Shown here: in pieces, positions 1 to 64,000 of the stretch | Layout: every line of letters starts with the position of its first letter | Numbering within the stretch: the first letter of the stretch is position 1 | Assembly (NCBI RefSeq): GCF_003977755.1 | Contig: NZ_RQWN01000004.1 | Coordinates: forward strand, 186,001-250,000 | Direction: 5' to 3' | DNA length: 64,000 bases | From: Haloterrigena salifodinae | GTDB lineage: Archaea > Halobacteriota > Halobacteria > Halobacteriales > Natrialbaceae | Notes under the pieces: generated by a model | What the model was told of the DNA's origin: nothing | The model's database searches: none | Seen by the model: the letters and a program-made list of their open reading frames with translations, nothing else | Program-made: the position numbers and the translations under genes

Positions 1-219
1 GGCGAGTGCAAGTTCACGTCGTCGCCACTTGACTACAGTGCACTCGCGTCGCTCGAAGACCACACCGACCAGATTCGATGGGCACCCAACAGTGGCGATG
101 TGGAGCGGAAGTACGTGCTCTTCGCCAGAAGTAGATTCACGCAGTCGGTTCGTGAGGCCGCCGCTGAACGCGACGACCTCGAACTGGTCGACCTCGCAGA
201 AATTATCGAGAACGTCTGA
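1..219 (+). CDS. Archaeal AAA-type ATPase, DUF234 C-terminal part (partial)
   Basis: The reading frame is open from the window edge to TGA at 217-219 and gives 72 residues beginning GECKFTSSPLDYSALASL. That motif, in which a glutamate and lysine lie in a restriction-endonuclease-like core, is typical of the C-terminal DUF234 domain of archaeal P-loop ATPases. The N-terminal ATPase domain would lie to the left of the window. The family is common on haloarchaeal plasmids and its role is not established. The ending ...DLAEIIENV looks like a natural C-terminus, so the gene is probably only cut by the window edge. Confidence 0.75.
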   Translation, partial: GECKFTSSPLDYSALASLEDHTDQIRWAPNSGDVERKYVLFARSRFTQSVREAAAERDDLELVDLAEIIENV

Positions 220-435
220 CTGCGCCGGACGAGGATCTCACCACGAAACTCACAGCCGGCAACTATGAGGATCGCGACCGCTTCCGTAGCGAGATTATGC
301 GGTCGGCTCACGGCCTTGGTGAACACTGATTCATTTCGTCTTTCGATGGGAGTTCGATCGGCTCGCCCGTTGGTTCGATGAGTTCGCTCATGTGTCTCTC
401 TTCCAGTCGGGAAAGTCTAGTTAATTATCTTGCCG
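220..435. other. Junk region with orphan reading-frame pieces
   Basis: No intact gene. On the plus strand frame 3 carries an open tail ending at TGA 327-329. On the minus strand a 27-codon ORF (308-391) starts MSELIEPTGEPIELPSKDEM and stops abruptly after a junction near base 330. It looks like the N-terminus of a longer protein that has been joined to foreign sequence. Neither could be assigned to a family. Confidence 0.3.
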
Positions 436-567
436 CTACTCGTCTGCCCCGGACCCCTCGAACATCTCCATTTGATTCGAGCAAGCGTGTAGGACGCCCT
501 GATTGTCCAAGAAGACCCGCTTGTACCGTTCTGTGACGTGACTTCTAATTCTAATGTAACCTAACAT
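436..567 (-). CDS. Small hypothetical protein (43 aa)
   Basis: ATG at 567 and TAG at 436-438 give a 43-residue ORF, MLGYIRIRSHVTERYKRV at the start and a charged C-terminus ending EGSGADE. The composition (acidic tail, no low-complexity shadow pattern) looks like a real haloarchaeal protein end, but the N-terminal half is unlike it, so this may be the tail of a longer decayed gene. The start codon lies inside an inverted repeat, ACCTAA-N5-TTAGGT (559-575), that also overlaps an AT-rich TATA-like stretch. No family recognised. Confidence 0.3.
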   Translation of the reverse strand: MLGYIRIRSHVTERYKRVFLDNQGVLHACSNQMEMFEGSGADE

Positions 568-575
568 GATTAGGT
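559..575. promoter_or_regulatory. Inverted repeat ACCTAA-CATGA-TTAGGT beside a TATA-like stretch
   Basis: Perfect 6-bp arms with a 5-bp spacer, followed on the plus strand by TATATT at 575-580. The transposase remnant begins about 15 bp further on, so if this was a rightward promoter its gene has been replaced. TTAGG/CCTAA half-sites recall DtxR/SirR metal-regulator boxes, but the arm order differs from the classical box, so this is only a resemblance. Confidence 0.3.
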
Positions 576-590
576 ATATTCAAACCGGCA

Positions 591-1020
591 GCCGTTCCGG
601 ATGAACGGCAAGTGGTCTTGGCTGTATGCTGCAATAGACACCGAGACAACGTTGATCCTCGACGTTGCGTTGTTTAGTCGACATAGCACTGATCCGGCGG
701 TTGCGCTTCTGCAGAAACTCCGCGAGAAACATGATTTCTCCGAGGCTGCGTTTCTCGTTGATCAATTTGGCTATCAGACTACCCCTCTCTCAAGTCGGAC
801 TGAGCGGTCGGGTTAACTATACCGACCGAAACCGCCTCGAAAAGTGGTTTCACACCCTCAAAATGCGAATTGACCGCTTCCATAATTCATGGGTGGGCAG
901 TCGGACGAGCGTCCGAGAGTGGCTTGAACAGTTTATGCATTATGAACCAGTTGCACTACCCGAGGAAGTTTCACGTTCTATACTGACTCAATCTCTCACT
1001 GAGGGTACTAACTAAACAGC
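591..1020 (+). pseudogene. IS6-family transposase remnant (5'-truncated, frameshifted)
   Basis: Codons from 601 read MNGKWSWLYAAIDTETTLIL and match the middle of the IS6-family transposase seen more completely at 35912-36589. The frame changes near 785 (LVDQFGYQT continues as GLSGRVNYTDRN) and the following VREWLEQF matches the C-terminal part. The N-terminal third with the first catalytic aspartate is gone. The right end survives as AACTAAACAGC (1010-1020), a decayed form of the terminal repeat AACTAGACAGTGCC found in other copies here. The insertion has no left end and no visible target duplication. Confidence 0.85.
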
Positions 1021-1063
1021 TCGAAAATCCACCACCCCTAATTAGCCTAGACTCACTCAAAGT

Positions 1064-1087
1064 TTAGACGCGTCTAATTTATATATT
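1064..1087 (+). promoter_or_regulatory. Promoter with 14-bp palindromic operator for the copper operon
   Basis: TTAGACGCGTCTAA (1064-1077) is a perfect palindrome. It runs directly into TTTATATATT (1078-1087), a good archaeal TATA box, so the palindrome covers the BRE position where a bound repressor would block TFB. The start codon at 1143 lies about 60 bp downstream with a Shine-Dalgarno-like GGAGGAGA at 1133-1140 only 2 nt before the ATG. The TTAG/CTAA ends resemble boxes of DtxR-type metal regulators; that link is inference. Confidence 0.6.
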
Positions 1088-1142
1088 GGGAGTGCCAACT
1101 AGCGCATATGGGTATCCGTAGGCTCAACCAGCGGAGGAGATC

Positions 1143-2402
1143 ATGCCCTCGATAGATTACGATAGTGCAGCAGACGTCATAGAACGTCTCGAACAGCGAT
1201 TGATCGAATCACTCACCGGTGAAACGAGCGTCAGTCGTCGCACAGTACTCGGCAGTCTCGGTGTTGCCGGGAGTGCAGCAGTCGGACTCGGGAGTACCCG
1301 AGCAAGTGTGGTGCCTGGCCACAACGACGAGGATGGACACGGTAACTTCGGCACGGTGGGCGAATACCAGGATCTGGATTTCGACCCGCACGAGTTCCTC
1401 ACCGCGTTCAACACCGGAGACAGCGGACAGGATAACGTTCCCCAGCAGATCTATGAGGTGGATGGCCGAACCATCCGGGAGTTCGAATTAACTGCCGTCG
1501 ACACGACGATTACCATCGCGCCGGGCGTTGAGTTCCAGGCATGGGCGTACAACGGCCAGGTGCCGGGTCCGACGATCCGCGCCGTTGAGGGAGACCTGCT
1601 CCGGATCAAGTTCACGAACTTGGGACGGCATGCTCACACGATTCACCCGCATCTGAAGAACCTCAACCCGCGAATGGATGGAATCCCTCAGAACGGGCCT
1701 GGTGTACTCGATACGGGGGAATCCTTCACCTACGAGTGGATCGCCCAGCCTACCGGCACGCACTTCTATCACTGCCACTCGCTCCCACTGAAAGAGCACA
1801 TCCACCGCGGACTCTACGGCACGATCATCGTTGATCCGGACCCCGAACGCGTTAGGGAGAACCCACGCGACTATGTCAATTACCCTGGCCCGATTACTGA
1901 CGACTTCCGGACACAGCTCGTCGAAGAGGCAAGGAGTCGGAATCACGAGTACGCCGAAAACGACGCCGTCAACGAGATGGTAATGATAATGAACTCGTTC
2001 GATACCAACTTCGACGGCGAAAACGAGGTCTACGCGGCGAACACACGGGCGTTCGGATACGGGGTCGGTGAAACCGACGGCAACGGTAACTGGACGGCGG
2101 GCGAGACAAAACGCCCCATCCAGATTGACAAGAACGAACTCCAGCGCGTGTACCTCGCCAATGCCACGGAGTTCGACCTCATCAATTCGTTCCACACGCA
2201 CTCGCAGTTCTTCGACTATTACGACCATGGGACGACGCTGACGCCAACGCGCAAGACTGTGGATACGATCATGCAGACGCAGGCGCAGCGCGGTATCCTC
2301 GAGATCGACTACTCGGATCACGAACCCGGACTGTACATGTTCCACGCGCATCAGTCGGAGTTTGCCGAACTCGGCTGGATGAGCTTCTTCAAGGTGATCT
2401 AA
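1143..2402 (+). CDS. Secreted multicopper oxidase (two-domain, nitrite-reductase/laccase-like)
   Basis: The 419-residue protein has a Tat signal (SRRTVLGSLGVAGSAAVGLG, arginines 32-33). Cupredoxin domain 1 holds HAHTIHPHLKN and HFYHCHSLPLKEHIHRGLYG with Cys211, which gives a type-1 copper site plus histidines for the trinuclear centre. Domain 2 has FHTHSQFFDYY and MFHAHQSEFAELGWM, where an alanine replaces the cysteine of the usual HCH motif. Thus type-1 copper sits only in domain 1, as in nitrite reductases and type-C two-domain oxidases. Location is outside the membrane. It is the first gene of a three-gene operon: the ZIP gene starts 1 nt after its stop and a cupredoxin follows, which suggests oxidation of a metal ion or electron transfer to the cupredoxin. 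Whether it is a metallo-oxidase, laccase or nitrite reductase cannot be decided. Confidence 0.88.
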   Translation: MPSIDYDSAADVIERLEQRLIESLTGETSVSRRTVLGSLGVAGSAAVGLGSTRASVVPGHNDEDGHGNFGTVGEYQDLDFDPHEFLTAFNTGDSGQDNVPQQIYEVDGRTIREFELTAVDTTITIAPGVEFQAWAYNGQVPGPTIRAVEGDLLRIKFTNLGRHAHTIHPHLKNLNPRMDGIPQNGPGVLDTGESFTYEWIAQPTGTHFYHCHSLPLKEHIHRGLYGTIIVDPDPERVRENPRDYVNYPGPITDDFRTQLVEEARSRNHEYAENDAVNEMVMIMNSFDTNFDGENEVYAANTRAFGYGVGETDGNGNWTAGETKRPIQIDKNELQRVYLANATEFDLINSFHTHSQFFDYYDHGTTLTPTRKTVDTIMQTQAQRGILEIDYSDHEPGLYMFHAHQSEFAELGWMSFFKVI

Positions 2403-2403
2403 T

Positions 2404-3654
2404 ATGACGGACAAAGGAGAACACTTGACGACGGACGGTGGTGTACCAGCTGAGAACGAGACCACACAGCCCCTCGGATTACCGCGGTGGGTCAGCGCGT
2501 TACTCCCGATCGTGTTGCTCGTGCTCGTCCTGGGTGTGTTCGCGTTCACGTCACCGCTTGCCGGTGTTCAAAGCGGCGCACCGCTCCCGGACGTGACGGT
2601 CACGCACGCAACGCTTCCGAGCGACGACACGGTCGTACTGCACGTGACGAATAACGGGCCCGAATCCGTGACGATATCACAGGTCCTCGTCGATGAAGCC
2701 TACTGGAATTTCCGGGTCGACGGAGCCGGTGGTGACCAAACGCTCGCCCCGATGGAAAGCGCACAGATCGTGGTTCCGTATCACTGGAATCCAGGGTGGG
2801 ATCTCGAGGTCGCTCTCGTCCTCTCTGACGGATCGACGTTCCATAACACGATCGTCGCTCCGAGTCAGTCACCCGGATTTAGCCTCAGTCTGCTCGGGAC
2901 GCTTGCAGTCATCGGGCTGTTCGTCGGTGTCATCCCGGTCGCACTCGGGATGCTATGGTTCCCCTACATCAAGACGATGAGCGATCGGTGGCTGCACGCC
3001 GTGCTCTTATTCGCGGCCGGCGTACTGAGCTTCTTGGCGTTCGACGCCGGGTTCGAGGCGTTCGAACTCGCCGAGCGGGTTCCAGGCGCGTACAAGGGCA
3101 ACCTCCTGGTCGTCTTCGGAATCTTTGGCGCACTTCTTCTGGTCCAGGCGATCAGTGCGTGGCGTGAGGGCCGTGTCGCCGCTGGCGATAGTCGGGCGAG
3201 TAGCGGTCTCTGGATCGCCTATCTGGTCGCGGTAGGGATCGGTCTGCACAACCTCGCGGAGGGACTTGCTATCGGGAGTTCGTTTGCACTCGGGCGTGTG
3301 TCGCTCGGGGCATTCCTCGTGATTGGGTTCATGCTCCACAACGTGACGGAAGGCCCGGCCGTCGTTGCACCGGTTGCCCGCGGAAAACGCCCGTCGCTCA
3401 AGCACTTCGCCGCACTCGGCGTTATCGCCGGCGCACCCGTCATCCTCGGTGGCTGGATCGGTAGTCTTGCGTACTCGCCGACGATCGGCGCCTTCTTCCT
3501 CGCGATCGGGGTTGGTGCGATCCTGCAGGTCAACTGGGAGATCGCTCGAATGGTTCGGGATGCGGGCGGTCGCGTGGCCAGCGCCACGAACCTGCTTGCA
3601 TTCCTGTTTGGCCTCGGCGTTATGTACGTGACCGACCTCTTTGTGGCGCTCTAA
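2404..3654 (+). CDS. ZIP-family metal transporter with N-terminal extracellular beta domain
   Basis: A 416-residue membrane protein. A first membrane segment (about residues 30-50) is followed by an extracytoplasmic beta-sandwich-like domain (about 60-155, VTHATLPSDDTVVLHVTNNG). Then come roughly eight membrane helices. The ZIP signatures HNLAEGLAIG and MLHNVTEGPAV carry the histidines, asparagine and glutamates that bind metal in helices 4 and 5. ZIP proteins move Zn, Fe or Mn into the cytoplasm. The ATG is 1 nt after the multicopper oxidase stop, so the two are co-transcribed and probably translationally coupled. The added extracellular domain is unusual for ZIP proteins and could receive metal from the oxidase; that is inference. 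Confidence 0.88.
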   Translation: MTDKGEHLTTDGGVPAENETTQPLGLPRWVSALLPIVLLVLVLGVFAFTSPLAGVQSGAPLPDVTVTHATLPSDDTVVLHVTNNGPESVTISQVLVDEAYWNFRVDGAGGDQTLAPMESAQIVVPYHWNPGWDLEVALVLSDGSTFHNTIVAPSQSPGFSLSLLGTLAVIGLFVGVIPVALGMLWFPYIKTMSDRWLHAVLLFAAGVLSFLAFDAGFEAFELAERVPGAYKGNLLVVFGIFGALLLVQAISAWREGRVAAGDSRASSGLWIAYLVAVGIGLHNLAEGLAIGSSFALGRVSLGAFLVIGFMLHNVTEGPAVVAPVARGKRPSLKHFAALGVIAGAPVILGGWIGSLAYSPTIGAFFLAIGVGAILQVNWEIARMVRDAGGRVASATNLLAFLFGLGVMYVTDLFVAL

Positions 3655-3678
3655 TAGACATCACCCAATTCTGTTACA

Positions 3679-4101
3679 ATGTCGATCAAGTATTACGATC
3701 GGCGGATGGTGTTGCGACTTAGCACAGCCACTCTAGCGACTCTCAGCACCGCTGGATGTTTGAGTAGGCAGGCGTCGTCGATCCAGACCATCACGATGCC
3801 CGACAACCACACGTTTGAGCCGAAGACTACGACGATCAAATCTGGAGAGACGGTAACGTGGACGAACGAGAGCGATATCCAGCACACGGTTACAGCGTAC
3901 GAAGACGAGATTCCAGACGAGGCCGAGTACTTCGCAAGTAGTGGCTTTGAGTCAGAGCGTGCTGCGAGAAACCGGATCAACGAGGGACTCATCGCTCCGG
4001 GCGAGAACTACAAGCACACGTTCGATCAACCCGGAACGTACGAATATTATTGTATCCCACACGAGAGTTCTAGGATGGTCGGAACGATTCGAATCGAATG
4101 A
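3679..4101 (+). CDS. Lipoprotein cupredoxin (halocyanin/plastocyanin-like)
   Basis: 140 residues. The N-terminus has a hydrophobic signal ending in a lipobox, LSTAGC, so the mature protein is probably membrane-anchored on the outside. The cupredoxin fold shows NHTFEPKTTTIKSGETVTWTN, the first copper histidine in DIQHTVTAY, and the C-terminal site YYCIPHESSRMVG with Cys, His and Met ligands of a blue copper centre. It follows the ZIP gene by 24 nt and completes the copper operon. It is a likely electron acceptor or donor for the multicopper oxidase. An ARNRINEG insertion separates the first histidine from the C-terminal ligands, as in other haloarchaeal members. Confidence 0.88.
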   Translation: MSIKYYDRRMVLRLSTATLATLSTAGCLSRQASSIQTITMPDNHTFEPKTTTIKSGETVTWTNESDIQHTVTAYEDEIPDEAEYFASSGFESERAARNRINEGLIAPGENYKHTFDQPGTYEYYCIPHESSRMVGTIRIE

Positions 4102-4210
4102 GCCACCTCAAGTAATGGGAGACAGGAATCCGCCTAGAGAATCGTTGCTCCTCCCGCATCATTCGAGAAGTGCGCGACAGACACCCTGTAAAAAAGTCAC
4201 AGCCTACCGC

Positions 4211-4396
4211 ATGCCCCGCCGATTGAGGACGTTCGATGAGATTCGCGAGCGCGTTGATCCCGACGAGCACGACGCAAAAACGCACGTAGCCACGATCTAG
4301 TACGACCTCGACGCTTGGGAGTACACGAGTGAGCATTCCGTAGAGGGGGGATCGGTAACGGTTGAATTTCCCGACGAGGGCGTCAAGTGCCTCTGA
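4211..4396 (+). pseudogene. Small hypothetical protein with an in-frame amber stop
   Basis: One frame runs from ATG 4211 to TGA 4394-4396 (61 codons) interrupted only by TAG at 4298-4300. Residues before it read MPRRLRTFDEIRERVDPDEH and those after continue YDLDAWEYTSEHSVEGGSVT and FPDEGVKCL. The acidic haloarchaeal composition is kept on both sides of the stop, which indicates a recently disabled small gene (a CAG to TAG change would do). Family not recognised. It lies downstream of the copper operon in the same direction. Confidence 0.5.
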
Positions 4397-4563
4397 CGTT
4401 AATTCGTTATCACCAACTCCTCCTTATCTTTCGATGCCACTTCACCAAGGATTCTCGAGTCTGGTCGCAAGACAGCGGTAACAGACGGACGATCGATGCC
4501 TGAACGGACAGGATTTCGGCGAACGCCCAGCACCGCACCGTGGCCGTTGTTGCTGGCGAACGG

Positions 4564-4940
4564 TGGACAGTCGGTCTGGAACACGCAAAATGGACAGTCA
4601 CGTGGTGTTGCTCGAGTTCAGTGATTCGCTAGTCACCAGGGCTGACAGTCCACTCGGCTAGAAGCCTCTGGAGTCCAAGACGTGCTGGCAGTTAAGACTG
4701 ACAGTCCCTCTGTCACGTGTTGGCTGACACGGCGCCGTGTGGCTCGTGGATGGTCCTACTGAACTGGAGTTCGCAAGTGACAGTCCCCTACTGCTGTCGA
4801 GTTCATGAGTGAAATCGAGTCCACATGATCCGCTGTTGCTGGAACCGCAGTGTTTCGCACAAGACGGCACCCAACTAGTGCGGTCACGGTGGAACCCAGA
4901 TGGTGCGTCGATGCTGGCATCCCACTGGTGCTCTCATGCT
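4564..4940. repeat. Irregular short repeats in a gene-poor stretch
   Basis: Between 4400 and 5000 no gene is seen. ACAGTC, mostly preceded by TG, occurs at 4567, 4594, 4645, 4701 and 4780 in the same orientation. From about 4868 to 4940 three imperfect units with a period near 25 bp carry the core CCCA-N3-GTGC, at 4869, 4894 and 4920. These could be sub-terminal repeats of a lost mobile element or chance decay products. Confidence 0.35.
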
Positions 4941-5002
4941 GTTTACATTGGTCATCCCCGTCTCATTACACCGGAACCCTAGTCGTTCGTAGTACGGTTG
5001 GC

Positions 5003-5620
5003 ACCCCATCGAGAGACACAAGCAACTCTTCGCCTGATAGGCGCTGAACGCTCTCATCAGGCAATCTGTCACTGGGTACATCGGCTGGCTGACAGCGTAT
5101 CAGACCCGCCGACGTCCACGAGAGCGAAGCGCTCGTGCGGCCTCTTGGAGCGCTTTGCGCTCCAATGGTCGGCGAATCGAAGATTCGCCTCGACAGCAGA
5201 ACGCTCTGCGTTCTGAGGACGGCATCGCCGTCGCAGGTCGCTGTCGACGAAACTGCTGTTAAGATCAACAGCGAGTGTTCTTGTCTGTACGATGCAATAG
5301 ACACCGAGACAAAGATGATTCTTGACGTTGAATTGTTTAGTCGACATGTTACAGATCCGGCGGCTGCGTTTCTGCAGAAACTCCGCGAGAGATACGATTT
5401 TTCCAAGACGGAGTTTCTCGTCGATCAATTTGGCTATTGGACTGCCCCTCTCTCGAGTCGGACTAAGCGGTCGGGTCAACTATACCGACCGAAACCGCAT
5501 CAAAAAGTGGTTTCACACCCTCAAAATGCGAGTTGACCGCTTCCATAACTCATGAGTTGATAGTCAAGCGAACGCTAGGGAATGAATTGAACAGCTTTTC
5601 CACTACTACACATATAACGA
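5003..5620 (+). pseudogene. IS6-family transposase remnant carrying a hairpin-array insertion
   Basis: Plus-strand pieces RETQATLRLIGAERSHQAIC, then VAVDETAVKINSE, DAIDTETKMILDVELFSRH, LVDQFGYWTA and NYTDRNRIKKWFHTLKMRVD cover the central and C-terminal transposase. The terminal repeats are missing, the frame shifts several times, and the C-terminus decays after base 5560. A 107-nt insertion (5115-5221) interrupts the region just before the first catalytic aspartate. It is clearly the same IS family as the copies at 6012, 35853, 40146 and 58826. Confidence 0.85.
5115..5232 (+). repeat. Array of short hairpins inserted in a transposase gene
   Basis: Five consecutive palindromes with mostly 3-nt loops: 5117-5137 (8-bp arms with a 2-nt bulge), 5145-5165 (TTGGAGCGC-TTT-GCGCTCCAA, 9-bp arms), 5171-5189 (GGCGAATC-GAA-GATTCGCC), 5197-5215 (CAGAACGC-TCT-GCGTTCTG) and 5218-5232 (GACGGC-ATC-GCCGTC). 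Gaps are 2-7 nt. Comparison with the copy at 35912 shows that 5115-5221 is an insertion placed after a GACG and ending in GACG. Its ends resemble those of the 56-nt insertions at 6619-6674 and 58960-59015. Confidence 0.85.
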
Positions 5621-5640
5621 CTACACTAGTCACTCAACAA

Positions 5641-5856
5641 AGAATCGCTAGCGGACGTGGTCTGTACGTCTGTTCGTCGTGCGAAACGACGATGAGCGCA
5701 GACATGAAAGGTTTCATGAATATCCGAAGAAAGATAACTTAGAGTCCCCCGACGGGGGATATGAGTAATGGCTGGTTGGCATAGCCCGGAGTCTTCCTGT
5801 TCGACCGTGAGAGCGGACAGTTCATACCGAGAGAACAGGAAGACTGCAAACCCTAA
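5641..5856 (+). pseudogene. IS200/IS605-type TnpB C-terminal remnant
   Basis: One frame reads YVCSSCETTMSADMKGFMNI, then IT[stop]SPPTGDMSNGWLA[stop]PGVFLF, and ends CKP at TAA 5854-5856. The CxxC zinc-finger half and the tail GDMSNGWLA...PGVFLFDRESG are typical of haloarchaeal TnpB (OrfB) ends. Both internal stops are TAG where glutamine is usual. The RuvC catalytic part and TnpA are missing, so it cannot act. Confidence 0.8.
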
Positions 5857-5875
5857 TATCCCAACGCTCGGGATT

Positions 5876-5895
5876 CCTCCGCTTTCAGCCGGAGG
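5876..5895 (+). repeat. Right-end hairpin of the IS200/IS605-type remnant
   Basis: CCTCCG (5876-5881) pairs with CGGAGG (5890-5895) just after the TnpB tail. IS200/IS605 elements end in such a hairpin, which is also part of the guide (omega) RNA that TnpB uses. Only this end survives. From 5896 to 6011 nothing else is recognisable. Confidence 0.55.
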
Positions 5896-6011
5896 CCAAT
5901 ATGAAATCCACAAATATTCGAGTATCACTATACATCAGCTTCAATATGGTTACAAAAACCCAAGTACCCCATATAGTGGGTTATTCTCAATGCTCGAAAG
6001 AATAGGTTCCC

Positions 6012-6808
6012 GGCACTGTCTAGTTTAGCACCTCCGCTGACGTTTGTCTGTTGAGTGATTGGTGCGGTCGTTGTGTGTTATAATAGTGTACAAACTGTTC
6101 AAGTCATTCCCTGACGCTCGCCTGACTTCCCACCCACGAATTATGGAAGCGGTCAACTCGCATTTTGAAGGTGTGAAACCACTTTTTAATCAATTTCGAT
6201 CAGCGTAGTCGAGCTGACCGCTCAATCCTAACCGAGAGAGGGCAGTCAGATATCCATAGCTATCGACGAGAAACACGGTATCGGAGAGATCGTGTTTCTC
6301 GGTCAATCGATGCAGGAATGTAGCGGCCGGATCGGTGCCTCGTCGTCCAAACACTGCGACATCGAGAACGAGTCTAGAGTCCACGTCTATTGCAGCGTAT
6401 ACCCAAGACCAGTCGCCGTTGATCTTGACAGCGGCTCATCAACAGCGACCCGCGACGGCTGCGCCGTCGGCGGGTCTGATACGCTGTCAGCCAGCCGATG
6501 TACCCAGTGCCAGATTGCCTGATGAGAGCGTTCAATGCCTATCAGGCGAAGAATTGCTTGTGTCTCTCGGAGCGAACATCCGGTCGCGTGGAGGCGGACG
6601 GCGAACACTCTGACGGGCGTCCTCAGAACGCTCCGCGTTCTAATGGGCCGCACAAGAGCTACCCTCTTGTGAACGTCGCCGTCCGCTCACGCTCCCAAGA
6701 TTCATCAAATTCCGCCGCGTAGCATTCGCTGAGCAGGTCCGCGAGCGGCATAGCCAACCTAGCTCTACGACCTACTCGCTTCTCAAACCGCGCTAACTAG
6801 ACGATGCC
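6012..6808 (-). mobile_element. IS6-family insertion sequence, full length but inactive
   Basis: Terminal repeats are GGCACTGTCTAGTT (6012-6025) and AACTAGACGATGCC (6795-6808). The transposase reads leftward from about 6770 and is broken by frameshifts; recognisable parts are RETQAILRLIGIERSHQAIW, SDPPTAQPSRVAVDE and LDVAVFGRRGTDPAATFLHR. The length, 797 bp, equals the 743-745 bp of the other complete copies plus a 56-nt hairpin insertion (6619-6674). The right end abuts the truncated DAACS transporter gene. No 8-bp target duplication was found. Confidence 0.88.
6619..6674 (-). repeat. 56-nt double-hairpin insertion in the IS6 transposase
   Basis: Contains AGAACGC-TCC-GCGTTCT (6626-6642, 7-bp arms) and CACAAGAG-N5-CTCTTGTG (6652-6672, 8-bp arms). 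Read on the minus strand it starts TTCACAAGAG and ends TCTGAGGACG. It is nearly identical to 58960-59015, and its ends resemble those of the larger insertion at 5115-5221. It lies inside a longer palindrome, GGACGGCGA...TCGCCGTCC, that belongs to the transposase gene itself. Confidence 0.8.
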
Positions 6809-7219
6809 GCTCGGGACGATGCCAAGAACGACCTCGGTGAGCGAGGGGGGTACCTGGGACTCAGCTTCACCGCCGGTAAACTCGACGCCACGGCCGGGTT
6901 GAAGGGCGTTCGCGACGGCAAGTCCGATGGTGCCTGCGATGGTAGTCGTTACTGCGTAGAGGCCGACGGTCGCTCCTCCTATCTTGCCAAGTCGAGCTGG
7001 CGACAGCTGGCGGATTCCAGTCAGCAGCGTGAAGACGATGATCGGAATCACCAGCAAGTTGAGCAGCCGCAAGAATAGGTCTCCGAGCGATTCGACGACC
7101 GTCATCTGCTCACCGAATGCGATCCCCGCTGCGGATCCGAGAAGGAACGTGAGTGTGATGCGATAGATCAATGGCACCGACCGGTACCGCTGCCATACTG
7201 GACCAACCGTTGAGTACAT
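6797..7219 (-). pseudogene. DAACS dicarboxylate/amino-acid:cation symporter, N-terminal third
   Basis: The 140 residues (MYSTVGPVWQRYRSVPLIYR at the start) match the first third of the intact transporter at 41290-42594, including GDLFLRLLNLLVIPIIVFTL. The match ends after LGIVPS exactly where the IS6 terminal repeat begins; the TAG stop at 6797-6799 lies within that repeat. The protein keeps about three membrane helices and lacks the substrate-binding hairpins and the NMDG-type motif, so it cannot transport. The upstream sequence (7220-7290) also resembles that of the intact copy, so promoter and gene were duplicated together. Confidence 0.9.
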
Positions 7220-7256
7220 GTGCGCTATCAGGGATTCTCTATTTAAACAGCTAACC

Positions 7257-7523
7257 TTATCGCTCGTATTTGAAGCAGCCTATGACAGCTGTTCGTCCGT
7301 AGAAATGGGGACGGACTGCCTCACAACGGATGATTCGGTCGCTGTAGGTGTCGGCGTTCGTCTCGCGGCGGCCGACTGCATTGATCAACGCCGGCGTGAT
7401 CGTGTATTCACCATCGCTCGAACCAGTCGCCACGGTCAGATCGATATCGCGGGCGACGTACTGCCGAGGCTGCTCGTTAAGTGCCGACCAACTTGGTATC
7501 CGATACGCGTTGCGAGTGATCAT
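7257..7523 (-). pseudogene. Chimeric ORF: zinc-finger N-terminus joined to winged-helix regulator fragment
   Basis: Residues 1-15 (MITRNAYRIPSWSAL) align with the small zinc-finger protein at 14786-14941 (MTNCNACRMPSCSAP), with its three cysteines changed to R, Y and W. From residue 16 the sequence (NEQPRQYVARDIDLTVATG and EYTITPALINAVGRRETN) aligns with the middle of the winged-helix protein at 10216-10815. The final 30 residues match neither. The ORF therefore arose by recombination between two local gene families and is very unlikely to be functional. Confidence 0.75.
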
Positions 7524-7770
7524 CTGGCGATATCTCGCTTCAGGAACTGAGTCGTCTTTGCGTCTAGCGACGCTGTTGTTACATCAGGTGTTCACATGGA
7601 TTTCGGCAGCGGGCTTCAGTCGAGCCCCCGACCCCCTCCTGGGAGCGACAAACCATCTCAAGCGAACCTCCAGTTCAACTTGCAGTTTATGAGTAGACAG
7701 TGGTCTGTGTTCTTTATCCAGAACCTTCTCTGAATAGAATCGCCCGATTCGGTAACTACACCTGTACGCG
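7498..7770. repeat. Diverged duplicate of 14916-15182 (copy 1)
   Basis: About 265 bp aligns with 14916-15182, for example CTTCAGGAACTGAGTCGTCT and CATCTGRCGATAYCTCGCTT in both. The block starts within the zinc-finger ORF and covers its upstream region. A hairpin GGGCT-N7-AGCCC (7611-7627) is kept in the other copy. A second short stem, CTCC-TG-GGAG (7637-7646), has different bases but the same form in the other copy. Confidence 0.75.
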
Positions 7771-7791
7771 TCACGGGAAAATCAACCATGA

Positions 7792-8907
7792 TCAGTCAAG
7801 TTGCACCGCCTGTTCGGTCGGGGACTCCGCAAGCTGGGTCGTCTGATCCAACTCGCTCGAGCGGTAGATTGCGTCAATCACACGCTGGACGGTCAAGGCC
7901 TCCTCCACCGTGTTCGTCTCCGGGACACCTGCCGTCGCGATCGCCTCAAGAAACCGTTCATCTTGCTCGCTATAGCCAGTCATAGTAGAGTCTCCGCTTA
8001 GATTGACATCAGCGTAATGATCACAACCGGCCGTTCCAGCTTCGAGAATCTGCAGATCCGTATCGCCGATGGTGAACTGGGCCCCTGACTGCGTGCCGCG
8101 GACGCGGAAGTCCATATTCTCCTCGCGGTTGGTTGCCCAGGCGGCCTCGAGCGAGATGGTCTGCCCGTCGGCACAGCGAATAAAGGCGCTGACGGAGTCG
8201 TCGACCTCGTAGGTCTCGGCCTCGGCGTCCCAGTTGTCACCGAAGCCCTCAGGGTCGGCGTACTCCGCGTCGGTACCGAACGTCGTCCGGGTGACGCCGC
8301 TCACTTCGACGATCTCAGGGAAGTCAAGCGCGTAGAGCGCAAGATCGAGCGCGTGGACCCCGATATCGAGCAGGGCCCCGCCGCCGGCGAGTTCGGGACT
8401 GGTGAACCATGACCCTGGCCCGGGGACACCGCGCCGGCGCACGTAGTTGGCTTCAACGTGGGTGAGATCACCAAAGCGGCCGCGCGCGTGCTGTTCGTCG
8501 AACATGGCCATCGACGCGGCATGGCGATTATGAAAGCCGACCATACAGACGCTGTTTGCCCGGGCTGCTGTCTCAGCAATCCTCTCCGCACTTTCCAGCG
8601 TGTGTGCAAGTGGTTTCTCAATGAGAACGTCACACCCTGCATCAAGGGCTGCGACGGCGATCGGTTCGTGAAACCGGTTGGGCGTCGCCACAATGACGGC
8701 ATCAACCGCCTCGTCCACGACGAGTTCCTCATGAGTCTCATACGTCCGTGCACCGAACTCGTCAGCGAATTGTTCGCGTTGTTCCGAGACAAGGTCTGCG
8801 CCAGCGACGATAGTAGCGCCGAGTTCCTGTACGCTTCGAGCATGGAGATTGCCCATACCGCCGAGGCCGACGATTCCGATCCCAATCCCCTCGCCGATCA
8901 TGGCCAC
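7792..8907 (-). CDS. Gfo/Idh/MocA-family NAD(P)-dependent oxidoreductase
   Basis: 371 residues. The N-terminal Rossmann fold shows GIGIVGLGGMGNLHARSV, followed by VDAVIVATPNRFHEPIAVAA and the catalytic-region EKPLAHTLESAE, where the lysine acts in catalysis. The C-terminal half has DIGVHALDLALYAL, the conserved aspartate/histidine motif. Such enzymes oxidise or reduce sugars, inositols or related polyols with NAD(P). An alternative start two codons inside (Met3, 8901) is equally possible. The gene stands alone, with a 30-bp hairpin and a long non-coding stretch upstream. Substrate not predictable. Confidence 0.88.
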   Translation of the reverse strand: MAMIGEGIGIGIVGLGGMGNLHARSVQELGATIVAGADLVSEQREQFADEFGARTYETHEELVVDEAVDAVIVATPNRFHEPIAVAALDAGCDVLIEKPLAHTLESAERIAETAARANSVCMVGFHNRHAASMAMFDEQHARGRFGDLTHVEANYVRRRGVPGPGSWFTSPELAGGGALLDIGVHALDLALYALDFPEIVEVSGVTRTTFGTDAEYADPEGFGDNWDAEAETYEVDDSVSAFIRCADGQTISLEAAWATNREENMDFRVRGTQSGAQFTIGDTDLQILEAGTAGCDHYADVNLSGDSTMTGYSEQDERFLEAIATAGVPETNTVEEALTVQRVIDAIYRSSELDQTTQLAESPTEQAVQLD

Positions 8908-9254
8908 ACCTCAGATTCCGTAGCACCAGCAATGGAAGCGCACTGAAAAACAAGCCATTTCGACAGTATTTGTCCCCACTCCTGTTCCAGGGAGAACGCG
9001 ATCAGCGATCGAAAGAAGGGTAGTGGTTGGTTTACCATACTCACTACTAAGCACGACGTGCTTGTGAGTTAGCCCGGTCAGTGTCTCCGGGTTTTAAATG
9101 GTACCCTATTCCGACGACGAGTGATACCTGCAGACTCTGTACTGAACGATCACCACTTTCACACATAGAGCCGAATCCCGTTACAGAGGTTGTCGCTCTG
9201 AACGCGTCGAAAGAGTGTACACGCCTGTTCTCGTAGTGAGTCAGATAATACGAG
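8908..9254. other. Non-coding stretch with a strong hairpin
   Basis: No gene seen. AAGCACG-A-CGTGCTT (9049-9063) is a perfect stem; flanking ACTCAC (9039-9044) and GTGAGT (9064-9069) extend it on the other side of a 4-nt bulge. It lies about 140 bp upstream of the oxidoreductase start at 8907, so it may be an operator or a remnant of a mobile-element end. Confidence 0.4.
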
Positions 9255-9560
9255 CGCGCTTACGAGACGTCGGACTTCCCCGAGACCCGTTGCAAGATTC
9301 CGTTCACGCTTCGACCGCCACTGGCTGCGTCGGTGTTCGCGACGAAGTCGGTTGAGCTGCCGGCGTTTTTGTTCCGAGAGTGTGTTTCCGTGTCCATCTC
9401 TGTATCTGCCGATCTCGGTCGACAGTCCGCGGTCGTGGTGATCGGCAGTGAGTGGAGCCTCCGTTCGACAGTGTCTCGAGTCTTCGTCCGAAGCGAACCA
9501 CTCGGGTCCGCGATCGAGTCGATCTTCTCCGGTAGGAAGACCTCCTCTTCCTCGCTCGGA
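9255..9560 (-). pseudogene. Transcription initiation factor B (TFB) remnant
   Basis: Joining minus-strand frames gives DPEWFASDEDSRHCRTEAPL, HHDRGLSTEIGRYRDGHGN, then EQKRRQLNRLRREH and ERNLATGLGEVRR. This matches the linker (B-reader/B-linker) and start of the first cyclin fold of the TFB at 17735-18768. The zinc ribbon and both cyclin repeats are missing or cut, and the frame changes at least twice. It is a dead partial copy of a plasmid-type TFB. Confidence 0.75.
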
Positions 9561-9594
9561 CCACCCCTCGGCTCGTCGGTGGATGTGACATCGG

Positions 9595-9689
9595 CTTCGA
9601 CCTCACAAGGGTTCGTCTGAAACCCGGCGGTCATCCTGTATCTGGCCGATTTCGACGTACTTCGACCTCACAAGGGTTCGTCTGAAACC
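9595..9689 (+). repeat. 30-bp perfect direct repeat, 65 bp apart
   Basis: The 30 bp at 9595-9624 recur exactly at 9660-9689; the shared core is CTCACAAGGGTTCGTCTGAA. The 35 bp between are unrelated. Exact identity in an otherwise decayed region points to a recent tandem duplication or slippage event next to the TFB remnant. Confidence 0.85.
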
Positions 9690-9879
9690 ATGACGGAATT
9701 CCGGCTCGGACCACTACTACTGGCACGTTACACAAATCGATTTTCATCAACCCCCAATAGCAGGTCTTCCGGGGGGTCGACGATCAGATCATTCAATCTA
9801 ATTTCTCAACCCACTCCGAGATCGACGGTCCAGAACGCATCAAATGATCCTAGCAACTTACAGCGACCGTCTCTGTGAC

Positions 9880-9962
9880 CACGATATTATCCTGTGACGT
9901 CGACGCGGCACTCGAGATTGGCGCCGACAGAAATCAGTAGTCTTATCACGAAATTATCCTGT
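9880..9962 (+). repeat. 16-bp direct repeat around the aberrant end of the PIN gene
   Basis: CACGATATTATCCTGT (9880-9895) and CACGAAATTATCCTGT (9947-9962) differ at one base and lie 67 bp apart. They bracket the last 60 bp of the PIN ORF, which do not look like the family. A small insertion or duplication between the copies could explain the altered C-terminus. Confidence 0.7.
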
Positions 9963-10219
9963 TTTGTTGACATGAACCGACGGAACGTGCTCCTCGCGAG
10001 CGGCGCCGCGACTGTCGTCCACCCTTCGTCGATCGCTGCGTCGACAGGTGGCACCTCGTCGTCGGGACCGTCGACGGTCAACTCCTCGTATACCCGCTCC
10101 GGCAGGATGAAGGTGATGTCGTTCCGGCGGGCGAATCGGCGGATAGCCTTGTACCGGTTGTTCAACGGCTGTCCCATCGCGACGAACAGACCGGTGTCGG
10201 CGATGTGGAGCGTGCTCAC
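9887..10219 (-). CDS. PIN-domain-like protein, C-terminally truncated (toxin-like partner)
   Basis: 110 residues starting MSTLHIADTGLFVAMGQP. The first acidic residue of the PIN nuclease fold is in HIADTG, and RVYEELTVD supplies the next conserved acidic position. Family members of this type, as I recall them, run to about 150 residues with more aspartates near the end. Here the sequence departs after TVAAPLARSTF and ends in an unrelated tail, so metal binding is probably incomplete. The ATG overlaps the TGA of the winged-helix gene (4 bp), giving a co-translated regulator/nuclease pair. Such pairs look like type II toxin-antitoxin modules; the toxic role is inference. Confidence 0.6.
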   Translation of the reverse strand: MSTLHIADTGLFVAMGQPLNNRYKAIRRFARRNDITFILPERVYEELTVDGPDDEVPPVDAAIDEGWTTVAAPLARSTFRRFMSTKQDNFVIRLLISVGANLECRVDVTG

Positions 10220-10815
10220 GCGTCGTCAGCTGCGTCGCCGTTGTTGATGTCCATCTCGTCGAGCGACGCGCCCGACGCCTCAAGCTCGTAGTGCTCGTGG
10301 ACAACGGGGCGGAGCGCCTGCAGGACGATCTCGGCGGCCAGCGGCGAAATATTGAGATCATCAGCCATCAGCCGGTGGGTCACCTCGCCCCGTTCGCGGG
10401 CGACGGCGTAGGTGAGCGCCGTTGCGAGGCCGGCAACGCCGTGGTGGTCGATGTAGGTGTCGATGTCGCCGTTAGTCTCGCGGCGCCCGACCGCGTCGAT
10501 CAGCGCCGGTGTAATCGTGTACTCCCGGTCGCCCGCGGCCGTCGTCACGGTCAGGTCGATCTCGCGGGCGGCGTACCGTCGGGGTTGCTCGTCGTGGGTG
10601 ATCTCGACGACGCCGGCGTCGACGAGCCGATTGACGTAGCTGTAGGCCGTTCCTTGGGCGAGCTCGAGTTCGTCCATCACGTCCTGAACGGTTGCCTCGT
10701 CCTCGTGAGCGAGGTACGCGTACAGTTGGGCCAGCTGTGGCTCTTCCAGCAGACCCGCAACCGAGAGGAAGTCGCGGACGATGTCGCCGTCAGCCCGGTT
10801 CGAAGTGCGTGACAC
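10216..10815 (-). CDS. Winged-helix DNA-binding protein (antitoxin-like partner of PIN gene)
   Basis: 199 residues. Residues 20-85 form a winged helix-turn-helix, LAQLYAYLAHEDEATVQDV, then ELELAQGTAYSYVNRLVDAG with the recognition helix. A second domain follows (EIDLTVTTAAGDREYTITPA) and ends in an acidic tail NNGDAADDA. The start at 10815 is the first Met of the frame. The stop overlaps the PIN gene start. The same protein family supplied the fragment in the chimeric ORF at 7257-7523. It probably represses its own operon, as antitoxins do; this is inferred from context. Confidence 0.75.
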   Translation of the reverse strand: MSRTSNRADGDIVRDFLSVAGLLEEPQLAQLYAYLAHEDEATVQDVMDELELAQGTAYSYVNRLVDAGVVEITHDEQPRRYAAREIDLTVTTAAGDREYTITPALIDAVGRRETNGDIDTYIDHHGVAGLATALTYAVARERGEVTHRLMADDLNISPLAAEIVLQALRPVVHEHYELEASGASLDEMDINNGDAADDA

Positions 10816-11072
10816 GGTTCGTCTCTTAATTACAGTTTACAGCGAAACAGTAAAGAGTGTTTGGGTTACTCCACCAGCGTCGCGACAAGGTGCTCCTCGA
10901 GGGCGCGTCCAGTTATGTGGCTGGCCCACAGGGACTACAGCGGGCGCAGAGTTGGAGCGGACCTTCGAGGTGGCCGAGTTCCACTCGGAGCCATGTGAGC
11001 CGGACAGGACCGAAGGTCCTTCGGTGCCGAGCGAGATGTCGTAGAAGGCACAGCTAACGAGCGTCTGCTGTC

Positions 11073-11357
11073 TCACTCGTTCTCTTCGTCGGCGTCGCGG
11101 GCGGCCGTCCAACCCCAGTGGAAGACGGCCAACTGCGTAGTTGAGTCGAAGGCAATACTACTCGGTTCGTGGACGAGGACTTGGTCCTCGGGAACGGGCG
11201 TGACGACCTCTGCGTCGACGAGCTCACTGACCCGGTTGCGAGCCATCGCGTCGTCGATGTCTCCCGTCGCGACGGCAGCGGCGTCACGGTCCTGAGCAAG
11301 AAGTGTTTGTTCGAACTGTTTGTAGTCGGCACTCGTATCGTCGAGGGGATCAGACAT
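11073..11357 (-). CDS. Small acidic hypothetical protein (94 aa)
   Basis: MSDPLDDTSADYKQFEQTLL at the start, then DIDDAMARNRVSELVDAEVV and EDQVLVHEPSSIAFDSTTQL, ending in the acidic AARDADEENE. It looks like a conserved haloarchaeal small protein; I recognise the type but cannot name a function. The VARNRVSELVDAEVV-like middle could be part of a small helix-turn-helix. It stands alone, about 260 bp upstream of the winged-helix gene and in the same direction. Confidence 0.6.
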   Translation of the reverse strand: MSDPLDDTSADYKQFEQTLLAQDRDAAAVATGDIDDAMARNRVSELVDAEVVTPVPEDQVLVHEPSSIAFDSTTQLAVFHWGWTAARDADEENE

Positions 11358-11820
11358 GGTGAATCGCGCCGGGCACGCGAGAGTGCGCCTCGCGCCTCAT
11401 GGCGCCGACAGATTCATCGTCGGTAGCAGGTGGGGTGGTGAAGCAGATCCTAAGCTTCCGGAGTGTTAACCAACAATTTGAGATCGCTCCCAGGATCGTT
11501 GGTTAAGGCAAGCACCCTCCGGCAGAACTGCAGAAGAGAACACAAATTCGGGGGAGAGACCGAGATCTACCCACGGCTAGTGGCTACCTGGGTACGGTGA
11601 CTTAGTCCCCACTATTGCGTTGCTCAGCATCGCTCGGTAAGTTATTCATTGATCTCTCTCAGCGCCTGTTCAGTCTTAATGGCTCTGTTGAAACTATCAT
11701 ATAGTGATAGATTCAGAACCTCCGCGTTCAGTACAGGTGAGAGCGTTACCAGCAGAGCCGTCGATCTATCTGCTGGCTGCTAAGAATCGCACGCTGAAGT
11801 TACTTGTCAACAATACCCGC
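11358..11820. other. Non-coding stretch with an inverted repeat and an IS end
   Basis: No gene seen. TTAACCAAC (11466-11474) pairs with GTTGGTTAA (11498-11506) around 23 nt, and CCGGAG/CTCCGG (11458-11463, 11517-11522) extend it imperfectly. GGCTCTGTTGAAAC (11681-11694) plus GTGATAG (11704-11710) recur with identical spacing at 58751-58780 and resemble the end of an IS6-type element. Confidence 0.45.
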
Positions 11821-11836
11821 ACCAGAGTGTTTATAC

Positions 11837-11858
11837 TGTGCTAAACGCGCATAGCACA
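11837..11858 (+). promoter_or_regulatory. Palindromic operator between TATA box and start of the MOSC gene
   Basis: TGTGCTA (11837-11843) and TAGCACA (11852-11858) form a perfect inverted repeat with an 8-nt spacer. A TATA-like TTTATA sits at 11830-11835, so transcription should start almost at the ATG (11860) and the palindrome would cover the start site, a good position for a repressor. Confidence 0.5.
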
Positions 11859-11859
11859 C

Positions 11860-12351
11860 ATGACCGAGAGCGGCACTGTCGAACGGGTTTTTATCGCACC
11901 TGAAGCCGAAGCGGAGATGGAAGAACAGACCGACGTTGAAGCAGTTGCCGAACAGGGACTCCGCGGTGATCGCTACTTTAGCGAAATTGAGACGGGAACC
12001 TTCGTCGAGTGGGAGCCAGATGAGGAACGCCACGATGGGTACGACCTCACGTTGATCGAGCAAGAGGCTGTCACAGCAATCGAACGTGAAGCGGGCATCG
12101 AACTCGCACCGGGAGAACACCGACGAAACATCGAAACCCGCGATGTCGCACTCAATCATCTCGTTGGACAACGATTCCGAGTCGGTGACGCCATCTGTCG
12201 AGGGGATCGACTATGTGAACCGTGTAATCATCTGCAACGCATCACTCAGGACGGCGTATTGCAGGCACTCACTCATCGAGGTGGGCTCCGAGCGGACATT
12301 CTCGAAGACGGGATGATTCGCCCCGGGGACGTCATCGAACCGCTCGAATAA
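11860..12351 (+). CDS. MOSC-domain protein
   Basis: 163 residues. The MOSC beta-barrel is seen in EQGLRGDRYFSEIETGTF, then YDLTLIEQEAVTAIEREAGI, GEHRRNIETRDVALNHLVGQ and FRVGDAICRGDRLCEPCNHL with the conserved cysteine region. MOSC domains handle molybdenum cofactor-bound sulfur or other thiol substrates; stand-alone members act in detoxification of N-hydroxylated or electrophilic compounds. The C-terminal GGLRADILEDGMIRPGDVIE is typical. It is a single gene with its own leaderless-type promoter and palindrome. The exact substrate is unknown. Confidence 0.88.
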   Translation: MTESGTVERVFIAPEAEAEMEEQTDVEAVAEQGLRGDRYFSEIETGTFVEWEPDEERHDGYDLTLIEQEAVTAIEREAGIELAPGEHRRNIETRDVALNHLVGQRFRVGDAICRGDRLCEPCNHLQRITQDGVLQALTHRGGLRADILEDGMIRPGDVIEPLE

Positions 12352-12463
12352 TCCTCACTCTCTCGTTTAGAAACAGTTCGCATTCCTACTTGCGGCTGCC
12401 ACATCTGGTGGACAATCGACCCGCTTGCAGATCGGGACGGTCGGGAGGAGGGGGAACGTGCGC

Positions 12464-13648
12464 CTACGGTAGCGCCGTCCGGAGATCCTCGCAGAGGTCA
12501 TCGGCGTCTTCGAGGCCAACGGATACCCGGACCAGCGTCTCGGGAATCTCCGCTGACTCCTCACTACGACTGAACTCGTCTGGGATCATTAGTGACGGTA
12601 CCTCAACAAGGCTCTCCACCCCGCCGAGACTCGCTCCCGGGGTGAATACCTCAAGCCCCTCGATGAACGCCTCGAGTTCGATGAGTGTACCGTCGAACTC
12701 GAATGACAGCATCCCGCTGTACCCCGACATCTGCTCACGCGCAAGATCGTGTTGCGGGTGGCTCTCGAGACCCGGATAGTAGACACGAGCGACCCGATCG
12801 TGGCTTTCGAGGAACCGGGCAACTGCCATCGCGTTCTGCTCGTGATGTTCCATCCGCGCGGGCAGCGTCTTGATGCCTCGCGTAACGAGGTAGCAGTCGA
12901 ACGGCGAAAGCATATTCCCAAGCCCGACCCGCTGCGCGAACGCTAATTGCTCGAAAACCCCACTGTCGTCGGTGATAACGGCACCGCCGATCGAGTCGGA
13001 GTGCCCGTTGAGATACTTGGTGGTGCTGTGAACGACGACGTCAGCACCCAGTTCGAGTGGGGATTGGTAGTACGGACTCGCAAAGGTACTGTCTACGCTG
13101 AACAGGGCATCGTGGTCATCGGCGATGTCGGCTATCGTTTGGATATCGCATAACCTAATCAAGGGGTTCGACGGTGTTTCTGCCCAGATCAAGTCAGTGT
13201 CTGCGTTGACTGCATCGGCGACGTTGTCGAGATTACGGGCGTCAACAAAGTCGATGTCAACGCCGAGATGTCCGGCCATGTGTTCCGTGAGCAGTTTTTC
13301 GGTTCCACTATAGATGGTGTCCGAGGAGACGACGTGGCCTCCCGGAGGAACCAGCGACAGCATCGTCGTCGATGTGGCGGCCATTCCGGAGGCGAACACC
13401 AATCCATGCTCGCCGCCTTCGAGGCGGGCTAACTGCTCTTCGAGGGCTGCCCGCGTCGGATTGCTCTCGCGTGAATAGTCGTGTTCATTGGCATCTTCCC
13501 CGTTGGCCCACTCGAACGTAGTCGAAAGGTGGATCGGCGGGACGACGTCGTTCGTTCCATCTCTGTGAGGATGCGTCTCGGTGTCAGCTGCGCCGACTGC
13601 GATGGTCGCGAATCGATTCCTGTCGGACTGGCTATCGTGTCGTGTCAT
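12464..13648 (-). CDS. PLP-dependent trans-sulfuration enzyme (cystathionine gamma-synthase/lyase family)
   Basis: 394 residues of the Cys/Met-metabolism PLP family. Seen in order: the N-terminal VPPIHLSTTFEWANGED, YSRESNPTRAALEEQLARLE, the cofactor-ring stacking tyrosine in DTIYSGTEKLL, the aspartate in LFSVDSTFASPYY, and the PLP lysine in HSTTKYLNGHSDSIGG. The C-terminal GLEDADDLCEDL is the usual end. It makes or breaks cystathionine or related thioethers. Specificity (synthase, lyase, O-acetylhomoserine sulfhydrylase) cannot be fixed from sequence alone. Length is normal for the family, so the gene appears intact. The start at 13648 fits the common N-terminus. Confidence 0.88.
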   Translation of the reverse strand: MTRHDSQSDRNRFATIAVGAADTETHPHRDGTNDVVPPIHLSTTFEWANGEDANEHDYSRESNPTRAALEEQLARLEGGEHGLVFASGMAATSTTMLSLVPPGGHVVSSDTIYSGTEKLLTEHMAGHLGVDIDFVDARNLDNVADAVNADTDLIWAETPSNPLIRLCDIQTIADIADDHDALFSVDSTFASPYYQSPLELGADVVVHSTTKYLNGHSDSIGGAVITDDSGVFEQLAFAQRVGLGNMLSPFDCYLVTRGIKTLPARMEHHEQNAMAVARFLESHDRVARVYYPGLESHPQHDLAREQMSGYSGMLSFEFDGTLIELEAFIEGLEVFTPGASLGGVESLVEVPSLMIPDEFSRSEESAEIPETLVRVSVGLEDADDLCEDLRTALP

Positions 13649-13855
13649 CAGATACTCACCACGGGACCGCTCGGACCCGATTTAGAGGGACGTTCATAGG
13701 AATGTTTTCAGTTACGAAGGATAAGCGTGAAGTTCCCGGCGAGGATGGCCAGGAACCCAGACCCGACTTAGACGTGGTCAGCGAGTCGTTGGTTGCTAAC
13801 CATTGTCTGCTCTGAGGGGAAGCGTTTTGTTCGCGTGGACGAGTGAATCGTCCTG

Positions 13856-14176
13856 ATGTATTTGGTGACGTTCCGCCTCGCTCCGGGTGAGTACGATGCG
13901 GAGTTTCACGAGTTGAATGACGCGATACAAGCAGCAGCTGAGGACACGGAGGGATATCTGGGCAAGCAGACGTGGCATGCACCGAATAGTGAGGAGGTCC
14001 TTGTCGTCTACTACTGGGAGTCGTTGGACGCACTCGAGTCGTTTGGAGCGGATGCGGACCACAAACGCGCGAAACAGCGGTGGACGGAGTGGTACGATGC
14101 GTATGAGGTCACCGTTACGGAAGTCGTTGAGACATATGGGAGCGGGTTCGGTGACGATGCGAGCCCACTCGTGTAG
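13856..14176 (+). CDS. ABM-like dimeric alpha/beta-barrel protein
   Basis: 106 residues, MYLVTFRLAPGEYDAEFHEL at the start, then DTEGYLGKQTWHAPNSEEVL and VVYYWESLDALESFGADADH. The strand-helix order and the YYW..LDAL..F pattern fit the antibiotic-biosynthesis monooxygenase (ABM) fold, a small dimeric ferredoxin-like barrel. Members act as oxygenases or simple binding proteins; no catalytic assignment is possible here. It stands between the divergent PLP enzyme and a decayed region, with no clear operon. Confidence 0.75.
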   Translation: MYLVTFRLAPGEYDAEFHELNDAIQAAAEDTEGYLGKQTWHAPNSEEVLVVYYWESLDALESFGADADHKRAKQRWTEWYDAYEVTVTEVVETYGSGFGDDASPLV

Positions 14177-14318
14177 GGAATCACCGACTGGTTTGATTAC
14201 TGAAGTCCGCAAGCGAATACCGAGTTCCTTCCTGTATCGGCAATTCAATAGCCTCGATCGAAATCTCCTGTTTCTGCAAGAGACGCGCGATGTATTCAGC
14301 ACGAGCCAGCGAACATTA

Positions 14319-14560
14319 TCAGTACCTACCAGAGATACCGACGTTCAGTTCGCACGTGTAGTGAGCGTGTGCTTCACGCTGAAATACATTTGGAAAATAG
14401 AATTTCAATAGAGCCGTCTCAAGGAGTGTCTCATACAGTTCGTCGACGGGAATCTGCTCGTTATCCACGGCGCCGCGTTCTGGGTGATACCCCTGATTAC
14501 CGTACTCCGAGTCGGAACCGGATTGTCGAACCGAGATCTCAGTCGAGCTCAGGGACGTCC
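14319..14560 (-). pseudogene. Open tail of an unidentified protein
   Basis: A minus-strand frame without an ATG reads EISVRQSGSDSEYGNQGYHP, then DNEQIPVDELYETLLETALL and ends at TGA 14319-14321. The helical DELYETLLETALLKFYF part looks like genuine coding sequence. It follows the frameshifted small gene at 14583-14786 and may be a separate remnant. No family recognised. Confidence 0.3.
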
Positions 14561-14582
14561 TGTGGACCGGGCTCGTCTGGCG

Positions 14583-14786
14583 TTATCGGTCCAGTACCTC
14601 GACGTCGGGATTCGCACCAGCTGGACCAGCGACTGCTTTCGCACGCTCGAGTTCGGGGCACTCTTGCTGGGCCTGCCGTTCGAGGGCGACTGCTCGACGA
14701 CAGCGGTCGCTTCTCCTACCGTCGACAACGATGTCGTCATCCTCGATCGTGAACCGCTTGCCACGGTGATCGATCTGCTCGAGCAT
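14583..14786 (-). CDS. Small acidic hypothetical protein, probably frameshifted near its end
   Basis: 67 residues starting MLEQIDHRGKRFTIEDDDIV. Its ATG shares one base with the TGA of the zinc-finger gene at 14786-14941, so the two form an overlapping pair. After VEVLDR it stops, but the next frame continues ITPDEPGPQDVPELD to a stop. A single-base shift has therefore probably shortened the natural C-terminus by about 15 residues. Function unknown. Confidence 0.5.
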   Translation of the reverse strand: MLEQIDHRGKRFTIEDDDIVVDGRRSDRCRRAVALERQAQQECPELERAKAVAGPAGANPDVEVLDR

Positions 14787-14941
14787 CAGTACGCGTCCTC
14801 CTGAGCCGTGTCTCGAGCGTCCGCCTGCAGGTGCTCGTACCGGATCTCACAGCGGTCCGAGCAGAAGCGGCCAGCGTATCCTGTCTGATCGCGAGTGGGT
14901 GCCGAACAACTCGGCATCCGACACGCGTTACAGTTAGTCAT
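14786..14941 (-). CDS. Small zinc-finger protein (51 aa)
   Basis: ATG at 14941 and TGA at 14786-14788 give 51 residues: MTNCNACRMPSCSAPTRD, then GRFCSDRCEIRYEHLQADAR. The five cysteines in CxxC...C and CxxxC spacing suggest a treble-clef or FCS-like zinc finger. Such small single-finger proteins are abundant in haloarchaea and some affect transcription or biofilm traits; the role of this one is not known. It overlaps the next gene by one base. A decayed relative forms the start of the chimeric ORF at 7257-7523. Confidence 0.65.
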   Translation of the reverse strand: MTNCNACRMPSCSAPTRDQTGYAGRFCSDRCEIRYEHLQADARDTAQEDAY

Positions 14942-15182
14942 CTGACGATACCTCGCTTCAGGAACTGAGTCGTCTCCGCGTCTGACGACGCTGTTGCTAC
15001 ATCAGTTGTTCGCATGGGTTGCTGTGGCGGGCTTCAGTTGAGCCCCCGCGCCCCTCCTGAGGGCGACAAACCATCGCAAGCGAACCAGCAGTTTATCAGT
15101 AGATAGTATCACGGTTTATTTATCCAGAGTCATTCTTGATATCGAATCGTTCGATTCAGCAACTACAGGTGCGAACAGATCA
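14916..15182. repeat. Diverged duplicate of 7498-7770 (copy 2)
   Basis: Covers the first codons and the upstream region of the zinc-finger gene. The hairpin GGGCT-N7-AGCCC (15029-15045) and a following CCTC-CT-GAGG stem (15053-15062) have counterparts in the other copy, where the second stem uses different bases but still pairs. That makes a structured RNA or operator possible. Confidence 0.7.
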
Positions 15183-15233
15183 TACACGGCGCCGAGTCGT
15201 CACTATCTCCGCACGAATCAGCCACTCTGAAAG

Positions 15234-16352
15234 CTACTGACCACCATTGCTTATCGAATCCGCTGCATCAGGGTTTATAGACTCGTTCACATACCGAACT
15301 GTCTCGGAATCGCTATCCATACCCTCGCGTTCGCGTAACCGCTGTTTCGCGCGTTCCTCCGAGAGTGGATGTTTATTCACCGTTATATCGGGCCTATCGA
15401 TATCGGGCTCTTCATCATCCAGTTCTTTCTGGATGGTTTGGTAGATATGTTTGAAAACAATGACTATCCCAGATACCCAACACAGACCGATCAATAATAG
15501 GTCGAGATGGTTCAGCGATCGTGACACCGATAAGGTCCAGCCAGTCACATTTAGAACCAAGCCGACGAGTGGCAATATTACCGAGAGGAAGGTGGAACGA
15601 GCGATAACAGCCAGTGTTTTCAAACGATCCTCCGTATTGATTGCTCGATAATCCTGCCATCGATCGTCAATCTCTGCGTTTAAGGATTCTATCTTTGAAT
15701 TTATCCGGTGCCATTCTGCATCTCTGTCAGATATAACAGATTACTGAGTGGATTCTCTCATCACTTCGCGAAATGCGGTAGAAAGATCTGGTGCTTGATC
15801 GTCAGTCGCTTCGGGTCCAAGAATTATATCCATCAGCGTTGTTTGCCGAATCCGCCTTTTCAAGATAGTGAGCCCGACACTGACGCGTTTGCGAAATGTA
15901 TCCGCATACCTAAGATTTCTTTTTTCAACGATCTACCGTGCTTCGTCAGCCCGATCAGCGAGTTCAAATATCTCCCAGTGAGAGAGTTCCTCATTTGTAT
16001 ATGCCTCGTATTCTTCTTGGAGACGAACCCAATCAAACTCCGAGATAGGAATTCTACGATCGATTGCAAGCGATTCTTGGAAGAATGCATCTATTTCGGC
16101 GTTGATAGCTCGCTTATGCAAGTCTTCGCCGAATTCCTCTCCCGTATCAATCAGGTATTGCTCCAAGTCGTCTCGTTGTTTCTGCAGATTGTCTAACTCG
16201 GAAGTTAGGCCCTGTAGCCGTTCGTGTATTCTAGACTTCTCCGCACGGTCATCAACCAATTGATTGATAATTAGTGCGGTGAGGAGACCAAGAAATATAC
16301 TCGCAGTAGTTGCGAGGGTCGTATAGGCAGTTGCTTCAGTCACCACGTTCAC
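15234..16352 (-). pseudogene. Membrane protein with coiled coil, broken by two in-frame stops
   Basis: One continuous frame of 373 codons runs from ATG 16352 to the stop at 15234-15236, interrupted by TAG at 15933-15935 (codon 140) and TAA at 15741-15743 (codon 204). N-terminal membrane helix: ATTASIFLGLLTALIINQLV. Coiled coil: RIHERLQGLTSELDNLQKQR. After the stops the frame still reads sensibly, TFRKRVSVGLTILKRRIRQT and WHRINSKIESLNAEIDDRWQ. Then come two more helices, VILPLVGLVLNVTGWTL and LLLIGLCWVSGIVIVFKHIY, and an acidic tail. No frameshift has occurred, so the nonsense changes look recent. The fold (TM, long coiled coil, TM pair) is reminiscent of plasmid-borne defence or sensor membrane proteins, but no family is recognised. 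Confidence 0.7.
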
Positions 16353-16393
16353 ATCGTGAATAAGAACCTACTTAAAAACATCCGACCGACATG

Positions 16394-16419
16394 TGTGATC
16401 AATACGTGTGCTGTACTGA
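16394..16419 (+). repeat. 26-bp element shared with 35712-35737
   Basis: TGTGAT-N2-ATACGTG-N2-CTGTACTGA occurs here and at 35712-35737, with 22 of 26 bases identical. Both copies are in short non-coding stretches. It may be the end of a mobile element or a conserved promoter part. Confidence 0.5.
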
Positions 16420-16471
16420 GCGATTGGTGGTATAGAAACTACCACAGGTTAGGGATTCCAATAGAGCCAAT

Positions 16472-16684
16472 CTACGACTTTGTGAGGAACCGTACATCGG
16501 ACTGCGTGACGAGGACGCGACACTCACCGACCGAGAATCTCACCTCGAGGTCATCGTTCGCTGAGTCCACGAGTTCCTCGAGCGCGTCGACGTCGATCAC
16601 CCGGTGCAGTTGGTACTCGTCACGACCGAGGCCCTCCGTTTCGAGCGCGTCGACGATTTCGACGAGGAGGGGCCGATCACTCAT
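16472..16684 (-). CDS. HalOD1-like small protein (70 aa)
   Basis: MSDRPLLVEIVDALETEGLG, then LHRVIDVDALEELVDSANDD and LEVRFSVGECRVLVTQSDVR. The pattern helix, VxDxDALExL, then two strands fits the haloarchaeal output domain HalOD1, which is usually attached to sensor and response-regulator proteins but also occurs alone. Its start overlaps the end of the ArdC-like gene by 8 bp, so the two are co-transcribed. Role unknown. Confidence 0.6.
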   Translation of the reverse strand: MSDRPLLVEIVDALETEGLGRDEYQLHRVIDVDALEELVDSANDDLEVRFSVGECRVLVTQSDVRFLTKS

Positions 16685-17615
16685 CTGTGATCACCTCGTC
16701 GACGACATCGATGATCTTCGCAGCGGTCGAACTGATCCGCTCGAGTCGGTCGAGGATAGCCGCCGACTCTTCGCCCTGCCACGCAGCAAGGTAGAACGCT
16801 GAACCGCTCGTATCGAGCCCGAAATACCGACCGACGATGTAGCCGACGACTTCGGCCTCGAGTTCGCGTTTCGAGCGTTCGGTCTCGTCGTCGACAGCAC
16901 CGTGTAAGAGTGCGTGGGCGTACTCGTGGACGGTCGTTACGGCAAGGTCGGCGCTGTTCTCACGATCGCGGACCTCGATCAGTGGTTGCTGCGCCGGAGA
17001 GCGGTACTGACACACGCCGCTAGCATCACCGTGAGGCCACTCCGCTGGAGAAACGACCTCGACTTCCACTTCAAGCATCGACGCCCCCTCGAGGAGCGCT
17101 GGCACCAGTTCGTCGGCCTCTCCGGTCGCCTCAGTTTCGAGTTCGGGCAGTGGCTCCCCTTTGGTTTGGGAAAAATCGAAGACAGGCGTTGGCCGAAAGC
17201 CGACGAGACCTTCCGACCACTCTTCAGGCGATGTCTCGTCGTATTCGCAGTCGCTTTGATCGTGGTACGATGGCGAGTTCTCACACTCGGGACACTGCTT
17301 CGCGATGATCGGTGCCCAGATCCAGATTGCACTCTCGCCTTCGTTCACATAACGGTTGAATTCGTTTTGCCACGTCCGATAGCCAGCGACATGAGTTGCG
17401 TTTGGATACTGCCGAGTGATCAGCAGCGTATTTCGGTAGGAGTAATCGTGAAAGCGGCTCTGGACATCGAGCCACTTCTGGAACTGCTCACTCGAGACGG
17501 CGTCATCAACCTCGTCGACGAGGTCGTCAACCCAGGCTTCTATTGTACTGTGCATTTCGTCACGTCTGGTGTCCGAATCATCGAAGGACACCTGCAAACA
17601 GTCGCTCGTAGTCAT
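16677..17615 (-). CDS. ArdC-like antirestriction/metallopeptidase protein
   Basis: The start is placed at MTTSDCLQ (17615), because the upstream 21 codons are rich in Arg/Ser/Pro and look non-coding. The N-terminal ArdC-like ssDNA-binding domain shows WLDVQSRFHDYSYRNTLLIT and the conserved HVAGYRTWQNEFNRYVNEGE with AIWIWAPI. A cysteine-rich insert CPECENSPSYHDQSDCE follows and may bind zinc. The C-terminal zinc-peptidase-like motif is VTTVHEYAHALLHG, with a conserved glutamate in KRELEAEVVGYIVGRYFG. ArdC proteins are plasmid- and phage-borne and protect incoming DNA from restriction; that role here is inferred. It is a good marker of a mobile replicon. Confidence 0.8.
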   Translation of the reverse strand: MTTSDCLQVSFDDSDTRRDEMHSTIEAWVDDLVDEVDDAVSSEQFQKWLDVQSRFHDYSYRNTLLITRQYPNATHVAGYRTWQNEFNRYVNEGESAIWIWAPIIAKQCPECENSPSYHDQSDCEYDETSPEEWSEGLVGFRPTPVFDFSQTKGEPLPELETEATGEADELVPALLEGASMLEVEVEVVSPAEWPHGDASGVCQYRSPAQQPLIEVRDRENSADLAVTTVHEYAHALLHGAVDDETERSKRELEAEVVGYIVGRYFGLDTSGSAFYLAAWQGEESAAILDRLERISSTAAKIIDVVDEVITDE

Positions 17616-17734
17616 CGTTCGTGACGACGGACGCTCCGTTCTGGAACACCCCTCACCCCTTTGGGGGAAGAAAAACACGCTCGAGGGTGCGCTCGAACGG
17701 CTCCGTTACAGGTGTCTCGTCCGGGTTGTGACGG

Positions 17735-18768
17735 TCAGGCTTCGGCTTCAATCTCGAGTAATTCGTCTCGCCGACTGCGAAGCGTGTTCGGTGATGTGCC
17801 TGCGAGATCGGCGATCCGCTGTTGAGAGAGACAGAATCCGACTCGCTGGGCAGCGAGATAGAGACAGCCCGCTGCGACGCCACTCGGCCGGCGACCGATC
17901 GTCAGTCCGCGTTCGCGTGCCGTCTGTGCGAGCTCGAGTGCTCGTCGACGCACGTGGTCGGAACCTCGAGTTCTGTCGCAAGCCTCGGAATCCGATCGGT
18001 TGCTGTAATCGGCTGTGTCGGTAACTCGAGTTCGACGTTCATCGCGGTGTAGGCGTTGGTGAGTCGCTGCTGATCACAGCGCGCACAGGCTGCGACTTCG
18101 GCCCGTGATCGTTTGAGTCCGTGACACCGAGTGGTTGCGTAGACACTGGCTGCAGCCACCGCCTCGAGCGACCGTCCGCGACAGAGCTGTTCGGACTGTG
18201 CCGTTCGGAACAGCGAACACGCCTGATCCTGGATACTCTGTGCGAGACCGAGACTGGCGACGATTCGCCGGATTTCACCGAGTCCATAGGCGAGGTTCCG
18301 TTCAGCTTTCGACTGCCACTGGGCACGAGACTGTTCGCGACGTAGCCGGTTCAGTTGTCGACGCTTCGTACTCGAGAGGGCGTTTCCATGTCCGTCTTGC
18401 TTGTACCCGATCTCGGTGGAGAGGCCTCGGTCGTGGCGTGTTGGTGTCAGCGGGGCGCCGGTCCGTTTCTTGGATCCCTGCTCGTCATGTCGGTCCCAGT
18501 CTGGTCCTCGATTTAGGTTGGTGTCCTCGAGGATGAGTCCACACTCCTCACAAACTGTCTCGCGGCCAGTCGTTCGAACGCTGCCGCCACAGTCTGAACA
18601 GGTAGTTGTAGTCGTCTGAACGCCTTCGTCGAATGCAGTCGTGTAGATGTCTCTTGTTGCCAGCGATAATTCCGAAGCGGACAACTGAACAGCCCCTTCA
18701 CCGCTATTGGGGCGATAAAATCGAGGGTTTTCGGAGACAGGAACCGCGAGCGCGTCGAGGGCTTTCAC
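17735..18768 (-). pseudogene. tfb: Transcription initiation factor B (TFB), single frameshift
   Basis: The zinc ribbon CSDCGGSVRTTGRETVCEEC, the linker RTGAPLTPTRHDRGLSTEIG and the first cyclin fold are in one frame from 18768. At about 17950 the frame changes: the local sequence reads CCGACCACGTGCG where PTHV would need CCGACCCACGTG, so one C seems lost. The rest, RRRALELAQTARERGL through GVAAGCLYLAAQ and the helix-turn-helix QQRIADLAGTSPNTLRSRRD, lies in the next frame (17735-17953). A sequencing error at this one spot would restore a full-length 344-residue TFB. Haloarchaea carry many TFBs that pair with TBPs to select promoters; plasmid copies are common. Confidence 0.85.
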
Positions 18769-18842
18769 CGCTCGTTATCGGTGCGGTCGCCACCAGCTGA
18801 CCCGTCGGCGAGACAGCTAAAAAATGAGCTGCCACGCTCGCT

Positions 18843-19799
18843 TTAGTATGCGAGTTGGTCGACGGTCGTCCCGGCTGCCGTCTGCACCGTTGCCGTGTCA
18901 CCGTCGTCGTTCCAGATTTCGGTCTCGTAGCCCATGTAGCGGTCGTCGTCGTCGTTCGTTCCACTACCAGTGTGGACGTACACCGAGTCACCGGCGCCGA
19001 GAGTGAACTCCGCAAACGTGTGGCTATAACCCGCCTCGTCGGCGAGCGTGAACCCGTCGAGGTCGACCGAACTACTGCCGGTGTTGGTGATCTTCACACG
19101 CTCGTCGTTGAGAGAACTCGCTTCCGCGTTGACCCAATCGATAGTGAGCGCACTTGCATCCCCACCTGACGACTCGTCCTCGCCAGAGCCGTCGTTGTTC
19201 GGCGACCGACACGACCAGGCGTTTCGCTCGGCGGACTGGGCCTCCGATTCGGCGCTGTAGAACGAATCGCTCTGAGAGAACGTACTATCGTAGACTCGGG
19301 CGTGGCCCCGCTCCACGAGATCGTAGTTGAAGTTCGAACCGTCGACCTGTACGTACGCGAGCAGACGGCCGTAGTCACCGCGTCGGTCCGCCTGGCTGTC
19401 GAACTGTAGCGTGACCGTTTGGCCAGCGAGTTGGTTAGTCGCGTACGCACTCGCGTCCTCACCCGCGGCTTGCAGGCACTCACGGCCCGCCTGTGTGTCC
19501 GGCACGCCCTCGAATTCGCCAGGCGAGACCGATCCGTACGTTTCCGGTGTGTCGACACCCAGTAGTCGAACGGTATCGGTCGATCCGTTCTGGTATTCGA
19601 TGTCGATTGTGTCGCCATCGACGACGTTCGTCACTGCCACCGTCGTCGACTCGCTGATTGAGGTCGTTGTTTCGACCGACGGCGACGTGACCGCCCCCGC
19701 CGAGGCCGTCATCCCTGTTGCAACGAGCGCTACGACCATGACCGCTGTCAGGAGTTTCTGTCGAACCACACTCACTGACCCGACTGCAATCGCCATCAA
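18843..19799 (-). CDS. Secreted thermonuclease-like nuclease with lamin-tail domain
   Basis: 318 residues. A signal peptide (LLTAVMVVALVATGMTASAG) precedes a staphylococcal-nuclease domain at about residues 50-190. Key parts are VVDGDTIDIEYQNG, the arginine in TVRLLGVDTPET, and RRGDYGRLLAYVQVDG with YDLVERGHARVYD. A Ser/Gly/Asp-rich linker leads to a C-terminal lamin-tail domain, DWVNAEASSLNDERVKITNT and VDLDGFTLADEAGYSHTF. The enzyme should cut nucleic acids outside the cell. The lamin-tail domain is a beta-sandwich often found on archaeal and bacterial secreted nucleases. No operon partner. Met at 19796 is an equally good start. Confidence 0.88.
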   Translation of the reverse strand: MMAIAVGSVSVVRQKLLTAVMVVALVATGMTASAGAVTSPSVETTTSISESTTVAVTNVVDGDTIDIEYQNGSTDTVRLLGVDTPETYGSVSPGEFEGVPDTQAGRECLQAAGEDASAYATNQLAGQTVTLQFDSQADRRGDYGRLLAYVQVDGSNFNYDLVERGHARVYDSTFSQSDSFYSAESEAQSAERNAWSCRSPNNDGSGEDESSGGDASALTIDWVNAEASSLNDERVKITNTGSSSVDLDGFTLADEAGYSHTFAEFTLGAGDSVYVHTGSGTNDDDDRYMGYETEIWNDDGDTATVQTAAGTTVDQLAY

Positions 19800-19901
19800 C
19801 TTGTGTAATACCTATATTTATCAGTATATACGCATATTTCAGATTATTCCCCAATCGGAACGGGGCTGCACTCACCGACCTTCAGGTATTCGATGAACCT
19901 A

Positions 19902-20740
19902 TCAGAGTGCTTCGGGATTGGCCACAGTTGTCATTTCCGAGAACTGCCTTGCACGACCCCAGATCGAGTCACCGTCAGCAGCACCCGCCTCATCCACCTC
20001 GGGGTTCGAAGACTGATCACAACGCTCGAGTGCCTCCTGACAGTTACTGAGTTGCTCTCGAAGCGCTTCAGTAGTCGCCTCGAGGTCCGCACTACGTTCG
20101 TCCTTCTCCTCGAGTGTTGCCTCGAGTTCGTCGACGCGGTCGGTCAACAGTCGATTCTTCTCGACCAGATACGCATGATTCTGCGCTGATTTGTCACAAC
20201 TGCTAGCGGTCGACGACTCGCTCTGTCTGGAACTCGCTTCACTCGAGTCGTCTCGAGCGTCCGGATCGTAAAACTCGGAGGTGTTCGTAATCGCTCGTCC
20301 GATGGTTTTCTCGCCGTACGTCGATCCATTGGCGTAGTGGACTTCGTCCCATTTTTCGCGGAGAAGCCCTGACTGGCGGAAGGTATCCACTCGAGTGTGG
20401 TCGCCGCCGGTCCAGAACGCCAGCAGATTGCACAATGCCATGTCAGCCTCCGACTGGCTATTGTACCCGACCATATTCCTGCTACAGAGGCGCTCGAATT
20501 TTGTCCCGTTCGACGTGTTCATTGCCTTCTCGAGCAGTTACTCGTCCTCGAGGACAATGTCGACATCGACTGTACTGTTCGTTGCTGCCTGGCCGTTGCC
20601 AGCGTCCTGTTGCTCGGACTGGACTTCCCATCGTTATCAGTCTCATAGACGTACTCGCGGTGGATCGCCAAGAGTGCGTCCTGACGGCGCGCGACTCGAG
20701 TAGGTGTCTCCCGGAGAAACACAATTGCATGTCGTTGGCT
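19902..20740 (-). pseudogene. Phage/plasmid primase-polymerase C-terminal remnant
   Basis: From 20522 the frame reads NTSNGTKFERLCSRNMVGYN, then SQSEADMALCNLLAFWTGGD, FRQSGLLREKWDEVHYANGS and YGEKTIGRAITNTSEFYDP. This matches the helix-bundle domain that ends NrS-1-like primase-polymerases and related haloarchaeal replication proteins. It is followed by a low-complexity linker and a coiled coil (YLVEKNRLLTDRVDELEATL). The frame continues upstream of the ATG only through a TAA (20535-20537; VDIVLEDE before it), and a frameshift lies beyond that. The catalytic primase part is absent. Good evidence for plasmid or proviral ancestry. Confidence 0.7.
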
Positions 20741-21091
20741 ACCACAAACACGCTTGGTTCAGATTTCCGATCTAACCTCGATGGATCGGACTTGAGGGAA
20801 CAGTCCGTCTATGAGAATACTAATGTATGGATGAATTGAAAACCTGTCTAATTATACTACTGCGAAGCACGACCTCTGCCTCGAATGTCGAAGAAAAGAG
20901 GAAGCTAATGTTGATTACAATAGCGAGATTCTTTCCAAACTGAAATCCATCCTTTGCTACTAGGATCGAATAAGTTGTAGGTCAGATTAATCAACAAGCG
21001 GTTCGAGCCTCTGGAGAAATACTTAAGAGTTCGTCGCTGCATGGGTGAGGCCTGAATTCCCGATATTCCTTGTCCGTCAAGACTCGGCTTT
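20741..21091. other. Non-coding stretch
   Basis: AT-richer than its surroundings and without a convincing reading frame, repeat or hairpin. It separates the primase-polymerase remnant from the GC-rich block starting at 21.4 kb. Confidence 0.4.
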
Positions 21092-21394
21092 CTAGTGTCG
21101 ATCCACTGTTCCTACGAACAACATGGCTGTTACGACTAACGCTAACAATATCGAGGACGCCAGCCATCGATCCGTATCTGTGCCTCTTCGGCTAACAGAT
21201 ACGTAGGACCAGCAGATAGGTGCCGCTGTTATTCCGTTGAAATCCAATACGTAAATTTTGTCATTCGGAACTACCGTAAGGAGAGGGATTCCACACTGTA
21301 TCGGTGTGAGCCGCCGGTAATCCTGCTTCGACCGCCTGAATAGCGGACGACAATGACCTACGGTTCGATGCTCTCGTTCGTCTCGGTTGATCAC
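21092..21394 (-). CDS. Doubtful small ORF with a membrane segment
   Basis: 100 residues; the C-terminal part has a plausible membrane helix, WLASSILLALVVTAMLFVGT. The N-terminal half has an Arg/Cys-rich composition unlike haloarchaeal proteins, so only the last 50 residues may be a gene remnant. No family and no conserved neighbour. Confidence 0.25.
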   Translation of the reverse strand: MINRDEREHRTVGHCRPLFRRSKQDYRRLTPIQCGIPLLTVVPNDKIYVLDFNGITAAPICWSYVSVSRRGTDTDRWLASSILLALVVTAMLFVGTVDRH

Positions 21395-21428
21395 TAGCGG
21401 TCTCAGATCGACCTCGGTCGACGTGGCA

Positions 21429-22649
21429 TTACGGACGGTCGCTTATTTTCCGCGCGGACCGCCACCGCTCGTAGTACGCACTCGCGGGATGATAGTCGGG
21501 TTCGACGCCCGGTGGTTTCGGTCCGACCGGGTCGCCGCCGTCTTCCGGCGACAGCCGCTTCTCGTACCAGAGTCCGGCGGGACCGCGATACGCGGAGGCG
21601 CAGTCAGCGAGCCGTCGTTCCCAGTCGCGGAATCGGTCCCGCTCTTCGTCGTCACCGTGGAAATCCGCGCGTTCGGCGAGCGTCGCTGCGGCACCAAGTG
21701 CCTCCGCGAGAGCCCAGCCGTAGCGGTCGGCGACGATCGGTTCGCCGTCACGGTCGACGGTGTAGACGAACCCGTCGCCGGCCCAGCCGAGATCGACGGC
21801 GGCATCGAACAACTCCCTCGCGCGATCGTACTGCCCCTCCGTCACGGCTATACTCTCGTCTTCTTTCCCGTAGCGCTCGAGCAGCCCGAGAAATTTCGCC
21901 CACTCGAGGTGGTGTCCGGGCTGGTAGCCCGGCGGCCGAAACTGGTGGCGCGGCTCGTCCTCGTTGTAGGCGAAATCGTGCGTCCACTCGTCGGTGTAGT
22001 GTTCCCACAGGAGTCCGTCCGTCAACGTCGCGAGGTCGCCAGTAATTTTCTCGGCGATGTGGTTCGCGCGATCGTAGTACCGGCTCTCGCCCGTCGCTTC
22101 GTAGGCCGCGATGTACGCCTCGCACGCGTGCATGTTGGCATTTTGGCCCCGGTACGCTTCCCGTTCTGTCCAGTCGGGATTACAGTCACTGCGGAGTAAC
22201 CCAGCATCGTCGCGGAAGCGCTCCTCGAGCAAGTCGTGCGTCGCTCGGAGGTCTTCGTCGGCGCCGTCGAGACCGGCAGCCGCCGCGCGGGCGTACGCGA
22301 GCAGCACGAATGCGTGTCCGTACGCCGACCGCGTTCGATCGACCGGTTCGCCACCGTCGTCGACGACGAGTCGGTAGCCGCCGTCGGCACCGCGGTGTGC
22401 CTCCCGCAAGAACTCGAGTCCGTGTTCGACTGCATCGACACACCACTCGGGACCGCCCACCACGGCCCCAGCCGAGAAATTCGCGATCGAACGGCAGGTA
22501 GCGACGAGATGCCGGCGGTCGTCCGTGTACGGATCGCCCGTCTCCGGGTGGAGCAACCGAAAGCCGCTTTCAGCGAGCGCGTCCGGGTACTGCAGTCGCA
22601 GCGTCGCCAACAGCCTTGCTCGGTCTCTCCCGGACCGTTCCCGTGTCAT
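21429..22649 (-). CDS. AGE-family sugar epimerase/isomerase (N-acylglucosamine 2-epimerase-like)
   Basis: The start is placed at MTRERSGRDR (22649); the upstream extension is Arg/Pro-rich and non-coding in style. The 406-residue protein has the alternating (alpha/alpha) barrel pattern: FRLLHPETGDPYTDDRRHLV, WCVDAVEHGLEFLREAHRGA, AYGHAFVLLAYARAAAAGLD, the conserved RGQNANMHACEAYIAAYEAT and PPGYQPGHHLEWAKFLGLLE with catalytic-type histidines. These enzymes epimerise or isomerise sugars such as N-acylglucosamine, mannose or cellobiose. The GQNANMH and GHHLEWA motifs resemble mannose/ketose isomerase members more than GlcNAc 2-epimerase. The gene lies head-to-head with an aldo/keto reductase. Confidence 0.85.
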   Translation of the reverse strand: MTRERSGRDRARLLATLRLQYPDALAESGFRLLHPETGDPYTDDRRHLVATCRSIANFSAGAVVGGPEWCVDAVEHGLEFLREAHRGADGGYRLVVDDGGEPVDRTRSAYGHAFVLLAYARAAAAGLDGADEDLRATHDLLEERFRDDAGLLRSDCNPDWTEREAYRGQNANMHACEAYIAAYEATGESRYYDRANHIAEKITGDLATLTDGLLWEHYTDEWTHDFAYNEDEPRHQFRPPGYQPGHHLEWAKFLGLLERYGKEDESIAVTEGQYDRARELFDAAVDLGWAGDGFVYTVDRDGEPIVADRYGWALAEALGAAATLAERADFHGDDEERDRFRDWERRLADCASAYRGPAGLWYEKRLSPEDGGDPVGPKPPGVEPDYHPASAYYERWRSARKISDRP

Positions 22650-22956
22650 AGGATAGTAATCCGCACCTCGCGTAAAATCCTTGTTGGAGACTCCCTCGAG
22701 GTCAACCCCCGAGTGACGTCTCGGGGTGGCCGTCGCAGACGAGGAATTCATCCTGATGCCGGGTGACGGAGCGACGGAGCCCGCCGAGGCGCCGCACGCC
22801 TCTTCGACGCCTCGCACTCGCGGACCCCTCGAGAGAACGCACGGGAGCACGCGCCATTCCGCTCCCCGTTTTAGCCGTACAGCCGTCGAACCCGCGACAT
22901 TCCCCTGGTTCGTAGCTATTTTGTGTCTCGATAGGCAACGGCCAGTCGTGACTTCT

Positions 22957-23790
22957 ATGGATTCAGTACCAACTCAATCGCTTCCGAGCGGCGACGAAAT
23001 TCCGATCGTCGGCGCCGGCACGTGGGACGTCGGCGGCGACGCCGTCAAAGAGTCGGTCGACACCGCACTCGAGATCGGCTACACGCACGTCGACACGGCG
23101 GAAGGATACAAAAACGAGGCCGAAATCGGCGAGGTGCTCGCCGAGCACGACCGCGAGGACGTGTTCCTCACTTCGAAGGTACTTCCGTCGAACCTGCATT
23201 ACGACGACGTCTTCGAGTCCCTGGAGGCCTCCCTCGAGAAACTCGGCACGTCCTATCTGGACCTGTATCTCATCCACTGGCCGAACCCGGCAATCTCGCT
23301 GCGGGAGACGTTCAACGCGCTCGAGCGCGCCCACGAGGAGGGGCTGATTCGAAACGTCGGCGTGAGCAACTTCAGCCGGTATCAGCTCATGTTCGCCCAG
23401 CAGGTCGCGGACGTGCCGATCGCCGTCAATCAGATCGAACTCCACCCATGGTACTACCGAGAGGAGTTACTCGAATATTGCCAGGAGAACGACATCGTCG
23501 TCGAGGCGGCCGCGCCGCTGGCCAGAACCGAACTGTTCGACGATCCGGTACTGAACGATATCGCCGATAGCTACGAGAAGACGCCCGCACAGATCGCCCT
23601 GAAGTGGGCACTCCAAAAGGACGTGGTCGTGGTGCCGAAGTCGACGTCGGCGGAGCATCTCCGACAGAACCTCGACCTCTTCGAGTGGGAGCTCGACGCC
23701 GACGACGTCGCTCGCATCGACGATATCGATCGGATGAACAACGTCTACATGATCGATCTCGACGACGACACCTACGGCATTCCGCCCTGA
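22957..23790 (+). CDS. Aldo/keto reductase
   Basis: The start at 22957 (MDSVPTQSLPSGDEIPIVGA) is chosen because the 77 upstream codons are Arg/Pro-rich. The 277-residue TIM barrel has the active-site DTAEGYKNEAEIGEVL (Asp, Tyr), the lysine in VFLTSKVLPSNL, the histidine in DLYLIHWPNPA and GVSNFSRYQL. NADPH-binding residues are in VVVPKSTSAEHLRQN. The protein is somewhat shorter than the usual 320 residues of loop-rich members but matches prokaryotic 2,5-diketogluconate reductase-like ones. Probable cytosolic carbonyl reduction with NADPH. Confidence 0.9.
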   Translation: MDSVPTQSLPSGDEIPIVGAGTWDVGGDAVKESVDTALEIGYTHVDTAEGYKNEAEIGEVLAEHDREDVFLTSKVLPSNLHYDDVFESLEASLEKLGTSYLDLYLIHWPNPAISLRETFNALERAHEEGLIRNVGVSNFSRYQLMFAQQVADVPIAVNQIELHPWYYREELLEYCQENDIVVEAAAPLARTELFDDPVLNDIADSYEKTPAQIALKWALQKDVVVVPKSTSAEHLRQNLDLFEWELDADDVARIDDIDRMNNVYMIDLDDDTYGIPP

Positions 23791-23969
23791 CGTCGGTCGG
23801 TCACAACCGAATCGGCGGTCTCTCGCATACGCTCGAACAGAGACCGTGACTCCCGTTTCTCGCTCACAGCTACGAGCGGAGCATTTCGGATTCGGCGAAC
23901 GTAGGCGAGAAGATCGGTATCGAGAGCGCGAGAACGATTCGAAGAGCGTGAGGAGCGGGCGCTGGACGG

Positions 23970-24377
23970 CTAGCTCTGGGCGGGAATTTCGGTGTCGGCC
24001 TCGGCGTGTTCGTACTTGTCCTCGAACTCCTGGATGAGTTGCCCCATCTTCGCGTACCAGTCGTTTAACATCCGCTGCATATCGTTCGCGATCTGAGTGG
24101 GGTCCGTCGGATAGTAGACGTGGTAGTAGCCGCCCTGGTCGTAGTTGATCTGCTCTTTCTGGATAAACCCGCTCTGGAGCAGCCGCTGGATCGAGCGGTA
24201 CGCGGTCGAGCGCTCTCGGTCGACCTGGTCGGCGACCTCGTCGATCGTCAGCGCTTTCTCGCTCTCGACAAGCACGCGAAAGCACTCCTTGTCGAGTTGC
24301 TTGAGCCCGTGGATACACTCCAACAGCCCTTCACACTCCATCTCCTGCTGTAGTTGTTCCGCCATCGAGTTGGCCAT
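23970..24377 (-). CDS. TrmB-like winged-helix transcriptional regulator
   Basis: 135 residues from MANSMAEQLQQEMECEGLLE (24377; Met at 24365 also possible). The helix-turn-helix is LVESEKALTIDEVADQVDRE then RSTAYRSIQRLLQSGFIQKE, with a beta wing and a C-terminal dimerisation helix NDMQRMLNDWYAKMGQLIQE. This short TrmB-like family is widely conserved in haloarchaea. The upstream element 24410-24435 is nearly the same as the one before the thioredoxin gene at 48814, so self-regulation and control of thioredoxin are suggested. An NQGGYYHVYYP-like strand pair forms the wing. Confidence 0.85.
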   Translation of the reverse strand: MANSMAEQLQQEMECEGLLECIHGLKQLDKECFRVLVESEKALTIDEVADQVDRERSTAYRSIQRLLQSGFIQKEQINYDQGGYYHVYYPTDPTQIANDMQRMLNDWYAKMGQLIQEFEDKYEHAEADTEIPAQS

Positions 24378-24409
24378 GTTACTACCTCGAGAGAGGGATC
24401 GTATCGGCA

Positions 24410-24435
24410 TAAGGATTGTGCGAATATTGTGCAAT
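24410..24435 (-). promoter_or_regulatory. Promoter element shared with the thioredoxin gene
   Basis: On the minus strand ATTGCACAATATTCGCAC is followed by AATCCTTA, 33 nt before the ATG at 24377. The thioredoxin promoter (48842-48867) matches at 22 of 26 positions, with similar distance to the ATG (28 nt). CCTTA at the near end is the likely TATA region, which puts the conserved ATTGCA-AATAT-CGCA part just upstream of BRE, a place used by archaeal activators. Confidence 0.6.
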
Positions 24436-24717
24436 CTTCGTGAGCCGAGAGCGGACGGGAGCGAGCGTCCCGATACGGCGTTAGTCCGCAGATGCACCTC
24501 CAATCTGACTGTCGTCTCTCTAAAGGCCACCGCTGATTTGGCTACGTTCCTTGGAACGATTCTCGGAGACACTCACGGCGGCTTTCGACTTGATTCGGTT
24601 CAGAGAAACCCTTCTTCTTACGAGATTTAGCTAGCCATAGCGAAGCCTCCCTTTGACACACGATATATTTGTCAGGTACTTCTTGAGATCCGCACTCCTC
24701 GTCCCGAAGATCAGCAG
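24436..24717. other. Non-coding stretch
   Basis: No gene, repeat or hairpin recognised between the regulator promoter and the small ORF ending at 24718. It marks the end of the GC-rich block that began at 21.4 kb. Confidence 0.4.
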
Positions 24718-24981
24718 CTAACTTTTCGGCTTCTGGTCAGGTACGAAGACGTTAAGCGCGGTAGCTAGCGGGTCCTCGTCACTATCAGTATAACCAGCGA
24801 GAGCGTTAATTAGCATCAAGAGTGCTTCAAGTATCGTCTCTCCTGTCTCTTCAGTAGTGCCTACGCGGCAATTGCATTTAGTGCACATCACCTCGCCGTA
24901 CCGAAGCGAATACTCTCGAGAGCACAGGTGATGCCTCGAAGTACGATGCGCCGAATGGTCTACTGGATCACAGCGCAACAC
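24718..24981 (-). CDS. Small cysteine-containing hypothetical protein
   Basis: Up to 87 residues; the more likely coding part runs from CSREYSLRYGEVMCTKCNC onward, through GETILEALLMLINALAGYTD to DPLATALNVFVPDQKPKS. Two cysteine clusters (C...C and CTKCNC) suggest a zinc ribbon. An internal start at MCTKCNCRVG (24888) is possible. Unknown function; codon style is less GC-rich than neighbours. Confidence 0.4.
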   Translation of the reverse strand: MLRCDPVDHSAHRTSRHHLCSREYSLRYGEVMCTKCNCRVGTTEETGETILEALLMLINALAGYTDSDEDPLATALNVFVPDQKPKS

Positions 24982-25012
24982 TCAATTCTTCCTGTTGCTA
25001 CGATCTCCAAGC

Positions 25013-25288
25013 CTACTGCACAGCTGTTTCGATCGCTTCCAGCTCATCTTTACGGAACGACGACGACACCTCCTCCGGGTTATCATCTTCTAAAACACCG
25101 ACCTTCCACAAAATTCCTGCTCTCATTTCTGCTTTGGGAGGCAAGCGCCCGCTCGTATCAATCTCATATCCCACCGCATCACAAATTGCAGCTAGGTCCT
25201 CTTTCGTGAACGGTGCCGATTCCTCTCGCTCAAATCGCCCTACAGCCACCCTGATTTCGTTTCGAAGTTCAGTGACGGTTTGTGCCAT
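25013..25288 (-). CDS. Small acidic hypothetical protein (91 aa)
   Basis: The start is placed at MAQTVTELRNEIRVAVGRFE (25288). Further on are KEDLAAICDAVGYEIDTSGR and LPPKAEMRAGILWKVGVLED. The helical, acidic composition is typical of a real haloarchaeal protein. I recognise the style of a small conserved protein found next to recombination or plasmid genes but cannot name a family. It reads toward the cysteine-containing ORF and may share its transcript. Confidence 0.6.
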   Translation of the reverse strand: MAQTVTELRNEIRVAVGRFEREESAPFTKEDLAAICDAVGYEIDTSGRLPPKAEMRAGILWKVGVLEDDNPEEVSSSFRKDELEAIETAVQ

Positions 25289-25616
25289 ACCTACCACGAC
25301 ACGCACCTGCGTTGTCTTTGTTCCGGTCAACTCAGTTTCAGACGGTGACCGTGGAACCAGATAGAACGTTCAGCCGGTCTAAATAGTGTGAAGGTGGCAC
25401 GATATCAACTCAATCTGTAACAGTGGCGATCACTCGGTGCAGGGCAAGCAGGTAACAGTGTGGCGGAGAACCCCCCTAACCGCTATCAAGAACAACATGC
25501 TCAATAGAGAGAAGATATTCATCATCGGCATTCTCAAGGAACATGAAATACTGGTTATAACACAGCGCTTAGTGGGGTTGTGAGTGATATTATCGTCTCT
25601 CTCCTGGTAGTGCCTC

Positions 25617-25915
25617 TATGGTATCGCCATTGTCCTCCTGAAACCGGCAGTGTTTACGGTGCTTGTCCTCGGTACTGTCACTGTGCTCATCCCGCAGCGG
25701 TTGGTACGCCGTGCTAGCCCCGAGTTGCCGATCAACTCGCGCGTCCCACGGAGGGGCGGGTGGATTCACTCATCACAGGATTCGGCCTCTATTTCCAGAT
25801 AGCATGTCGCTTTGCCGCTGAAGGTGGGGGAACACCCGCGCCAGCCGACGAACCTGAAGCGCTCGTGAATGGGGGAGCGTACGCCTACGTCCGCAACCGA
25901 CTACATCTGCGTTAA
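25617..25915 (+). pseudogene. Isoprenylcysteine methyltransferase (ICMT)-like fragment
   Basis: Plus-strand pieces LKPAVFTVLVLGTVTVLIPQ and VRRASPELPI, then after a frameshift TGFGLYFQIACRFAAEGGGT and PEALVNGGAYAYVRNRLHL, match the N-terminal membrane helices and the start of the SAM-binding region of ICMT/PEMT-like membrane methyltransferases. The catalytic C-terminal half is missing after TAA 25913-25915. Confidence 0.7.
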
Positions 25916-26027
25916 TTAATGATCGGGGAAAAGTACCCCTCTGGCAGAGGAAGTCAAAAATGTACACAGACTTAACAAACCTCTTCGTTTTCGCCCTATT
26001 GTGTTCACCTTAGAGTCAGGAGGAAAT

Positions 26028-27092
26028 TTAGGGCTTTACGAGGTGTTCCACGATCGATCTGAACTCGGTTCCGTCTATGGTAGCTGAAGCACTGGCCCAG
26101 ACGGCATAATTGATACCATCTTCGGACCAAAATATCTCCCTAGCACCGAAATCTTCGGTAAGCGCAGCGTAATGACCGGTTGTTCCTCTGAGATCAACAG
26201 TCGTTCGCGTTTCTGCGGACTGTTTGTTTGGGTCCGGTGGGATCGATGGCGCCATCGCACTCCCTTTCGGGGCTGCGTTCAGCCACAGATGATCGCTGTT
26301 GTTCTCTCGGTCCCGGAAAATACACTCGACAGCCTCGTCTTCAGGGAAAAATACAGCCGAGTCAAGTGCAAAACGGTCCCCGTCAGGGATCAGCGGTGTC
26401 ACAGCGGTATCAGCCAACGCCATCGGTGCGATGGTGTGGCTGCTTCCGAACGGACGCACTACCTTGTGTTCCCATAGTCCATGGGGGACAGCAGGTGCCT
26501 CACACCCGTACCGGAACCAGTAGTTGAGTATGTGAAACGGAATTTGTTCGATAGTCGCCGCCTTCTGTGGGGCCGCCGGCTCCATTTCGTTCAGGACTCG
26601 GGGCAACTCATCGTCAAAGGACCCATTAAGGACTGAGATCTCGATCTGTGTTCGCTTGCGTTGGACACAGGCCCCAGTGTTGTCCTTGTAATCCGTACCG
26701 ATCCATCCGACGGCGTCTCCACACTCGAAAGGTGTCGGATGGTCAGTTTCCCATAGAGGGGCCATACTCGCTGCTATTGGTGCCCAGTCATACAAGAATT
26801 CTTTAATACGAAAAGTTCGATCAGATCCTGAGACAACTGCTCTGACTGCGCTCGGATTGCCGTCACTCCAGGGAGTTTGGCCGATTTCATCGGCCGAGAC
26901 ATCGTCTGGCCGACCCGGTGGTTGTTCTGGACGTACCGTGATTTCAGTCACATCACAGTCTGACGGAAGCCATCGGGGTTCAAAGACGACGAAATTCGTC
27001 TTGTCCTGCGATTCTGCGAAGGTAGTCCCCTTCGGTGACTCCGCAGCAGACATCAACCGACTTGACCGGGCTGGCTTCTGCCAGACGTTCAT
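26028..27092 (-). CDS. Hypothetical protein with a DUF4367-like C-terminal domain
   Basis: 354 residues without a signal peptide or membrane segment. The N-terminal part shows VVFEPRWLPSDCDVTEITVR and DRTFRIKEFLYDWAPIAASM; the middle has IEISVLNGSFDDELPRVLNE. The C-terminal part, DLRGTTGHYAALTEDFGARE followed by IFWSEDGINYAVWASASATI and TEFRSIVEHLV, has the strand order of DUF4367 domains (known from secreted or membrane-associated proteins). The N-terminal FEPRWLP also recalls that family, so the protein may be two diverged copies of one domain. Single gene; Met14 (27053) is an alternative start. Function unknown. Confidence 0.6.
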   Translation of the reverse strand: MNVWQKPARSSRLMSAAESPKGTTFAESQDKTNFVVFEPRWLPSDCDVTEITVRPEQPPGRPDDVSADEIGQTPWSDGNPSAVRAVVSGSDRTFRIKEFLYDWAPIAASMAPLWETDHPTPFECGDAVGWIGTDYKDNTGACVQRKRTQIEISVLNGSFDDELPRVLNEMEPAAPQKAATIEQIPFHILNYWFRYGCEAPAVPHGLWEHKVVRPFGSSHTIAPMALADTAVTPLIPDGDRFALDSAVFFPEDEAVECIFRDRENNSDHLWLNAAPKGSAMAPSIPPDPNKQSAETRTTVDLRGTTGHYAALTEDFGAREIFWSEDGINYAVWASASATIDGTEFRSIVEHLVKP

Positions 27093-27572
27093 TGATCCAC
27101 TTCCAGTGGGAACGCTGAGGAATTGTCCTCATTCTCTACGCCATTGGAGTATCCTCGTTTATCGATATGGGATTCTAACATTCCTATATATTGAATACTA
27201 GTTAGTCCATAAAAATATTTTCGTTCGATATATTATTAACGTTTGAGTTAATATTAAATATGAGGACATAGCGTCTTCTGAATGACCATGTCCGAAACGA
27301 TAGTCTCAACGGGTGTATCGACAGATCAAGTGAGATTTTGTGGAGCAAGAGGAAATACCGTGACTGTTGATGAAACTTGATATTCAACTTCGTCTTACGG
27401 ATCTTTCACAAAGCCGATCTACAACCCGAGGATGGACGAAGTCCGGATCACGTTGCAGTCGACAGTGACACAGTTTCAGATGCGGCTAGCGGATCCAGGA
27501 TAACGATCACCTCGAACTCCAAGAATCAGGGACACTTCAACAGCACCTATAACGAGGTTCGAGTAGGGTAGC
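27093..27572. other. AT-rich non-coding stretch
   Basis: The part 27176-27260 is markedly AT-rich (for example ATATATTATTAACG) and may hold promoters for the leftward gene at 27092. From 27373 to 27571 a plus-strand frame (DGRSPDHVAVDSDTVSDAAS) looks weakly coding but has no family. It ends just beside the stop of the secreted protein at 27573. Confidence 0.35.
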
Positions 27573-28880
27573 CTATGATTCCGTCCCATGCGCAGTGACG
27601 GTCCGTTCATCGGCACTCTCCTCGGTCACCACGCGGACAGGGAACGAATCGTCTTGGGCCACGGGATACGTCTCGAAGGTAAGGGTAAACCGTTCTGTTG
27701 CCCCGGCAGGAACCGTTACCGTACGACTGTCCACGGTCGCCGGATCATCGCCGATCACTAGAGTGACGTTACGCGTCACCTCTGAACTACCTGTATTCTC
27801 GATCGAAGCAGTCACCTCCAAGACCTCTCCACCGATTACTGGACTATTGGTACTCTGAATCCGCACAGAAACCTTCCCATCTCCCTCATTGCCGTCTTCG
27901 TCGAAGCCTTCGAACTGCCATGGACTGACCGCTGTATACATATTATTCTCGTTGATCACCCAGGCCACGATCTGACAGGTATGGCAGCCACCATCGATCT
28001 GGACCGACGCCGTATCACTGGTCCCACTGATATCGGATACGGCAAGGATCACGTCAGACTGCGTCATCCACCACACAACACGATCCAATTCAATGGCGGA
28101 ACTCGAAACAGCAAGTTCGATCGTGGTAGTCTCGTCGGCGGCAAGTTCACTGGTACTTGGCTGAGTCGCATCAACGGTTGGCGGTTCAGCGCCGTCATTG
28201 GCCACCGTCAACTCCCAACGTGAGGCAGCGTTTCCATCGTCAGCGGTCACGGCCGTATCTACGAGATACGCCCCTCCCGAGTCGAACGTGTGCGTGAAGA
28301 GTTCGCGACCGACTGCTGAGAAATACGTTACAGGCCACGGTCCTATCGGGGTTGTAACGTAGTCGCCGTCAACGTACCAGTGCGTGGTTCCCTGTTGTTT
28401 CACCAGTTCAGCATCAACCTCGAAGATGACTGTCGTCCCCGGCCGAACCGTCAGTGTCTGGTCGCGATTGGGATATACGTACTGGGCGTCGCACGGGTCA
28501 ACACCAGCGACAGTGACCATCGTCTCAGCCATATCGGCCCCGGTTTCAAGTCGAACCGGGAACGTGTCATCGGTGCGTACTGGATATGTCCGGAACTGTA
28601 GAAAATCAACGGTCCGTGTTGTCCCTGCCTCGACTGGGGCCGTTCGCTCACCGACTACTTCCGGAGTCTCTCCGACAATAAAGTCCAGTTCAACTCGTTT
28701 ATCAGTAGATCCACTGTTCTCTAGTTCGGCAGTCATATCGAGAAGATCTCCGCCCTGAAGCGGAGTATTGATCTCGACGATGTCGATAGAGATATGACTG
28801 GTCGCCACACTGATCCGTTCCACGACCGGAAGTGCACCGATACCGGTTCCCGCTCCTATCAGGTACTGCCGCCGGTTCAT
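27573..28880 (-). CDS. Secreted Tat protein with repeated CARDB-like domains
   Basis: 435 residues from MNRRQYLIGAGTGIGALPVV (28880), a short Tat-type signal; two upstream Met codons (28907, 28892) are less likely because GGGAAGTGAT precedes this ATG. Two related beta-sandwich repeats flank a PKD-like middle: ISIDIVEINTPLQGGDLLDM and VSVRIQSTNSPVIGGEVLEV each lead to an ENTGS-type stretch and a TYPV..D.FPVR end. This resembles CARDB domains that mediate cell-surface adhesion. A cysteine pair GGCHTC lies in the middle domain. Exported; no enzyme motif. Adhesive or surface role is inference. Confidence 0.75.
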   Translation of the reverse strand: MNRRQYLIGAGTGIGALPVVERISVATSHISIDIVEINTPLQGGDLLDMTAELENSGSTDKRVELDFIVGETPEVVGERTAPVEAGTTRTVDFLQFRTYPVRTDDTFPVRLETGADMAETMVTVAGVDPCDAQYVYPNRDQTLTVRPGTTVIFEVDAELVKQQGTTHWYVDGDYVTTPIGPWPVTYFSAVGRELFTHTFDSGGAYLVDTAVTADDGNAASRWELTVANDGAEPPTVDATQPSTSELAADETTTIELAVSSSAIELDRVVWWMTQSDVILAVSDISGTSDTASVQIDGGCHTCQIVAWVINENNMYTAVSPWQFEGFDEDGNEGDGKVSVRIQSTNSPVIGGEVLEVTASIENTGSSEVTRNVTLVIGDDPATVDSRTVTVPAGATERFTLTFETYPVAQDDSFPVRVVTEESADERTVTAHGTES

Positions 28881-29019
28881 ATCACTTCCCACCATTTCTG
28901 CTGCCAAGAAATTTACATAGGGATCAGAGACGATAAGTCACGAGAATCAACACAGTAGAGTACCACATACGGACAGCACCTCTGGCCAGAGAAAATCTGT
29001 ATCTCGGACGCCGTCGAAC

Positions 29020-29455
29020 AGGCTGTAGTGACTGGAATCCCACCTCGCGTTTACCGTACGTTTCCTCACCCCAACCATAGTCGGACGCTTCGTCGTTCCG
29101 TTCGAAGTAGTCCTCTAGTACCTCCTGTACTCCTCAGCCGAGATCCTCTAACTCACCGTCAATCATTGAAATCGTGTTCGAATCGAGCGACTCAGTCGCG
29201 TTTCGCTCCCGCCAGTCGTCCGGAATCAGTGGCGTCGAAGCGAAGGCGGTCTTCGGTTGGGTCCCAGTAGAAGTCGAACGCTTGGAACAGGCCGAGGTCG
29301 CTGACAATTCGAACGTGCTCTTTATCGAGGTTCGTGTACTCGGCTCACTCGTTGAATTCCCTCTACGCACCCTCTTGGAGCAGGTCTTCGATGTCCCCAC
29401 GGTAGAAGTCCTCTGACTCGAGCGTCTCTTCTTGCCACTCGAATTCGCGCGGCAT
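29020..29455 (-). pseudogene. Decayed small conserved haloarchaeal protein
   Basis: From ATG 29455 one frame reads MPREFEWQEETLESEDFYRG, then DLLQEGA[TAG]REFNE[TGA]AEYTNLD. It continues VRIVSDLGLFQAFDFYWDPT and DRLRFDATDSG, after which a frameshift leads to TESLDSNTISMIDGELEDLG, a TGA, and EVLEDYFERNDEASDYGWGE. The stops fall where tryptophan and arginine are expected. The protein type is familiar from haloarchaea but has no function that I know. Confidence 0.6.
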
Positions 29456-29612
29456 TCCTCGGTTCGAGCGGTCTGGTGGTTCCGGGACCTCTATATCGAG
29501 CGCTATACCAGTGGCTTCACTGGTAACACAATAAGGCCTATAGCAGTTCTAAACAAGACGGAATGAGACACCTCCGCAAGCGAACATTCCGTTACTGGAT
29601 AGAGAGTATGGA

Positions 29613-29969
29613 TCAGTCACGTTTTGAAACTAATAGATTATTGTAACGGCCGCCCGTGGTCGTCGGTCTATATCTCGAGTCGCTCGTCGTTTCGGACCTA
29701 ATATCCGTTCTCTCAACAGAACTCCGCCGCTTCTCGGCGTACCGCCCGGGACGTTCGAGCATTTCTCTGTCGCAGATTCGCTGGACGATCCAGTCGCTGA
29801 TGGCTTGGACTTCTTCATCGTCGTCATCGGCATCGATCGTTTCGAGTTCTTGGAAGGCCTTCTCGTAAGCCCTGCGCTGTGTCCAACTGAAATCTGTATT
29901 CCGAAGTGTCTTACTGGCTTCCACGACCTGTTTCATGGCCGCGGCAACTGTCGGCCGCTGTATCTGCAC
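29613..29969 (-). CDS. Hypothetical helical protein
   Basis: 118 residues from a GTG: QIQRPTVAAAMKQVVEASKT, then TQRRAYEKAFQELETIDADD and WIVQRICDREMLERPGRYAE. The same frame is open further upstream (EELVPETDEETFDSPAAV) to a TAA at about 30040 without an ATG, so the true start may be lost. The last 30 residues are Arg/Ser-rich and may be read-through beyond a broken end. Function unknown. Confidence 0.45.
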   Translation of the reverse strand: MQIQRPTVAAAMKQVVEASKTLRNTDFSWTQRRAYEKAFQELETIDADDDDEEVQAISDWIVQRICDREMLERPGRYAEKRRSSVERTDIRSETTSDSRYRPTTTGGRYNNLLVSKRD

Positions 29970-30240
29970 TCGGACGGCAGCTGGAGAGTCGAACGTCTCC
30001 TCGTCTGTCTCCGGTACTAGTTCCTCGATACTGTAGAATTATCCAACAGGTTGACTAGTCTACTGAAAGCCCGCGGAATTACCGGTGTTTGAACGCGAAA
30101 GACACCCTCTATAGTCAGCAAGTGATCTCTAACAAATTTCGGAGACACCAGTAGTTGTTCTGGTAACTGCCTTATCCGTACTGAACTGGAATTCTACGTC
30201 CAACTCCGAAAAAAGCCGCAGTCCCAGCTACTGGTAATGT

Positions 30241-30528
30241 TTACTCCGCGAAGAGGTCTTCCACGTACTGGTCTTCCCAGTCCCGCCGGGCCTCGAGCTC
30301 TCTGGTGCCGCGCCGTGTCACCGAGTAAACGTTGGTGCGGCGGTCGGCCTTTCCTTTCTCGACTAATCCTTTGTCGACGAGCGTGTCGAGATTGGGATAC
30401 AGCCGGCCGTGATGGATCTCTTTCTCGTAGTACTCTTCCAGTTCTTCTTTCAACGCCAATCCGTGTGGGTCCTCCAGGCCAGCAGCAGTGTACAGCAGGT
30501 CGCGCTGGAACCCAGTCAGATCATACAT
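30241..30528 (-). CDS. PadR-family transcriptional regulator
   Basis: The start MYDLTGFQRDLLYTAAG (30528) is chosen by comparison with the paralogue at 34568-34843, which starts MNELTGFQRDLLY. The winged helix has LKEELEEYYEKEIHHGRLYP and NLDTLVDKGLVEKGKADRRT with the wing NVYSVTRRGTRELEARRDWE. ATCATA-CATA-TATGAT (30520-30535) is an inverted repeat across the start codon, well placed for autoregulation. PadR proteins often repress transporters or stress genes; no target is obvious beside it. Confidence 0.85.
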   Translation of the reverse strand: MYDLTGFQRDLLYTAAGLEDPHGLALKEELEEYYEKEIHHGRLYPNLDTLVDKGLVEKGKADRRTNVYSVTRRGTRELEARRDWEDQYVEDLFAE

Positions 30529-30660
30529 ATATGATGTCATTACCATCATCGGCTTAAGAACACTGGTATCGGATGCGAATCTGTGTAAAGGATCATGTTA
30601 AATCTATCAAAATTTGGGAATCCTTTTATGGCGTGACCGGGAAAATTGGCCGTGACAACA

Positions 30661-30963
30661 ATGAACACACTGATCAATGCAGATGACTCTTCAACGGCCG
30701 TGACTTCAGCTATCACTGCAAACTGGGACGCTGATACCGAAAACACTCCCGTCTACGCGGTCGCTTCTGCCGTTGCCGAAGCTGAGGGCGTCGATCCTGT
30801 TGATCTGCCACCGCTCTACGAGACGATCGATCCGGAAGCGTTGAACGATCTATTATCTTCCCGGGACGATAGTACGGTGGCCACCGTCGAATTTGAGTAC
30901 GCCGGATACGCAGTCACTGTCAGCGGAGAGGGAATGGTCACGGTTTGTTCGGACAGCCCTTAG
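30661..30963 (+). CDS. HalOD1-domain protein
   Basis: The ATG at 30661 is preferred over upstream GTG/TTG codons. The 100-residue protein has SAITANWDADTENTPVYAVA, then AVAEAEGVDPVDLPPLYETI, DPEALNDLLSSRDDSTVATV and EYAGYAVTVSGEGMVTVCSD. This is a textbook HalOD1 output domain (YxVxxAVAEAEGxDPxxLPPLYxxIDPEALxxL). Stand-alone copies are common in haloarchaea and their partner is not known. It faces the zinc-ribbon pseudogene end-to-end. Confidence 0.85.
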   Translation: MNTLINADDSSTAVTSAITANWDADTENTPVYAVASAVAEAEGVDPVDLPPLYETIDPEALNDLLSSRDDSTVATVEFEYAGYAVTVSGEGMVTVCSDSP

Positions 30964-31056
30964 TGGTCTTTCTCGGAGAAGCGGGATTCTTGGGCTTTGC
31001 CCTCCGCAGTGAGAACGTTCTCATCACAGTGGGAGAACCATATTAGCCCTCTCACG

Positions 31057-31207
31057 CTACCGGTCTCCACACGCGGTGCACCGATAACCGGTAGAGTCGG
31101 GCGACGGGTTCGTCGACGGCCCGAATCTGCTGTTGCTGGAACTCGACCTCGGTGTGACCGCACGCCGGCCAGTTCGCGGTCGTGGCCGGGCAGTTTGTCT
31201 CTGCCAT
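31057..31207 (-). pseudogene. TFIIS/RPB9-type zinc-ribbon protein, frameshifted
   Basis: MAETNCPATTANWPACGHTE, then VEFQQQQIRAVDEPVARLYR. The Q-x-R-[SA]-x-D-E-P core followed by YRCTACGDR is the signature of the TFS/TFIIS C-terminal zinc ribbon. The last part is out of frame because TTATCGG duplicates the preceding TACCGG-like bases (CTACCGG|TTATCGG|TGCACC). The first CxxC pair is also altered. The intact form would be a small RNA-polymerase-associated zinc ribbon. No zinc site can form in the product as encoded. Confidence 0.6.
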
Positions 31208-31297
31208 AGTGACAGTACATCTGTTCGATCGTATGCTGGACGCTGTGGCGTTCAGCGAATCAGTTAGCACGGTCGTGAACAGTCATTACACCGCACG

Positions 31298-31486
31298 CTA
31301 CGCAGTGTGAACAACCGTGATGTCGACCGTCGATTCTTTCTGTGCTTGTTCTCGAGCGTCGGAGTTCTGAGCGTAGTCCGCTGGATTGACTTCATTGTTG
31401 TCCCCCCTGTCCGAGAATGAGCCACATACTGTTAAAAAGATAATATTGCCAACGATAAGGAGAAACCATGCTTTAGGGCATATCAA
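31298..31486 (-). CDS. Doubtful small membrane protein
   Basis: 62 residues from a TTG: MICPKAWFLLIVGNIIFLTV gives one membrane helix, and NPADYAQNSDAREQAQKEST is a hydrophilic tail. No ATG and no family, so low confidence; it could be a remnant. Confidence 0.3.
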   Translation of the reverse strand: MICPKAWFLLIVGNIIFLTVCGSFSDRGDNNEVNPADYAQNSDAREQAQKESTVDITVVHTA

Positions 31487-31651
31487 ACAGGCGGATCATC
31501 TCCTGTGGTTCCTCGGAACGCTATCAGCAGACGAGTCCCACTGATAGCAACGAATGTATGACATAGTAGTCACTGTCTCTATTCAAACCTTCTTATTGGG
31601 TATATGATAGCTAGTTCTCCTCGGGAATGAATAACACGCACGGGGGAAACG

Positions 31652-32056
31652 ATGGCAGCAACAGAGAAAACCAACGCCGAAATCGTCAAAGAACTGTACG
31701 AGGCATTCAACCGGGGCGACCTCGAGACCTGCGTGGCTGGATTCGCTGACGACATTACGTGGACCGAACCAGCGGGATCACCGCTTGCCAGCGGGACGTA
31801 CAGTGGGACAGACGACGTGGTGGAGAACGTATTTGCACCACTCGACGAGCAGTTCGAAGAGTTTGAAGTCGTTGTCGATCGGGTTATCGATGGCGGAGAC
31901 ACCATCGTAATGGAAGGCAAACACCGTACAATGCCGGTAGACGGAGACTCCTTCGAGGTTCCTTGCGTCCACATCATGGACATGAAAGGTGGGAAAGTGA
32001 CGGAATTCACCAGCTACGAGGATACCGCTCTCACCCAGCAGCTAATGGATGAGTGA
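31652..32056 (+). CDS. SnoaL/NTF2-like protein (ketosteroid-isomerase fold)
   Basis: 134 residues: NAEIVKELYEAFNRGDLETC, then GFADDITWTEPAGSPLASGT, YSGTDDVVENVFAPLDEQFE, VVVDRVIDGGDTIVMEGKHR and VPCVHIMDMKGGKVTEFTSY. The helix-helix-strand order and the W-EP..P and H...G motifs are typical of the SnoaL-like branch of the NTF2 fold, which forms a cone-shaped pocket for small hydrophobic compounds. Single gene with GGGGGA 8 nt before the ATG. Substrate unknown. Confidence 0.88.
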   Translation: MAATEKTNAEIVKELYEAFNRGDLETCVAGFADDITWTEPAGSPLASGTYSGTDDVVENVFAPLDEQFEEFEVVVDRVIDGGDTIVMEGKHRTMPVDGDSFEVPCVHIMDMKGGKVTEFTSYEDTALTQQLMDE

Positions 32057-32208
32057 CTACCGCCGCTATCACAATCGAACTCCATCTTTCGTTGTATCGA
32101 TCGTCGAACGATCAGTATGAGTTGAGTTGGTAACAGGTCAGCGACCGATCCCACGGTAGTTGTCAAGACCAGTCTACTGAACCGGTAAACAAAATAACGA
32201 TGGTACCG

Positions 32209-33102
32209 TCACCGGCGACGCGACGGTACTGGCCCCACGAATGCTGTCCCCGTGAATGACTCGAAATCAGTGAGCTGAATGGAGACGCCATCATCGTCGG
32301 GTTGCACCACGTACGACGTGGGGTACTCGTCGGCAGTGAAGTACTCGTTCGGTGTCTTCAATCGGGCGTCCACGTCCGTGTTGAGTTGCTTCACATAATC
32401 GAGGGCAACCATTGGCTCGAACAGGATGATTTCTCCTATCCCATCACCGTCGGGTTCAGCTGCTCCGTAGATATGCGTATGCGTAAACTCTCCGTCCTCT
32501 TGGTGCTCTGCTGCATTCGGATCGGCGATCGGCTCACCACGTCCTGCCTCAACGAGTGGTGTATCGGGTTCTCCGTCGTCGGTCGTGTCAATTGCTGGTG
32601 GGCGGATATGATCCGTGGGCATCCGGGCGGCTGGAATCGAATAGGCCGCTGGTCGTTCTTTGATCCCTGTGACGGTTGAATGGTCACGCATGAAGAACTG
32701 AGTATCTACGTGAGGCACGTCGTAGACCCCTTCTGGCCAATGGCCGTCTGGCAGGTAGTTAACCTTCGCGAAGGAGAACTGATGGAGATCGAGGGCGTCA
32801 CCACTGGCCGTCTCTGATGGGAACGCAAGTGGGACTGCCACCTCTTTCTCACCTAGCGCATTGATCGCGGCGTCATCAAAATGGACGCCAAGTGATGAGA
32901 GAGTCCCGTCCGACGCCGTTGTTGCGTACGCCGTCACCGCCCCATCGCCAATCTCGGTCGAGTCCCCTGCGTGGACCCGTTGTGACTCTGATGCTGACAC
33001 GCTACCGATCCCGGTCGTGAGACTGCTACTCGCTACGACCATCGCCGTTTTCAGCAGTGTTCGCCGACCAATACGTCCCCGCTGATTCGCTGGTCGTTCC
33101 AT
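32209..33102 (-). CDS. Secreted Tat protein, DUF5602/TTHB210-like
   Basis: 297 residues with a clear Tat signal, GRIGRRTLLKTAMVVASSSL. Beyond it are LSSLGVHFDDAAINALGEKE, LDLHQFSFAKVNYLPDGHWP, EGVYDVPHVDTQFFMRDHST and later YGAAEPDGDGIGEIILFEPM. The GVHFD...AL and H-x-P-x-GVYD-xPH-x-D-x-x-F motifs with conserved acids and histidines recall TTHB210-like secreted proteins (DUF5602, from memory). The histidine/aspartate pattern could bind metal. It is divergent from the winged-helix regulator at 33248, which probably controls it. Function otherwise unknown. Confidence 0.75.
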   Translation of the reverse strand: MERPANQRGRIGRRTLLKTAMVVASSSLTTGIGSVSASESQRVHAGDSTEIGDGAVTAYATTASDGTLSSLGVHFDDAAINALGEKEVAVPLAFPSETASGDALDLHQFSFAKVNYLPDGHWPEGVYDVPHVDTQFFMRDHSTVTGIKERPAAYSIPAARMPTDHIRPPAIDTTDDGEPDTPLVEAGRGEPIADPNAAEHQEDGEFTHTHIYGAAEPDGDGIGEIILFEPMVALDYVKQLNTDVDARLKTPNEYFTADEYPTSYVVQPDDDGVSIQLTDFESFTGTAFVGPVPSRRR

Positions 33103-33247
33103 TAGTCTCTCCTCCCGGCCCCGCGGGCCGTAAGTACAGATAGCGGTGATTAATCTATAGCCCTACTTGATGGGAATGTTCCAACCCCCTGCCAATCTTC
33201 CCATCCCCCGCAAAGGTATTTGCGACTACCCGAACGTAGCATAGGAC
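33103..33247. promoter_or_regulatory. Divergent promoter region with GC-rich palindrome
   Basis: The 145 bp lie between the secreted protein (leftward) and the winged-helix regulator (rightward). GGCCC-CGC-GGGCC (33117-33129) is a perfect stem just upstream of the leftward ATG (33102). An AT-rich GATTAATCTATAG at about 33153-33165 could serve as TATA region for the leftward gene. Confidence 0.4.
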
Positions 33248-34081
33248 ATGGCCAGCCATCGCCACATGTTACCATCGAACACAGAATCGACGCTGGACGC
33301 AGTCCAGTTCTTCGCAAATTCAGCGAACAGCGTTCGCGTGTTCGAGGCGCTCACTGACGGGGCGACGACAAGTCGCGATCTCGCAGCGCAGACGGAGGCC
33401 TCGCGGTCTACCGTTGCACGGATCCTCGACAAAGGTGAATCACGCGGGTGGATCTCCTCTGAGGGGAGTCAGTATGAACTTACGGAGGAAGGGAAAATCA
33501 TGATCGCTGAATTCCGCGCCTACCTGCAGACTGTTGAGGGGATCCAGCATCTTGGGGACGCTATCAGATGGCTTCCAGAACCCGCTCACTCGCTTGATTA
33601 CCGCCATTTCCGCACCGCTGAGATCATAACGCCGAAGACGCCGACCCCCTCCAAACCATACGATCATGTGGCGGCGAAAATCCGTACTACAGACGAGGTC
33701 CGCTCACTTGTCGAGGTCACGCTGCCCCGATATGTGACGCTTATTTGCGAACAAGTCAACGAACAGCAATTAGATGCCGAACTTGTAATCGAAGCGAACT
33801 GGATCGAGACCCTCCCTGCGGAATCAGAGCAGGTGCCGTTACTGCGAGCACGAGCAGAACGGGGCAGTATCTGGACCTATGATGGAGAGATTCCGCTTAA
33901 TCTGCACCTCTTTGACGACTCAGTAGCGATTTGGCTAGGTGAAGACCGAGACGAAGAACGGGTCGTTCGGGGATTGCTAGTTGCTGAGGCTCCAGCCGTT
34001 TTATCGTGGGCAGAGGACCTGTACGAAGACTATCGAACCAAAGGGGAACTGCTTGATCCGGTTACGATATCTGCGAACTAA
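33248..34081 (+). CDS. Winged-helix transcriptional regulator (FilR1-like C-terminal domain)
   Basis: 277 residues. The N-terminal helix-turn-helix is FFANSANSVRVFEALTDGAT, then SRDLAAQTEASRSTVARILD and SRGWISSEGSQYELTEEGKI. The C-terminal domain (about 115-265: RTTDEVRSLVEVTLPRYVTL, ELVIEANWIETLPAESEQVP, GEIPLNLHLFDDSVAIWLGE) matches the methanogenesis-regulatory FilR1-type ligand domain found in many haloarchaeal regulators. It is divergent from the secreted protein gene and probably regulates it. Alternative start MLPSNTESTL (seven codons in) is possible. Confidence 0.88.
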   Translation: MASHRHMLPSNTESTLDAVQFFANSANSVRVFEALTDGATTSRDLAAQTEASRSTVARILDKGESRGWISSEGSQYELTEEGKIMIAEFRAYLQTVEGIQHLGDAIRWLPEPAHSLDYRHFRTAEIITPKTPTPSKPYDHVAAKIRTTDEVRSLVEVTLPRYVTLICEQVNEQQLDAELVIEANWIETLPAESEQVPLLRARAERGSIWTYDGEIPLNLHLFDDSVAIWLGEDRDEERVVRGLLVAEAPAVLSWAEDLYEDYRTKGELLDPVTISAN

Positions 34082-34163
34082 ATAGCCGGTGAAGACACAA
34101 GATAGACCTCTCTAGTCTCGGTGATTGCAGGTACAGTCCAAGGGGATAGAATTAGTGTGAAGT

Positions 34164-34475
34164 TCAGTTACTACCGTTCCGGGCAGACACACCGTATTCG
34201 ATGTGGACGTGCGGCGTATTCGGTGACTCCGGTGCAGAAGTACCGTTCCAGTCGACGACGTGCACGTTTGCCATCTCGCCGGAGAATCGGAACCGCATCA
34301 CGCCGGTCTCAACTGCGCCTTCTGCAGCGTGGTCTGTCACGACGGTTGCGTCCTCGAGTGGGTCGGCGCCAACCAGTTCGATGTCGCCGTTGACGGTGAT
34401 TTCGTAGTTCGAGGGGACACCGCTGCCAACGATCGTTACGAGATTAGGGAGGGTATCGCCAGTCTGTTCAGGCAT
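34164..34475 (-). CDS. Conserved haloarchaeal hypothetical protein (103 aa)
   Basis: MPEQTGDTLPNLVTIVGSGV, then SNYEITVNGDIELVGADPLE, ATVVTDHAAEGAVETGVMRF and VHVVDWNGTSAPESPNTPHV. An all-beta small protein with a repeated strand-turn pattern and no signal peptide. I recognise the sequence type as common in haloarchaea, but no function is known to me. It lies between two regulators and has its own short upstream region. Confidence 0.7.
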   Translation of the reverse strand: MPEQTGDTLPNLVTIVGSGVPSNYEITVNGDIELVGADPLEDATVVTDHAAEGAVETGVMRFRFSGEMANVHVVDWNGTSAPESPNTPHVHIEYGVSARNGSN

Positions 34476-34567
34476 ACTCCGATGACCCTATTCTTTCGGT
34501 ATAAGCTTTCTTTTCGATAAAATCGTAGGAATTAGTTACTGTCCGCTGCGACCGAATACTATTCGGC

Positions 34568-34843
34568 CTATATCTCTACGTACCGGTTTTCCCACTCTTG
34601 TCGCTCGTTAAGCGCTGCCTCCCCGGTATCCGTGATAGCATAGTAGTTCGTCCGCCGATCGAGCTGGCCCTTCTCAACCAGCTCCTTATTGACGAGCGTG
34701 TCGAGATTCGGGTACAGCCGGCCGTGATTGATCTCGGTGCTATAGTACTGATCGACTTCTTCCTTGACATCTTGGCCTGATGGCTGATCAGCACCCGCGA
34801 TCACATACAGCAAGTCCCGTTGGAACCCTGTTAATTCGTTCAT
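34568..34843 (-). CDS. PadR-family transcriptional regulator (paralogue)
   Basis: 91 residues, MNELTGFQRDLLYVIAGADQ, DVKEEVDQYYSTEINHGRLY, NLDTLVNKELVEKGQLDRRT and NYYAITDTGEAALNERQEWE. It is about 60 per cent identical by eye to the protein at 30241-30528. TATACGTATA (34895-34904), a perfect palindrome 50 nt upstream of the ATG, combines a TATA-like sequence with a possible operator. Confidence 0.85.
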   Translation of the reverse strand: MNELTGFQRDLLYVIAGADQPSGQDVKEEVDQYYSTEINHGRLYPNLDTLVNKELVEKGQLDRRTNYYAITDTGEAALNERQEWENRYVEI

Positions 34844-35022
34844 CCTACGTGAGTCTTCAACGATGCTGTATTTGGCTTCTTTTCCGGACTACGTTATACG
34901 TATACATACCGTGAAGATCATATTTGGGGAATCATTAATCCAGATAGAAACAGAAACAGGGTCTGCGGGTATCGGCTGTCCCGGCGATCCATACGGGTGT
35001 GGCGGAGTAAGCCGACGACCCG

Positions 35023-35466
35023 TTATCTGATCTCTGGAGCGTCGAAATTGGCGCAAAGGCGGAGCATCCTCGCAAGGAGCTCTGGCGGTCGCGAATACCG
35101 TACGGCTTTGCTTCGCCGGTCAAACTCGACAAGCCTGCTATCCTCTAACCGTGGCAGGTCGGCATGGACGAGTGATATCCGCACCCGTTTGACCCGCTCC
35201 GACCGCACGGCATCGGGATCTGTCTCCTGTTCCATCGCAGTGACATGCGTTGCCAGTTCGTCGAGCTCACTGACCTCGTGTTCCTGCAGGAAATACAGGA
35301 TGTAGCGACGGCGCTCGTCCAGCAGTGCATGGAGTATTCCCTCTAATTTTCGTTGTTCACGGTCTTTTTGTCTACCACCATCACTCACAAGTTCTGGATT
35401 CGTCTGGGTCTCACTGTCCCGATCGACAAGGGTCGTCCGCTCCCCTTCGGACTCCTCATCTGGCAT
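35023..35466 (-). CDS. DUF7344-type winged-helix protein
   Basis: 147 residues. An acidic N-terminus leads to EGILHALLDERRRYILYFLQ, VSELDELATHVTAMEQETDP, RVKRVRISLVHADLPRLEDS and RLVEFDRRSKAVRYSRPPEL. The ALLDERRRYILYFL plus L.H.DLPRLEDSRLV pattern is the haloarchaeal ArsR-like helix-turn-helix known as DUF7344. These are abundant putative DNA-binding proteins with unknown targets. A related gene fragment lies at 40903-41154. Confidence 0.8.
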   Translation of the reverse strand: MPDEESEGERTTLVDRDSETQTNPELVSDGGRQKDREQRKLEGILHALLDERRRYILYFLQEHEVSELDELATHVTAMEQETDPDAVRSERVKRVRISLVHADLPRLEDSRLVEFDRRSKAVRYSRPPELLARMLRLCANFDAPEIR

Positions 35467-35852
35467 GTGTGTGGATACATCGGCATAGTACCTTATACCT
35501 TGGTAAGTGATGGCAAGGGACGCTACAATTCTCTCCGAACTATCGACAAAAATTCATTCAAAGAAAAATGCCAATCGTAATATCTCTAAGAAGCATCCAG
35601 AGACACCACTGGCGAAAACGCTGTAGTTCACGAAATACCACTCCATCTTCATGAGATGGTTGTACAGGTTTATCGATTCTCAGCAATGGGCATCGGGTAT
35701 CAGAACGCTATTGTGATAGATACGTGCCCTGTACTGAATACTGGCGGGCGGAAAAAGGAGAGACAGTTCGAGCTGATGCACCACCGTATCTGCGACGAAC
35801 GCATCGAAGTCAGTACAGGGTAAGAACAGCACAGTTGTATGTCAATATGATC
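35467..35852. other. Non-coding stretch with a long inverted repeat
   Basis: CCCTGTACTGA (35727-35737) and TCAGTACAGGG (35810-35820) are perfect inverted repeats of 11 bp enclosing 72 bp. The left arm is part of the 26-bp element shared with 16394-16419. The IS6 copy begins 33 bp further right. A miniature element or a transcript with a long stem are both possible. Otherwise no gene. Confidence 0.5.
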
Positions 35853-36597
35853 GGCACTGTCTAGTTGAGCCAGTTTGAGAAACGAGCAGGTCGTTGAGTG
35901 AATTGGTTAGAATGCTCGCAGACCTGCTCAACGAGAGCTACGAGGCGGATTTAGAAGAAACTTGGGTGAATGAGCGGACGGCGACGCCCGTCAGGGCATT
36001 CGCCGTCCGCCTTCATCAGACCGGTTGTTCGCTTCGAGAGACAACAACGATTCTCGCTGAATTAGGCGTTGAGCGCTCTCATGGAGCGGTCTGGAACTGG
36101 GTACATCGGCTCGCTGACAGCGAACGCGACCCGCCGACGGCGTCGCCGTCGCGGGTCGCTGTTGACGAGACCGCTGTCAAGATTAACGGCGAGTGGTCTT
36201 GGGTGTATAGTGCAATAGATACCGAGACAAAGTTGATCCTCGACGTCGCATTATTTGGTCGGCATGGCACCGATCCGGCGGCTGCATTTCTGCATAGGCT
36301 CAAGGAGAAACACGATCTCTCCGAAGCTGAGTTTCTTGTCGATCAATTCGGCTATCGGACTGCCCTTGCTCGATTAGGGTTGAACGGTCGAGTAAACTAT
36401 ACCGACCGAAACCTCATCGAAAAGTGGTTTCACACTCTCAAAATGCGAGTTGACCGTTTTCATAACTCATGGGTAGGCAGTCGGGCGAGCGTACGCGAAT
36501 GAATTGAACAATTCGTGCATTACTACAACCATCAAAGACCGCATCAATCGCTCGACGGACGAACGCCGGCCGACGAGGTACTGAACTAGACAGTGCC
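35853..36597 (+). mobile_element. IS6-family insertion sequence, one nonsense mutation
   Basis: Terminal repeats GGCACTGTCTAGTT (35853-35866) and AACTAGACAGTGCC (36584-36597) are perfect complements. The transposase starts at ATG 35912 (MLADLLNESYEADLEETWVN) and ends at TAG 36587-36589. Catalytic DDE residues are in VAVDETAVKINGE, FLVDQFGYRT and YTDRNLIEKWFHTLKMR. A TGA at 36500-36502 replaces a tryptophan (SVRE[W]IEQF), after which YYNHQRPHQSLDGRTPADEV completes the protein. This is the best-preserved copy in the window and the reference for the others. No target duplication: ATATGATC left, GCCATTCT right. Confidence 0.92.
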
Positions 36598-36639
36598 GCC
36601 ATTCTGGTAAAATCAGATTGTTCCATTAGAGAATCGCTC

Positions 36640-37510
36640 ATCCGTAGGAGATTGCTGATACTACTGAGCGGACGCTGTAAAGCCGAAGAGGACACGGGAA
36701 CCGCGTTAACGGCGCCCGACATAGATGATTCTGCCCGATGTGTTTGGCTCGGAATCGATCGCAGTGGACTGCTCCAACAGGTTTGCTGGCGTGACGATGT
36801 TACCTGTCCTCGCTTCCATTCTGGCCGCACGGTCAGAAACGGCAGTTATGGTACCTGTGTAAGGATTGCGGCTGCACATTCAACGATAAGAAGGCACCAT
36901 TTTCGCCCACTCGAAGGTTGAACTCCGTTGGTGGCTGTTCTTGATCTATGCGTTTCTCCGATTTAACACCAATTTCCGGCAACTGCAGTGTGAAATTGAG
37001 GGACACACAAGGCCAATCCACACGCATCGAGCACTTCGCCAGAGTGCTCGATGCGCCTTCCCTCGACTTGTCGAGGCGATCGAAATCGACGAAGTATCGT
37101 CTTTGCCGGGAAGAAAGACTGAGCGAAACAGGCCGTCGTGCTCGCGCGGCCTCCCCACGCGTGGGTGCAGAACGTATGATGGCGACAAGCTACCGTGTTC
37201 ATCCTCGTTGATTGCGGCACCGGACAGCGATACGTGATCCCAGCGGAAGTCGCTGACGAGTCGACGATTCGACTTCTCTTAACCGACCGCCAAGAGGAGT
37301 CACTGACCGTTGATACTGACGGATTTGGAGCGTACGAGCTACTCGAAGAGAACGATGCCTTCTCTCATGAATACGTCGTCCACGGTGACGGTGAATACGC
37401 CAACGACGAGGTTCACGTCAATACCTGCAAGGGCACAGTCGCACCAGCGACGGTAGCTCTCGCCGCATCTCAGTGCGTTCTAATTGCGATGGGAATTAAA
37501 TCTTTAAATC
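36640..37510 (+). pseudogene. IS1595-type transposase, multiply frameshifted
   Basis: Fragments in several frames: VCWRDDVTCPRFHSGRTVRN (zinc-ribbon start), FLIYAFLRFNTNFRQLQCEI, RFARVLDAPSLDL-like pieces, and FILVDCGTGQRYVIPAEVAD followed by TIRLLLTDRQEESLTVDTDG and YVVHGDGEYANDEVHVNTC. The zinc ribbon plus a DDE domain with TDGFGAY and ending VHVNTC is typical of IS1595-like transposases (DDE_Tnp_IS1595). The C-terminal quarter is missing. It lies between the IS6 copy and the ABC operon. Confidence 0.8.
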
Positions 37511-37561
37511 AATAGTGTGCTACGCAAGAGCGATTTCTAACCTACTTCTCTGCAGTCTTCG

Positions 37562-38350
37562 TCAGGTAGTGACTTCGAGAAAGATATCTTCAAGGGAACT
37601 CTCCGTATCAGTTTTCATACGTTTTTTGAGTTCATCAGGCGATCCCTCAGCAACCAGTTCCCCATCGTAGAGAATTCCGACATCGGTAGCAATTTCCTCC
37701 ACAACCGGCAGGATATGAGTCGAAAGGAACACTGTGGTACCATTAGAGGCCATCTCGGTGATAGTCTCACGCACCGTCCGCGCCGCCCGTGGATCAAGTC
37801 CACTGGTCGGCTCATCAAGAAAAACTACGTCAGGTTCGTGCATCATTGCCTGAATGAGACCAGTTTTCTGACGCATTCCTTTTGAGTATGTCACGATCCG
37901 ATCATCGGCGTCAGCAGTGAGATCAAACCTATCGAGTAACTTCTCAATACGTTCTTCGAATTTGTCTGCGTCCATATCACGTAACCCACCGTGATATTCC
38001 AGTTGCTCACGGGCTGTGAGCTCTTGGTGTAATGGGGGAGATTCAGGCAGGTATCCAATGTGTTCGATAAGAGCCTCACGATCAGTGACTGGTGCACCAG
38101 CAACGTGACCAGACCCACTAGTTGGTGATAACAATGATACTAACATCCTAACCGTGGTTGTCTTCCCTGCACCGTTTGGACCAAGAAATCCATATACTGT
38201 GCCACATTCAATAGCGAGATTCAGAGCGTTAACACCCGTGGTGTTACCATATTTCTTCGTCAGATTGTCTGTAACGATCGCCAAGTGGTTACTCTCCTCG
38301 GTACCGTCGTTCTTTGTGTCCGATGTTTCTTTATTTTTGATTTTAGTCAT
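37562..38350 (-). CDS. ABC transporter ATP-binding protein
   Basis: 262 residues with Walker A GPNGAGKTTTVRML, Q-loop YLPESPPLHQELT, signature YSKGMRQKTGLIQAM, Walker B VVFLDEPTSGLDPRA and H-loop FLSTHILPVVEEI. This is the DRA/Ccm-type class that powers ABC-2-type exporters. The permease gene lies 10 nt upstream in the same operon. The ATPase-permease pair probably exports a lipid, peptide, antibiotic or metal complex; substrate unknown. The operon is clearly AT-richer than its neighbours and lies between insertion sequences, a sign of transfer. Confidence 0.92.
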   Translation of the reverse strand: MTKIKNKETSDTKNDGTEESNHLAIVTDNLTKKYGNTTGVNALNLAIECGTVYGFLGPNGAGKTTTVRMLVSLLSPTSGSGHVAGAPVTDREALIEHIGYLPESPPLHQELTAREQLEYHGGLRDMDADKFEERIEKLLDRFDLTADADDRIVTYSKGMRQKTGLIQAMMHEPDVVFLDEPTSGLDPRAARTVRETITEMASNGTTVFLSTHILPVVEEIATDVGILYDGELVAEGSPDELKKRMKTDTESSLEDIFLEVTT

Positions 38351-38360
38351 AACTCTATAA

Positions 38361-39995
38361 TCATTCCATTTGATAGTCCTGGTATCGCTGTACAGCTATC
38401 TGGTACGCAGTTTTTGTTACAATAGCAGCAATAAGGGTTGTGAGAAGAAGCGAACCAAGACGGACAGCAATGATTGGTATTCCAATTACACCTGCACTCT
38501 CATACACTGACGGTAGATTCCCCAAATAAGCTGGTACGCCCACGAGAGACACACCCACAAAGGTTGCCCCAAGCCTGATGAATTGTGCCCATCCCATTTC
38601 CGCGTATGCCGGGACCTCGGTGAAAAGAGCCGGGACAGGGCCAAATTCCCTGCGCTTTACTCCCATTCCAACAGCGATGTTGATTGAGGCAGTACATGCA
38701 CAGAGAGCCACACCGACAACTACGAGCATCGTCATCCCAACGAAATTTACGGAACTTATCACGCTAATAGGAAAGACGGCCACTGTAACAACCGGAACGC
38801 TAACGACAACTGTAGCCAGAAGTAATCCGCTGACGAATTGTCGTCCATTGACCGTCGTAAAGAGCATTGGCAAGACACGATACTTGTTCCCGATGGGGTT
38901 TAATCCGAATATGATTCCTGTTCCAAGCCCAAAAGAGAGCACTACTAACAGCAGTAGTGGAATGCCAATGAGACTGAATAGCGGCAGAAGTATCATTATA
39001 GCGAACAAGAATACAAAGACGGGATATAGAAGACCATTCGGTGCACGTCGCTCCATAAGCCAACGCTCTCGGGCGACGGTGAGGACAGGCTGTGAGACGT
39101 GATCGCCAAGTAATTGTTCCAGCCGCCCCCCTCCAACAAGGGTGTGTGAGCTGTGGTTTCCTGTTGAAGTGACTGGTTCGGTTTCCCAGATCCGGCGAAT
39201 GAGTACAGTTGCTATACCTTCTAGAAGTAGAATTGTAGGGACAATGACGCCAAGTGCGATCAGACCGCGACGTGGCTCAATATTCACCTCACTACCGGCA
39301 CCGAAGAGCGCGAGATCGATAATCCAAGATAGTGAAAGTGATCCAAGGGACGCAATTAACGGGATAACTGACTCCAACGTATCCCAAAAGAGGATCACGA
39401 TCCCAAGCACGATCGTCCATCCAAACAGATTGAGGAAATCTCTGTAAAAGTTTCTTCTGGCTAGATGTATTCCAATGAGATATGCAATGAGCCTGCCTAC
39501 AACCCCAAGTGTGGTGGCAAGGGTTGCTAGACTTGCAATCGCTATAATGATAGTAGATGCGACTGTTGGAGAACGAAGTCCAAGTGCGGTTCCAACTGCA
39601 ACACCAAACACTGGCAAAGCAAGCAGAATGGCTACATAAGTCCATACAAAAATCTGCAGTCCAAGGGCAGCAGTTCTTACTGGAACCGTAGTAAGAAGCA
39701 TTTCGAGTTCCAGATGTTCGAATCGCGTATGTAGTAAGGAAAAACCTTGCGATAATAACAATATGAAGACAAGACTAACACCGATCAATAGTCTAGTGGT
39801 CGGTATTGGATGACCTGAAGCAAGATTGCGGCCTAACGAGTAGCTGACTAATCCAAGTACGATAGCACAGGAAAGTAACACTCCGGAAAAGATGATTTGC
39901 CTTTTATTCCCATATAAATTGTGTTTGCGGAAGTGGCATACCAATTCGGTACGAGCAATCCGTTTACTATGTTGTAACCAGGATCGAATTTCCAT
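38361..39995 (-). CDS. ABC-2-type exporter permease
   Basis: 544 residues with about twelve predicted membrane helices, for example IIFSGVLLSCAIVLGLVSYS, LLIGVSLVFILLLSQGFSLL, STIIIAIASLATLATTLGVV and TLVVVGVALCACTASINIAV-like segments. The N-terminal HSKRIARTELVCHFRKHNLY is a cytoplasmic lead. It is co-transcribed with the ATP-binding subunit. A central soluble stretch (ETEPVTSTGNHSSHTLVGGG, QPVLTVARERWLMERRAPNG) divides two six-helix halves, so the permease may act as a fused dimer. Promoter region upstream (39996-40145) is very AT-rich. Confidence 0.85.
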   Translation of the reverse strand: MEIRSWLQHSKRIARTELVCHFRKHNLYGNKRQIIFSGVLLSCAIVLGLVSYSLGRNLASGHPIPTTRLLIGVSLVFILLLSQGFSLLHTRFEHLELEMLLTTVPVRTAALGLQIFVWTYVAILLALPVFGVAVGTALGLRSPTVASTIIIAIASLATLATTLGVVGRLIAYLIGIHLARRNFYRDFLNLFGWTIVLGIVILFWDTLESVIPLIASLGSLSLSWIIDLALFGAGSEVNIEPRRGLIALGVIVPTILLLEGIATVLIRRIWETEPVTSTGNHSSHTLVGGGRLEQLLGDHVSQPVLTVARERWLMERRAPNGLLYPVFVFLFAIMILLPLFSLIGIPLLLLVVLSFGLGTGIIFGLNPIGNKYRVLPMLFTTVNGRQFVSGLLLATVVVSVPVVTVAVFPISVISSVNFVGMTMLVVVGVALCACTASINIAVGMGVKRREFGPVPALFTEVPAYAEMGWAQFIRLGATFVGVSLVGVPAYLGNLPSVYESAGVIGIPIIAVRLGSLLLTTLIAAIVTKTAYQIAVQRYQDYQME

Positions 39996-40145
39996 CTCTT
40001 ATCAAAATTTTTATATTTATTTTCTTTAAATTTGACCAATTCGTTTTCTCCACTAGGTCGAAACGCCTGTATCAATATATGTCCTTCTGTATTAATTAAA
40101 TTCTATATTATTTATATTTAAATGGACTATGATAGCGGTCGTGTT
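39996..40145. promoter_or_regulatory. AT-rich leader of the ABC operon
   Basis: Contains TTTTTATATTTATTTTC (about 40007-40024) just upstream of the permease ATG and further AT-rich runs to the IS6 end at 40146. TATA boxes cannot be singled out among many candidates. Confidence 0.4.
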
Positions 40146-40888
40146 GGCACTGTCTAGTTCTGCACCTCCTCAACTGGGACGTTTCCATTGAGAGCTTGAT
40201 GCGGTCTCTGGTGGTTGTAGTAATGTACGAACTGTTCAAACCATTCTCGGACGCTCGCCCGACTGCCCACCCACGAATTATGAAAGCGGTCGATACGCAT
40301 TTTGAGCGTGTGAAACTACTTTCGATGAGGTTTCGATCGGTATAGTTGACCTGACCGCTCAGTCCAACTCGCGCGAGGGCAGTCCGATAGCCAAATTGAT
40401 CGACGAGAAACTCAGCCTCGGAGAGCTCGTGTTTTTCGCGGAGTTTCTGCAGAAACGCAGTCGCCGGATCAGTGCCATGTCGACTAAACAGTGCAACGTC
40501 AAGAATCAACTTTGTCTCGATGTCTATTGCAGCATATAGCCAAGACCACTCTCCGTTGATCTTAACAGCGGTTTCGTCGACAGCGACCCGCGACGGCGAT
40601 GCCGTCGGCGGGTCGCGTCCGCTGTCAGCCAGCCGAGGAACCCCGTTCCAAACCGCTCCGTGAGAGCGTTCAACGCCTAATTCAGCAAGAATCGTTGTTG
40701 TCTCCCGAATCGAACAACCGGTCTGGTGGAGGCGGACGGCAAACGCCCTGACGGGCGTCGCCGTCCGCTCCTTCTCCCAAGATTCTTCTAAATCCATCTC
40801 ATAGCTCTCGCTGAGCAGGTCTGTGAGCATCAACCAACTCAATATTACGACCTGCTTACTTCTCAAACTGGCTCAACTAGACAGTGCC
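40146..40888 (-). mobile_element. IS6-family insertion sequence, single frameshift
   Basis: Terminal repeats GGCACTGTCTAGTT (40146-40159) and AACTAGACAGTGCC (40875-40888) are perfect. The transposase reads leftward from MLTDLLSESYEMDLEESWEK and is in frame through YTDRNLIE; there one A is missing compared with the copy at 35912 (CGAAAG against CGAAAAG), which shifts the frame before KWFHTLKM. The element is inverted relative to the copy at 35853, and the two enclose the ABC operon. No target duplication: GTCGTGTT left, CATTACCG right. Confidence 0.92.
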
Positions 40889-40902
40889 CATTACCGGAAA
40901 AT

Positions 40903-41154
40903 GTGATAAATCCTAACGTTCCCGCCGATCCAGCAAGACTTCGCCCGGAGTTACGCCATCGCCATCTGCCGCTATTGGCCGATCAGGGATTCATCAACTG
41001 GGAGACTGACCCGTTGAGAGCATCGCGCGGCCCACAGTTCGATCACGTTTCTATCGTATTCGAGGCATTACACGCAGCCTCGATCGATATCCCAGATCCG
41101 TTAGTGATCGGTTGTCAGCGACTTGTACAGGAACGACAGGAAATCGATCGGTGA
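40903..41154 (+). pseudogene. C-terminal half of a DUF7344-type winged-helix protein
   Basis: Coding sequence begins at the IS6 edge and reads RLRPELRHRHLPLLADQGFI, NWETDPLRASRGPQFDHVSI and VFEALHAASIDIPDPLVIGC. The ELRHRHLPLL motif is the second conserved part of DUF7344 proteins (compare HADLPRLED at 35023-35466). The N-terminal half with the recognition helix is gone, cut by the IS6 insertion or a following deletion. Confidence 0.7.
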
Positions 41155-41289
41155 ATTCCACTCCGATCGCGTTTCGTTCGCGCACCTAATCACCAAACCA
41201 CCCTATTCGTAGAGGAGGCTGCCGGTAATCGGATCGATCGCGAGCAGTTGCCGGGGACAGGCCCGCACCAGGTCCCCCGTCTCGCTGCG

Positions 41290-42594
41290 TTAGTCGTCGC
41301 CGGGGATGATCGTGCTGCCGTCGGTCGGTATCTGCGTCCAGACACCGCCATCGAAATCGATCGCATCGTTCCACTTGCCGACAACAGTCGCGACCGCGAG
41401 ATCGCCAGTGACATTGTTCATCGTTGCGATGCGGCCGAGGATCGGATCGACACCGGCGACGAACCCGACCACCGCAAGCGGAAGACCGACTTGATTGAGT
41501 ACCACGGTGAGCATGACGATCCCCGCTCCGGGGACGCCGGCAGTGCCGATGCTGATGAGTACGGCGACGATCAGGACGAGCACTTGCTCGGAGAGCACAA
41601 GTGGTTGTCCGACCATGTTCGCAGCGAATACGACGGTAATCGCTTGCCTGATGGCGGCGCCGTCCATATTCGCCGTGGCACCGACTGGGAGCGCGAACGA
41701 GTAGACGTGCTCCTTGATGCGCAGGTCCTCTTCGGCGTTGGTCATCGTCACTGGTAGTGTCCCGCTTGACGAGCGGGTGGCGAAGGCGGTCACCATCGCG
41801 TCCTTCGCGCCGACGAGGAACGCGAGCGGGGAGACGTTCGCGACCACACCCATGAGGAAGAGCAGGTACGTAAACCCGATGTGCACGACGACGGCGATCG
41901 CGACCGCGAGTACGAGCTCGCCGAGCGACGAGAACACGCCGATACCCTCGGTGCCGATCCCGGAAGCCATGAGCGCGAACACGCCGATCACGCCGTACTC
42001 GAGGACACCACGAACGACAACGAACATCGCCTCGGCGCCGATTTCGAACGCCTCGAATACTGAGTCGACACGATTTGCGAGCTCATCCTGTTGGGCGCGT
42101 ACGTAGGTGAGTGCAATACCGAAGACGATCACGAAGAAGACGGTCGCAAGCAGGTTCCCCTCGGCCATCGCGGTGACGGGATTGCTCGGGACGATACCGA
42201 GTATGACTTCGGTGAGTGAGGGGGGCGCTTGGGACTCGGCTTCACCGCCGGTAAACTCGACGCCGCGACCGGGTTGAAGAATGTTCGCAACGCCGAGTCC
42301 GATGGCGCCCGCGATGGTGGTCGTTACTGCGTAGAGGCCAACGGTCGCACCACCGATCCGACTGAGTCGGGCTGGCGATAGCTGGCGAATCCCAGTCAGC
42401 AGCGTGAAAACGATGATCGGGATCACCAGCATATTGAGTAGCCGGAGGAAAAGGTCTCCAAGCGGTTCGACGATCGTCATCCGTTCGCCGAAAACGATCC
42501 CCGCGACAGATCCGAGAACGAACGCGAGTGCGATGCGATAGATCAACGATACCGACCGATACCGCTGCCACAATAGACCGACTGTCGAGGACAT
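41290..42594 (-). CDS. DAACS-family dicarboxylate/amino-acid:cation symporter
   Basis: 434 residues, about eight membrane helices and two re-entrant loops. Conserved motifs: the serine-rich loop TAFATRSSSGTLPVTMTNAE, the cation/substrate motif PVGATANMDGAAIRQAITVV (NMDG), GTAGVPGAGIVMLTVVLNQV and PILGRIATMNNVTGDLAVAT. Such carriers import C4-dicarboxylates, glutamate or aspartate with Na+ or H+. The gene appears complete; a truncated paralogue lies at 6797-7219. TATATAAA at 42613-42620 is a good TATA box 20-25 nt upstream of the ATG. Confidence 0.92.
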   Translation of the reverse strand: MSSTVGLLWQRYRSVSLIYRIALAFVLGSVAGIVFGERMTIVEPLGDLFLRLLNMLVIPIIVFTLLTGIRQLSPARLSRIGGATVGLYAVTTTIAGAIGLGVANILQPGRGVEFTGGEAESQAPPSLTEVILGIVPSNPVTAMAEGNLLATVFFVIVFGIALTYVRAQQDELANRVDSVFEAFEIGAEAMFVVVRGVLEYGVIGVFALMASGIGTEGIGVFSSLGELVLAVAIAVVVHIGFTYLLFLMGVVANVSPLAFLVGAKDAMVTAFATRSSSGTLPVTMTNAEEDLRIKEHVYSFALPVGATANMDGAAIRQAITVVFAANMVGQPLVLSEQVLVLIVAVLISIGTAGVPGAGIVMLTVVLNQVGLPLAVVGFVAGVDPILGRIATMNNVTGDLAVATVVGKWNDAIDFDGGVWTQIPTDGSTIIPGDD

Positions 42595-42986
42595 GAGCGA
42601 AACCAGGGTTTGTCTATATAAACTGCTGTCCTTCTCGCCTGTATTTGAAGCAGTCTACGACGCCGCCCGTCTGTGGCTATTGTTCTCAGTGGGAGCGGGA
42701 GGAGATCGCTGGACAAACGTCCTAGCGAACGAATTCGGCCGTCAACATCTCTCAGATCGGTAGTAGAGCAGCGCCGTGGACTCGTAGAAAACGGCCACCG
42801 TTGCCGATGGATCCTTCACGATGATCGATCCACCCAGCCGTATCAGGCCGACGGACTACACACCCTCGCTCGCTCCGAACGCAAACGGCTTGCGTCGCAG
42901 CGGCCTTCGGTTCGTCTGCCGACTCTCACTGATTTTCCTACTCGAGGAAAGATTAAAGCGTTGTCATGTGGTCGGCAACAGTTGTC
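42595..42986. other. Upstream region of the divergent transporter and Tm-1-like operon
   Basis: About 90 bp next to the transporter (42595-42680) resemble 7220-7310 beside the truncated paralogue, for example GTATTTGAAGCAG in both. The rest to 42986 shows no gene. GGAAAGATTAAAGCG (42946-42960) may belong to the promoter of the rightward operon, which starts at 42987. Confidence 0.4.
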
Positions 42987-43826
42987 ATGGAGTTTACGTG
43001 CAAGGAAGCGGTCCGACGACTCGAGGAGACGGTATCGAACGACGAGCCGATCATCGGCGCCGGGGCGGGGACGGGGATGTCGGCGAAGTTCGCCGAGCGC
43101 GGCGGGGTCGACCTGCTGATCATCTACAACTCGGGCCGGTACCGGATGAACGGCCGCGGCTCGCTGGCGGGCCTGCTGCCGTACGGCGACGCCAACGAGA
43201 TCGTGGTCGACATGGGCCGGCAGGTGCTGCCGGTCGTGGAGGACACGCCCGTGCTGGCGGGGGTCAACGGAACGGACCCGTTCCGCCAGATGGACGTCTT
43301 CATCGAGGATCTCAAGCGCCGCGGGTTCTCCGGTGTCCAGAACTTCCCGACCGTCGGCCTCATCGACGAGGATAGCCAATTCCGCCGGAACCTCGAGGAG
43401 ACGAAGATGGGCTACGACAAGGAGGTCGAGATGATCCGGGAGGCCGCCGAGCAGGACATGCTCACGTGTCCGTACGTCTTCACCGAGGAGCAGGCACAGG
43501 AGATGACCGAGGCCGGCGCGGACGTGATCGTCTCGCACATGGGGCTGACAACGTCGGGCGACATCGGCGCCGAGACGGCGCTCGACCTCGACGCGGCGGC
43601 CGAGCGAGTGCAGGCCCACCACGACGCCGCCAAAGCGGTCAGCGACGACGTGCTCGTCATCTGCCACGGCGGGCCGATCGCCTGGCCGGACGACGCCGAG
43701 TACGTCCTGAACGAGACGGAGGGCGTCGTCGGCTTCTTCGGGGCCTCCAGCCTCGAGCGGCTGCCGACCGAGGAGGCCATCGAGAACCAGGCCCGCGAGT
43801 TCAAATCGATGGAGTTCCGACCATGA
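42987..43826 (+). CDS. PEP-hydrolase-like TIM-barrel protein (Tm-1 C-terminal domain homologue)
   Basis: 279 residues from MEFTCKEAVRRLEETVSNDE (42987; an upstream Met at 42966 is also open). The TIM barrel shows PIIGAGAGTGMSAKFAERGG, DLLIIYNSGRYRMNGRGSLA, LPYGDANEIVVDMGRQVLPV, FSGVQNFPTVGLIDEDSQFR and DVIVSHMGLTTSGDIGAETA. These are the hallmarks of the phosphoenolpyruvate hydrolase-like family that in plants forms the C-terminal half of the virus-resistance protein Tm-1. The biochemical role in prokaryotes is not settled. It overlaps the cupin gene by 4 bp, and the UPF0261 gene follows, so the two Tm-1 halves and a cupin form one operon. Confidence 0.88.
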   Translation: MEFTCKEAVRRLEETVSNDEPIIGAGAGTGMSAKFAERGGVDLLIIYNSGRYRMNGRGSLAGLLPYGDANEIVVDMGRQVLPVVEDTPVLAGVNGTDPFRQMDVFIEDLKRRGFSGVQNFPTVGLIDEDSQFRRNLEETKMGYDKEVEMIREAAEQDMLTCPYVFTEEQAQEMTEAGADVIVSHMGLTTSGDIGAETALDLDAAAERVQAHHDAAKAVSDDVLVICHGGPIAWPDDAEYVLNETEGVVGFFGASSLERLPTEEAIENQAREFKSMEFRP

Positions 43827-44260
43827 CTGAGACGCACTTCGTCGAACCGGACGACGTCGAGAGCCTGGCGTTCGACTGGGGCGTCCTCAAGTGGCTGCAC
43901 ACCCCCGAGGTCACCGGCGGCGACCGCTTCAGCGCGGGCGTCGTGAAACTCGAGCCGGGGAAGGGCCACGAGCGCCACACCCACCCCGAGAGCGACGAGA
44001 TCCTCTACGTCCTGCGCGGGGAGGGGAAACAGGAGGTCGGCGAGGTGACCCGCGAGATCGCGGCCGGCGAACTGGTGTTCGTTCCGGAGGGTGTCGAACA
44101 CGGGACGATGAACACCGGCTGGGAGCCGCTATTCCTCCTCGCGGTTTACGCGCCGCCGGGCCCGGAAGCCGAACTGCGGGAGCTGCCGGAGTGCGAGGTC
44201 GTCCCCGCCGGCGAACTGCCGACTGCGGAAACCGCCACCTCGAACGACTCCGATCCATGA
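43823..44260 (+). CDS. Single-domain cupin
   Basis: 145 residues. Cupin motif 1 is GHERHTHPESDEILYVLRGE (two His, one Glu metal ligands) and motif 2 is GELVFVPEGVEHGTMNTGWE with the third histidine. ATG overlaps the preceding stop (ATGA), and its own TGA overlaps the next ATG. Metal-binding cupins serve as isomerases, dioxygenases or sensors; inside this operon it may modify the same carboxylic substrate that the barrel and UPF0261 proteins handle. That is inference from position only. The GC-rich C-terminal tail is probably unstructured. Confidence 0.88.
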   Translation: MTETHFVEPDDVESLAFDWGVLKWLHTPEVTGGDRFSAGVVKLEPGKGHERHTHPESDEILYVLRGEGKQEVGEVTREIAAGELVFVPEGVEHGTMNTGWEPLFLLAVYAPPGPEAELRELPECEVVPAGELPTAETATSNDSDP

Positions 44261-45483
44261 GCGTCGTCATCATCGGAACGCTGGACACGAAAGCGGAGGA
44301 GACCGGCTTCGCCAGGGACGTCCTCGAGGCCCAGGGCGTCGACGCCCACGTCGTCGACGCGGGCGTGATGGGCGAACCAGGACCTGAGGTCGACCCGGAG
44401 ACGACCGCAAGCGAGGTCGCCGACGCGGCGGGGACGACCCTCGAGCACCTCCGCGAGGAGGCCGACCGCGGCGAGGCGATGGAGGCGATGGGAGAGGGCG
44501 CGGCCGAGATCGCCCGGCGGCTCCGCGACGAGGGCGTCCTCGACGGCGTCTTCGGATTGGGCGGGTCGGGTAACACTTCGATCGCGACGGCGGCCATGCG
44601 GGCGCTGCCCGTCGGCGTGCCGAAGGTCATGGTTTCGACGATGGCGTCGGGCGATACGGAGCCCTACGTCGATGCCCGAGACGTTACGATGATGTACTCG
44701 GTCGCGGATATCGAGGGGCTGAACCAGCTTTCGCGGCGGATCATCTCTAACGCCGCGCTGGCGATGGTTGGCATGGTCTCGAACGATCCCGACGTCGACG
44801 CAGAAGAGCGACCGACGATCGCCGTGACGATGTTCGGCGTCACGACACCCTGCGTGCAGGCGGCCCGCGAGCGACTCGAGGAGATGGGCTACGAGGTGAT
44901 CGTCTTCCACGCTACCGGGACCGGCGGACGTGCGATGGAGTCGCTCGTCGAGGAGGGCGTCGTCGACGGCGTGCTCGACGTCACGACGACCGAGTGGGCC
45001 GACGAACTGGTCGGCGGCGTCTTGAGCGCCGGCCCGAACCGACTCGAGGCGGCCGGAGACGAGGGCATCCCGCAGGTCGTGTCGACGGGCGCGCTCGACA
45101 TGGTCAACTTCGGCCCTCGTGATTCGGTCCCCAAGGAGTTCGAGGGGCGTCAGTTCCACGTCCACAACCCGCAGGTGACGCTCATTCGGACGACGCCCGA
45201 GGAAAACGCCGAACTCGGGGAAATCATCGCCGAGAAGCTCAACGCTGCGACCGGACCCACCGCGCTCGCCCTCCCCCTCGAGGGCGTCTCGGCGATCGAT
45301 GTCGCGGGCGAGGACTTCCACGACCCCGAGGCCGACGCGACGCTGTTCGACGCGCTCCGGTCGTCGCTCGACGAGGACGTCGAACTGCTCGAGGTGGAGA
45401 CCGACATCAACGACGAATCCTTCGCAGAGACGCTGGCGGAGACGCTCGACGGGTACATGCGAGCGGCCGGACGGGCCCCGTGA
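44257..45483 (+). CDS. UPF0261/Tm-1-like ATP-binding protein
   Basis: 408 residues from MSVVIIGTLDTKAEETGFAR (44257). Further conserved stretches are VFGLGGSGNTSIATAAMRAL, GVPKVMVSTMASGDTEPYVD, VTMMYSVADIEGLNQLSRRI and VIVFHATGTGGRAMESLVEE, with TTTEWADELVGGVLSAGPNR. This is the UPF0261 family, homologous to the ATP-binding N-terminal domain of plant Tm-1, which blocks a viral replicase. The prokaryotic reaction is unknown to me. ATG overlaps the cupin stop. The GSGNTS and GTGGRAM loops are likely nucleotide-binding. Confidence 0.9.
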   Translation: MSVVIIGTLDTKAEETGFARDVLEAQGVDAHVVDAGVMGEPGPEVDPETTASEVADAAGTTLEHLREEADRGEAMEAMGEGAAEIARRLRDEGVLDGVFGLGGSGNTSIATAAMRALPVGVPKVMVSTMASGDTEPYVDARDVTMMYSVADIEGLNQLSRRIISNAALAMVGMVSNDPDVDAEERPTIAVTMFGVTTPCVQAARERLEEMGYEVIVFHATGTGGRAMESLVEEGVVDGVLDVTTTEWADELVGGVLSAGPNRLEAAGDEGIPQVVSTGALDMVNFGPRDSVPKEFEGRQFHVHNPQVTLIRTTPEENAELGEIIAEKLNAATGPTALALPLEGVSAIDVAGEDFHDPEADATLFDALRSSLDEDVELLEVETDINDESFAETLAETLDGYMRAAGRAP

Positions 45484-45835
45484 CGCCGATCGCGGAGTGA
45501 TCGATCACCGTCCGCCCGGAATCCGGACGGCTCGGTCCGCAGCGAATCGGCGGACGATCGCGCTCTCCGCGTGGTGATAGACCTCGAATCACTGGTGTCT
45601 CCGTGCGACTCGTGCCGACGCGTAGACCGAACCGAAACTCTGTTCACCAACTGGAGGAGTGTTCCGTCGGAACTGGAGCTGCTGGTGCTTTGGTCGGTGT
45701 TCCCGGAGCGGGTGGGCCGCCACAGGTAGTCGGTCACGACCGGTGTCTCGTCGTCGCGCTCCTCGTTTCGACCGTCGGTGACTCGCTCTGACCGCCGCGG
45801 GTGCCGTCAGCCGAGTAAGTACCACTAGTTATATT
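45484..45835. other. Spacer between the Tm-1-like operon and the MetE-like gene
   Basis: GC-rich and without a convincing gene. Contains the hairpin described at 45508-45530 and, at its right edge, the TATA box TTATATTA (45829-45836) of the MetE-like gene. Confidence 0.45.
45508..45530 (+). terminator. Hairpin after the Tm-1-like operon
   Basis: CCGTCCG (45508-45514) pairs with CGGACGG (45524-45530) around a 9-nt loop, 25 nt after the UPF0261 stop. There is no U-run, and archaeal terminators do not need hairpins, so this could instead stabilise the 3' end of the mRNA. Confidence 0.4.
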
Positions 45836-45868
45836 ATGAACCAGAACTATTACTCACGGGAGTACCCA

Positions 45869-47023
45869 ATGACGACTACGGAAGACCGAATTCGCACGAC
45901 GCACATCGGGAGCCTCCCGCGACCGCCGGAACTGCTCGACCTGCTCACGGCGCGCCAGAACGGCGACGCTGTCGACGAAGACGAGTGGGACGAAACCGTC
46001 GCGGACGCCACGAAAGACGTCCTCGAGCGACAGGCCGAGGCCGGACTCGACATCGTTAACAACGGTGAACAGCCGCGGGTCTCGTTCAACTGGTACGTCG
46101 CGGACCGACTGAGCGGGATCGAGGGCGAGCGCGAGCAAGAGCTCTGGGCCGACCTCCAGGAGTTCCCCGACTACGCCGAGGAGACGTTCCAGACCGACGT
46201 CATCGACCTCTCGATGCAGCCCGTCGTCTCCGGTCCTGTCGAGTACACCGGCTACGAGGAGGCCGAAGCCGAACTCGAGGGATTCCGGAACGCGCTCGAG
46301 GCCGTCGACGCTGACTTCGAGGGGACGTTCGTCACCTCGGCGTCGCCGAGCATCGTCGCGACCACGCACGTCGACGACCATTACGACTCCTACGAGGAAT
46401 TCCTCTTCGCCGTCGCGGATGCGATGGCCGAAGAGTACGAACTCGTCGCCGAGACCGGGATGACCCTCCAGATCGACGCCCCCGAACTCCTCACCATCGG
46501 CCAGACGGCGGCCTACGCGGACGAACCCCTCGAGGAGATTCGAGAGGCCACGCGCCTCCACGTCGAGGCACTCAACGAGGCGCTGGCGGGGATCCCTGAA
46601 GAGCAGGTTCGCCTCCACACCTGCTGGGGAAGCTACGAGGGCCCCCACCACCTCGACGCGGATCTCGTCGACCTCCTGCCGGAGATCTACGAGGCCGACA
46701 TCACGGGGCTGAGCGTCGAACAGGCCAACCCCCGACACCAACACGAGTACCGCGCGTTCGCCGAACAGCCGCTTCCAGACGGGTGGACGCTGCTGCCCGG
46801 CGTCGTCGACGTGAAGACGAACATCATCGACCACCCGGAGACGATCGCGGACCGCCTCGAGCGCGTGGCCGACGCGGTCGATGAGTCAACGCCGATCGTC
46901 GCCGCGCCCGACTGCGGGTTCGGCACGCAGGCCGGCCTCGGGATGGTCGACCCCGAAATCGCGTGGGCGAAACTCGAGGCGCTCGTCGAGGGCGCCGAGA
47001 TCGCGACCGACCGCCTCGATTGA
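45869..47023 (+). CDS. MetE-like (cobalamin-independent methionine synthase C-terminal) family protein
   Basis: 384 residues from MTTTEDRIRTTHIGSLPRPP (45869). TATA box TTATATTA (45829-45836) would place transcription start at about 45860, which favours this ATG over the one at 45836. The TIM barrel shows THIGSLPRP, GLDIVNNGEQPRVSFNWYVA, LQIDAPELLT, the zinc-ligand region RLHTCWGSYEGPHHLDADLV and VAAPDCGFGTQAGLGM with a second cysteine. Members transfer methyl groups or handle other thiol/alkyl substrates. It is shorter than full MetE and lacks the folate domain, so the methyl donor may differ. Possibly linked with the upstream operon by function, but it has its own promoter. Confidence 0.88.
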   Translation: MTTTEDRIRTTHIGSLPRPPELLDLLTARQNGDAVDEDEWDETVADATKDVLERQAEAGLDIVNNGEQPRVSFNWYVADRLSGIEGEREQELWADLQEFPDYAEETFQTDVIDLSMQPVVSGPVEYTGYEEAEAELEGFRNALEAVDADFEGTFVTSASPSIVATTHVDDHYDSYEEFLFAVADAMAEEYELVAETGMTLQIDAPELLTIGQTAAYADEPLEEIREATRLHVEALNEALAGIPEEQVRLHTCWGSYEGPHHLDADLVDLLPEIYEADITGLSVEQANPRHQHEYRAFAEQPLPDGWTLLPGVVDVKTNIIDHPETIADRLERVADAVDESTPIVAAPDCGFGTQAGLGMVDPEIAWAKLEALVEGAEIATDRLD

Positions 47024-47428
47024 TCGGTCACCGCCGACGACCGTCGCAGCGCGGGACTCGCGTGATCGCCCGGGGACGGTCGCTCTTGTCAAACGCGGTC
47101 GCTTCCGATATCGATCGACGGTTGTGTCCTTCGACTCGAGAGCCGTGAAGCGAGGATAGCTCGGTATGGGTGACTGGTCGTAAACTGCTCTTCCAGTTCA
47201 CCGTATCTGGCCGTCCGTTCCGCCGTCGTGGAATCACCGCCCCGTGTTGGTTTATTGGTGAGACGGTTCGTTTGCACCTCCCAGACACAGCAGCGGACAG
47301 ATCGTGTGCTAAACTAATTAATAAACAGAACTATAACATAATTAAATTGGTGCTTTAGATTAAAGACGTGAATATGTGTCTCTCAGAGGGGAAGTAGGAT
47401 CAGCGAAGTATGATAGTCTACTCGTATT
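47024..47428. other. Non-coding stretch with an AT-rich segment
   Basis: 47309-47360 is AT-rich (AACTAATTAATAAACAG among others) and might hold a promoter for the decayed gene at 47429. No gene or repeat recognised. Confidence 0.4.
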
Positions 47429-47960
47429 ATGGAACCTGGCCAAATATCGCCGGCGGGCGACAATCGACGGCCTGTTCGTTCTAAACAGGACTCCGCATCA
47501 GTCACTGTTAACTCATGCGACACCACGGGACTCCGAAGACGCTTGTTTCTGAAACTGGCCGGTACAAGCTCCTTACCGATCGCGACCGGCTCTGTTCCGA
47601 CAGCGAAAGCGAACCGAGACACCAGCCGGTACGGCACCGATGTGTACAGGAATGGCACGTACGGGGGAGTCAAACTCGTACCGACGTAACGGACAGCGGA
47701 CCGGAAGTAGAGACGAGACGTTCGACGAACGTAACTTCCACCGGAGCAATACTTACCGGTGCTGTCTCAATTATCGGTGAGACCACACTGTCAGGTGTTC
47801 GTTCGAATGGCGTCCGATCGGGGATTCTAGCTGGACCGACACGTCCGCCCAGTCGCTTACGGAAAGTGGTTCGTTCGAGGAGGTAGTGACCGACCTCTCC
47901 CCTACTACCGAGTACGAGTTCCGTGCGGTCGTCGAGACGAACGCCGATCGACCTGCAGGT
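47429..47960 (+). pseudogene. Secreted Tat protein with FN3-like domain, frameshifted
   Basis: The N-terminus GLRRRLFLKLAGTSSLPIAT is a Tat signal. In other frames follow VETRRSTNVTSTGAILTGAV, then EWRPIGDSSWTDTSAQSLTE and SGSFEEVVTDLSPTTEYEFR, the pattern of a haloarchaeal fibronectin-III-like domain. At least two frameshifts separate the parts and the remaining catalytic or structural domains are absent. Such signal-plus-FN3 proteins are often surface hydrolases. Confidence 0.65.
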
Positions 47961-48454
47961 CTGCCAGATGACGATCGAGTTGCTGGACGACGACGAGGAC
48001 GACTGCTGCGACGGTGTGACGACTGGCGTCGGCACAGCTACCGTCCTGAAACACGTGGCCGAATCAGACATCCAGCTCCTCGTCTAATCCGTAGCTGACA
48101 CCGAGTTCGCGCCCGAAGCCGAGTCTACAGGCCTCGAGACGGTCGCCGACGCAGAACGCAATTGTCACGCTGAAAGAGACGGGGTGGATGCCCGTCGGTG
48201 GAGATGTGCCTCTGACAGAGTGTAGCGTTTCGAATACTGCACTGCCTACACCCGTTTTGACACTCAGGATCGCTCGACATCACTCTTTCGTATTATAGTG
48301 TAACTTCCACAATAATAGCTGCGCCGCCTCCCGAACGAGGGGATCGTTTAGATCCGGGGCCAGCCCTCGTGGCGGAGACAGCTGCCGAAGCTCGACGACG
48401 TCGGAGCCGACGATCACTCCGTCGCGGAGGTCGCCGTCGACTCCGTGCGCCTGT
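47961..48454. other. Non-coding stretch
   Basis: Possible downstream debris of the FN3 pseudogene, otherwise no recognisable gene, repeat or RNA. It precedes the GC-rich block that starts with thioredoxin. Confidence 0.35.
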
Positions 48455-48814
48455 CTATTCCGCGTATTCTTCGATCAGACCGCGGAGTCGGTCCTCTGGC
48501 AGCGCGCCGGTGTGCTGTTCGACCTGCTCACCGTCCGCGAAGAGAGCGAGCGTCGGGACGCCGCGAACGCCGTAGGCGGCCGCCAGTTGCTGGTGTTCGT
48601 CGACGTCGACCTTCGCGATCACGGCCGCGGTCTCGTCGGCCAGCCCCTCGAGGACCGGCTCGAGCATCTGGCAGGGACCGCACCAGTCGGCGTAGAAGTC
48701 CACGAGCACGACGTCGTACGCCGTGGTGACGTCCTCGAGGTGGTCCTCGCCTTCGACGTGGAGCGGTTCGTCGGTCGACTCTCCCGCAGCGCCGCCGCGT
48801 GCATCGGTTGCCAT
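48455..48814 (-). CDS. trxA: Thioredoxin
   Basis: 119 residues from MATDARGGAAGESTDEPLHV (48814). The thioredoxin fold shows YDVVLVDFYADWCGPCQMLE with the redox-active WCGPC, then AVIAKVDVDEHQQLAAAYGV and the cis-proline GVRGVPTLALFADGEQVEQH. It reduces protein disulfides in the cytoplasm. The 27 upstream codons of the longer frame are ignored because the promoter element 48842-48867 lies inside them. That element matches the promoter of the TrmB-like regulator at 24377, which suggests a common regulator. Confidence 0.93.
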   Translation of the reverse strand: MATDARGGAAGESTDEPLHVEGEDHLEDVTTAYDVVLVDFYADWCGPCQMLEPVLEGLADETAAVIAKVDVDEHQQLAAAYGVRGVPTLALFADGEQVEQHTGALPEDRLRGLIEEYAE

Positions 48815-48841
48815 CGTCTCTCCGTACGAGCCGACGGCGTT

Positions 48842-48867
48842 TAAGGGTTTTGCGTATATTATGCAAT
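48842..48867 (-). promoter_or_regulatory. Promoter element shared with the TrmB-like regulator gene
   Basis: On the minus strand ATTGCATAATATACGCAA is followed by AACCCTTA, 28 nt before the thioredoxin ATG. It is 22/26 identical to 24410-24435. The near part CCTTAAAC probably acts as TATA box; the far part ATTGCA-AATAT-CGCA would then be an upstream regulator site. Confidence 0.6.
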
Positions 48868-48993
48868 ACACTGTGGCGGCGCTTAGTGTCGCCATCGGGT
48901 CTCACTCGGACCGTTACCGGGCCCCGAGATCGGATGAATCGGAGAGGAAGGGAGGAAATGGGGGTCACCAAATTCCCTCCCTCCGCGGCGTTC

Positions 48994-49845
48994 TCATTCG
49001 TCACCCGTCGACGCGTTCGAGACCGGCCTCGAGTCGGACGGGATCGACCGGAGAAATCGAACCATCAGCGCGACGCTTCCGATCGTCAGCGCGCCGAAAA
49101 TGACGATCTGAGGGACGGGAACGGCCTGTCCGTCTCGGATCATGAAAACCGCCATCGTCAGTACCGCTCCGCCGAGCGTGGCGATCTTCACGAGGAGGAC
49201 GGCGGTGAACGCGTACCCGTAGGGTCGGTCGGCCCGTAGCCAGTACGCGGTGAGGACGAACGCGGGAACGATGATCCCGAGATCTAACGCGTAGATGACG
49301 GACGTGGGGAGCCCGGCCTCGGCGATACTCGGCGGGATCGTCCCGGAGCGAATCGCGGGGAGGAGTTCCGAGAGCCAGAGGAACGCTATCAGGACGGCCA
49401 GTAGCAGGTGGAAGACGACGTACATCCGAACGGACCGCTGTCTCACCGATCGCTTCAGCGCGGTCGCGTCCAGTCGGACCATCCCGCCGACGAACGTGAA
49501 GAGCGTCAGCCAGAGCAGCGTCGTGTAGACCAGGTAGAGCTCGTTGAACGCCGTCATGAACGAGTAGGAGGCGTAGGTGTAGAGCAGGTAGCCGGTCACA
49601 CCCAGCCAGACGACGTAGCCGCGCAGCGATCCCCGCGTCGCGAAGTACAGCGACAGGACGAGGGCCGGCAGCGCGACGACGAGCGTCAGTAGGTCCTGTC
49701 CGTACACCTGCGGGAGGAGCACCGGCGCGTCGCGATAGAACCCGGGGACGAACAGACCGACAATCGTCGCGATCGCGGTCAGGAGAACGATTGCCACTGT
49801 AGCGAGAACGTACGGACACGGAACCGACGGACGAGCAGCGGTCAT
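48994..49845 (-). CDS. Integral membrane protein of unknown function
   Basis: 283 residues with about eight membrane helices: VLATVAIVLLTAIATIVGLF, LLTLVVALPALVLSLYFATR, YVVWLGVTGYLLYTYASYSF, YLVYTTLLWLTLFTFVGGMV, VVFHLLLAVLIAFLWLSELL, IYALDLGIIVPAFVLTAYWL, FTAVLLVKIATLGGAVLTMA and IVIFGALTIGSVALMVRFLR. The conserved FMTAFNELYLVYTTLLW and ALDLGIIVPA stretches are seen in similar bacterial and archaeal proteins, but I know no function. Single gene; GC-rich. Confidence 0.8.
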   Translation of the reverse strand: MTAARPSVPCPYVLATVAIVLLTAIATIVGLFVPGFYRDAPVLLPQVYGQDLLTLVVALPALVLSLYFATRGSLRGYVVWLGVTGYLLYTYASYSFMTAFNELYLVYTTLLWLTLFTFVGGMVRLDATALKRSVRQRSVRMYVVFHLLLAVLIAFLWLSELLPAIRSGTIPPSIAEAGLPTSVIYALDLGIIVPAFVLTAYWLRADRPYGYAFTAVLLVKIATLGGAVLTMAVFMIRDGQAVPVPQIVIFGALTIGSVALMVRFLRSIPSDSRPVSNASTGDE

Positions 49846-49970
49846 GCAGCTACGGGTTCTTCGGTCAATCCCCTGTACCTACCGCAGCGATCGGTATCAA
49901 TTGCTGGTCACCTTCGGTTAGCCGAACGTGCCGGACCAACGTTTTTCGCCGTGCCGATGGAATCCGCCGT

Positions 49971-50543
49971 ATGGTATCTATCCTCGTACTATACGGGACG
50001 GGCGAGGGCCAGACGGCGAAAGTCGCCGAGACCATCGCCGAAGCGCTCGAGGAGCGCGGTCACGAGGCGACCGTGACCGACGTCGCAGCCGAGTCGGGGT
50101 CGGTCGACGTCGACGAGTTCGACGCGGTGCTGGTGGGCGCGTCGATCCACGTCGGGAAACAGCAGGCCGCGATCCGAACCTTCGTGACGGAACGCCGCGA
50201 CGCCCTCGAGTCGTGTCCGACGGGGTTTTTCCAGGTGTCGCTGTCGTCGGCGACGGACGACGAAGCGCAGCGCGCGGAGGCCGCAGGCTACGTCGATGCG
50301 TTCGTCGAGGAGACGGGGTGGCAACCCGACCGCGTCGGCCTCTTCGGAGGGGCCCTCCGGTATTCGAAGTACGGGTTCCTGAAGCGGTTAGTGATGAAGC
50401 GGATCGCCAAGGAGGCCACCGGTGATACGGACACAGCTCGGGACTACGAGTACACCGACTGGGAGGAGGTCGAGACGTTCGCGAACGACTTCGCCGCATT
50501 TGTCGAGGGACGACTCGGCGTCGCACCGCCGTCGTCGGAGTAA
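49971..50543 (+). CDS. Flavodoxin-domain protein (HemG-like protoporphyrinogen oxidase family)
   Basis: 190 residues. The FMN phosphate-binding loop is VSILVLYGTGEGQTAKVAET, unusual in having GTGEG. Further motifs are DAVLVGASIHVGKQQAAIRT, GFFQVSLSSATDDEAQRAEA, GLFGGALRYSKYGFLKRLVM and ATGDTDTARDYEYTDWEEVE, which match the flavodoxin-like HemG group, where the FFQVSLS and GALRYSKY blocks are typical. HemG oxidises protoporphyrinogen in haem synthesis; haloarchaeal relatives may serve as general flavodoxins. The acidic C-terminus is normal for halophiles. Confidence 0.88.
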   Translation: MVSILVLYGTGEGQTAKVAETIAEALEERGHEATVTDVAAESGSVDVDEFDAVLVGASIHVGKQQAAIRTFVTERRDALESCPTGFFQVSLSSATDDEAQRAEAAGYVDAFVEETGWQPDRVGLFGGALRYSKYGFLKRLVMKRIAKEATGDTDTARDYEYTDWEEVETFANDFAAFVEGRLGVAPPSSE

Positions 50544-50604
50544 CCGACGTCGACGGGAGCAAGGTATCCGAGCAAGCGACGAACCGCGGACTCGAGGCCG
50601 GTCG

Positions 50605-50856
50605 TCACGGCTCGTCGTCGGGTTGGCGCCAGTCGAGAAGCGGCGAGTCCGAATTCGCACAGTCGGGCTCGCCGCAGATTCCCGCGTCGGCACCCGCTCG
50701 TTCGACGCCGGCGGCGACGCGCTCGATCTTCCAGTCGGCCTCGTGACCCGTCGCCGACTCGTGGTCGTTGAGTGCGACGCGTGCACTGCCCAGGTTCGCG
50801 AACGACTCGCGGAACTCGCAGTCGCGACATTCGAGCACGACGCTGTCCTCGTCCAT
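50605..50856 (-). CDS. Small zinc-finger-like protein
   Basis: 83 residues from MDEDSVVLECRDCEFRESFA (50856). CRDC plus the H-x3-TGH motif (LNDHESATGHEADW) form a C2H2-like zinc site. A second cysteine pair, ICGEPDCANSD, is near the end. Small proteins of this kind are widespread in haloarchaea (a DUF7542-like type, from memory). It faces the flavodoxin gene end-to-end. Possibly nucleic-acid binding. Confidence 0.75.
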   Translation of the reverse strand: MDEDSVVLECRDCEFRESFANLGSARVALNDHESATGHEADWKIERVAAGVERAGADAGICGEPDCANSDSPLLDWRQPDDEP

Positions 50857-51106
50857 ACAGGACGATCGGCCCAACGCGATGAAAACGCTCCGGTCACGTT
50901 TTCAATTGACACTCACTCGTCAGCCGCTCAACAACTCATTGCAGCAACGGTGGTATCAAGAGCACCGCCGCCGCGACGACCGCAATGATGGGATCACTTC
51001 GGACTCAAGCGGTCTCGGTTTCGGACCGGTCCGTTTCCCGGACAAACTGTCAATCAGTGTATATAGTATATATCCTTGCATGACGTTAGAGAAACTGGTG
51101 AACTAC

Positions 51107-51700
51107 ATGAGTACAGTAACTGCGAACACCGAAACGAACGCGCTCGAAACGGAATGGAAAATGCTGGCGGTCGCGGGCGGAATCATCGCGATCCTCGGCA
51201 TCCTCGCCATGGGACTCCCGTTCGTGACCGGCGTCGCGACGACGTACCTCGTCGGATCGCTCCTGGTGCTCGGCGGACTCGTCCACGGGAGTCGCGCCGT
51301 CGCCACGCGCGGAGAAAGCGGAACGCTCTGGCAACTGACGCTCGCTGCGGTCTCGGTTCTGGGCGGTATCGCGGCGCTCGTGAACCCGATCGTCGGCCTG
51401 CTGACGCTCACGCTCCTGGTCATCGCGTACCTGCTCGTCGACGCCGTCGTCGAGTTCGGAGCGGCCCTTCGCATGGGACGCGAATCGGGTCGGGGATGGA
51501 TCGCCGCCAGCGGCGCGCTCTCGCTCGTCCTGGCCGTTCTTCTCCTGGCCGGATTCCCCGCTGACGCCGTCTGGGTCGTCGGCCTCGCCGTCGGCGTGAA
51601 TCTGTTCGTGACGGGGCTCTCGATGGTCGCCGTGGCGTACGGCGGCCGCCGCCTCGCTCACGACGTCACCCCGCCGACGGGCGAATCCCGTAGCGCGTGA
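51107..51700 (+). CDS. HdeD/DUF308-family membrane protein
   Basis: 197 residues from MSTVTANTETNALETEWKML (51107). Six membrane helices: LAVAGGIIAILGILAMGLPF, VATTYLVGSLLVLGGLVHGS, LWQLTLAAVSVLGGIAALVN, LTLTLLVIAYLLVDAVVEFG, GWIAASGALSLVLAVLLLAG and WVVGLAVGVNLFVTGLSMVA. The helix pairs with internal repeats are the HdeD pattern; in bacteria HdeD gives acid resistance at high cell density. TATATAGTATATAT (51060-51073) is the TATA region and puts the transcript start between the ATGs at 51080 and 51107, favouring the latter. Confidence 0.87.
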   Translation: MSTVTANTETNALETEWKMLAVAGGIIAILGILAMGLPFVTGVATTYLVGSLLVLGGLVHGSRAVATRGESGTLWQLTLAAVSVLGGIAALVNPIVGLLTLTLLVIAYLLVDAVVEFGAALRMGRESGRGWIAASGALSLVLAVLLLAGFPADAVWVVGLAVGVNLFVTGLSMVAVAYGGRRLAHDVTPPTGESRSA

Positions 51701-51718
51701 ACCGAATTCCCCTTTTTG

Positions 51719-52912
51719 CTACGCGACGTACTCCCACGAGCCGGTGTAGGCGCCGTACAGGCGTCGAAGCATGCCGGCGTCGGCGAGCAGTTCGATCGCG
51801 GTCGACGGTCGACTCGCGACGCGTCGCATCACGGTCGCGGGTCGGCGCGTAACATCGTCGATCGTCAATCCCTCGAGCGCCGCTGCGACCGAGGCCAGGA
51901 GGTCGGGGTCCTCGTGTTCGACCCACGCGCCGCGCATCAGCCGTGCGAGCCGGTACTCGGACCGCATCAGCTCGTACAGTTTCCGCGGGTACGCCGACTC
52001 GTTTCCGTCGGCGATCAGCGCCGCGAGGAGGTACGCCGATCTGATCCCCTGACAGATCCCTTCGCCCTGATACCGGTTGGCGATCCCGGCCGCGTCGCCG
52101 ACGAGAAACACGTCGTGCTCGGAGTCGTAGGTGCGGGCGGGATCGAGGCTCGGCCCCCTCGGGATGGTGGCGATATTCACGTCCGCCCGGTCCGGGACAG
52201 GAAACGAGTTCCGCTCAGCCGCGGCCTCGAGCGCGCCGAAGTAGTCGTCGGGCCGCCGGTCGCCCGCCCAGCCGATGCCGACGTTCGCGTGATGATCGGT
52301 CTTCGGAAACGCCCAGGCGTAGCCAACGTATCCCTCGAAGAAGATCCGCGGCCAGTTCGCGTACGCCGAGAAGTCGCCCTCGACCGTCGCGTTGAGCGCG
52401 ATCATGTCGCCGGTGTATTCGCGCATCTCTCCGCTCGCTTTGAGCGTCAGGGACGGCTGTCCGGTCGCGTCGATGACGTAGTCGTACGTCTCCACGATGT
52501 CGGCGTACTCGCTGGGTGAGATCGATCGGCCGGTCCGGAATTCGACGCCTCTGGCTTCCAACTCCGCCGCCCACCGTCGTTCGACGACGGGTCGCTCGCA
52601 GACGTAGCCGGGCTCGCACCGAACGTTCGACGTCGCGAGCGGTCCGGCGTCGCGCGGACGGTTGGTCCCCTCGTACACGCGAAGTTGGAATCCGTCGACA
52701 TCGTTGACGAACCCGTTTTCGGGCGTCTTCTCGAGCGGGACCAGCGTCGCGTCGTTGATCGCCTCGCCGCAGTCCACGCGCTTCTCGTCGTACTCCTGAC
52801 GCTCGTAGACGGTCACCCGGTCTACGTCCGCGAGTCGGCGCAGACCCGTTGCCGCCGCGAGTCCCGAAACCGATCCGCCGAGCACCGCCGCAGTCGGCTG
52901 CGTGTCGTCCAT
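51719..52912 (-). CDS. FAD-dependent geranylgeranyl-reductase-like oxidoreductase
   Basis: 397 residues from MDDTQPTAAVLGGSVSGLAA (52912). The FAD-binding Rossmann motif is AAVLGGSVSGLAAATGL, followed by VTVYERQEYDEKRVDCGEAI (the CGEA motif of geranylgeranyl reductases), YDYVIDATGQPSLTLKAS, YAWAFPKTDHHANVGIGWAG and the second FAD motif DVFLVGDAAGIANRYQGEGI. These flavoproteins saturate isoprenoid chains of archaeal lipids, quinones or carotenoids. The conserved YxWxFP and GEG loops are present. Substrate unknown. The 57 upstream codons are Arg-rich and non-coding. Confidence 0.88.
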   Translation of the reverse strand: MDDTQPTAAVLGGSVSGLAAATGLRRLADVDRVTVYERQEYDEKRVDCGEAINDATLVPLEKTPENGFVNDVDGFQLRVYEGTNRPRDAGPLATSNVRCEPGYVCERPVVERRWAAELEARGVEFRTGRSISPSEYADIVETYDYVIDATGQPSLTLKASGEMREYTGDMIALNATVEGDFSAYANWPRIFFEGYVGYAWAFPKTDHHANVGIGWAGDRRPDDYFGALEAAAERNSFPVPDRADVNIATIPRGPSLDPARTYDSEHDVFLVGDAAGIANRYQGEGICQGIRSAYLLAALIADGNESAYPRKLYELMRSEYRLARLMRGAWVEHEDPDLLASVAAALEGLTIDDVTRRPATVMRRVASRPSTAIELLADAGMLRRLYGAYTGSWEYVA

Positions 52913-53136
52913 CGCTGTGTCCCCGCCCGAAACCAACCGTCTCGATGGTAATGAGACTAGTTGATTCTCCATCACTTTCGGACACTCACGGGACGAGAGG
53001 GGTCTCGTCGGCCGAACGATTCTCGGGTGCTGGCGGCGACTCGAGTCGACTCTGAGAGCGTTTCTCATCGACGACTGCGACATCGGGGGACGTAGGACCA
53101 GAAACAGTTTTCATGATCGGCCCAATACTGTACAGT

Positions 53137-53277
53137 ATGACGCTTCCCATCGATTCTGGCCGTCGCGGTTCGATCTCTCGGATCGCACGGTTCGTCGGAA
53201 CGACACTGGACGAGCAGATAGCTGGAATCGTCGTCGAGGCCAGCGAACTCATCGAGAATGTCACGGAGGAGCCGTAA
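53137..53277 (+). CDS. Small protein upstream of methyltransferase (46 aa)
   Basis: MTLPIDSGRRGSISRIARFV, then LDEQIAGIVVEASELIENVT and EEP, ending at TAA 53275-53277, 2 nt before the GTG of the methyltransferase gene. An in-frame ATG at 53113 would add eight residues. CTGTACAG (53129-53136) is a perfect palindrome directly before the ATG. An amphipathic helix fills the second half. Close spacing suggests translational coupling to the methyltransferase. The family is not recognised. Confidence 0.55.
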   Translation: MTLPIDSGRRGSISRIARFVGTTLDEQIAGIVVEASELIENVTEEP

Positions 53278-53279
53278 CC

Positions 53280-53840
53280 GTGGGCTACCACACGTTCGAC
53301 GCCGGGCGGGCGGACAAGCTCGAACGGGCCGAACGGCGATACCGATTCCTCTCGGCCGAGGAACTGCTGTGGGCGCTCTCGCTCTCGCCGGACGACACCG
53401 TCGCCGACCTCGGCAGCGGGACCGGTTTCTTCACCGACGACGTCGCGCCCCACGCCGGCGCGGTCCACGCGGTCGACGTTCAGGAGGCGATGCACGAGTA
53501 CTACCGAGAGAAGGGCGTCCCGGAGAACGTTGCCCTCGTGACCAGCGACGTGAGTGACCTCCCGTTCGACGACGACGCACTCGACGCCGCGTTCTCGACG
53601 ATGACCTACCACGAGTTCGCGAGCGACGACGCGCTCGCGGAACTCCGACGGGTCCTCGCGCCCGGCGGGCGACTCGTCGTCGTCGACTGGGCCGCGACCG
53701 GCTCTGGCGAGGACGGGCCGCCGGTCGACGAGCGATACGGCGCCGACGAGGCGGCGACCGCTCTCCGCGACGCCGGGTTCGATATCGAACACGAGGCCGT
53801 CCGCTCGGAAACGTTCCTGTTGATCGCGACGCTCGAGTGA
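53280..53840 (+). CDS. Class I SAM-dependent methyltransferase
   Basis: 186 residues from a GTG (MGYHTFDAGRADKLERAERR). Motif I is DTVADLGSGTGFFTDDVAPH, motif II is VHAVDVQEAMHEYYREKGVP, motif III is VTSDVSDLPFDDDALDAAFS, then YHEFASDDALAELRRVLAPG and GRLVVVDWAATGSGEDGPPV. This is the UbiE/Methyltransf_11-type fold. GTG start is fixed by the 2-nt distance to the small upstream gene and the lack of another start before FDAGRA. Substrate is probably a small molecule or metalloid; EDGPPVDERYG is a typical late loop. Confidence 0.9.
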   Translation: MGYHTFDAGRADKLERAERRYRFLSAEELLWALSLSPDDTVADLGSGTGFFTDDVAPHAGAVHAVDVQEAMHEYYREKGVPENVALVTSDVSDLPFDDDALDAAFSTMTYHEFASDDALAELRRVLAPGGRLVVVDWAATGSGEDGPPVDERYGADEAATALRDAGFDIEHEAVRSETFLLIATLE

Positions 53841-53932
53841 GTTTCCAGCCCCGTTTCACCAGTTTTTGATACTTCGTAACTCCCTTTCAGAAACCGACAA
53901 GGTAAACCACGTCTATCATATAGTGGATCCAA

Positions 53933-55984
53933 ATGAGTCGTGGTGGGAAACAATCTATAACCGATGCGATCGGTGACGTCACCCGAGCGTTGGTTCCGAC
54001 CATCACCGAACCCGAGATGCGCCAACACGTTTGCGAGGCGTTCGTCGCGTCGGAGGTGTACTCCGTTGCGTGGATCGGCCGCTATCTGCCGGAGCGAGAC
54101 GACGTGGTTCCGAACGCCTCCGCCGGGATTGCGGAGCAGACGCTCGAGGACGTCTCCACCGCCGAGGAGTCGCCTCGAGCGGAACTGACGAACGAGGCGG
54201 TGCGCACACAGGAGATTACGGTCCGACGGAATCTCGTCGACGATCCGCCTTGCGATGAGTGGCGCGACCACGCCCTCGAGCACGACTACCGAACCTGTGC
54301 GGCGATCCCGCTCGTTTACGAGGGGACGCTGTACGGCGTCTTGCAGCTGGCTACCGACCGGCCACGCGGGTTCGAGACGGCCGAGCGAGAATCGCTCGCG
54401 GAACTGGGCGTCACGATCGCCTACGCCCTCGATGATGCGGAGTCGCCCGCGAACACTGACCGCGACGAGAGCGCGGAAGCGGCGGAAGAGATGACGGAGG
54501 TACCCATCGAGGCCGAGCAGAAACGACGGCTCTACGAGACTATTATCTCTAGCACGCCCGATCTCGTCTACGCCTTCGATCTCGACTACCGCTTCATCTT
54601 CGCCAACGACGCGCTGCTGGAGATGTGGGGCCAAACCTACGACGAGTCCATCGGCAACACCTTGCGAGAAAACGGCTACGAGCCGTGGCACGCGGAGATG
54701 CACGAACGCGAGATCGACCGGATCGTGGAGACGAAAGAGCCCATCCGTGGCGAAGTCGCGTTCGAACACGCCGAACACGGCCGCCGAATCTACGACTACA
54801 TCTTCGCACCGGTGCTCGACGACGAGGGCGAGGTCGAAATCATCGCCGGGACGACGCGCGATATCACCGAGCGCAAGGAAGCCGAGGAGGCGCTTCAGAA
54901 GAGCAAGGAGCGATTCCGCGCGCTGGTCACCGCGAGTTCGGACGTCGTCTATCGCATGAGCCCGGACTGGAGCGAAATGCACGAACTCGAGGGCAAGGAA
55001 TTCATCGCCGATACGCAGGAATCGACCAGCGACTGGCTCGACAAATACATCCATCCGGACGATCAGGAACGCGTCACGGCGGCCATCGACGAAGCCATCC
55101 GGACCAAGAGCACCTTCGAACTGGAACACCAAATAGAGCAGGTCGACGGCAGCCTGGGCTGGACGTTCTCGCGTGCGGTACCGATGCTGGACGAGGACGG
55201 CGAGATCGTCGAGTGGGTCGGGATGGCGAGCGACATCACCGACCGCAAGGAGTACGAGCGGGAACTCGAACAAACCAACGCGCAACTGAAACGCTCGAAC
55301 CAGGAACTCAAGCGATTCGCTCACGCCGCTTCCCACGACCTCCAGGAGCCGTTACGGATGGTCTCGAGCTATCTGCAGCTACTCGAACAGCGGTACGGAG
55401 ACGACCTCGACACCGACGCGACGGAGTTCATCGAGTTCGCCGTCGACGGCGCGGATCGCATGCGGGCAATGGTCGACGCGCTGCTCGAATATTCGCAGGT
55501 AAGCACCCGCGAGAACGACTTCGAGTCGGTCGACTGCGAGGCGGTCCTCGAGCAGGCGACGGAGAATCTCCGGATGGCGATCGAGGAACGCGAGGCCTCC
55601 ATCACGTCGGACGAACTGCCCACCGTGAGCGGCGACGAACGCCAACTGATTCAACTCTTCCAGAACATCCTCGATAACGCCATCACGTACGCGGGCGACG
55701 AGCCGCCGACCGTCCACGTCTCCGCCGAGCGACGGGACGGCGAGTGGCTGTTTTCGGTCCGCGACGACGGGATCGGGATCGATCCCGAGAAGACGGAGGA
55801 CATCTTCGAGGTCTTCAACCGCCTTCACGCTCCCGACGAGTACGGCGGAACCGGTATCGGTCTCGCTATCTGCAAACGCATTGTGATGACCCACGACGGC
55901 CGCATCTGGGTCGAGTCCGACCCCGGCGAGGGGACGACGTTCTCCTTCACGATTCCAGACGGCACTGGTGGAGAAACGACATAG
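53933..55984 (+). CDS. Sensor histidine kinase (GAF-PAS-PAS-HisKA-HATPase)
   Basis: 683 residues, no membrane segment. GAF domain about 15-165 (VYSVAWIGRYLPERDDVVPN, YRTCAAIPLVYEGTLYGVLQ). First PAS with PAC about 195-315 (LYETIISSTPDLVYAFDLDY ... GTTRDITERKEAEE). Second PAS about 320-445 (VDGSLGWTFSRAVPMLDEDG). HisKA with phospho-acceptor His468 in FAHAASHDLQEPLRMVSSYL. HATPase_c with N-box FQNILDNAITYAG, G1 RDDGIGIDPEKTEDIFEVF and G2 YGGTGIGLAICKRIV. It should sense a cytoplasmic signal, perhaps redox or light, and pass phosphate to an unlinked receiver: no response regulator gene lies nearby. Upstream TATA-like CATATAGTG at 53918-53926. Confidence 0.92.
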   Translation: MSRGGKQSITDAIGDVTRALVPTITEPEMRQHVCEAFVASEVYSVAWIGRYLPERDDVVPNASAGIAEQTLEDVSTAEESPRAELTNEAVRTQEITVRRNLVDDPPCDEWRDHALEHDYRTCAAIPLVYEGTLYGVLQLATDRPRGFETAERESLAELGVTIAYALDDAESPANTDRDESAEAAEEMTEVPIEAEQKRRLYETIISSTPDLVYAFDLDYRFIFANDALLEMWGQTYDESIGNTLRENGYEPWHAEMHEREIDRIVETKEPIRGEVAFEHAEHGRRIYDYIFAPVLDDEGEVEIIAGTTRDITERKEAEEALQKSKERFRALVTASSDVVYRMSPDWSEMHELEGKEFIADTQESTSDWLDKYIHPDDQERVTAAIDEAIRTKSTFELEHQIEQVDGSLGWTFSRAVPMLDEDGEIVEWVGMASDITDRKEYERELEQTNAQLKRSNQELKRFAHAASHDLQEPLRMVSSYLQLLEQRYGDDLDTDATEFIEFAVDGADRMRAMVDALLEYSQVSTRENDFESVDCEAVLEQATENLRMAIEEREASITSDELPTVSGDERQLIQLFQNILDNAITYAGDEPPTVHVSAERRDGEWLFSVRDDGIGIDPEKTEDIFEVFNRLHAPDEYGGTGIGLAICKRIVMTHDGRIWVESDPGEGTTFSFTIPDGTGGETT

Positions 55985-56078
55985 CGTACGTGTACTGTGG
56001 CTCAGCTTGGTGTGGCTCCGTTCGGTGCGTCTACCGTCGTATCGTTGAATCGGATGCCTCGAGCCGTGAGATGATGGG

Positions 56079-56543
56079 TTACCAGTCGTACTCGTGGTGG
56101 AGCTGGCGCCCCTCCTCGTTCAGCACGGGGCCGGTAACATCGCTGACGCCGTCGAGAATCTCCGCCGACCGGACCGTCGGTTCGCTGTCGGTGAAGGCCG
56201 GGAGTTCGTCGCTGCCAACGCTGTAGACGACCCGTCCGAACCCGGCGCTGATCATCCCGCCGGCGCACATCGGACACGGCTCCGTGCTCGTGTACATGAC
56301 CGTCTCGGCGCGTTCGTCCGGGTCGAGTTCTCGACACGCCCGATACGCGAGGTGGAGCTCCGGATGGCGGCGAATGTCGTCTTCCGTGACCACGCGATTC
56401 GAATCGGCCATGATGACCGTATCGTCCCGGACGAGCACCGTCCCGAACGGTCGGTCACCGCGATCGACGGCCTCGCGAGCGAGTTCGAAGGCCCGGCGCA
56501 TGTGCGCCTCGTGGTCGAACTCATCGACGGTCGGTTCAGACAT
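56079..56543 (-). CDS. Cytidine/guanine-deaminase-like nucleoside deaminase
   Basis: 154 residues. Zinc-binding deaminase motif: HPELHLAYRACRELDP (H-P-E variant of the usual H-A-E), then STEPCPMCAGGMISAGFGRV (PCxxC). The N-terminus HMRRAFELAREAVDRGDRPF and GTVLVRDDTVIMADSNRVVT are typical of the CMP/dCMP and tRNA-adenosine/guanine deaminase branch. Catalytic glutamate is in HPE. Probable cytosolic nucleobase or nucleoside deamination; TadA or guanine deaminase roles are both possible. The C-terminal GPVLNEEGRQLHHEYDW is a usual ending. Confidence 0.88.
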   Translation of the reverse strand: MSEPTVDEFDHEAHMRRAFELAREAVDRGDRPFGTVLVRDDTVIMADSNRVVTEDDIRRHPELHLAYRACRELDPDERAETVMYTSTEPCPMCAGGMISAGFGRVVYSVGSDELPAFTDSEPTVRSAEILDGVSDVTGPVLNEEGRQLHHEYDW

Positions 56544-56546
56544 GTC

Positions 56547-56806
56547 TGTACAGTGGCTCGAGCAGCTACATAAACCGTGGTGGACCGACGTGTGAGAGCG
56601 TCCGGAGTGTTGTCACTGCTGTCGCCGATCGTCACCCCCTCGACGGACGCTTGCGAATGCACCGGTGTCCCGCCGGTGAGCACGTTCACCGGCGTTTCTG
56701 TCTCGTCGGTGAATAGGATGTCTTCGAAGGTGTGTGTCCCGAGGATCGCGTCGGGGGCCAACTTGAAATTGTTGAATAAATTATCAGTTCCTTCTGGAGT
56801 CATCAA
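56547..56806 (-). CDS. Unidentified ORF fragment
   Basis: From Met 56806 the frame reads MMTPEGTDNLFNNFKLAPDA, ILGTHTFEDILFTDETETPV and NVLTGGTPVHSQASVEGVTI before running into the deaminase gene in a shadow frame. The first 70 residues look like genuine coding sequence, perhaps part of a decayed protein lying between the deaminase and the xylose-dehydrogenase-like gene. No family recognised and no clear stop before the neighbouring gene. Confidence 0.3.
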
Positions 56807-56961
56807 ATCAGGAGCCTACAGCGGGGCTCAGTCATCTCACCCCCGAAAAACAACTTCTGCTGTGAGTGCCAGAAAAGGGTTCACAGTATTCATGTCCGGG
56901 ATTCCCGAATCAGTCAGTACAGACACATACGTGGTCGATCGTCACCAGTTTTCTATCTCGT

Positions 56962-58032
56962 TCACAGGTCGAGTGTGACGCGTTGTCCTCTCTCAGCGGA
57001 TTCGTAGAGGGCACGGATGACGCGCATGTCGACCATACCGTGTTCGCCGTCAGGTTCGGGGTCGAGACCACGCTGGAGGCGGTTGGCGAAGTAGTCGAAC
57101 TCCTCGCGCATCTGGTCGACCGGCTCCGGCTGATACTCACTCTCGATGTCCGGTCCGGATACCCGGAGCACTTTCTGGGTGTTCGGGAAGAAGAGCCCCT
57201 CGATGCTCAGTTCACCTTCGGTGCCGACGAACCGGAGGCTCGAGGTCACTGTCGCGCTGTGCGTGACTGTACACGAGGCGAGCTTTCCGTCGGGGAACTC
57301 TAGCTGGAACGCTGCGTGCTCGTCGGTTCCCTCGTAGGCCGGCTGTTCGGACTCCGTCCGGGCGTACACCGCTTGGGGATCTTCCTTCAGGATGAACCGG
57401 ATCGTGTTTAGCGGGTAGATCCCAATATCGTTGAGCGTCGTCCCGCCGGCAAGGTCGGGGTCGAACCGCCAACTCGTCTCGTCGGCGGCGTCGAGGATCG
57501 TGTCCGACATGTGCCCGAGTATCGAGACGACATCGCCGATTGCGCCGTCCCGGATCAGTTCTCGGGCACGGCGGGCCACCGGTTCGGTCTGGAGTCGGTA
57601 GGCGACCATCAGCGGGACATCCGCTTCCCGGCAGGCGTCGACGAGTGCCTGAGCGTCCTCGACGGTCGCTTCCAGGGGTTTCTCGCAGAGGATCGCCTTA
57701 TCGTGCGCGGCCGCGGCTTCGACGTGGTCCCGGTGGAGTCCGTTCGGCGTGCAGATGTACACCGCGTCGTAGGCATCGGTTGCCGCGCCGTCGGCATACT
57801 CGTCGTAAGTGAGGGTACCCTCGATCCCCTCCAGGTCAGCTGCGGCCTCCTCAGCCTTCTCCGTACTGGAACTGACCAGGACCGTCGTCGTGCAATAGTC
57901 CGCGTTTTCGACGGCAGGGACCGCGTGCTCGCGCGTCCACCACCCGAGTCCGACCATGGCGAACCGGATCGGATCGGCGTCTGTGGGGTGTTCCCAGTCG
58001 CGAGCACTGAAACTGTCGAGATCGAACTCCAT
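56962..58032 (-). CDS. D-xylose/glucose 1-dehydrogenase-like Gfo/Idh/MocA oxidoreductase
   Basis: 356 residues from MEFDLDSFSARDWEHPTDAD (58032). The PTDADPIRFAMVGLGWWTRE N-terminus, the Rossmann loop GLGWWT, VYICTPNGLHRDHVEAAAAH, the catalytic EKPLEATVEDAQALVDACRE and MVAYRLQTEPVARRARELIR are very like the NADP-dependent D-xylose 1-dehydrogenase of Haloferax volcanii, from memory. NDIGIYPLNTIRFILKEDPQ carries the second conserved motif. The likely reaction is oxidation of an aldose to the lactone as the first step of oxidative pentose breakdown. The remaining pathway genes are not in the window. The Met at 58068 is less likely. Confidence 0.87.
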   Translation of the reverse strand: MEFDLDSFSARDWEHPTDADPIRFAMVGLGWWTREHAVPAVENADYCTTTVLVSSSTEKAEEAAADLEGIEGTLTYDEYADGAATDAYDAVYICTPNGLHRDHVEAAAAHDKAILCEKPLEATVEDAQALVDACREADVPLMVAYRLQTEPVARRARELIRDGAIGDVVSILGHMSDTILDAADETSWRFDPDLAGGTTLNDIGIYPLNTIRFILKEDPQAVYARTESEQPAYEGTDEHAAFQLEFPDGKLASCTVTHSATVTSSLRFVGTEGELSIEGLFFPNTQKVLRVSGPDIESEYQPEPVDQMREEFDYFANRLQRGLDPEPDGEHGMVDMRVIRALYESAERGQRVTLDL

Positions 58033-58122
58033 GAGCGAGGATTTGCTGCCATAACAGATAGTCTTCACGCACGAGGAGCTACCAATCGAGTAGAGACGAT
58101 TTCTGGGAGCGTATCCGACAAT

Positions 58123-58356
58123 TCAGTCTCCTACGAGTGCGGTCGTAGTACTTGAAGTTTTATCTGAGTACAACGCCTCAATATCGTGCTTCGCGGCCCA
58201 ATCGATGAACGCGCTCGTGGATTGGTCGAGTCTGCGTTCCGCCGCTTCGCTTGCCTTATCACCGACTTCTGCGGCCCGTCTAGTTGCTTCCTTGGCCTCT
58301 GTCACTACGCCGTGAGAGATCTGCGATGTACGTGGACTGGAACGACACCTTCCCAT
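58123..58356 (-). CDS. Unidentified helical protein fragment
   Basis: The C-terminal part EAKEATRRAAEVGDKASEAA, ERRLDQSTSAFIDWAAKHDI and ALYSDKTSSTTTALVGD looks coding (amphipathic helix, acidic). The first 15 residues from Met 58356 are Arg/Ser-rich and may not belong. No family. Probably the tail of a gene damaged by the mobile elements to its right. Confidence 0.35.
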   Translation of the reverse strand: MGRCRSSPRTSQISHGVVTEAKEATRRAAEVGDKASEAAERRLDQSTSAFIDWAAKHDIEALYSDKTSSTTTALVGD

Positions 58357-58524
58357 ACTTCGGTAATTCTGAGTCAGACCGTTTCAATCGATATGTGGAC
58401 CATACCGAGGAGTGCTACATCGGCTGCATTCCCAGATCGATGTTGTAGGGACCGATGCTTCTGGTGTGGTATTATGCTCTTCGAAGGTGTGAATCGTCTC
58501 TTCGTCGCAGTGTCGACAGTCAAG

Positions 58525-58745
58525 TCACGTTTTGTGTGAAATGTTTGGCTCTGTTGTGGCCAGATTCGATCCGGATGTCTCCTGTAGCACAAGTGCAGGA
58601 ACGAACCACCGACGTGAATCCTCGAGTGCGGCCAATTCTTCGCTGTCAGCAATTGCGTCCCCCCACTCGTTGTAAAGAATCGGCAACTCTCTATCGGCTG
58701 TCGCCCATCCTGTGATATCTTGGTCCTCGACGGCGTCAAGTTGCT
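58525..58745 (-). pseudogene. Unidentified protein fragment cut by an IS end
   Basis: The minus-strand frame reads LEQLDAVEDQDITGWATADR, ELPILYNEWGDAIADSEELA and ALEDSRRWFVPALVLQETSG and stops at 58525. Its upstream end is replaced by the IS-end-like GGCTCTGTTGAAAC at 58751. The acidic, tryptophan-containing sequence is haloarchaeal in style but not recognised. Confidence 0.35.
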
Positions 58746-58750
58746 CGAGC

Positions 58751-58780
58751 GGCTCTGTTGAAACCCTCAAACTGTGATAG
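58751..58780 (+). repeat. Solo IS end shared with 11681-11710
   Basis: GGCTCTGTTGAAAC and, nine bases on, GTGATAG match 11681-11710 at 25 of 30 positions with the same spacing. GGCTCTGTTG resembles IS6-family ends (compare GGCACTGTTG of IS26). No matching transposase is attached; a different IS6 copy begins 46 bp to the right. Confidence 0.6.
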
Positions 58781-58825
58781 GAACGGCATGCTGAATATAC
58801 GCTGCAGAGACAGGAGCGGTAGCTG

Positions 58826-59370
58826 GGCACCGTCTAGTTAGCACAGTTTGAGGAACGAGTAGGTCGGAGAGCGAGGTTGGAACTATGCTTGCAGACCTTC
58901 TCAGCGGGTGCTATGCGGCGGAATTTGATGAAGCTTGAGAACGGGAGCGGACGGCGACGTTCACAAGAGCGTAGCTCTTGTGCAGCCCATTAGAACGCGG
59001 AGCGTTCTGAGGACGCCCGTCAGGGCGTTCGCTGTCCGGTTCCATGCGACTGGTTGTTCTCTTCGAGAGACACAAGCAATTCTTCGCTCATTCGGCAGTG
59101 AAAGGTCTCATCAAGCAATCTGGTACTGGGTTCATTGGCTGGCTGACAGCGTTCCAGACCCGCTGACGGTTTCGCCGTCGCGGGTCGCGGTTGATGAAAC
59201 CGCTGTCAGGATTAACGGCAACCGATCTTGGATGTACGCTGCAATAGACATCGACACGAAACTCATCCTCGATGTAGCGCTCTTTGAACGGCGGGGCACC
59301 GATCCAGCTGCTGCGTTTCTACATGGACGTACCGCGAAACACGATCTATATCACGGCGAACGAGGCCACT
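58826..59370 (+). pseudogene. IS6-family element, left two-thirds, with hairpin insertion
   Basis: The left end is GGCACCGTCTAGTT (58826-58839). The transposase starts MLADLLSGCYAAEFDEA (58885) and soon meets a TGA; a 56-nt hairpin insertion (58960-59015) then shifts the frame. Beyond it come TPVRAFAVRFHATGCSLRET, FGSERSHQAIWYWVHWLADS, VAVDETAVRINGNRSWMYAA and RRGTDPAAAFLHGRTAKHDL. The match ends at about 59365; the C-terminal third and right end are missing. Confidence 0.87.
58960..59015 (+). repeat. 56-nt double-hairpin insertion (second copy)
   Basis: CACAAGAGC-GTA-GCTCTTGTG (58962-58982, 9-bp arms) and AGAACGC-GGA-GCGTTCT (58992-59008, 7-bp arms). GACG stands just before the insertion (58956-58959) and its last four bases are GACG (59012-59015). 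Nearly identical to the minus-strand reading of 6619-6674, and inserted at the same place in the transposase gene. Confidence 0.85.
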
Positions 59371-59459
59371 TTTGTGACAACATCTAACAAAGAAAAAGAG
59401 GCCGGTGGGTACAATACTTCTGACGAACCACTGCCAGTGTAGGTATTTGCGGATGGTAC

Positions 59460-59790
59460 TATCCAGCCGATCAGTCCACATAATGCCTGCTCATGTCAGC
59501 ATCCATTCCCTCAAATTCTGGATGAAAAAGATGTCTTTGAGACCGCTAAAGCGACTCAAAAGGTTGAAGACCGAATTGAGAAACTCAGAAAGGACGTGCA
59601 ACTGAAGCAAACAATACTAGACGAGACGTACAACCTACGGAGCGGAGTCGAGCGAATCAACGACGCAGTCAAGGACTGCGGCCTCGAGCACGTTCATGCC
59701 CAAGGCCGCGTTCACGCACGAGCGCGGTTCCCCGCACTATGTCTTCGCCTCGTCATCACAATCACCACCTATGGATGAGGAGATAATCCA
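59460..59790 (+). pseudogene. C-terminal remnant of a DDE transposase (other IS family)
   Basis: Frame 1 reads DVFETAKATQKVEDRIEKLR, then LKQTILDETYNLRSGVERIN and DAVKDCGLEHVHAQGRVHAR, after a small frameshift RFPALCLRLVITITTYG. RSGVERINDAVKDCGL...RGRVHARA matches the C-terminal part of haloarchaeal IS4/ISH-type transposases, where the glutamate in VER is catalytic. The other catalytic residues are absent. Exact family uncertain. Confidence 0.6.
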
Positions 59791-59894
59791 GGAAGTACTG
59801 TGATCATAGTGTGGAAACTCTTCTATGACTCCCTATAACCGACAGCAAGTGCATGAAGTCCTTGAGACCGAGATCCAGTATCAGTATGAAATGG

Positions 59895-61094
59895 TCAGCC
59901 GAGCCGGCTGATCACCGTGCTCTTGAGCTCGCTGCGGATCTGTCGGGCGATCGGACGCGGGTCGTCGAGGTGGAGATAATCGAAGCCAGGGTCGTTGTAA
60001 CACGAGCGTAGGATCTTAGCCGCGCGTCCTGGCAACGAAGGCCGCTCGACGAACGGAGACTCCTCGCGGGCGATACTGACGAGGTGCTCCAGCTCGCCGT
60101 ACAGATAGTGCGTGCTGACGCCAGTCTCGTAGCTAGGACTGATTAGTCCAGAACGATCGGTAGCTGTATACCAGTACCAAGCGGGGAAATCCGCCCCCGC
60201 ACAGGTCGCACAGGCCAGCGACTGCCACATCCGTGGATTGATCTCAACGATGGTAAACTCTCCAGTTTCGGCATCCTCGACGTACTCGATACAGGCCAGC
60301 CCATGCCACTCGAGTTCATCGAGGATCGCTCGGCCAGTTTCCTCAAGTTCGGGAATGTCAACTGACTCGCGATAGACGCCGCCGCTACCGGTGTAGGAAT
60401 CTCCCCGGAGCTGTTTGTGCTGGAAAGTCCCGAGGGGTTCGCCATGGTCGTACAGCGCTCCGAAGAGGTACTCCTCGCCATCGATGTATTCCTGAACAAT
60501 CGGTTCATGGCCCATCTTCTCGACGAGTGCGTCGATGTCAGGCGTCTCGCCTGCCGGGATATGTTCAACCGATTTAGCAATCCCGGAATCTTCGAACGCC
60601 ATGTCCTCAAGGTACTCGTCAGTGAGTAAGTTATACCGGGATTTGATGATCCGGTCACCGCTCCAGTCGGTGACCTCGCCGAGCAGTTGCGTATCTGGGA
60701 TTGCCACGTCCGCCCGAGCGGCCGCCTCCGTGAGGTGCTTCCGGTCGTGGACGTCCCGCAGCCTCTCGAGGTCTGGGACGACGACGTCGACGTGGCGGTC
60801 GAACTCGTCGGCGAACTTCGAGAGAAGGTACGTATCGTGTGGCCGGTGGGGGATAATCGTTCTGACGTCTGGCCGAGCGGCCAGTCCCAGTAGCGAATCC
60901 TTGTACGCTGGGAGGTCACTCGGCGCCGGAACTAGCACCGATTCGTCGCAGTACCGGGAGGTTGTGACGCTCAAAGACTCGTCAGCGACCGCGGCGATCG
61001 TGTGCAGGCCGCAGTCAGCCAGCGAACGGATCGAAGCGTATCCGTGGGGATACCGTGAGGCGGTGACGACGACTGCGTCGCGCTCAGCAGACAT
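59895..61094 (-). CDS. ATP-grasp carboxylate-amine ligase
   Basis: 399 residues. An N-terminal Rossmann-like domain (DAVVVTASRYPHGYASIRSL) leads to the ATP-grasp core: ERLRDVHDRKHLTEAAARAD (A-loop), SGDRIIKSRYNLLTDEYLED (ATP lysine), EPIVQEYIDGEEYLFGALYD, HGLACIEYVEDAETGEFTIV and VEINPRMWQSLACATCAGAD (Mg2+-binding EINPR, residues 284-288). The enzyme should join a carboxylate to an amine by an acyl-phosphate. Its start overlaps the end of the asparagine-synthetase-like gene by 11 bp, so the two are translated together. Substrates unknown; the CATCAGAD loop is like carnosine-synthase/PylC-type ligases in placement only. Confidence 0.87.
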   Translation of the reverse strand: MSAERDAVVVTASRYPHGYASIRSLADCGLHTIAAVADESLSVTTSRYCDESVLVPAPSDLPAYKDSLLGLAARPDVRTIIPHRPHDTYLLSKFADEFDRHVDVVVPDLERLRDVHDRKHLTEAAARADVAIPDTQLLGEVTDWSGDRIIKSRYNLLTDEYLEDMAFEDSGIAKSVEHIPAGETPDIDALVEKMGHEPIVQEYIDGEEYLFGALYDHGEPLGTFQHKQLRGDSYTGSGGVYRESVDIPELEETGRAILDELEWHGLACIEYVEDAETGEFTIVEINPRMWQSLACATCAGADFPAWYWYTATDRSGLISPSYETGVSTHYLYGELEHLVSIAREESPFVERPSLPGRAAKILRSCYNDPGFDYLHLDDPRPIARQIRSELKSTVISRLG

Positions 61095-63006
61095 CGTCGA
61101 ACTCCCCCCTCTCGAGCGACCAAAAACTGGAGTCCGTTACGTCGGTTTTCTGCGTGCGATCTGTTTCGGGTTCGAGAATGCGTTTCGTGACTGGCATCGT
61201 GAGTAGTGTCAACAGCGTGTATAGTTCGCCGACGCGGTTTTGGCCGCGCAGGTGGGTACGGTACCGGTCGTCAATTCTGTCAGCGTCGAGGCCGGGGAGC
61301 TCGTCGGCGAGGTTGGCAGTTCGTTCGAAGACGTTCCCCGCGAACGGCTCCGAGCGGAGCAGTTCGGCGTCGTCCAGCCAGGGACCGTTAGTTAGGTACG
61401 GCTTCGGTGATGTCTGGTTGCGAATGTGTTTGTCCCATAGCTCCAGCAGATGTCTGCCAGCGTATTTGATCGGGAACGATCGTGAGAGCGCGACACCGGT
61501 GGTTGCGTGGGGAATCGCTGCCAGGTCGGGCGTAAGACGATCGACCGCCTGCCCGATAAGATCCCGTCGGAGTCGGTATCGGACCGGCATCGACAGAGAG
61601 AGGTCGATAATACGGTTATCGAGAAACGGCGACTGGTAGGGAAGCATCCGGTGGAGATCAGTATGGAATCGCAGGTCGTCGTCGTTTGAGAGCGGATAGC
61701 AGTCGCCGTAGTAGACGAGTTCGTTGAGGGAGTTGTACGTGACACCGTGGTGGATAATTTGCTTGCCCTCTCGGTAGATATTTGCCTCGAGGATCGACTG
61801 GAGATCCGTCGAGGTGGGAAGATCGTCGTGGGCCGATTCGAGCAGCAAATTGATGTATTCGTCGACCGTCTCGATCGATTGCTCGATCGGCACCGTTACC
61901 GACCCGAGCGGGCCGGCTGACACTGTCGGAGAAGGGACGCTATAGTCATGGAACAGCGAGTCGGCATATAGTCCCGACAGGAGTCCGTCGACTCGGTTGG
62001 TGATCTCTGTTTCGAAACCGCTAGTGTAGGGCTGGGTGAACCAGCCGTTGAACGAGCCAGCCCACCGGTTGCGCTTGAGGGCGTCGATCCGGTATTTGGC
62101 TCCTCGGTCGAGTACCTCGAAGTCAGCGTCGGCCTCGAGGGCGACCCGTTCAGCGGTGCGGGCCTCGCGATTCATCCAGTCGTTCATGTGGAACGCGGTC
62201 GCATCCTCGAGGGTGGCTAGAACGAGCCGCGAGTCTCGACCCCCTGAAAGCAAGACGCCGTACTCGCGGTCGTCGCGGGTCCACTCGTCGACGACTGTAC
62301 GGAACCGACGCACGAACTCGTCGACGAACCACTCAAAGGACTCATCGCGCGGGCAATATTCGGGCCGCCAGTACTGGTCGCTCTGAGTCGTACCGTCAAC
62401 TAGCGAAATAGTCGTGATCGTACCCGGCTGGAGTTTCTCGACGCCTTCGAGAGGAGTTGTCACCCCGAATGTGCGCCGAAAGGCAAGATATTCGTGGAGG
62501 TACGCCGAATTGAAGGCGGTATCAACGTCCGGGTGGTACGGAAGAAATTGGATATTCGTCGAGAAGACGATTGTCTCCTCGTCCGGCCGTATCCAATAGA
62601 GTGGCACCGTCCCGAACCGGTCGGTACAAAGAGTGAGCCGATCGTGCTCACGATCATAGATCAGGAGTGTGAACGTGCCGTTGAGGCCGTTGACAAAGCG
62701 CAGTCCGTCGCGCTGGTACAGCGACACACAGTACTGTGCAGGGTCAACATTGGCAGACCGTGTCCTGTATCCGCCGGGTTCGCCAATGGCACTCGCGTCA
62801 TAGCCATATATGTCGCCAATCACCCAGCAACGGAGCGGCTCATCGCCGTCGCAGGACTGGCTTGCGGTGTGACACCGACCTGGATCAGCCGTGAGTGCCA
62901 CGTTGTCGGTCACATGCTGAATACCGTCGTCAGATAAATCCCATTCCCCTAGTGTATCCTCTAATTCCGTTCCGTGAATATCAATAATACCGTATGTTCC
63001 ATTCAT
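61084..63006 (-). CDS. Asparagine-synthetase-like protein lacking the glutaminase cysteine
   Basis: 640 residues. The N-terminal Ntn-hydrolase-like domain (about 1-215) has GLNGTFTLLIYDREHDRLTL and TDRFGTVPLYWIR, but it begins MNGTYGIIDI, where active glutaminases begin Met-Cys-Gly. No cysteine is available as the N-terminal nucleophile. The synthetase domain (about 225-600) keeps the PP-loop VLLSGGRDSRLVLATL (residues 252-267) for adenylation, FHMNDWMNREARTAERVALE and LPYQSPFLDNRIIDLSLSMP. It should adenylate a carboxylate and couple it to an amine or free ammonia, as in beta-lactam synthetase or RiPP cyclases. Partner is the overlapping ATP-grasp gene. TATA-like TTTAAAATATATTT lies about 30 nt upstream of the ATG. 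Confidence 0.85.
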   Translation of the reverse strand: MNGTYGIIDIHGTELEDTLGEWDLSDDGIQHVTDNVALTADPGRCHTASQSCDGDEPLRCWVIGDIYGYDASAIGEPGGYRTRSANVDPAQYCVSLYQRDGLRFVNGLNGTFTLLIYDREHDRLTLCTDRFGTVPLYWIRPDEETIVFSTNIQFLPYHPDVDTAFNSAYLHEYLAFRRTFGVTTPLEGVEKLQPGTITTISLVDGTTQSDQYWRPEYCPRDESFEWFVDEFVRRFRTVVDEWTRDDREYGVLLSGGRDSRLVLATLEDATAFHMNDWMNREARTAERVALEADADFEVLDRGAKYRIDALKRNRWAGSFNGWFTQPYTSGFETEITNRVDGLLSGLYADSLFHDYSVPSPTVSAGPLGSVTVPIEQSIETVDEYINLLLESAHDDLPTSTDLQSILEANIYREGKQIIHHGVTYNSLNELVYYGDCYPLSNDDDLRFHTDLHRMLPYQSPFLDNRIIDLSLSMPVRYRLRRDLIGQAVDRLTPDLAAIPHATTGVALSRSFPIKYAGRHLLELWDKHIRNQTSPKPYLTNGPWLDDAELLRSEPFAGNVFERTANLADELPGLDADRIDDRYRTHLRGQNRVGELYTLLTLLTMPVTKRILEPETDRTQKTDVTDSSFWSLERGEFDDVC

Positions 63007-63250
63007 TGTTTAATTTATTGCTATTGCAAATATATTTTAAAAATGGTTCTTGGAATTAGTTCTTCACAATCCCCTCGTATAAGTAGTTCGGTTGTCATCT
63101 TTTAAGAGATCATCAACTAATTCGGTCTAAGTTACTAATTCTGTTCTGATGGAGTTGTTATTGGCAGCATAACTATACTATCCAAGCGAGAATTTGTAAA
63201 TTGATTGTTTATAGGCACACAATGATTGTGAACACATACATTATCTATAT
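63007..63250. promoter_or_regulatory. AT-rich upstream region of the ligase operon
   Basis: Very AT-rich compared with the genes around it. On the minus strand TTTAAAATATATTT (about 63026-63040) is the likely TATA region for the operon. CACAATGATTGTG (63218-63230) is a perfect 13-bp palindrome of unknown meaning. No gene seen. Confidence 0.5.
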
Positions 63251-63660
63251 GAGGAACCTCTGGGTTGGGGAGCCACTAATCAGGCACTGGCCTGGATCCT
63301 CGTCGTGTGAGGCCTTGAGGACGAGCTGAGATGCCTGCAGCGACGCAACCTCGTTACGACGGAGACCCAACCGCACAGCGCGAGTACCAGTAATTCTTCA
63401 CCGGGAGACTCGACAGCGTTGTAGATTCGGCGGACTTGCCGGCTCGAAAGGGCAGAGTTGTCTTTCTTTTCTCGGGTCCAGTTGTATTCCGCATCGGTGT
63501 CTGAAGCTGAGTTGAAAGCGGCTTTCGCCCGCTGTTCGAGGTGATCGTAGAACTGGTCTTCGGGAATTGCCTCGAGATCGGCTTCGGACTCGACTGTCCA
63601 CGGACTCTGTTCGACGAGTTCGTCGATCGAGCCGAAGGTTCTTGCTCTTATCGACTAATA
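63245..63660 (-). pseudogene. Tyrosine recombinase (XerC/integrase-like) remnant
   Basis: The minus-strand frame from about 63660 reads RTFGSIDELVEQSPWTVESE, DLEAIPEDQFYDHLEQRAKA, SALSSRQVRRIYNAVESPGE and ELLVLALCGW. After a one-step frameshift it continues LGLRRNEVASLQASQLVLKA and SHDEDPGQCLISGS. The SAM-like core-binding domain and the start of the catalytic domain with the first catalytic arginine (GLRRNEV) are typical of haloarchaeal phage-integrase-like proteins. The remaining RHRY residues and the N-terminus are gone. Confidence 0.65.
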
Positions 63661-63852
63661 AACAAGAGTTTGAGTGAATATAGCGGTGTCTGTATTATCC
63701 CTCCTCTCCCTGTTCGAGCGGGTGGGAGGAACAAGCCCCAAGGTTGTTTATCAGTCATAGTTCCGACGATAGTACCGGTTCAACCGATACGACCACCCGG
63801 AAACCTGACCTTCCTCTACGGTCTGTGTACCACTTCACAGAACATTCAGGCC
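63661..63852. other. Non-coding stretch
   Basis: A GC-rich imperfect inverted repeat (CCTCC...GGAGG, about 63701-63731) is the only visible structure. It may end a transcript or be part of the border between the recombinase remnant and the partial gene. Confidence 0.35.
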
Positions 63853-64000
63853 TTACTGGGAGGGACTAGTATCGAGGCCAGCTGTCAACTGGTGCTGTGT
63901 CTGGATCCCTGTGTGGAACCGCTGGACGATCTCGGACAGGTGCTCCGGACACGCCAGCGGAATAACGGCCCCATCCTGAACTTGGACCAGAGGATGCGGC
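63853..64000 (-). CDS. Partial hypothetical protein at the window edge
   Basis: The frame entering from the right edge reads PHPLVQVQDGAVIPLACPEH, then LSEIVQRFHTGIQTQHQLTA and GLDTSPSQ, ending at TAA 63853-63855. The CPEHL motif suggests the last half of a zinc-binding site; many small haloarchaeal zinc-finger proteins end in a similar way. The N-terminus is outside the window. Family not recognised. Confidence 0.5.
   Translation of the reverse strand, partial: PHPLVQVQDGAVIPLACPEHLSEIVQRFHTGIQTQHQLTAGLDTSPSQ

Follow-up and report, generated by a model that had tools for sequence, protein, structure and literature searches.

A probable oxidase-coupled ZIP metal importer with a predicted DtxR/MntR-type operator in a haloarchaeon

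Organisation of the operon and its products

The window, a 64,000-nucleotide stretch of a Haloterrigena salifodinae contig, carries three open reading frames on the forward strand that encode proteins of 419, 416 and 140 amino acids, with a single base between the oxidase stop and the ZIP start and 24 bases between the ZIP and cupredoxin genes (Table 1). A sequence-only reading of positions 1143-4101 had named the products as a two-domain multicopper oxidase (MCO), a ZIP carrier and a cupredoxin, and the open reading frames and Pfam domains (Cu-oxidase_3 and Cu-oxidase_2 in the first product, Copper-bind in the third) agree with this. A predicted operator and the remnant of a regulator gene lie outside that interval. 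The element next to the operator, TTTATATATT, is probably a BRE/TATA promoter element.

Table 1. Features of the operon and its upstream region.
Feature	Coordinates	Strand	Basis
DtxR/SirR-family regulator remnant, last 23 codons and stop	944-1015	+	C-terminus of ORF 665-1015
Perfect palindrome TTAGACGCGTCTAA, predicted DtxR/SirR-type operator	1064-1077	.	Abuts TATA-like TTTATATATT (1078-1087)
Two-domain multicopper oxidase	1143-2402	+	Pfam, structure matches 7rab / 3gdc, ligand alignment
ZIP-family transporter	2404-3654	+	Pfam, alignment, predicted structure, BbZIP fold match
ZIP beta domain (residues about 64-150)	2593-2853	+	Alignment, predicted structure, coverage in MCO-linked ZIPs
Small cupredoxin, plastocyanin/halocyanin type, lipobox STAGC	3679-4101	+	Pfam, homologues; lipobox read from sequence

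The type-1 copper ligands of the oxidase are His165, Cys211 and His219 in domain 1, with Leu224 at the axial place, and the trinuclear site comprises H168, H170, H210, H212, H351, H353, H401 and H403, roles that we presume from homology. Cys211 within its HCH motif, the HAH motif of domain 2, His165, His219 and all eight trinuclear-site histidines are invariant across 22 aligned sequences, and the axial place is leucine in 21 of them. The initial reading had remarked that the type-1 cysteine occurs only in domain 1 and that domain 2 has HAH instead of HCH; both observations hold throughout the alignment, and this invariance indicates that HAH is no defect. It is the normal state of the type-C two-domain MCOs, which have two cupredoxin domains, the type-1 Cys in domain 1 alone and HAH in domain 2, and to which the protein is assigned. 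Its N-terminus is Tat-like (SRRTVLG, as read from the sequence). The best structure matches, 7rab from M. hydrothermalis (364.9 bits; 54% identity over 272 aligned residues) and 3gdc (248 bits; 42% identity over 261 aligned residues), have the same ligand pattern, while the haloarchaeal oxidases differ from both in an N-terminal extension and inserts. The predicted structure of the oxidase was poor (pLDDT 60) and was used for the structural match list only. Scores fell far below the model cut-offs for the copper-resistance oxidases CopA and CueO, and no Met-rich Cu(I) region was apparent in the oxidase when the sequence was read by eye. An identity as NirK was likewise rejected: the protein scored 73.9 bits with the NirK equivalog model, whose cut-off is 296.3 bits, and His168 stands, within a complete trinuclear set, at the place of Asp98 of NirK, an enzyme that has this catalytic Asp and no trinuclear site.

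With all eight trinuclear-site histidines present, O2 is the expected electron sink of the oxidase. The earlier idea that electrons pass to the cupredoxin therefore finds no support here, nor does it in the distribution of the third gene, which is optional: a close homologue follows the pair in only 25 of 47 loci from relatives. No annotated cupredoxin lies directly after the pair in the 22 bacterial plasmid records, some of which have hypothetical proteins at that place.

The Pfam Zip score of the second product (24.6 bits) is below the cut-off of 35.1 bits, yet the assignment is supported because its predicted structure (pLDDT 75, pTM 0.62) matches BbZIP (7z6m, E 1.7e-06). The FlaF/FlaG complex (6pbk, E 3.2e-04) is a further structural match. 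By our reading, the model has a helix at residues 28-49, strands within residues 64-150 and then eight membrane helices, two of which carry HNLAEG (282-287) and HNVTEG (312-317). Eight predicted helices, two of them bearing the motifs of the binuclear site, make this the fold of a ZIP protein, and the strands match the extracellular beta domain that had been proposed. BbZIP and ZupT-like ZIPs share the fold and the HNxxEG motifs, whereas the N-terminal helix and the extracellular Ig-like domain are extra in the window protein; in three other ZIPs of the same genome the motif found is HNVPEG. The beta domain is covered in the MCO-linked ZIPs of the samples compared, among them 28 thaumarchaeal ZIPs that adjoin an oxidase, and in two samples ZIPs lacking it never adjoined one. 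PCuAC domains appear in the structural match list, yet no conserved His/Met/Cys ligand set was seen in the beta domain across the ZIP alignment, from which L020 was left out because of an in-frame stop. A copper-chaperone function was accordingly rejected, and a docking role is favoured.

Conservation of the gene pair, its operator and linked regulators

Oxidase followed by ZIP is the gene order in 46 of 47 relatives, in 29 of 30 actinobacterial loci and in 28 of 30 thaumarchaeal loci, the last taken from 48 genomes with a match; among the actinobacterial and thaumarchaeal exceptions, L091 and L143 end at a contig edge and L114 has no visible ZIP. The oxidase was found in ten of 116 sampled haloarchaeal genomes, the window's own included, and a ZIP gene follows it in all ten. 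The pair also occurs on a Chloroflexi contig (with the ZIP cut), in Cyanobacteria, Bacillota, Deinococcota and Alphaproteobacteria, and on many plasmids, of which 22 records were chosen for variety and not at random. Deinococcus has an independent ZIP-MCO fusion protein, in the gene order Nramp, regulator, MCO-ZIP. Counts are given per sample. Some samples overlap: the operon of the window recurs as L079, L050 and L085 are one gene (G117), the contig coordinates of L065 and L097 coincide, and further overlap between L006-L048 and L074-L083 is possible. The tight oxidase-ZIP coupling suggested at the outset is thus borne out by the spacing and by an order kept far beyond chance, and it is these two genes that co-occur as a conserved pair.

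Upstream of the pair stands a palindrome, TTAG-N6-CTAA, in 37 of 43 and 10 of 10 haloarchaeal, 21 of 30 actinobacterial and 28 of 30 thaumarchaeal loci, against maxima of 2, 1, 1 and 4, respectively, in shuffled sequences; the larger haloarchaeal set is 43 of the 47 loci, with L049-L052 left out. Of the nine actinobacterial loci without the palindrome, seven (L099, L100, L105, L107-L110) also show no DtxR gene within the sequence retrieved. In the window's own genome the strict palindrome has only two sites, before the oxidase operon and before a SirR-like gene. For ten thaumarchaeal genomes picked because they have TTAGCCTAGGCTAA at the locus, all 14 sites with at most one mismatch immediately precede oxidase genes, and a control pattern occurred six times, in four of these genomes. 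In three haloarchaea the operator also stands before sirR and a gene for a GDT1-family antiporter, and one of five 16-bp operator matches (L155) has no adjoining regulator or known metal gene. Single-query tblastn searches of the collected loci placed Nramp beside the pair once only (L144). The only loci with GDT1 were L151, L152 and L154, whose genomes have no detected oxidase; tblastn gave no GDT1 match in the sirR stretch of the window's own genome (L156).

A DtxR-family gene lies near the pair in 27 of 43 haloarchaeal, 21 of 30 actinobacterial (one a fragment) and 6 of 30 thaumarchaeal loci, and in 10 of the 22 plasmid records, six of them annotated mntR and all six alphaproteobacterial. 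Positions 950-1142 of the window are 85.6% identical to positions 4806-5000 of the relative locus L011, positions 601-942 match its positions 361-701 at 85.7%, and a transposase remnant lies upstream of the regulator remnant. The latter is what is left of a gene that, in many relatives, stands ahead of the oxidase. With a predicted operator at its promoter and a DtxR-family gene linked in relatives, the operon is a putative member of an MntR/SirR-type regulon. The linked regulators mostly have Asp and Asp/Glu where iron-type DtxR/IdeR have Met10 and Cys102; neither iron-type residue was seen in any linked regulator aligned, and at the Met10 place Ala replaces Asp in three regulators from actinobacteria. 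An Asp at position 10 is suggestive of manganese, short of proof. The surroundings of the plasmid copies are mixed: several pairs without an annotated DtxR gene (L064, L068, L069, L073, L147, L149) have metal-efflux genes and genes of the ArsR, MerR or two-component type in their neighbourhood, and some copies linked to mntR (L071, L150) are flanked by copper genes (SCO, PCu(A)C, P-type ATPase). In the accessible portion of one study, sirR deletion in H. salinarum is grouped under manganese and iron homeostasis (PMC5605881). The literature searched, that on ammonia-oxidizing archaea included, yielded no tie between the MCO-ZIP pair and DtxR or MntR, though published studies of archaeal DtxR regulons or iron networks may mention the operon; the pair itself is already published, and DtxR/MntR-family control is the new part.

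Proposed mechanism and metal cargo

The sequence itself shows the ligand sets, the gene order, the beta-domain association and the operator and regulator linkage; docking, repression, cargo and oxidase substrate we infer. The exported oxidase would most likely dock on the ZIP at its extracellular Ig-like domain and act at the transporter mouth, O2 would take its electrons, and a divalent metal would enter the cell through the ZIP. A metal-loaded DtxR/MntR-family repressor would occupy the promoter palindrome, so that the operon would open when that metal is short. We consider it probable that the three genes form one operon for an oxidase-coupled metal importer, and are fairly confident of a coupled MCO-ZIP importer under DtxR/MntR control. 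Metal uptake coupled to an oxidase outside the membrane, as first proposed, draws support from the gene order in archaea and bacteria, the beta domain of MCO-linked ZIPs, the Deinococcus fusion and the metalloregulator operator.

Judged by the type of regulator, manganese comes first and iron second. The chance that manganese is the cargo may be put at about even; iron is an outside candidate, with copper slightly behind it and level with the remaining metals together. The metal sensed by the regulator may differ from the metal carried. We favour an importer induced by shortage of manganese (or iron), the copper-uptake proposal having weaker regulatory support. For the oxidase, a redox selectivity gate is preferred, in which the type-1 copper would oxidise Fe(II) and Cu(I) and hardly free Mn(II), so that, once Fe(II) is oxidised at the mouth, the ZIP would be left with Mn(II). 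This Fe(II)-gate chemistry is put forward tentatively. The fullest form of the proposal is equally speculative, namely a widespread manganese importer in which an MCO seated on the Ig-like ZIP domain gates Fe(II)/Cu(I) and passes Mn(II), under an MntR/SirR-type switch with an operator that has few other uses in the genomes examined.

Iron uptake in the style of yeast Fet3-Ftr1, with the oxidase handing Fe(III) to the permease or the ZIP importing another form of iron, survives best among the alternatives, though it is unlikely. It has the same oxidase-plus-permease logic, DtxR-family control and the nearly constant axial leucine on its side, but the divalent-ion chemistry of ZIPs, the missing iron-type regulator residues and the six mntR annotations argue against it. 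SirR is, in the part of the source available, described as usually iron-responsive in haloarchaea (PMC11218638), which fits iron.

Less likely again is copper uptake, in which the oxidase would convert Cu(I) to Cu(II) outside the cell and the ZIP would import Cu(II). This has already been proposed for such a gene pair in ammonia-oxidising archaea (accessible parts of PMC7785015 and PMC7819960), where copper-limited N. viennensis shows moderate induction (log2FC of 0.81 for MCO1 and 1.33 for the adjacent permease; PMC7785015), and copper genes lie near some bacterial copies. Set against it are operators and regulators of the DtxR/MntR family, the restriction of the operator to the MCO-ZIP operon in the ten selected thaumarchaeal genomes, the lack of an apparent Met-rich region, and conflicting MCO1 patterns in N. 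maritimus, as given in the portion of PMC7785015 consulted.

A metal-resistance module, with the oxidase detoxifying a reduced metal and the ZIP replacing an essential metal that Cd, Zn or Co has displaced, is about as doubtful as copper uptake; plasmid copies near metal-efflux or mercury-type genes would fit it, but ZIP is an uptake family, and a DtxR-type palindrome stands at 28 of the 30 thaumarchaeal loci and at 47 of the 53 from haloarchaea. Were the replaced metal manganese, this module would overlap with the importer preferred here. A nitrite reductase or respiratory module feeding the cupredoxin is very improbable despite the shared NirK fold (17-24% identity among the matches listed), the cupredoxin in about half of the loci and the rise of a similar trio, likened to the window operon by gene types alone, in denitrifying H. 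mediterranei (PMC11218638, in part), as the His168 substitution, the complete trinuclear site and the low NirK score speak against it. The case that the initial reading had named as a refutation, homologues proven to be nitrite reductases in denitrification clusters that lack ZIP genes, does not apply here, since His168 stands in place of the NirK Asp and a ZIP gene is nearly always present.

Comparison with known systems

Eukaryotes are known to couple the uptake of iron to an oxidase, and there Fet3-Ftr1 and FOX1-FTR1 use an Ftr1-type permease with a REXXE motif. The importer proposed here resembles these systems functionally, in the coupling of a surface multicopper oxidase to a permease, but is not a member: its permease is a ZIP by Pfam and fold match, its oxidase has two domains, and its control is of the DtxR/MntR family. 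If true, a prokaryotic, ZIP-based version found in thaumarchaea and carried by many plasmids would amount to a general device. By description only, the gene types of the window operon match the MCO, transmembrane protein and plastocyanin trio of H. mediterranei, which is labelled copper homeostasis in the available part of PMC11218638. The MCO1-ZIP pair of ammonia-oxidising archaea consists of the same adjacent genes in the same order (PMC7785015, PMC7819960, and Kerou 2016 as cited there), and we take our thaumarchaeal loci to be the published MCO1 because of the gene order and the axial leucine. In the accessible text of these papers the pair is read as copper uptake, for ammonia-oxidising archaea alone, whereas we find it also in haloarchaea and several bacterial phyla, often with Mn/Fe-type regulators, and the regulator type speaks against copper as the probable cargo. 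If the cargo is manganese (or iron) and not copper, the copper-uptake model for ammonia-oxidising archaea needs revision, and the operator and regulator linkage allows the proposal to be tested directly in haloarchaea and rhizobia that are amenable to genetics.

The oxidase-ZIP pair and its distribution

ORF calling bore out the three genes that the sequence-only reading had placed at window 1143-4101. Among named records, the closest is pHTUR01, a plasmid of Haloterrigena turkmenica on which the three genes follow in the same order and the oxidase is 98.1% identical. Pfam matched multicopper oxidase domains in the oxidase, and its top solved-structure matches were 7rab (364.9 bits), the dodecameric oxidase of M. 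hydrothermalis, and 3gdc (248 bits), ahead of any entry named as a nitrite reductase. Across 22 aligned sequences there is no variation at H165, H168, H170, H210, C211, H212, H219, H351, H353, H401 or H403, and Ala always fills position 402; by homology we assign the ligand set to a trinuclear site and a T1 site, the latter in domain 1. His168 occupies the position of the catalytic Asp of NirK.

Features of the window
Feature	Position	Strand	Length	Remark
Transposase remnant	601-1015			Stretch includes the final regulator codons, which the remnant abuts; 601-942 matches another place in fetched locus L011 at 85.7%
Operator TTAGACGCGTCTAA	1064-1077			Upstream of oxidase
Oxidase gene	1143-2402	+	419 aa	
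ZIP gene	2404-3654	+	416 aa	
Cupredoxin gene	3679-4101	+	140 aa	
Second stretch	5135-5536			Resembles, by eye, the remnant at 665-1015
ORF	6797-7219		140 aa	Similar, from sequence alone, to N-terminal part of a dicarboxylate-type symporter

The ZIP model (pLDDT 75) reads to us as a single N-terminal helix, strands within residues 64-150 and then eight membrane helices. Its membrane part resembles BbZIP structures (best E 1.7e-06) and its beta part the Ig-like domains of archaellum FlaF/FlaG (best E 3.2e-04), with weaker matches that include PCuAC domains (E 4e-03 and worse). Invariant residues of the beta domain in the ZIP alignment include N83, G85, T90, Q93, V94, L95, A99, Y100, T113, P125, Y126, W128 and G131, among which there is no metal-ligand set.

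The proposed linkage of all three genes held for oxidase and ZIP and only in part for the cupredoxin. In loci collected by oxidase similarity, ZIP lies immediately 3' of the oxidase in 46 of 47, the sole exception (L052) being from an incomplete thaumarchaeal genome, and a close cupredoxin homologue lies 3' in 25 of 47 (aligned in part only in L009), with an extra weak match in L050. The cupredoxin is an accessory in part of the haloarchaeal copies. Ten of 116 sampled haloarchaeal genomes, the window's included, contain the oxidase (E up to 1e-40), and whole-model ZIP matches (E up to 1e-20) occur only in those ten, each adjoining the oxidase. Sixteen ZIP matches starting at model position 149 or later fall in 15 other genomes, all without a detected oxidase, and G036 of the same sample has one additional C-terminal ZIP fragment.

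The oxidase is present at E up to 1e-50 in 27 of 296 actinobacterial genomes. We fetched 30 of these loci; ZIP adjoins the oxidase in 29, and a contig end truncates the remaining locus, L091. Actinobacterial ZIP matches begin either at model position 25 or earlier (32 matches) or at 155 or later. Three of the 32 do not adjoin a detected oxidase (G139 C133, G221 C76 and G360 C202), and each begins within 420 bases of its contig start. Among those starting at 155 or later, only G318 C56, which starts at base 3 of its contig, shares a genome with an oxidase, on a different contig; the remainder lie in genomes without a detected oxidase. The class of L052, probably Nitrososphaeria, has oxidase matches in 48 of 101 genomes, part of which may be other oxidase lineages; in the best 30 thaumarchaeal loci fetched, ZIP with the beta domain adjoins the oxidase in 28. 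In each of 13 bacterial plasmid records a ZIP match begins between model positions 4 and 24 and ends at 404-405. A TatA-like gene 3' of the pair on three Bacillaceae plasmids (L068, L069, L146) suggests a dedicated Tat export part.

Operator and linked regulators

In the 4.96-Mb genome TTAGAYNNRTCWAA occurs at two places, this operon and directly 5' of a 226-aa DtxR-family gene; a control pattern gave 0 forward and 1 reverse. With one mismatch tolerated, TTAGACNNGTCTAA has four places versus three for the control, and we therefore rely on the strict sites alone. The palindrome TTAG-N6-CTAA, sought up to 1.1 kb 5' of the oxidase with 60 shuffles as control, was found in 37 of 43 related haloarchaeal loci (shuffle mean 0.10, maximum 2), 10 of 10 sampled haloarchaeal loci (0.17, 1), 21 of 30 actinobacterial loci (0.02, 1) and 28 of 30 thaumarchaeal loci (0.78, 4), sets that overlap partly and are not phylogenetically independent. 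Where the regulator gene leads, the palindrome often stands before that gene.

In ten thaumarchaeal genomes, chosen because the locus has TTAGCCTAGGCTAA, all 14 sites within one mismatch of it lie directly 5' of oxidase genes matched in the thaumarchaeal sample, and the reversed control gave six sites across four of the ten. TTAGCCTAGGCTAA and its variants also stand 5' of the oxidase in thaumarchaeal loci L116-L143, several of them doubled with starts 19 bp apart, and are absent there in L114 and L115. Across the 116 haloarchaeal genomes, a 16-bp form, TTTAGACNNGTCTAAA, occurs five times: in front of sirR and a GDT1-family antiporter gene at three sites (L151, L152, L154), in front of a regulator-oxidase operon at one, and at one (L155) with neither a regulator nor a known metal gene beside it.

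Many relatives carry a regulator gene 5' of the oxidase, of which the window retains only the last 23 codons, after a transposase remnant. The operator is intact, and the operon may therefore answer to the SirR-like protein whose gene, on contig C1 (the window being on C4), stands behind an identical operator.

In the 226-aa regulator a FeoA domain accompanies both DtxR domains. Of 43 haloarchaeal loci, 27 have a DtxR-family gene, whole or in part, within 1.5 kb 5'; such a gene adjoins the oxidase at 21 of 30 actinobacterial loci, once as a fragment, and at 6 of 30 thaumarchaeal loci. Among 22 plasmid records opened, a DtxR/MntR-family gene adjoins the pair in ten, annotated mntR in six (Sulfitobacter, two Sinorhizobium, Shinella, Actibacterium, Ensifer), and a Fur-family gene in one (Microvirga). 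The pair of Deinococcus sp. D7000 has the regulator and an Nramp gene divergent to it.

Met10 and Cys102 of DtxR mark iron sensors, and Asp/Glu at these places mark manganese sensors; in our comparison alignment IdeR has Met and Cys, SloR Asp and Glu. The Met10 place is Asp in 30 of 34 haloarchaeal rows, which take in degenerate or partial genes, one paralogue and a few genes counted twice, in 21 of 24 actinobacterial rows (three Ala), and in all alphaproteobacterial (6/6), thaumarchaeal (6/6) and Deinococcus (1/1) regulators. At the Cys102 place 30 of the 34 haloarchaeal rows have Asp, and Glu or Asp is found in 24/24, 6/6, 6/6 and 1/1 of the other groups, respectively. Neither Met nor Cys occupies these places in any aligned linked regulator. 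The regulator type favours manganese first and iron next. A passage of PMC5605881 lists sirR of H. salinarum with manganese and iron homeostasis, and one of PMC11218638 terms SirR iron-responsive.

Proposed coupling, metal and comparison with known systems

The best reading of these sequences is that the oxidase would be physically coupled to the importer, because the pair is conserved, the beta domain accompanies it and the two functions also occur as a fusion. Since the operator abuts a TATA-like box, the place expected for an upstream promoter element, a metal-loaded regulator would repress the operon and metal shortage would open it, a pattern that would befit an uptake system. Counting against our reading are resistance-island copies without DtxR genes (L064, L068, L069, L073, L147, L149) and actinobacterial loci without palindrome or regulator; the sensed metal may also differ from the metal carried. 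Copper uptake by the pair, proposed for the ammonia-oxidiser version in passages of PMC7785015 and PMC7819960, may still apply but has the weaker regulatory support.

The fusion behind the coupled reading lies on a Deinococcus plasmid (L145, 3914-5725): a single 603-aa protein whose ZIP helices (22-253) precede a two-domain oxidase (Pfam 326-557) that has its Cys in domain 2. It is the same two functions fused independently, and is the only oxidase-linked ZIP we observed without the beta domain. CDF and ArsR genes lie near the fusion gene.

Among the papers that our literature search covered, we found none tying the pair to DtxR/MntR control. The gene pair itself has already been published for ammonia-oxidising archaea, in the same passages of PMC7785015 and PMC7819960, and a trio similar to that of the window is in print for H. 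mediterranei, in a passage of PMC11218638.

Follow-up and report, generated by a model that had tools for sequence, protein, structure and literature searches.

Two-hairpin DNA units of 51 and 56 nt form a conserved mobile family in haloarchaea, inserting at fixed sites and nesting

Transposition of IS200/IS605 insertion sequences through single-stranded DNA is well established, and the d(C-GNA-G) motif is known as a classical hyperstable DNA mini-hairpin. Among small mobile repeats, those closest to the units described here come from three quite different sources. The SMR-A repeats of Haloquadratum walsbyi (HqIRS42/43/55) are haloarchaeal, and in the portion of the account available their mobilisation is termed 'enigmatic' by the authors (PMC3119063). 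Fungal mitochondria harbour the double-hairpin elements, or DHE, of Allomyces (Paquin 2000, as cited in PMC2800124 and PMC4618339). The CGTC-tagged REPs, which include Rickettsia RPE-4/-6 and Neisseria dRS3, are reported from five bacterial phyla (PMC3733652). Within the literature available for searching, there was no description of the unit family reported in this study.

In the 64,000-nt stretch of Haloterrigena salifodinae DNA analysed here (the window), three of the six IS6 transposase copies hold inserts, located at two different sites in the gene (Table 1). These inserts had been noticed in a first-pass annotation made from the letters, and both their number and their common ends are confirmed, every insert being preceded by (R)CG and ending GGACG. 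Its coordinates needed adjustment. The unit given as 6619-6674 corresponds to the insert at 6618-6673, the shared CG making the ends ambiguous, and the end given as 5232 takes in the IS6 gene's own palindrome, of which only the first 4 nt are overlapped by the element end. The supposition that the 107-nt and 56-nt inserts are units of one kind had to be given up, for the longer insert is a 56-nt unit interrupted by a separate unit of 51 nt. Genome-wide, four IS6 copies carry the 107-nt insert at site 2, three carry the 56-nt unit at site 1, and one carries a 56-nt unit at site 2; a single copy has inserts at both sites. All insert-carrying IS6 genes checked are frameshifted pseudogenes, and the unit copies in the window are therefore understood as fossils. 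Palindromes with a 3-nt loop and arms of at least 7 nt occur 19 times in the window, where shuffling under a second-order Markov model predicts 3.8, an approximately five-fold enrichment unmatched by any of the other loop sizes between 0 and 12 nt. Beside the IS6 copy with the 107-nt insert, at ~5732-5896 (+), there is a near-threshold match to the Rfam family sot0042 (sense-overlapping RNA; 83.8 bits against a cut-off of 88), probably the remains of an IS605/tnpB end.

Table 1. Positions of the inserts and of their IS6 carriers in the window
Feature	Position	Strand	Remarks
107-nt insert	5115-5221	+	Composite; hairpins H1, H2 (5145-5165), H3 (5171-5189), H4 (5197-5215)
Unit A, 5' half	5115-5142	+	TCCACGAGAGC-GAA-GCGCTCGTG then CGGCC; hairpin H1 and linker
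Unit B, 51 nt	5143-5193	+	Hairpins H2 (5145-5165) and H3 (5171-5189); nested within unit A
Unit A, 3' half	5194-5221	+	Hairpin H4 and terminal GGACG
IS6 gene's own palindrome, GACGGC-ATC-GCCGTC	5218-5232	+	Target at the insertion site; outside the element
Unit A alone, 56 nt	6618-6673	-	IS6 site 1; H1 loop decayed
Unit A alone, 56 nt	58960-59015	+	IS6 site 1
IS6 transposase pseudogene with A+B at site 2	5234-5591	+	Portion 3' of the insert
IS6 transposase pseudogene with A at site 1	6098-6432	-	Matched portion
IS6 transposase fragment with A at site 1	59181-59348	+	Matched portion
IS6 copy with site 2 empty	36152-36508	+	CCGACGGCGTCGCCGTCG; L254

Each unit consists of a pair of adjoining perfect hairpins, both with 3-nt loops, together with a conserved linker and short ends. 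Unit A (56 nt; H1 and H4) has the form TTCACGAGAGC-nnn-GCTCTCGTG CAGCC CATCAGAACGC-nnn-GCGTTCTGAGGACG, and unit B (51 nt; H2 and H3) the form TCTTGGAGAGC-nnn-GCTCTCCAATGGTCGGCGAATC-nnn-GATTCGCCTCGA; in a variant of A, referred to as A', the linker is CGCACA. The stems start with TCAG, CCAG or GCAG, and a GTAG end is absent from the unit consensus. In the composite, B is placed between the GCC and the CATC of A (56 + 51 = 107); in three tnpB genes the A+B insert measures 111 nt, which gives a composite range of 107-111 nt. Both units exist on their own: A without B at the IS6 site of the composite (L005) and at a tnpB site (L128 compared with L030), B without A in the tnpB genes of L039, L075, L078, L083 and L086, where it stands ahead of CAAC. 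The ends (CGTY...GGACG) are able to pair with each other, as in CGTT...GGACG, and a single strand could therefore fold as a three-way junction. In four tnpB genes with unit B (L075, L078, L083, L086), the H3 loop GTA gives rise to an in-frame TAG, beyond which the frame stays open to the end in L078 and L083; truncation, readthrough or an internal start could each be the consequence.

The stems of the hairpins covary. Pair 7 of H4 is Watson-Crick in 57 of 68 sequences (27 in shuffles, maximum 37) and pair 8 in 53 (25 in shuffles, maximum 38); overall, pairs 1, 7 and 8 of the recognised H4 hairpins covary well above shuffles, which provides the arm covariance that the first-pass annotation had asked for. 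Loops are 3 nt long, the closing pair is 5'-C...G-3' in 188/195 hairpins, and 120/195 loops read GNA or, as the complement of this, TNC, against an expected 1/8. In a single genome, G011, 385 kb contain 64 two-hairpin units with 3-nt loops, whereas shuffled sequence has none and each of the other loop sizes gives one at the most; this count passes over loops with ends able to pair. C-G closure is found in 107 of the 109 hairpins there and a GNA/TNC loop in 52. All these counts come from related sequences and so do not represent independent trials. Folding z-scores of the unit DNA range from -4.3 to -6.3. The C-G-closed GNA/TNC triloops point to folded single-stranded DNA. Stem mismatches were considered as a test of the strand involved and proved unusable: the excess of G-T over A-C (30 v 16) is uninformative because most of it is contributed by A', whose outer pair is a conserved G-T, and with that pair set aside the mismatches point to neither strand.

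The units are widespread. Among 392 Halobacteriales genomes, a 119-nt DNA query gave matches in 108, a covariance model of A+B in 261 and the H4 module pattern of unit A in 240, the latter representing 69 of 95 genera with up to 20 copies per genome; the reversed H4 pattern, used as control, had no match in the same 392. The B core pattern, searched over 84,980 species, was confined to haloarchaeal contigs, and A' was matched in 50 haloarchaeal plasmid records. Viral contigs gave a single H4-pattern match (L152), lacking the 3-nt-loop hairpin, and none for the B pattern; phage records contained no unit and the H. walsbyi plasmid PL47 no double hairpins. Units occur in IS6, tnpB and tnpA genes, at IS605 ends and in unannotated DNA, hence outside the one IS lineage to which a one-time expansion would have confined them. 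They occur in both orientations relative to genes, some of them away from annotated transposases. IS605 tnpA/tnpB or IS6 genes lie near units in 32 of 93 neighbourhoods compared to 18 of 400 random stretches, probably an undercount given the small query set. On annotated plasmids, A' is found immediately upstream of tnpA and elsewhere upstream of an IS6 transposase, and B within an annotated tnpB adjoining tnpA.

Comparison of orthologous sites with and without a unit, likewise proposed at the outset, identified three conserved sites that exist both empty and filled, all of them in IS605/tnpB DNA and two at IS605 ends. Site CACAGGCG|TTGATTC is empty at 7 loci, and the 6 filled loci hold A, A', A+B or two units in tandem. 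Site GGAGCG|CAGTAGGG is empty at 2 loci and filled at 5, and ACGGCG|CTGTATCC empty at 2 and filled at 6. Across 52 distinct contexts, CG stands directly 5' of unit A in 49 and the tail of the unit is GGACG in 49; the junctions show no target duplication beyond the CG that doubles as the element's own end. The target suggested at the outset, GACG, is better written (R)CG. Target sites are frequently in or beside palindromes. Unit B inserts right before CANC, including the CATC inside unit A, and has no common left flank. Its copies in the tnpB genes of L078, L083 and L086 are identical at 51/51 positions whereas the flanks are only 63-84% identical, from which it follows that B was recently inserted or replaced at one site. 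At five further loci (L074, L077, L149, L174, L178) the units occupy a recurrent context, CCCACG|TT...GGACG|TTTTT. On a tree of IS6 copies labelled for site 2, in which the row for L017 is wrongly labelled empty, filled and empty copies are mixed, with 7 label changes on the best tree and at least 3 forced by well-supported branches; independent insertion and conversion between copies both fit this pattern and cannot be separated by it. The wide spread, the empty and filled sites, the CG bias and the covariation of the arms together establish a conserved mobile family with recurrent precise insertion at fixed sites, and with nesting, as opposed to a one-time expansion or slippage. The idea of a palindromic micro-element family spreading by insertion is thereby supported.

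As to the mode of movement, we favour with moderate confidence that the units are transposase-free micro-elements, moved as folded single-stranded DNA by an HUH enzyme (Y1, IS200/IS605 TnpA-type) acting in trans. The enzyme would recognise the hairpins and carry out the cutting and joining; IS605-family DNA, being single-stranded while transposing, would then be a favoured target. Unit A goes in directly 3' of (R)CG and has GGACG as its own end, so that the target is recreated each time and tandem arrays can grow. Unit B goes in before CANC, the CATC of unit A among them, giving the 107-111-nt composite at typical A sites. Precise insertion 3' of an end-like sequence, hairpins, DNA-type loops and IS605 targets all fit Y1 transposition of single-stranded DNA, and the tetranucleotide logic of IS605 suits A better than B because B lacks a shared left flank.

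The enzyme step is one that we infer, seeing that the source genome has no Y1 gene and that the genomic correlation is kinship-blind and confounded. A Y1 gene is present in 23 of 26 high-copy genomes, and of the three without it two are <90% complete. Unit copy number correlates with Y1 count (Spearman rho 0.32), a value that ignores kinship among genomes and is confounded because IS605 is a target too. The H. salifodinae genome and two congeners contain no Y1 gene; the genome of the laboratory strain Haloferax volcanii does give a Y1 match. Two genomes, G000 and G374, have no Y1 (PF01797) transposase and several unit copies each. Among 30 Y1 loci, at which IS605 boundaries were not set, there was no autonomous element with the units' ends; the search beside Y1 genes yielded only more two-hairpin units.

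If the units were structured RNA elements that moved by way of an RNA intermediate, or were removed or bypassed at the RNA level (compare fungal mitochondrial hairpins and translational bypass elements), they would likewise have covarying stems and sit inside genes. The 111-nt A+B of three tnpB genes and the 51-nt B are multiples of 3, and TnpB is open 3' of B in L078, L083 and L039, with the in-frame TAG of the H3 loop in L078 and L083. We nonetheless consider this RNA reading unlikely. The loops obey the C-GNA-G triloop rule known for DNA, or the complement of that rule, whichever strand is read, and units are present in both orientations relative to genes; the IS6 inserts are of 107 and 56 nt, in host genes that are pseudogenes anyway, and a search of Rfam found no family that covers the units. 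Many copies lie within near-terminal palindromes of IS605 and near tnpA/tnpB, as though the hairpins regularly belonged to IS605, for terminal recognition or as an omega-RNA scaffold, but the same IS605 sites exist without units, and units are found in IS6 genes too and away from annotated transposases, which makes this account improbable. It is very improbable that the palindromes arose in place through replication slippage or template switching at hairpins, a mode of spread the first-pass annotation had allowed for: targets are often within or beside palindromes, and foldback copying would yield perfect arms with concerted changes and may maintain the arms, but linkers and ends conserved across the order cannot form in place, and defined boundaries, empty sites and the CG preference contradict it as origin. 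Least credible is a one-time expansion in one IS6 lineage that multiplied as the IS was copied and was distributed further by gene conversion. The four IS6 copies with the 107-nt insert at one site suggest that part of the inserts may have been passed down along with the IS, but such an expansion is refuted as a full account by units at many unrelated, non-IS6 loci in 69 genera, by tnpB and IS605 sites both empty and filled, by single sites holding differing unit types and by B being identical across tnpB genes with diverged flanks.

Beyond A and B, genome G011 contains arrays of up to 15 3-nt-loop hairpins and further two-hairpin families with the linkers TGATCA, TACGTA, GCCA and others. Its arrays of 8-15 consecutive hairpins, comprising several unit families, run from 14526 onward in L249 and from 9206 onward in L242. 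In G174 (C6), a tnpA (Y1) gene is broken by two units of the TGATCA/TGATGA family (L118, 1682-1832). It is conceivable, if rather doubtful, that all these belong to a whole haloarchaeal class of minimal single-stranded DNA elements with a common plan, made up of a terminal stem, a fixed linker and two C-NNN-G triloop hairpins, nesting into arrays of at most 15 hairpins and moved by machinery other than the standard IS200/IS605 transposase.

Our study matters because it delimits a very small mobile element of 51-56 nt, present in most haloarchaea, together with the boundaries, the targets and the empty sites that belong to it, and because it offers a concrete structural model for the 'enigmatic' small mobile repeats of these organisms. 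With the C-GNA-G triloop rule, the single-stranded DNA hypothesis can be put directly to the test in tractable hosts, for instance Haloferax. The bias to transposon genes and IS605 ends has a bearing on the interruption or reshaping of tnpB/omega-RNA systems.

Regarding known systems, the comparison with bacterial REPs and Rickettsia palindromic elements drawn in the first-pass annotation is fair as an analogy and does not extend to membership. The GGACG tail of unit A reads CGTCC on the other strand (49/52 contexts) and so shares the tag of the CGTC-REPs, and the two-hairpin units resemble a head-to-head dimer with CGTC outside; REPs of this kind and the units alike occur within genes and have no known dedicated transposase (PMC3733652). 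CGTC-REPs, however, have 8-9-bp stems starting AT, 4-5-nt loops and CCA tails (PMC3733652), whereas the units have 3-nt loops and other stem starts; assignment to them fails on stem start (TCAG/CCAG/GCAG) and on loop size (3 nt only). Assignment to REP/RAYT (GTAG) fails on the consensus, which has no GTAG end, and on the source genome, which has no Y1. PATEs and IS200/IS605 elements are like the units in their end palindromes, absence of duplication and insertion 3' of a short end-like sequence; unlike them, the units are only 51-56 nt, no IS605 with their ends was seen among the 30 Y1 loci and their source genome has no Y1.

The available portion of the SMR-A account describes haloarchaeal repeats without transposase and without target duplication, as are the units (PMC3119063). 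The ~110 bp given there for SMR-A agrees with the A+B composite (107-111 nt) but not with A (56 nt) or B (51 nt) alone (PMC3119063). SMR-A sites are described as near-terminal palindromes of IS605 and PATEs; the units have two IS605-end sites empty and filled, with junctions sharing CG only (PMC3119063). In the same portion, SMR-A are described with conspicuous inverted repeats at their termini and with copies of one type that commonly exceed 95% identity, and two-hairpin modules, 3-nt loops and nesting do not figure in it (PMC3119063). The likeness drawn here is one of size (for A+B), target class and lack of duplication, and membership of the units is not demonstrated in SMR-A, DHE or CGTC-REPs. 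The closest structural analogue is the DHE, an analogy that implies no claim of common descent and under which no kinship in sequence would be expected: as far as the cited passages go, DHE and units alike consist of two adjacent stem-loops, are mobile, leave no flanking duplication and have an unexplained mechanism (PMC2800124, PMC4618339). The DHE are fungal and mitochondrial in those passages, and C-G-closed GNA triloops together with CG targets are the features of the haloarchaeal units.
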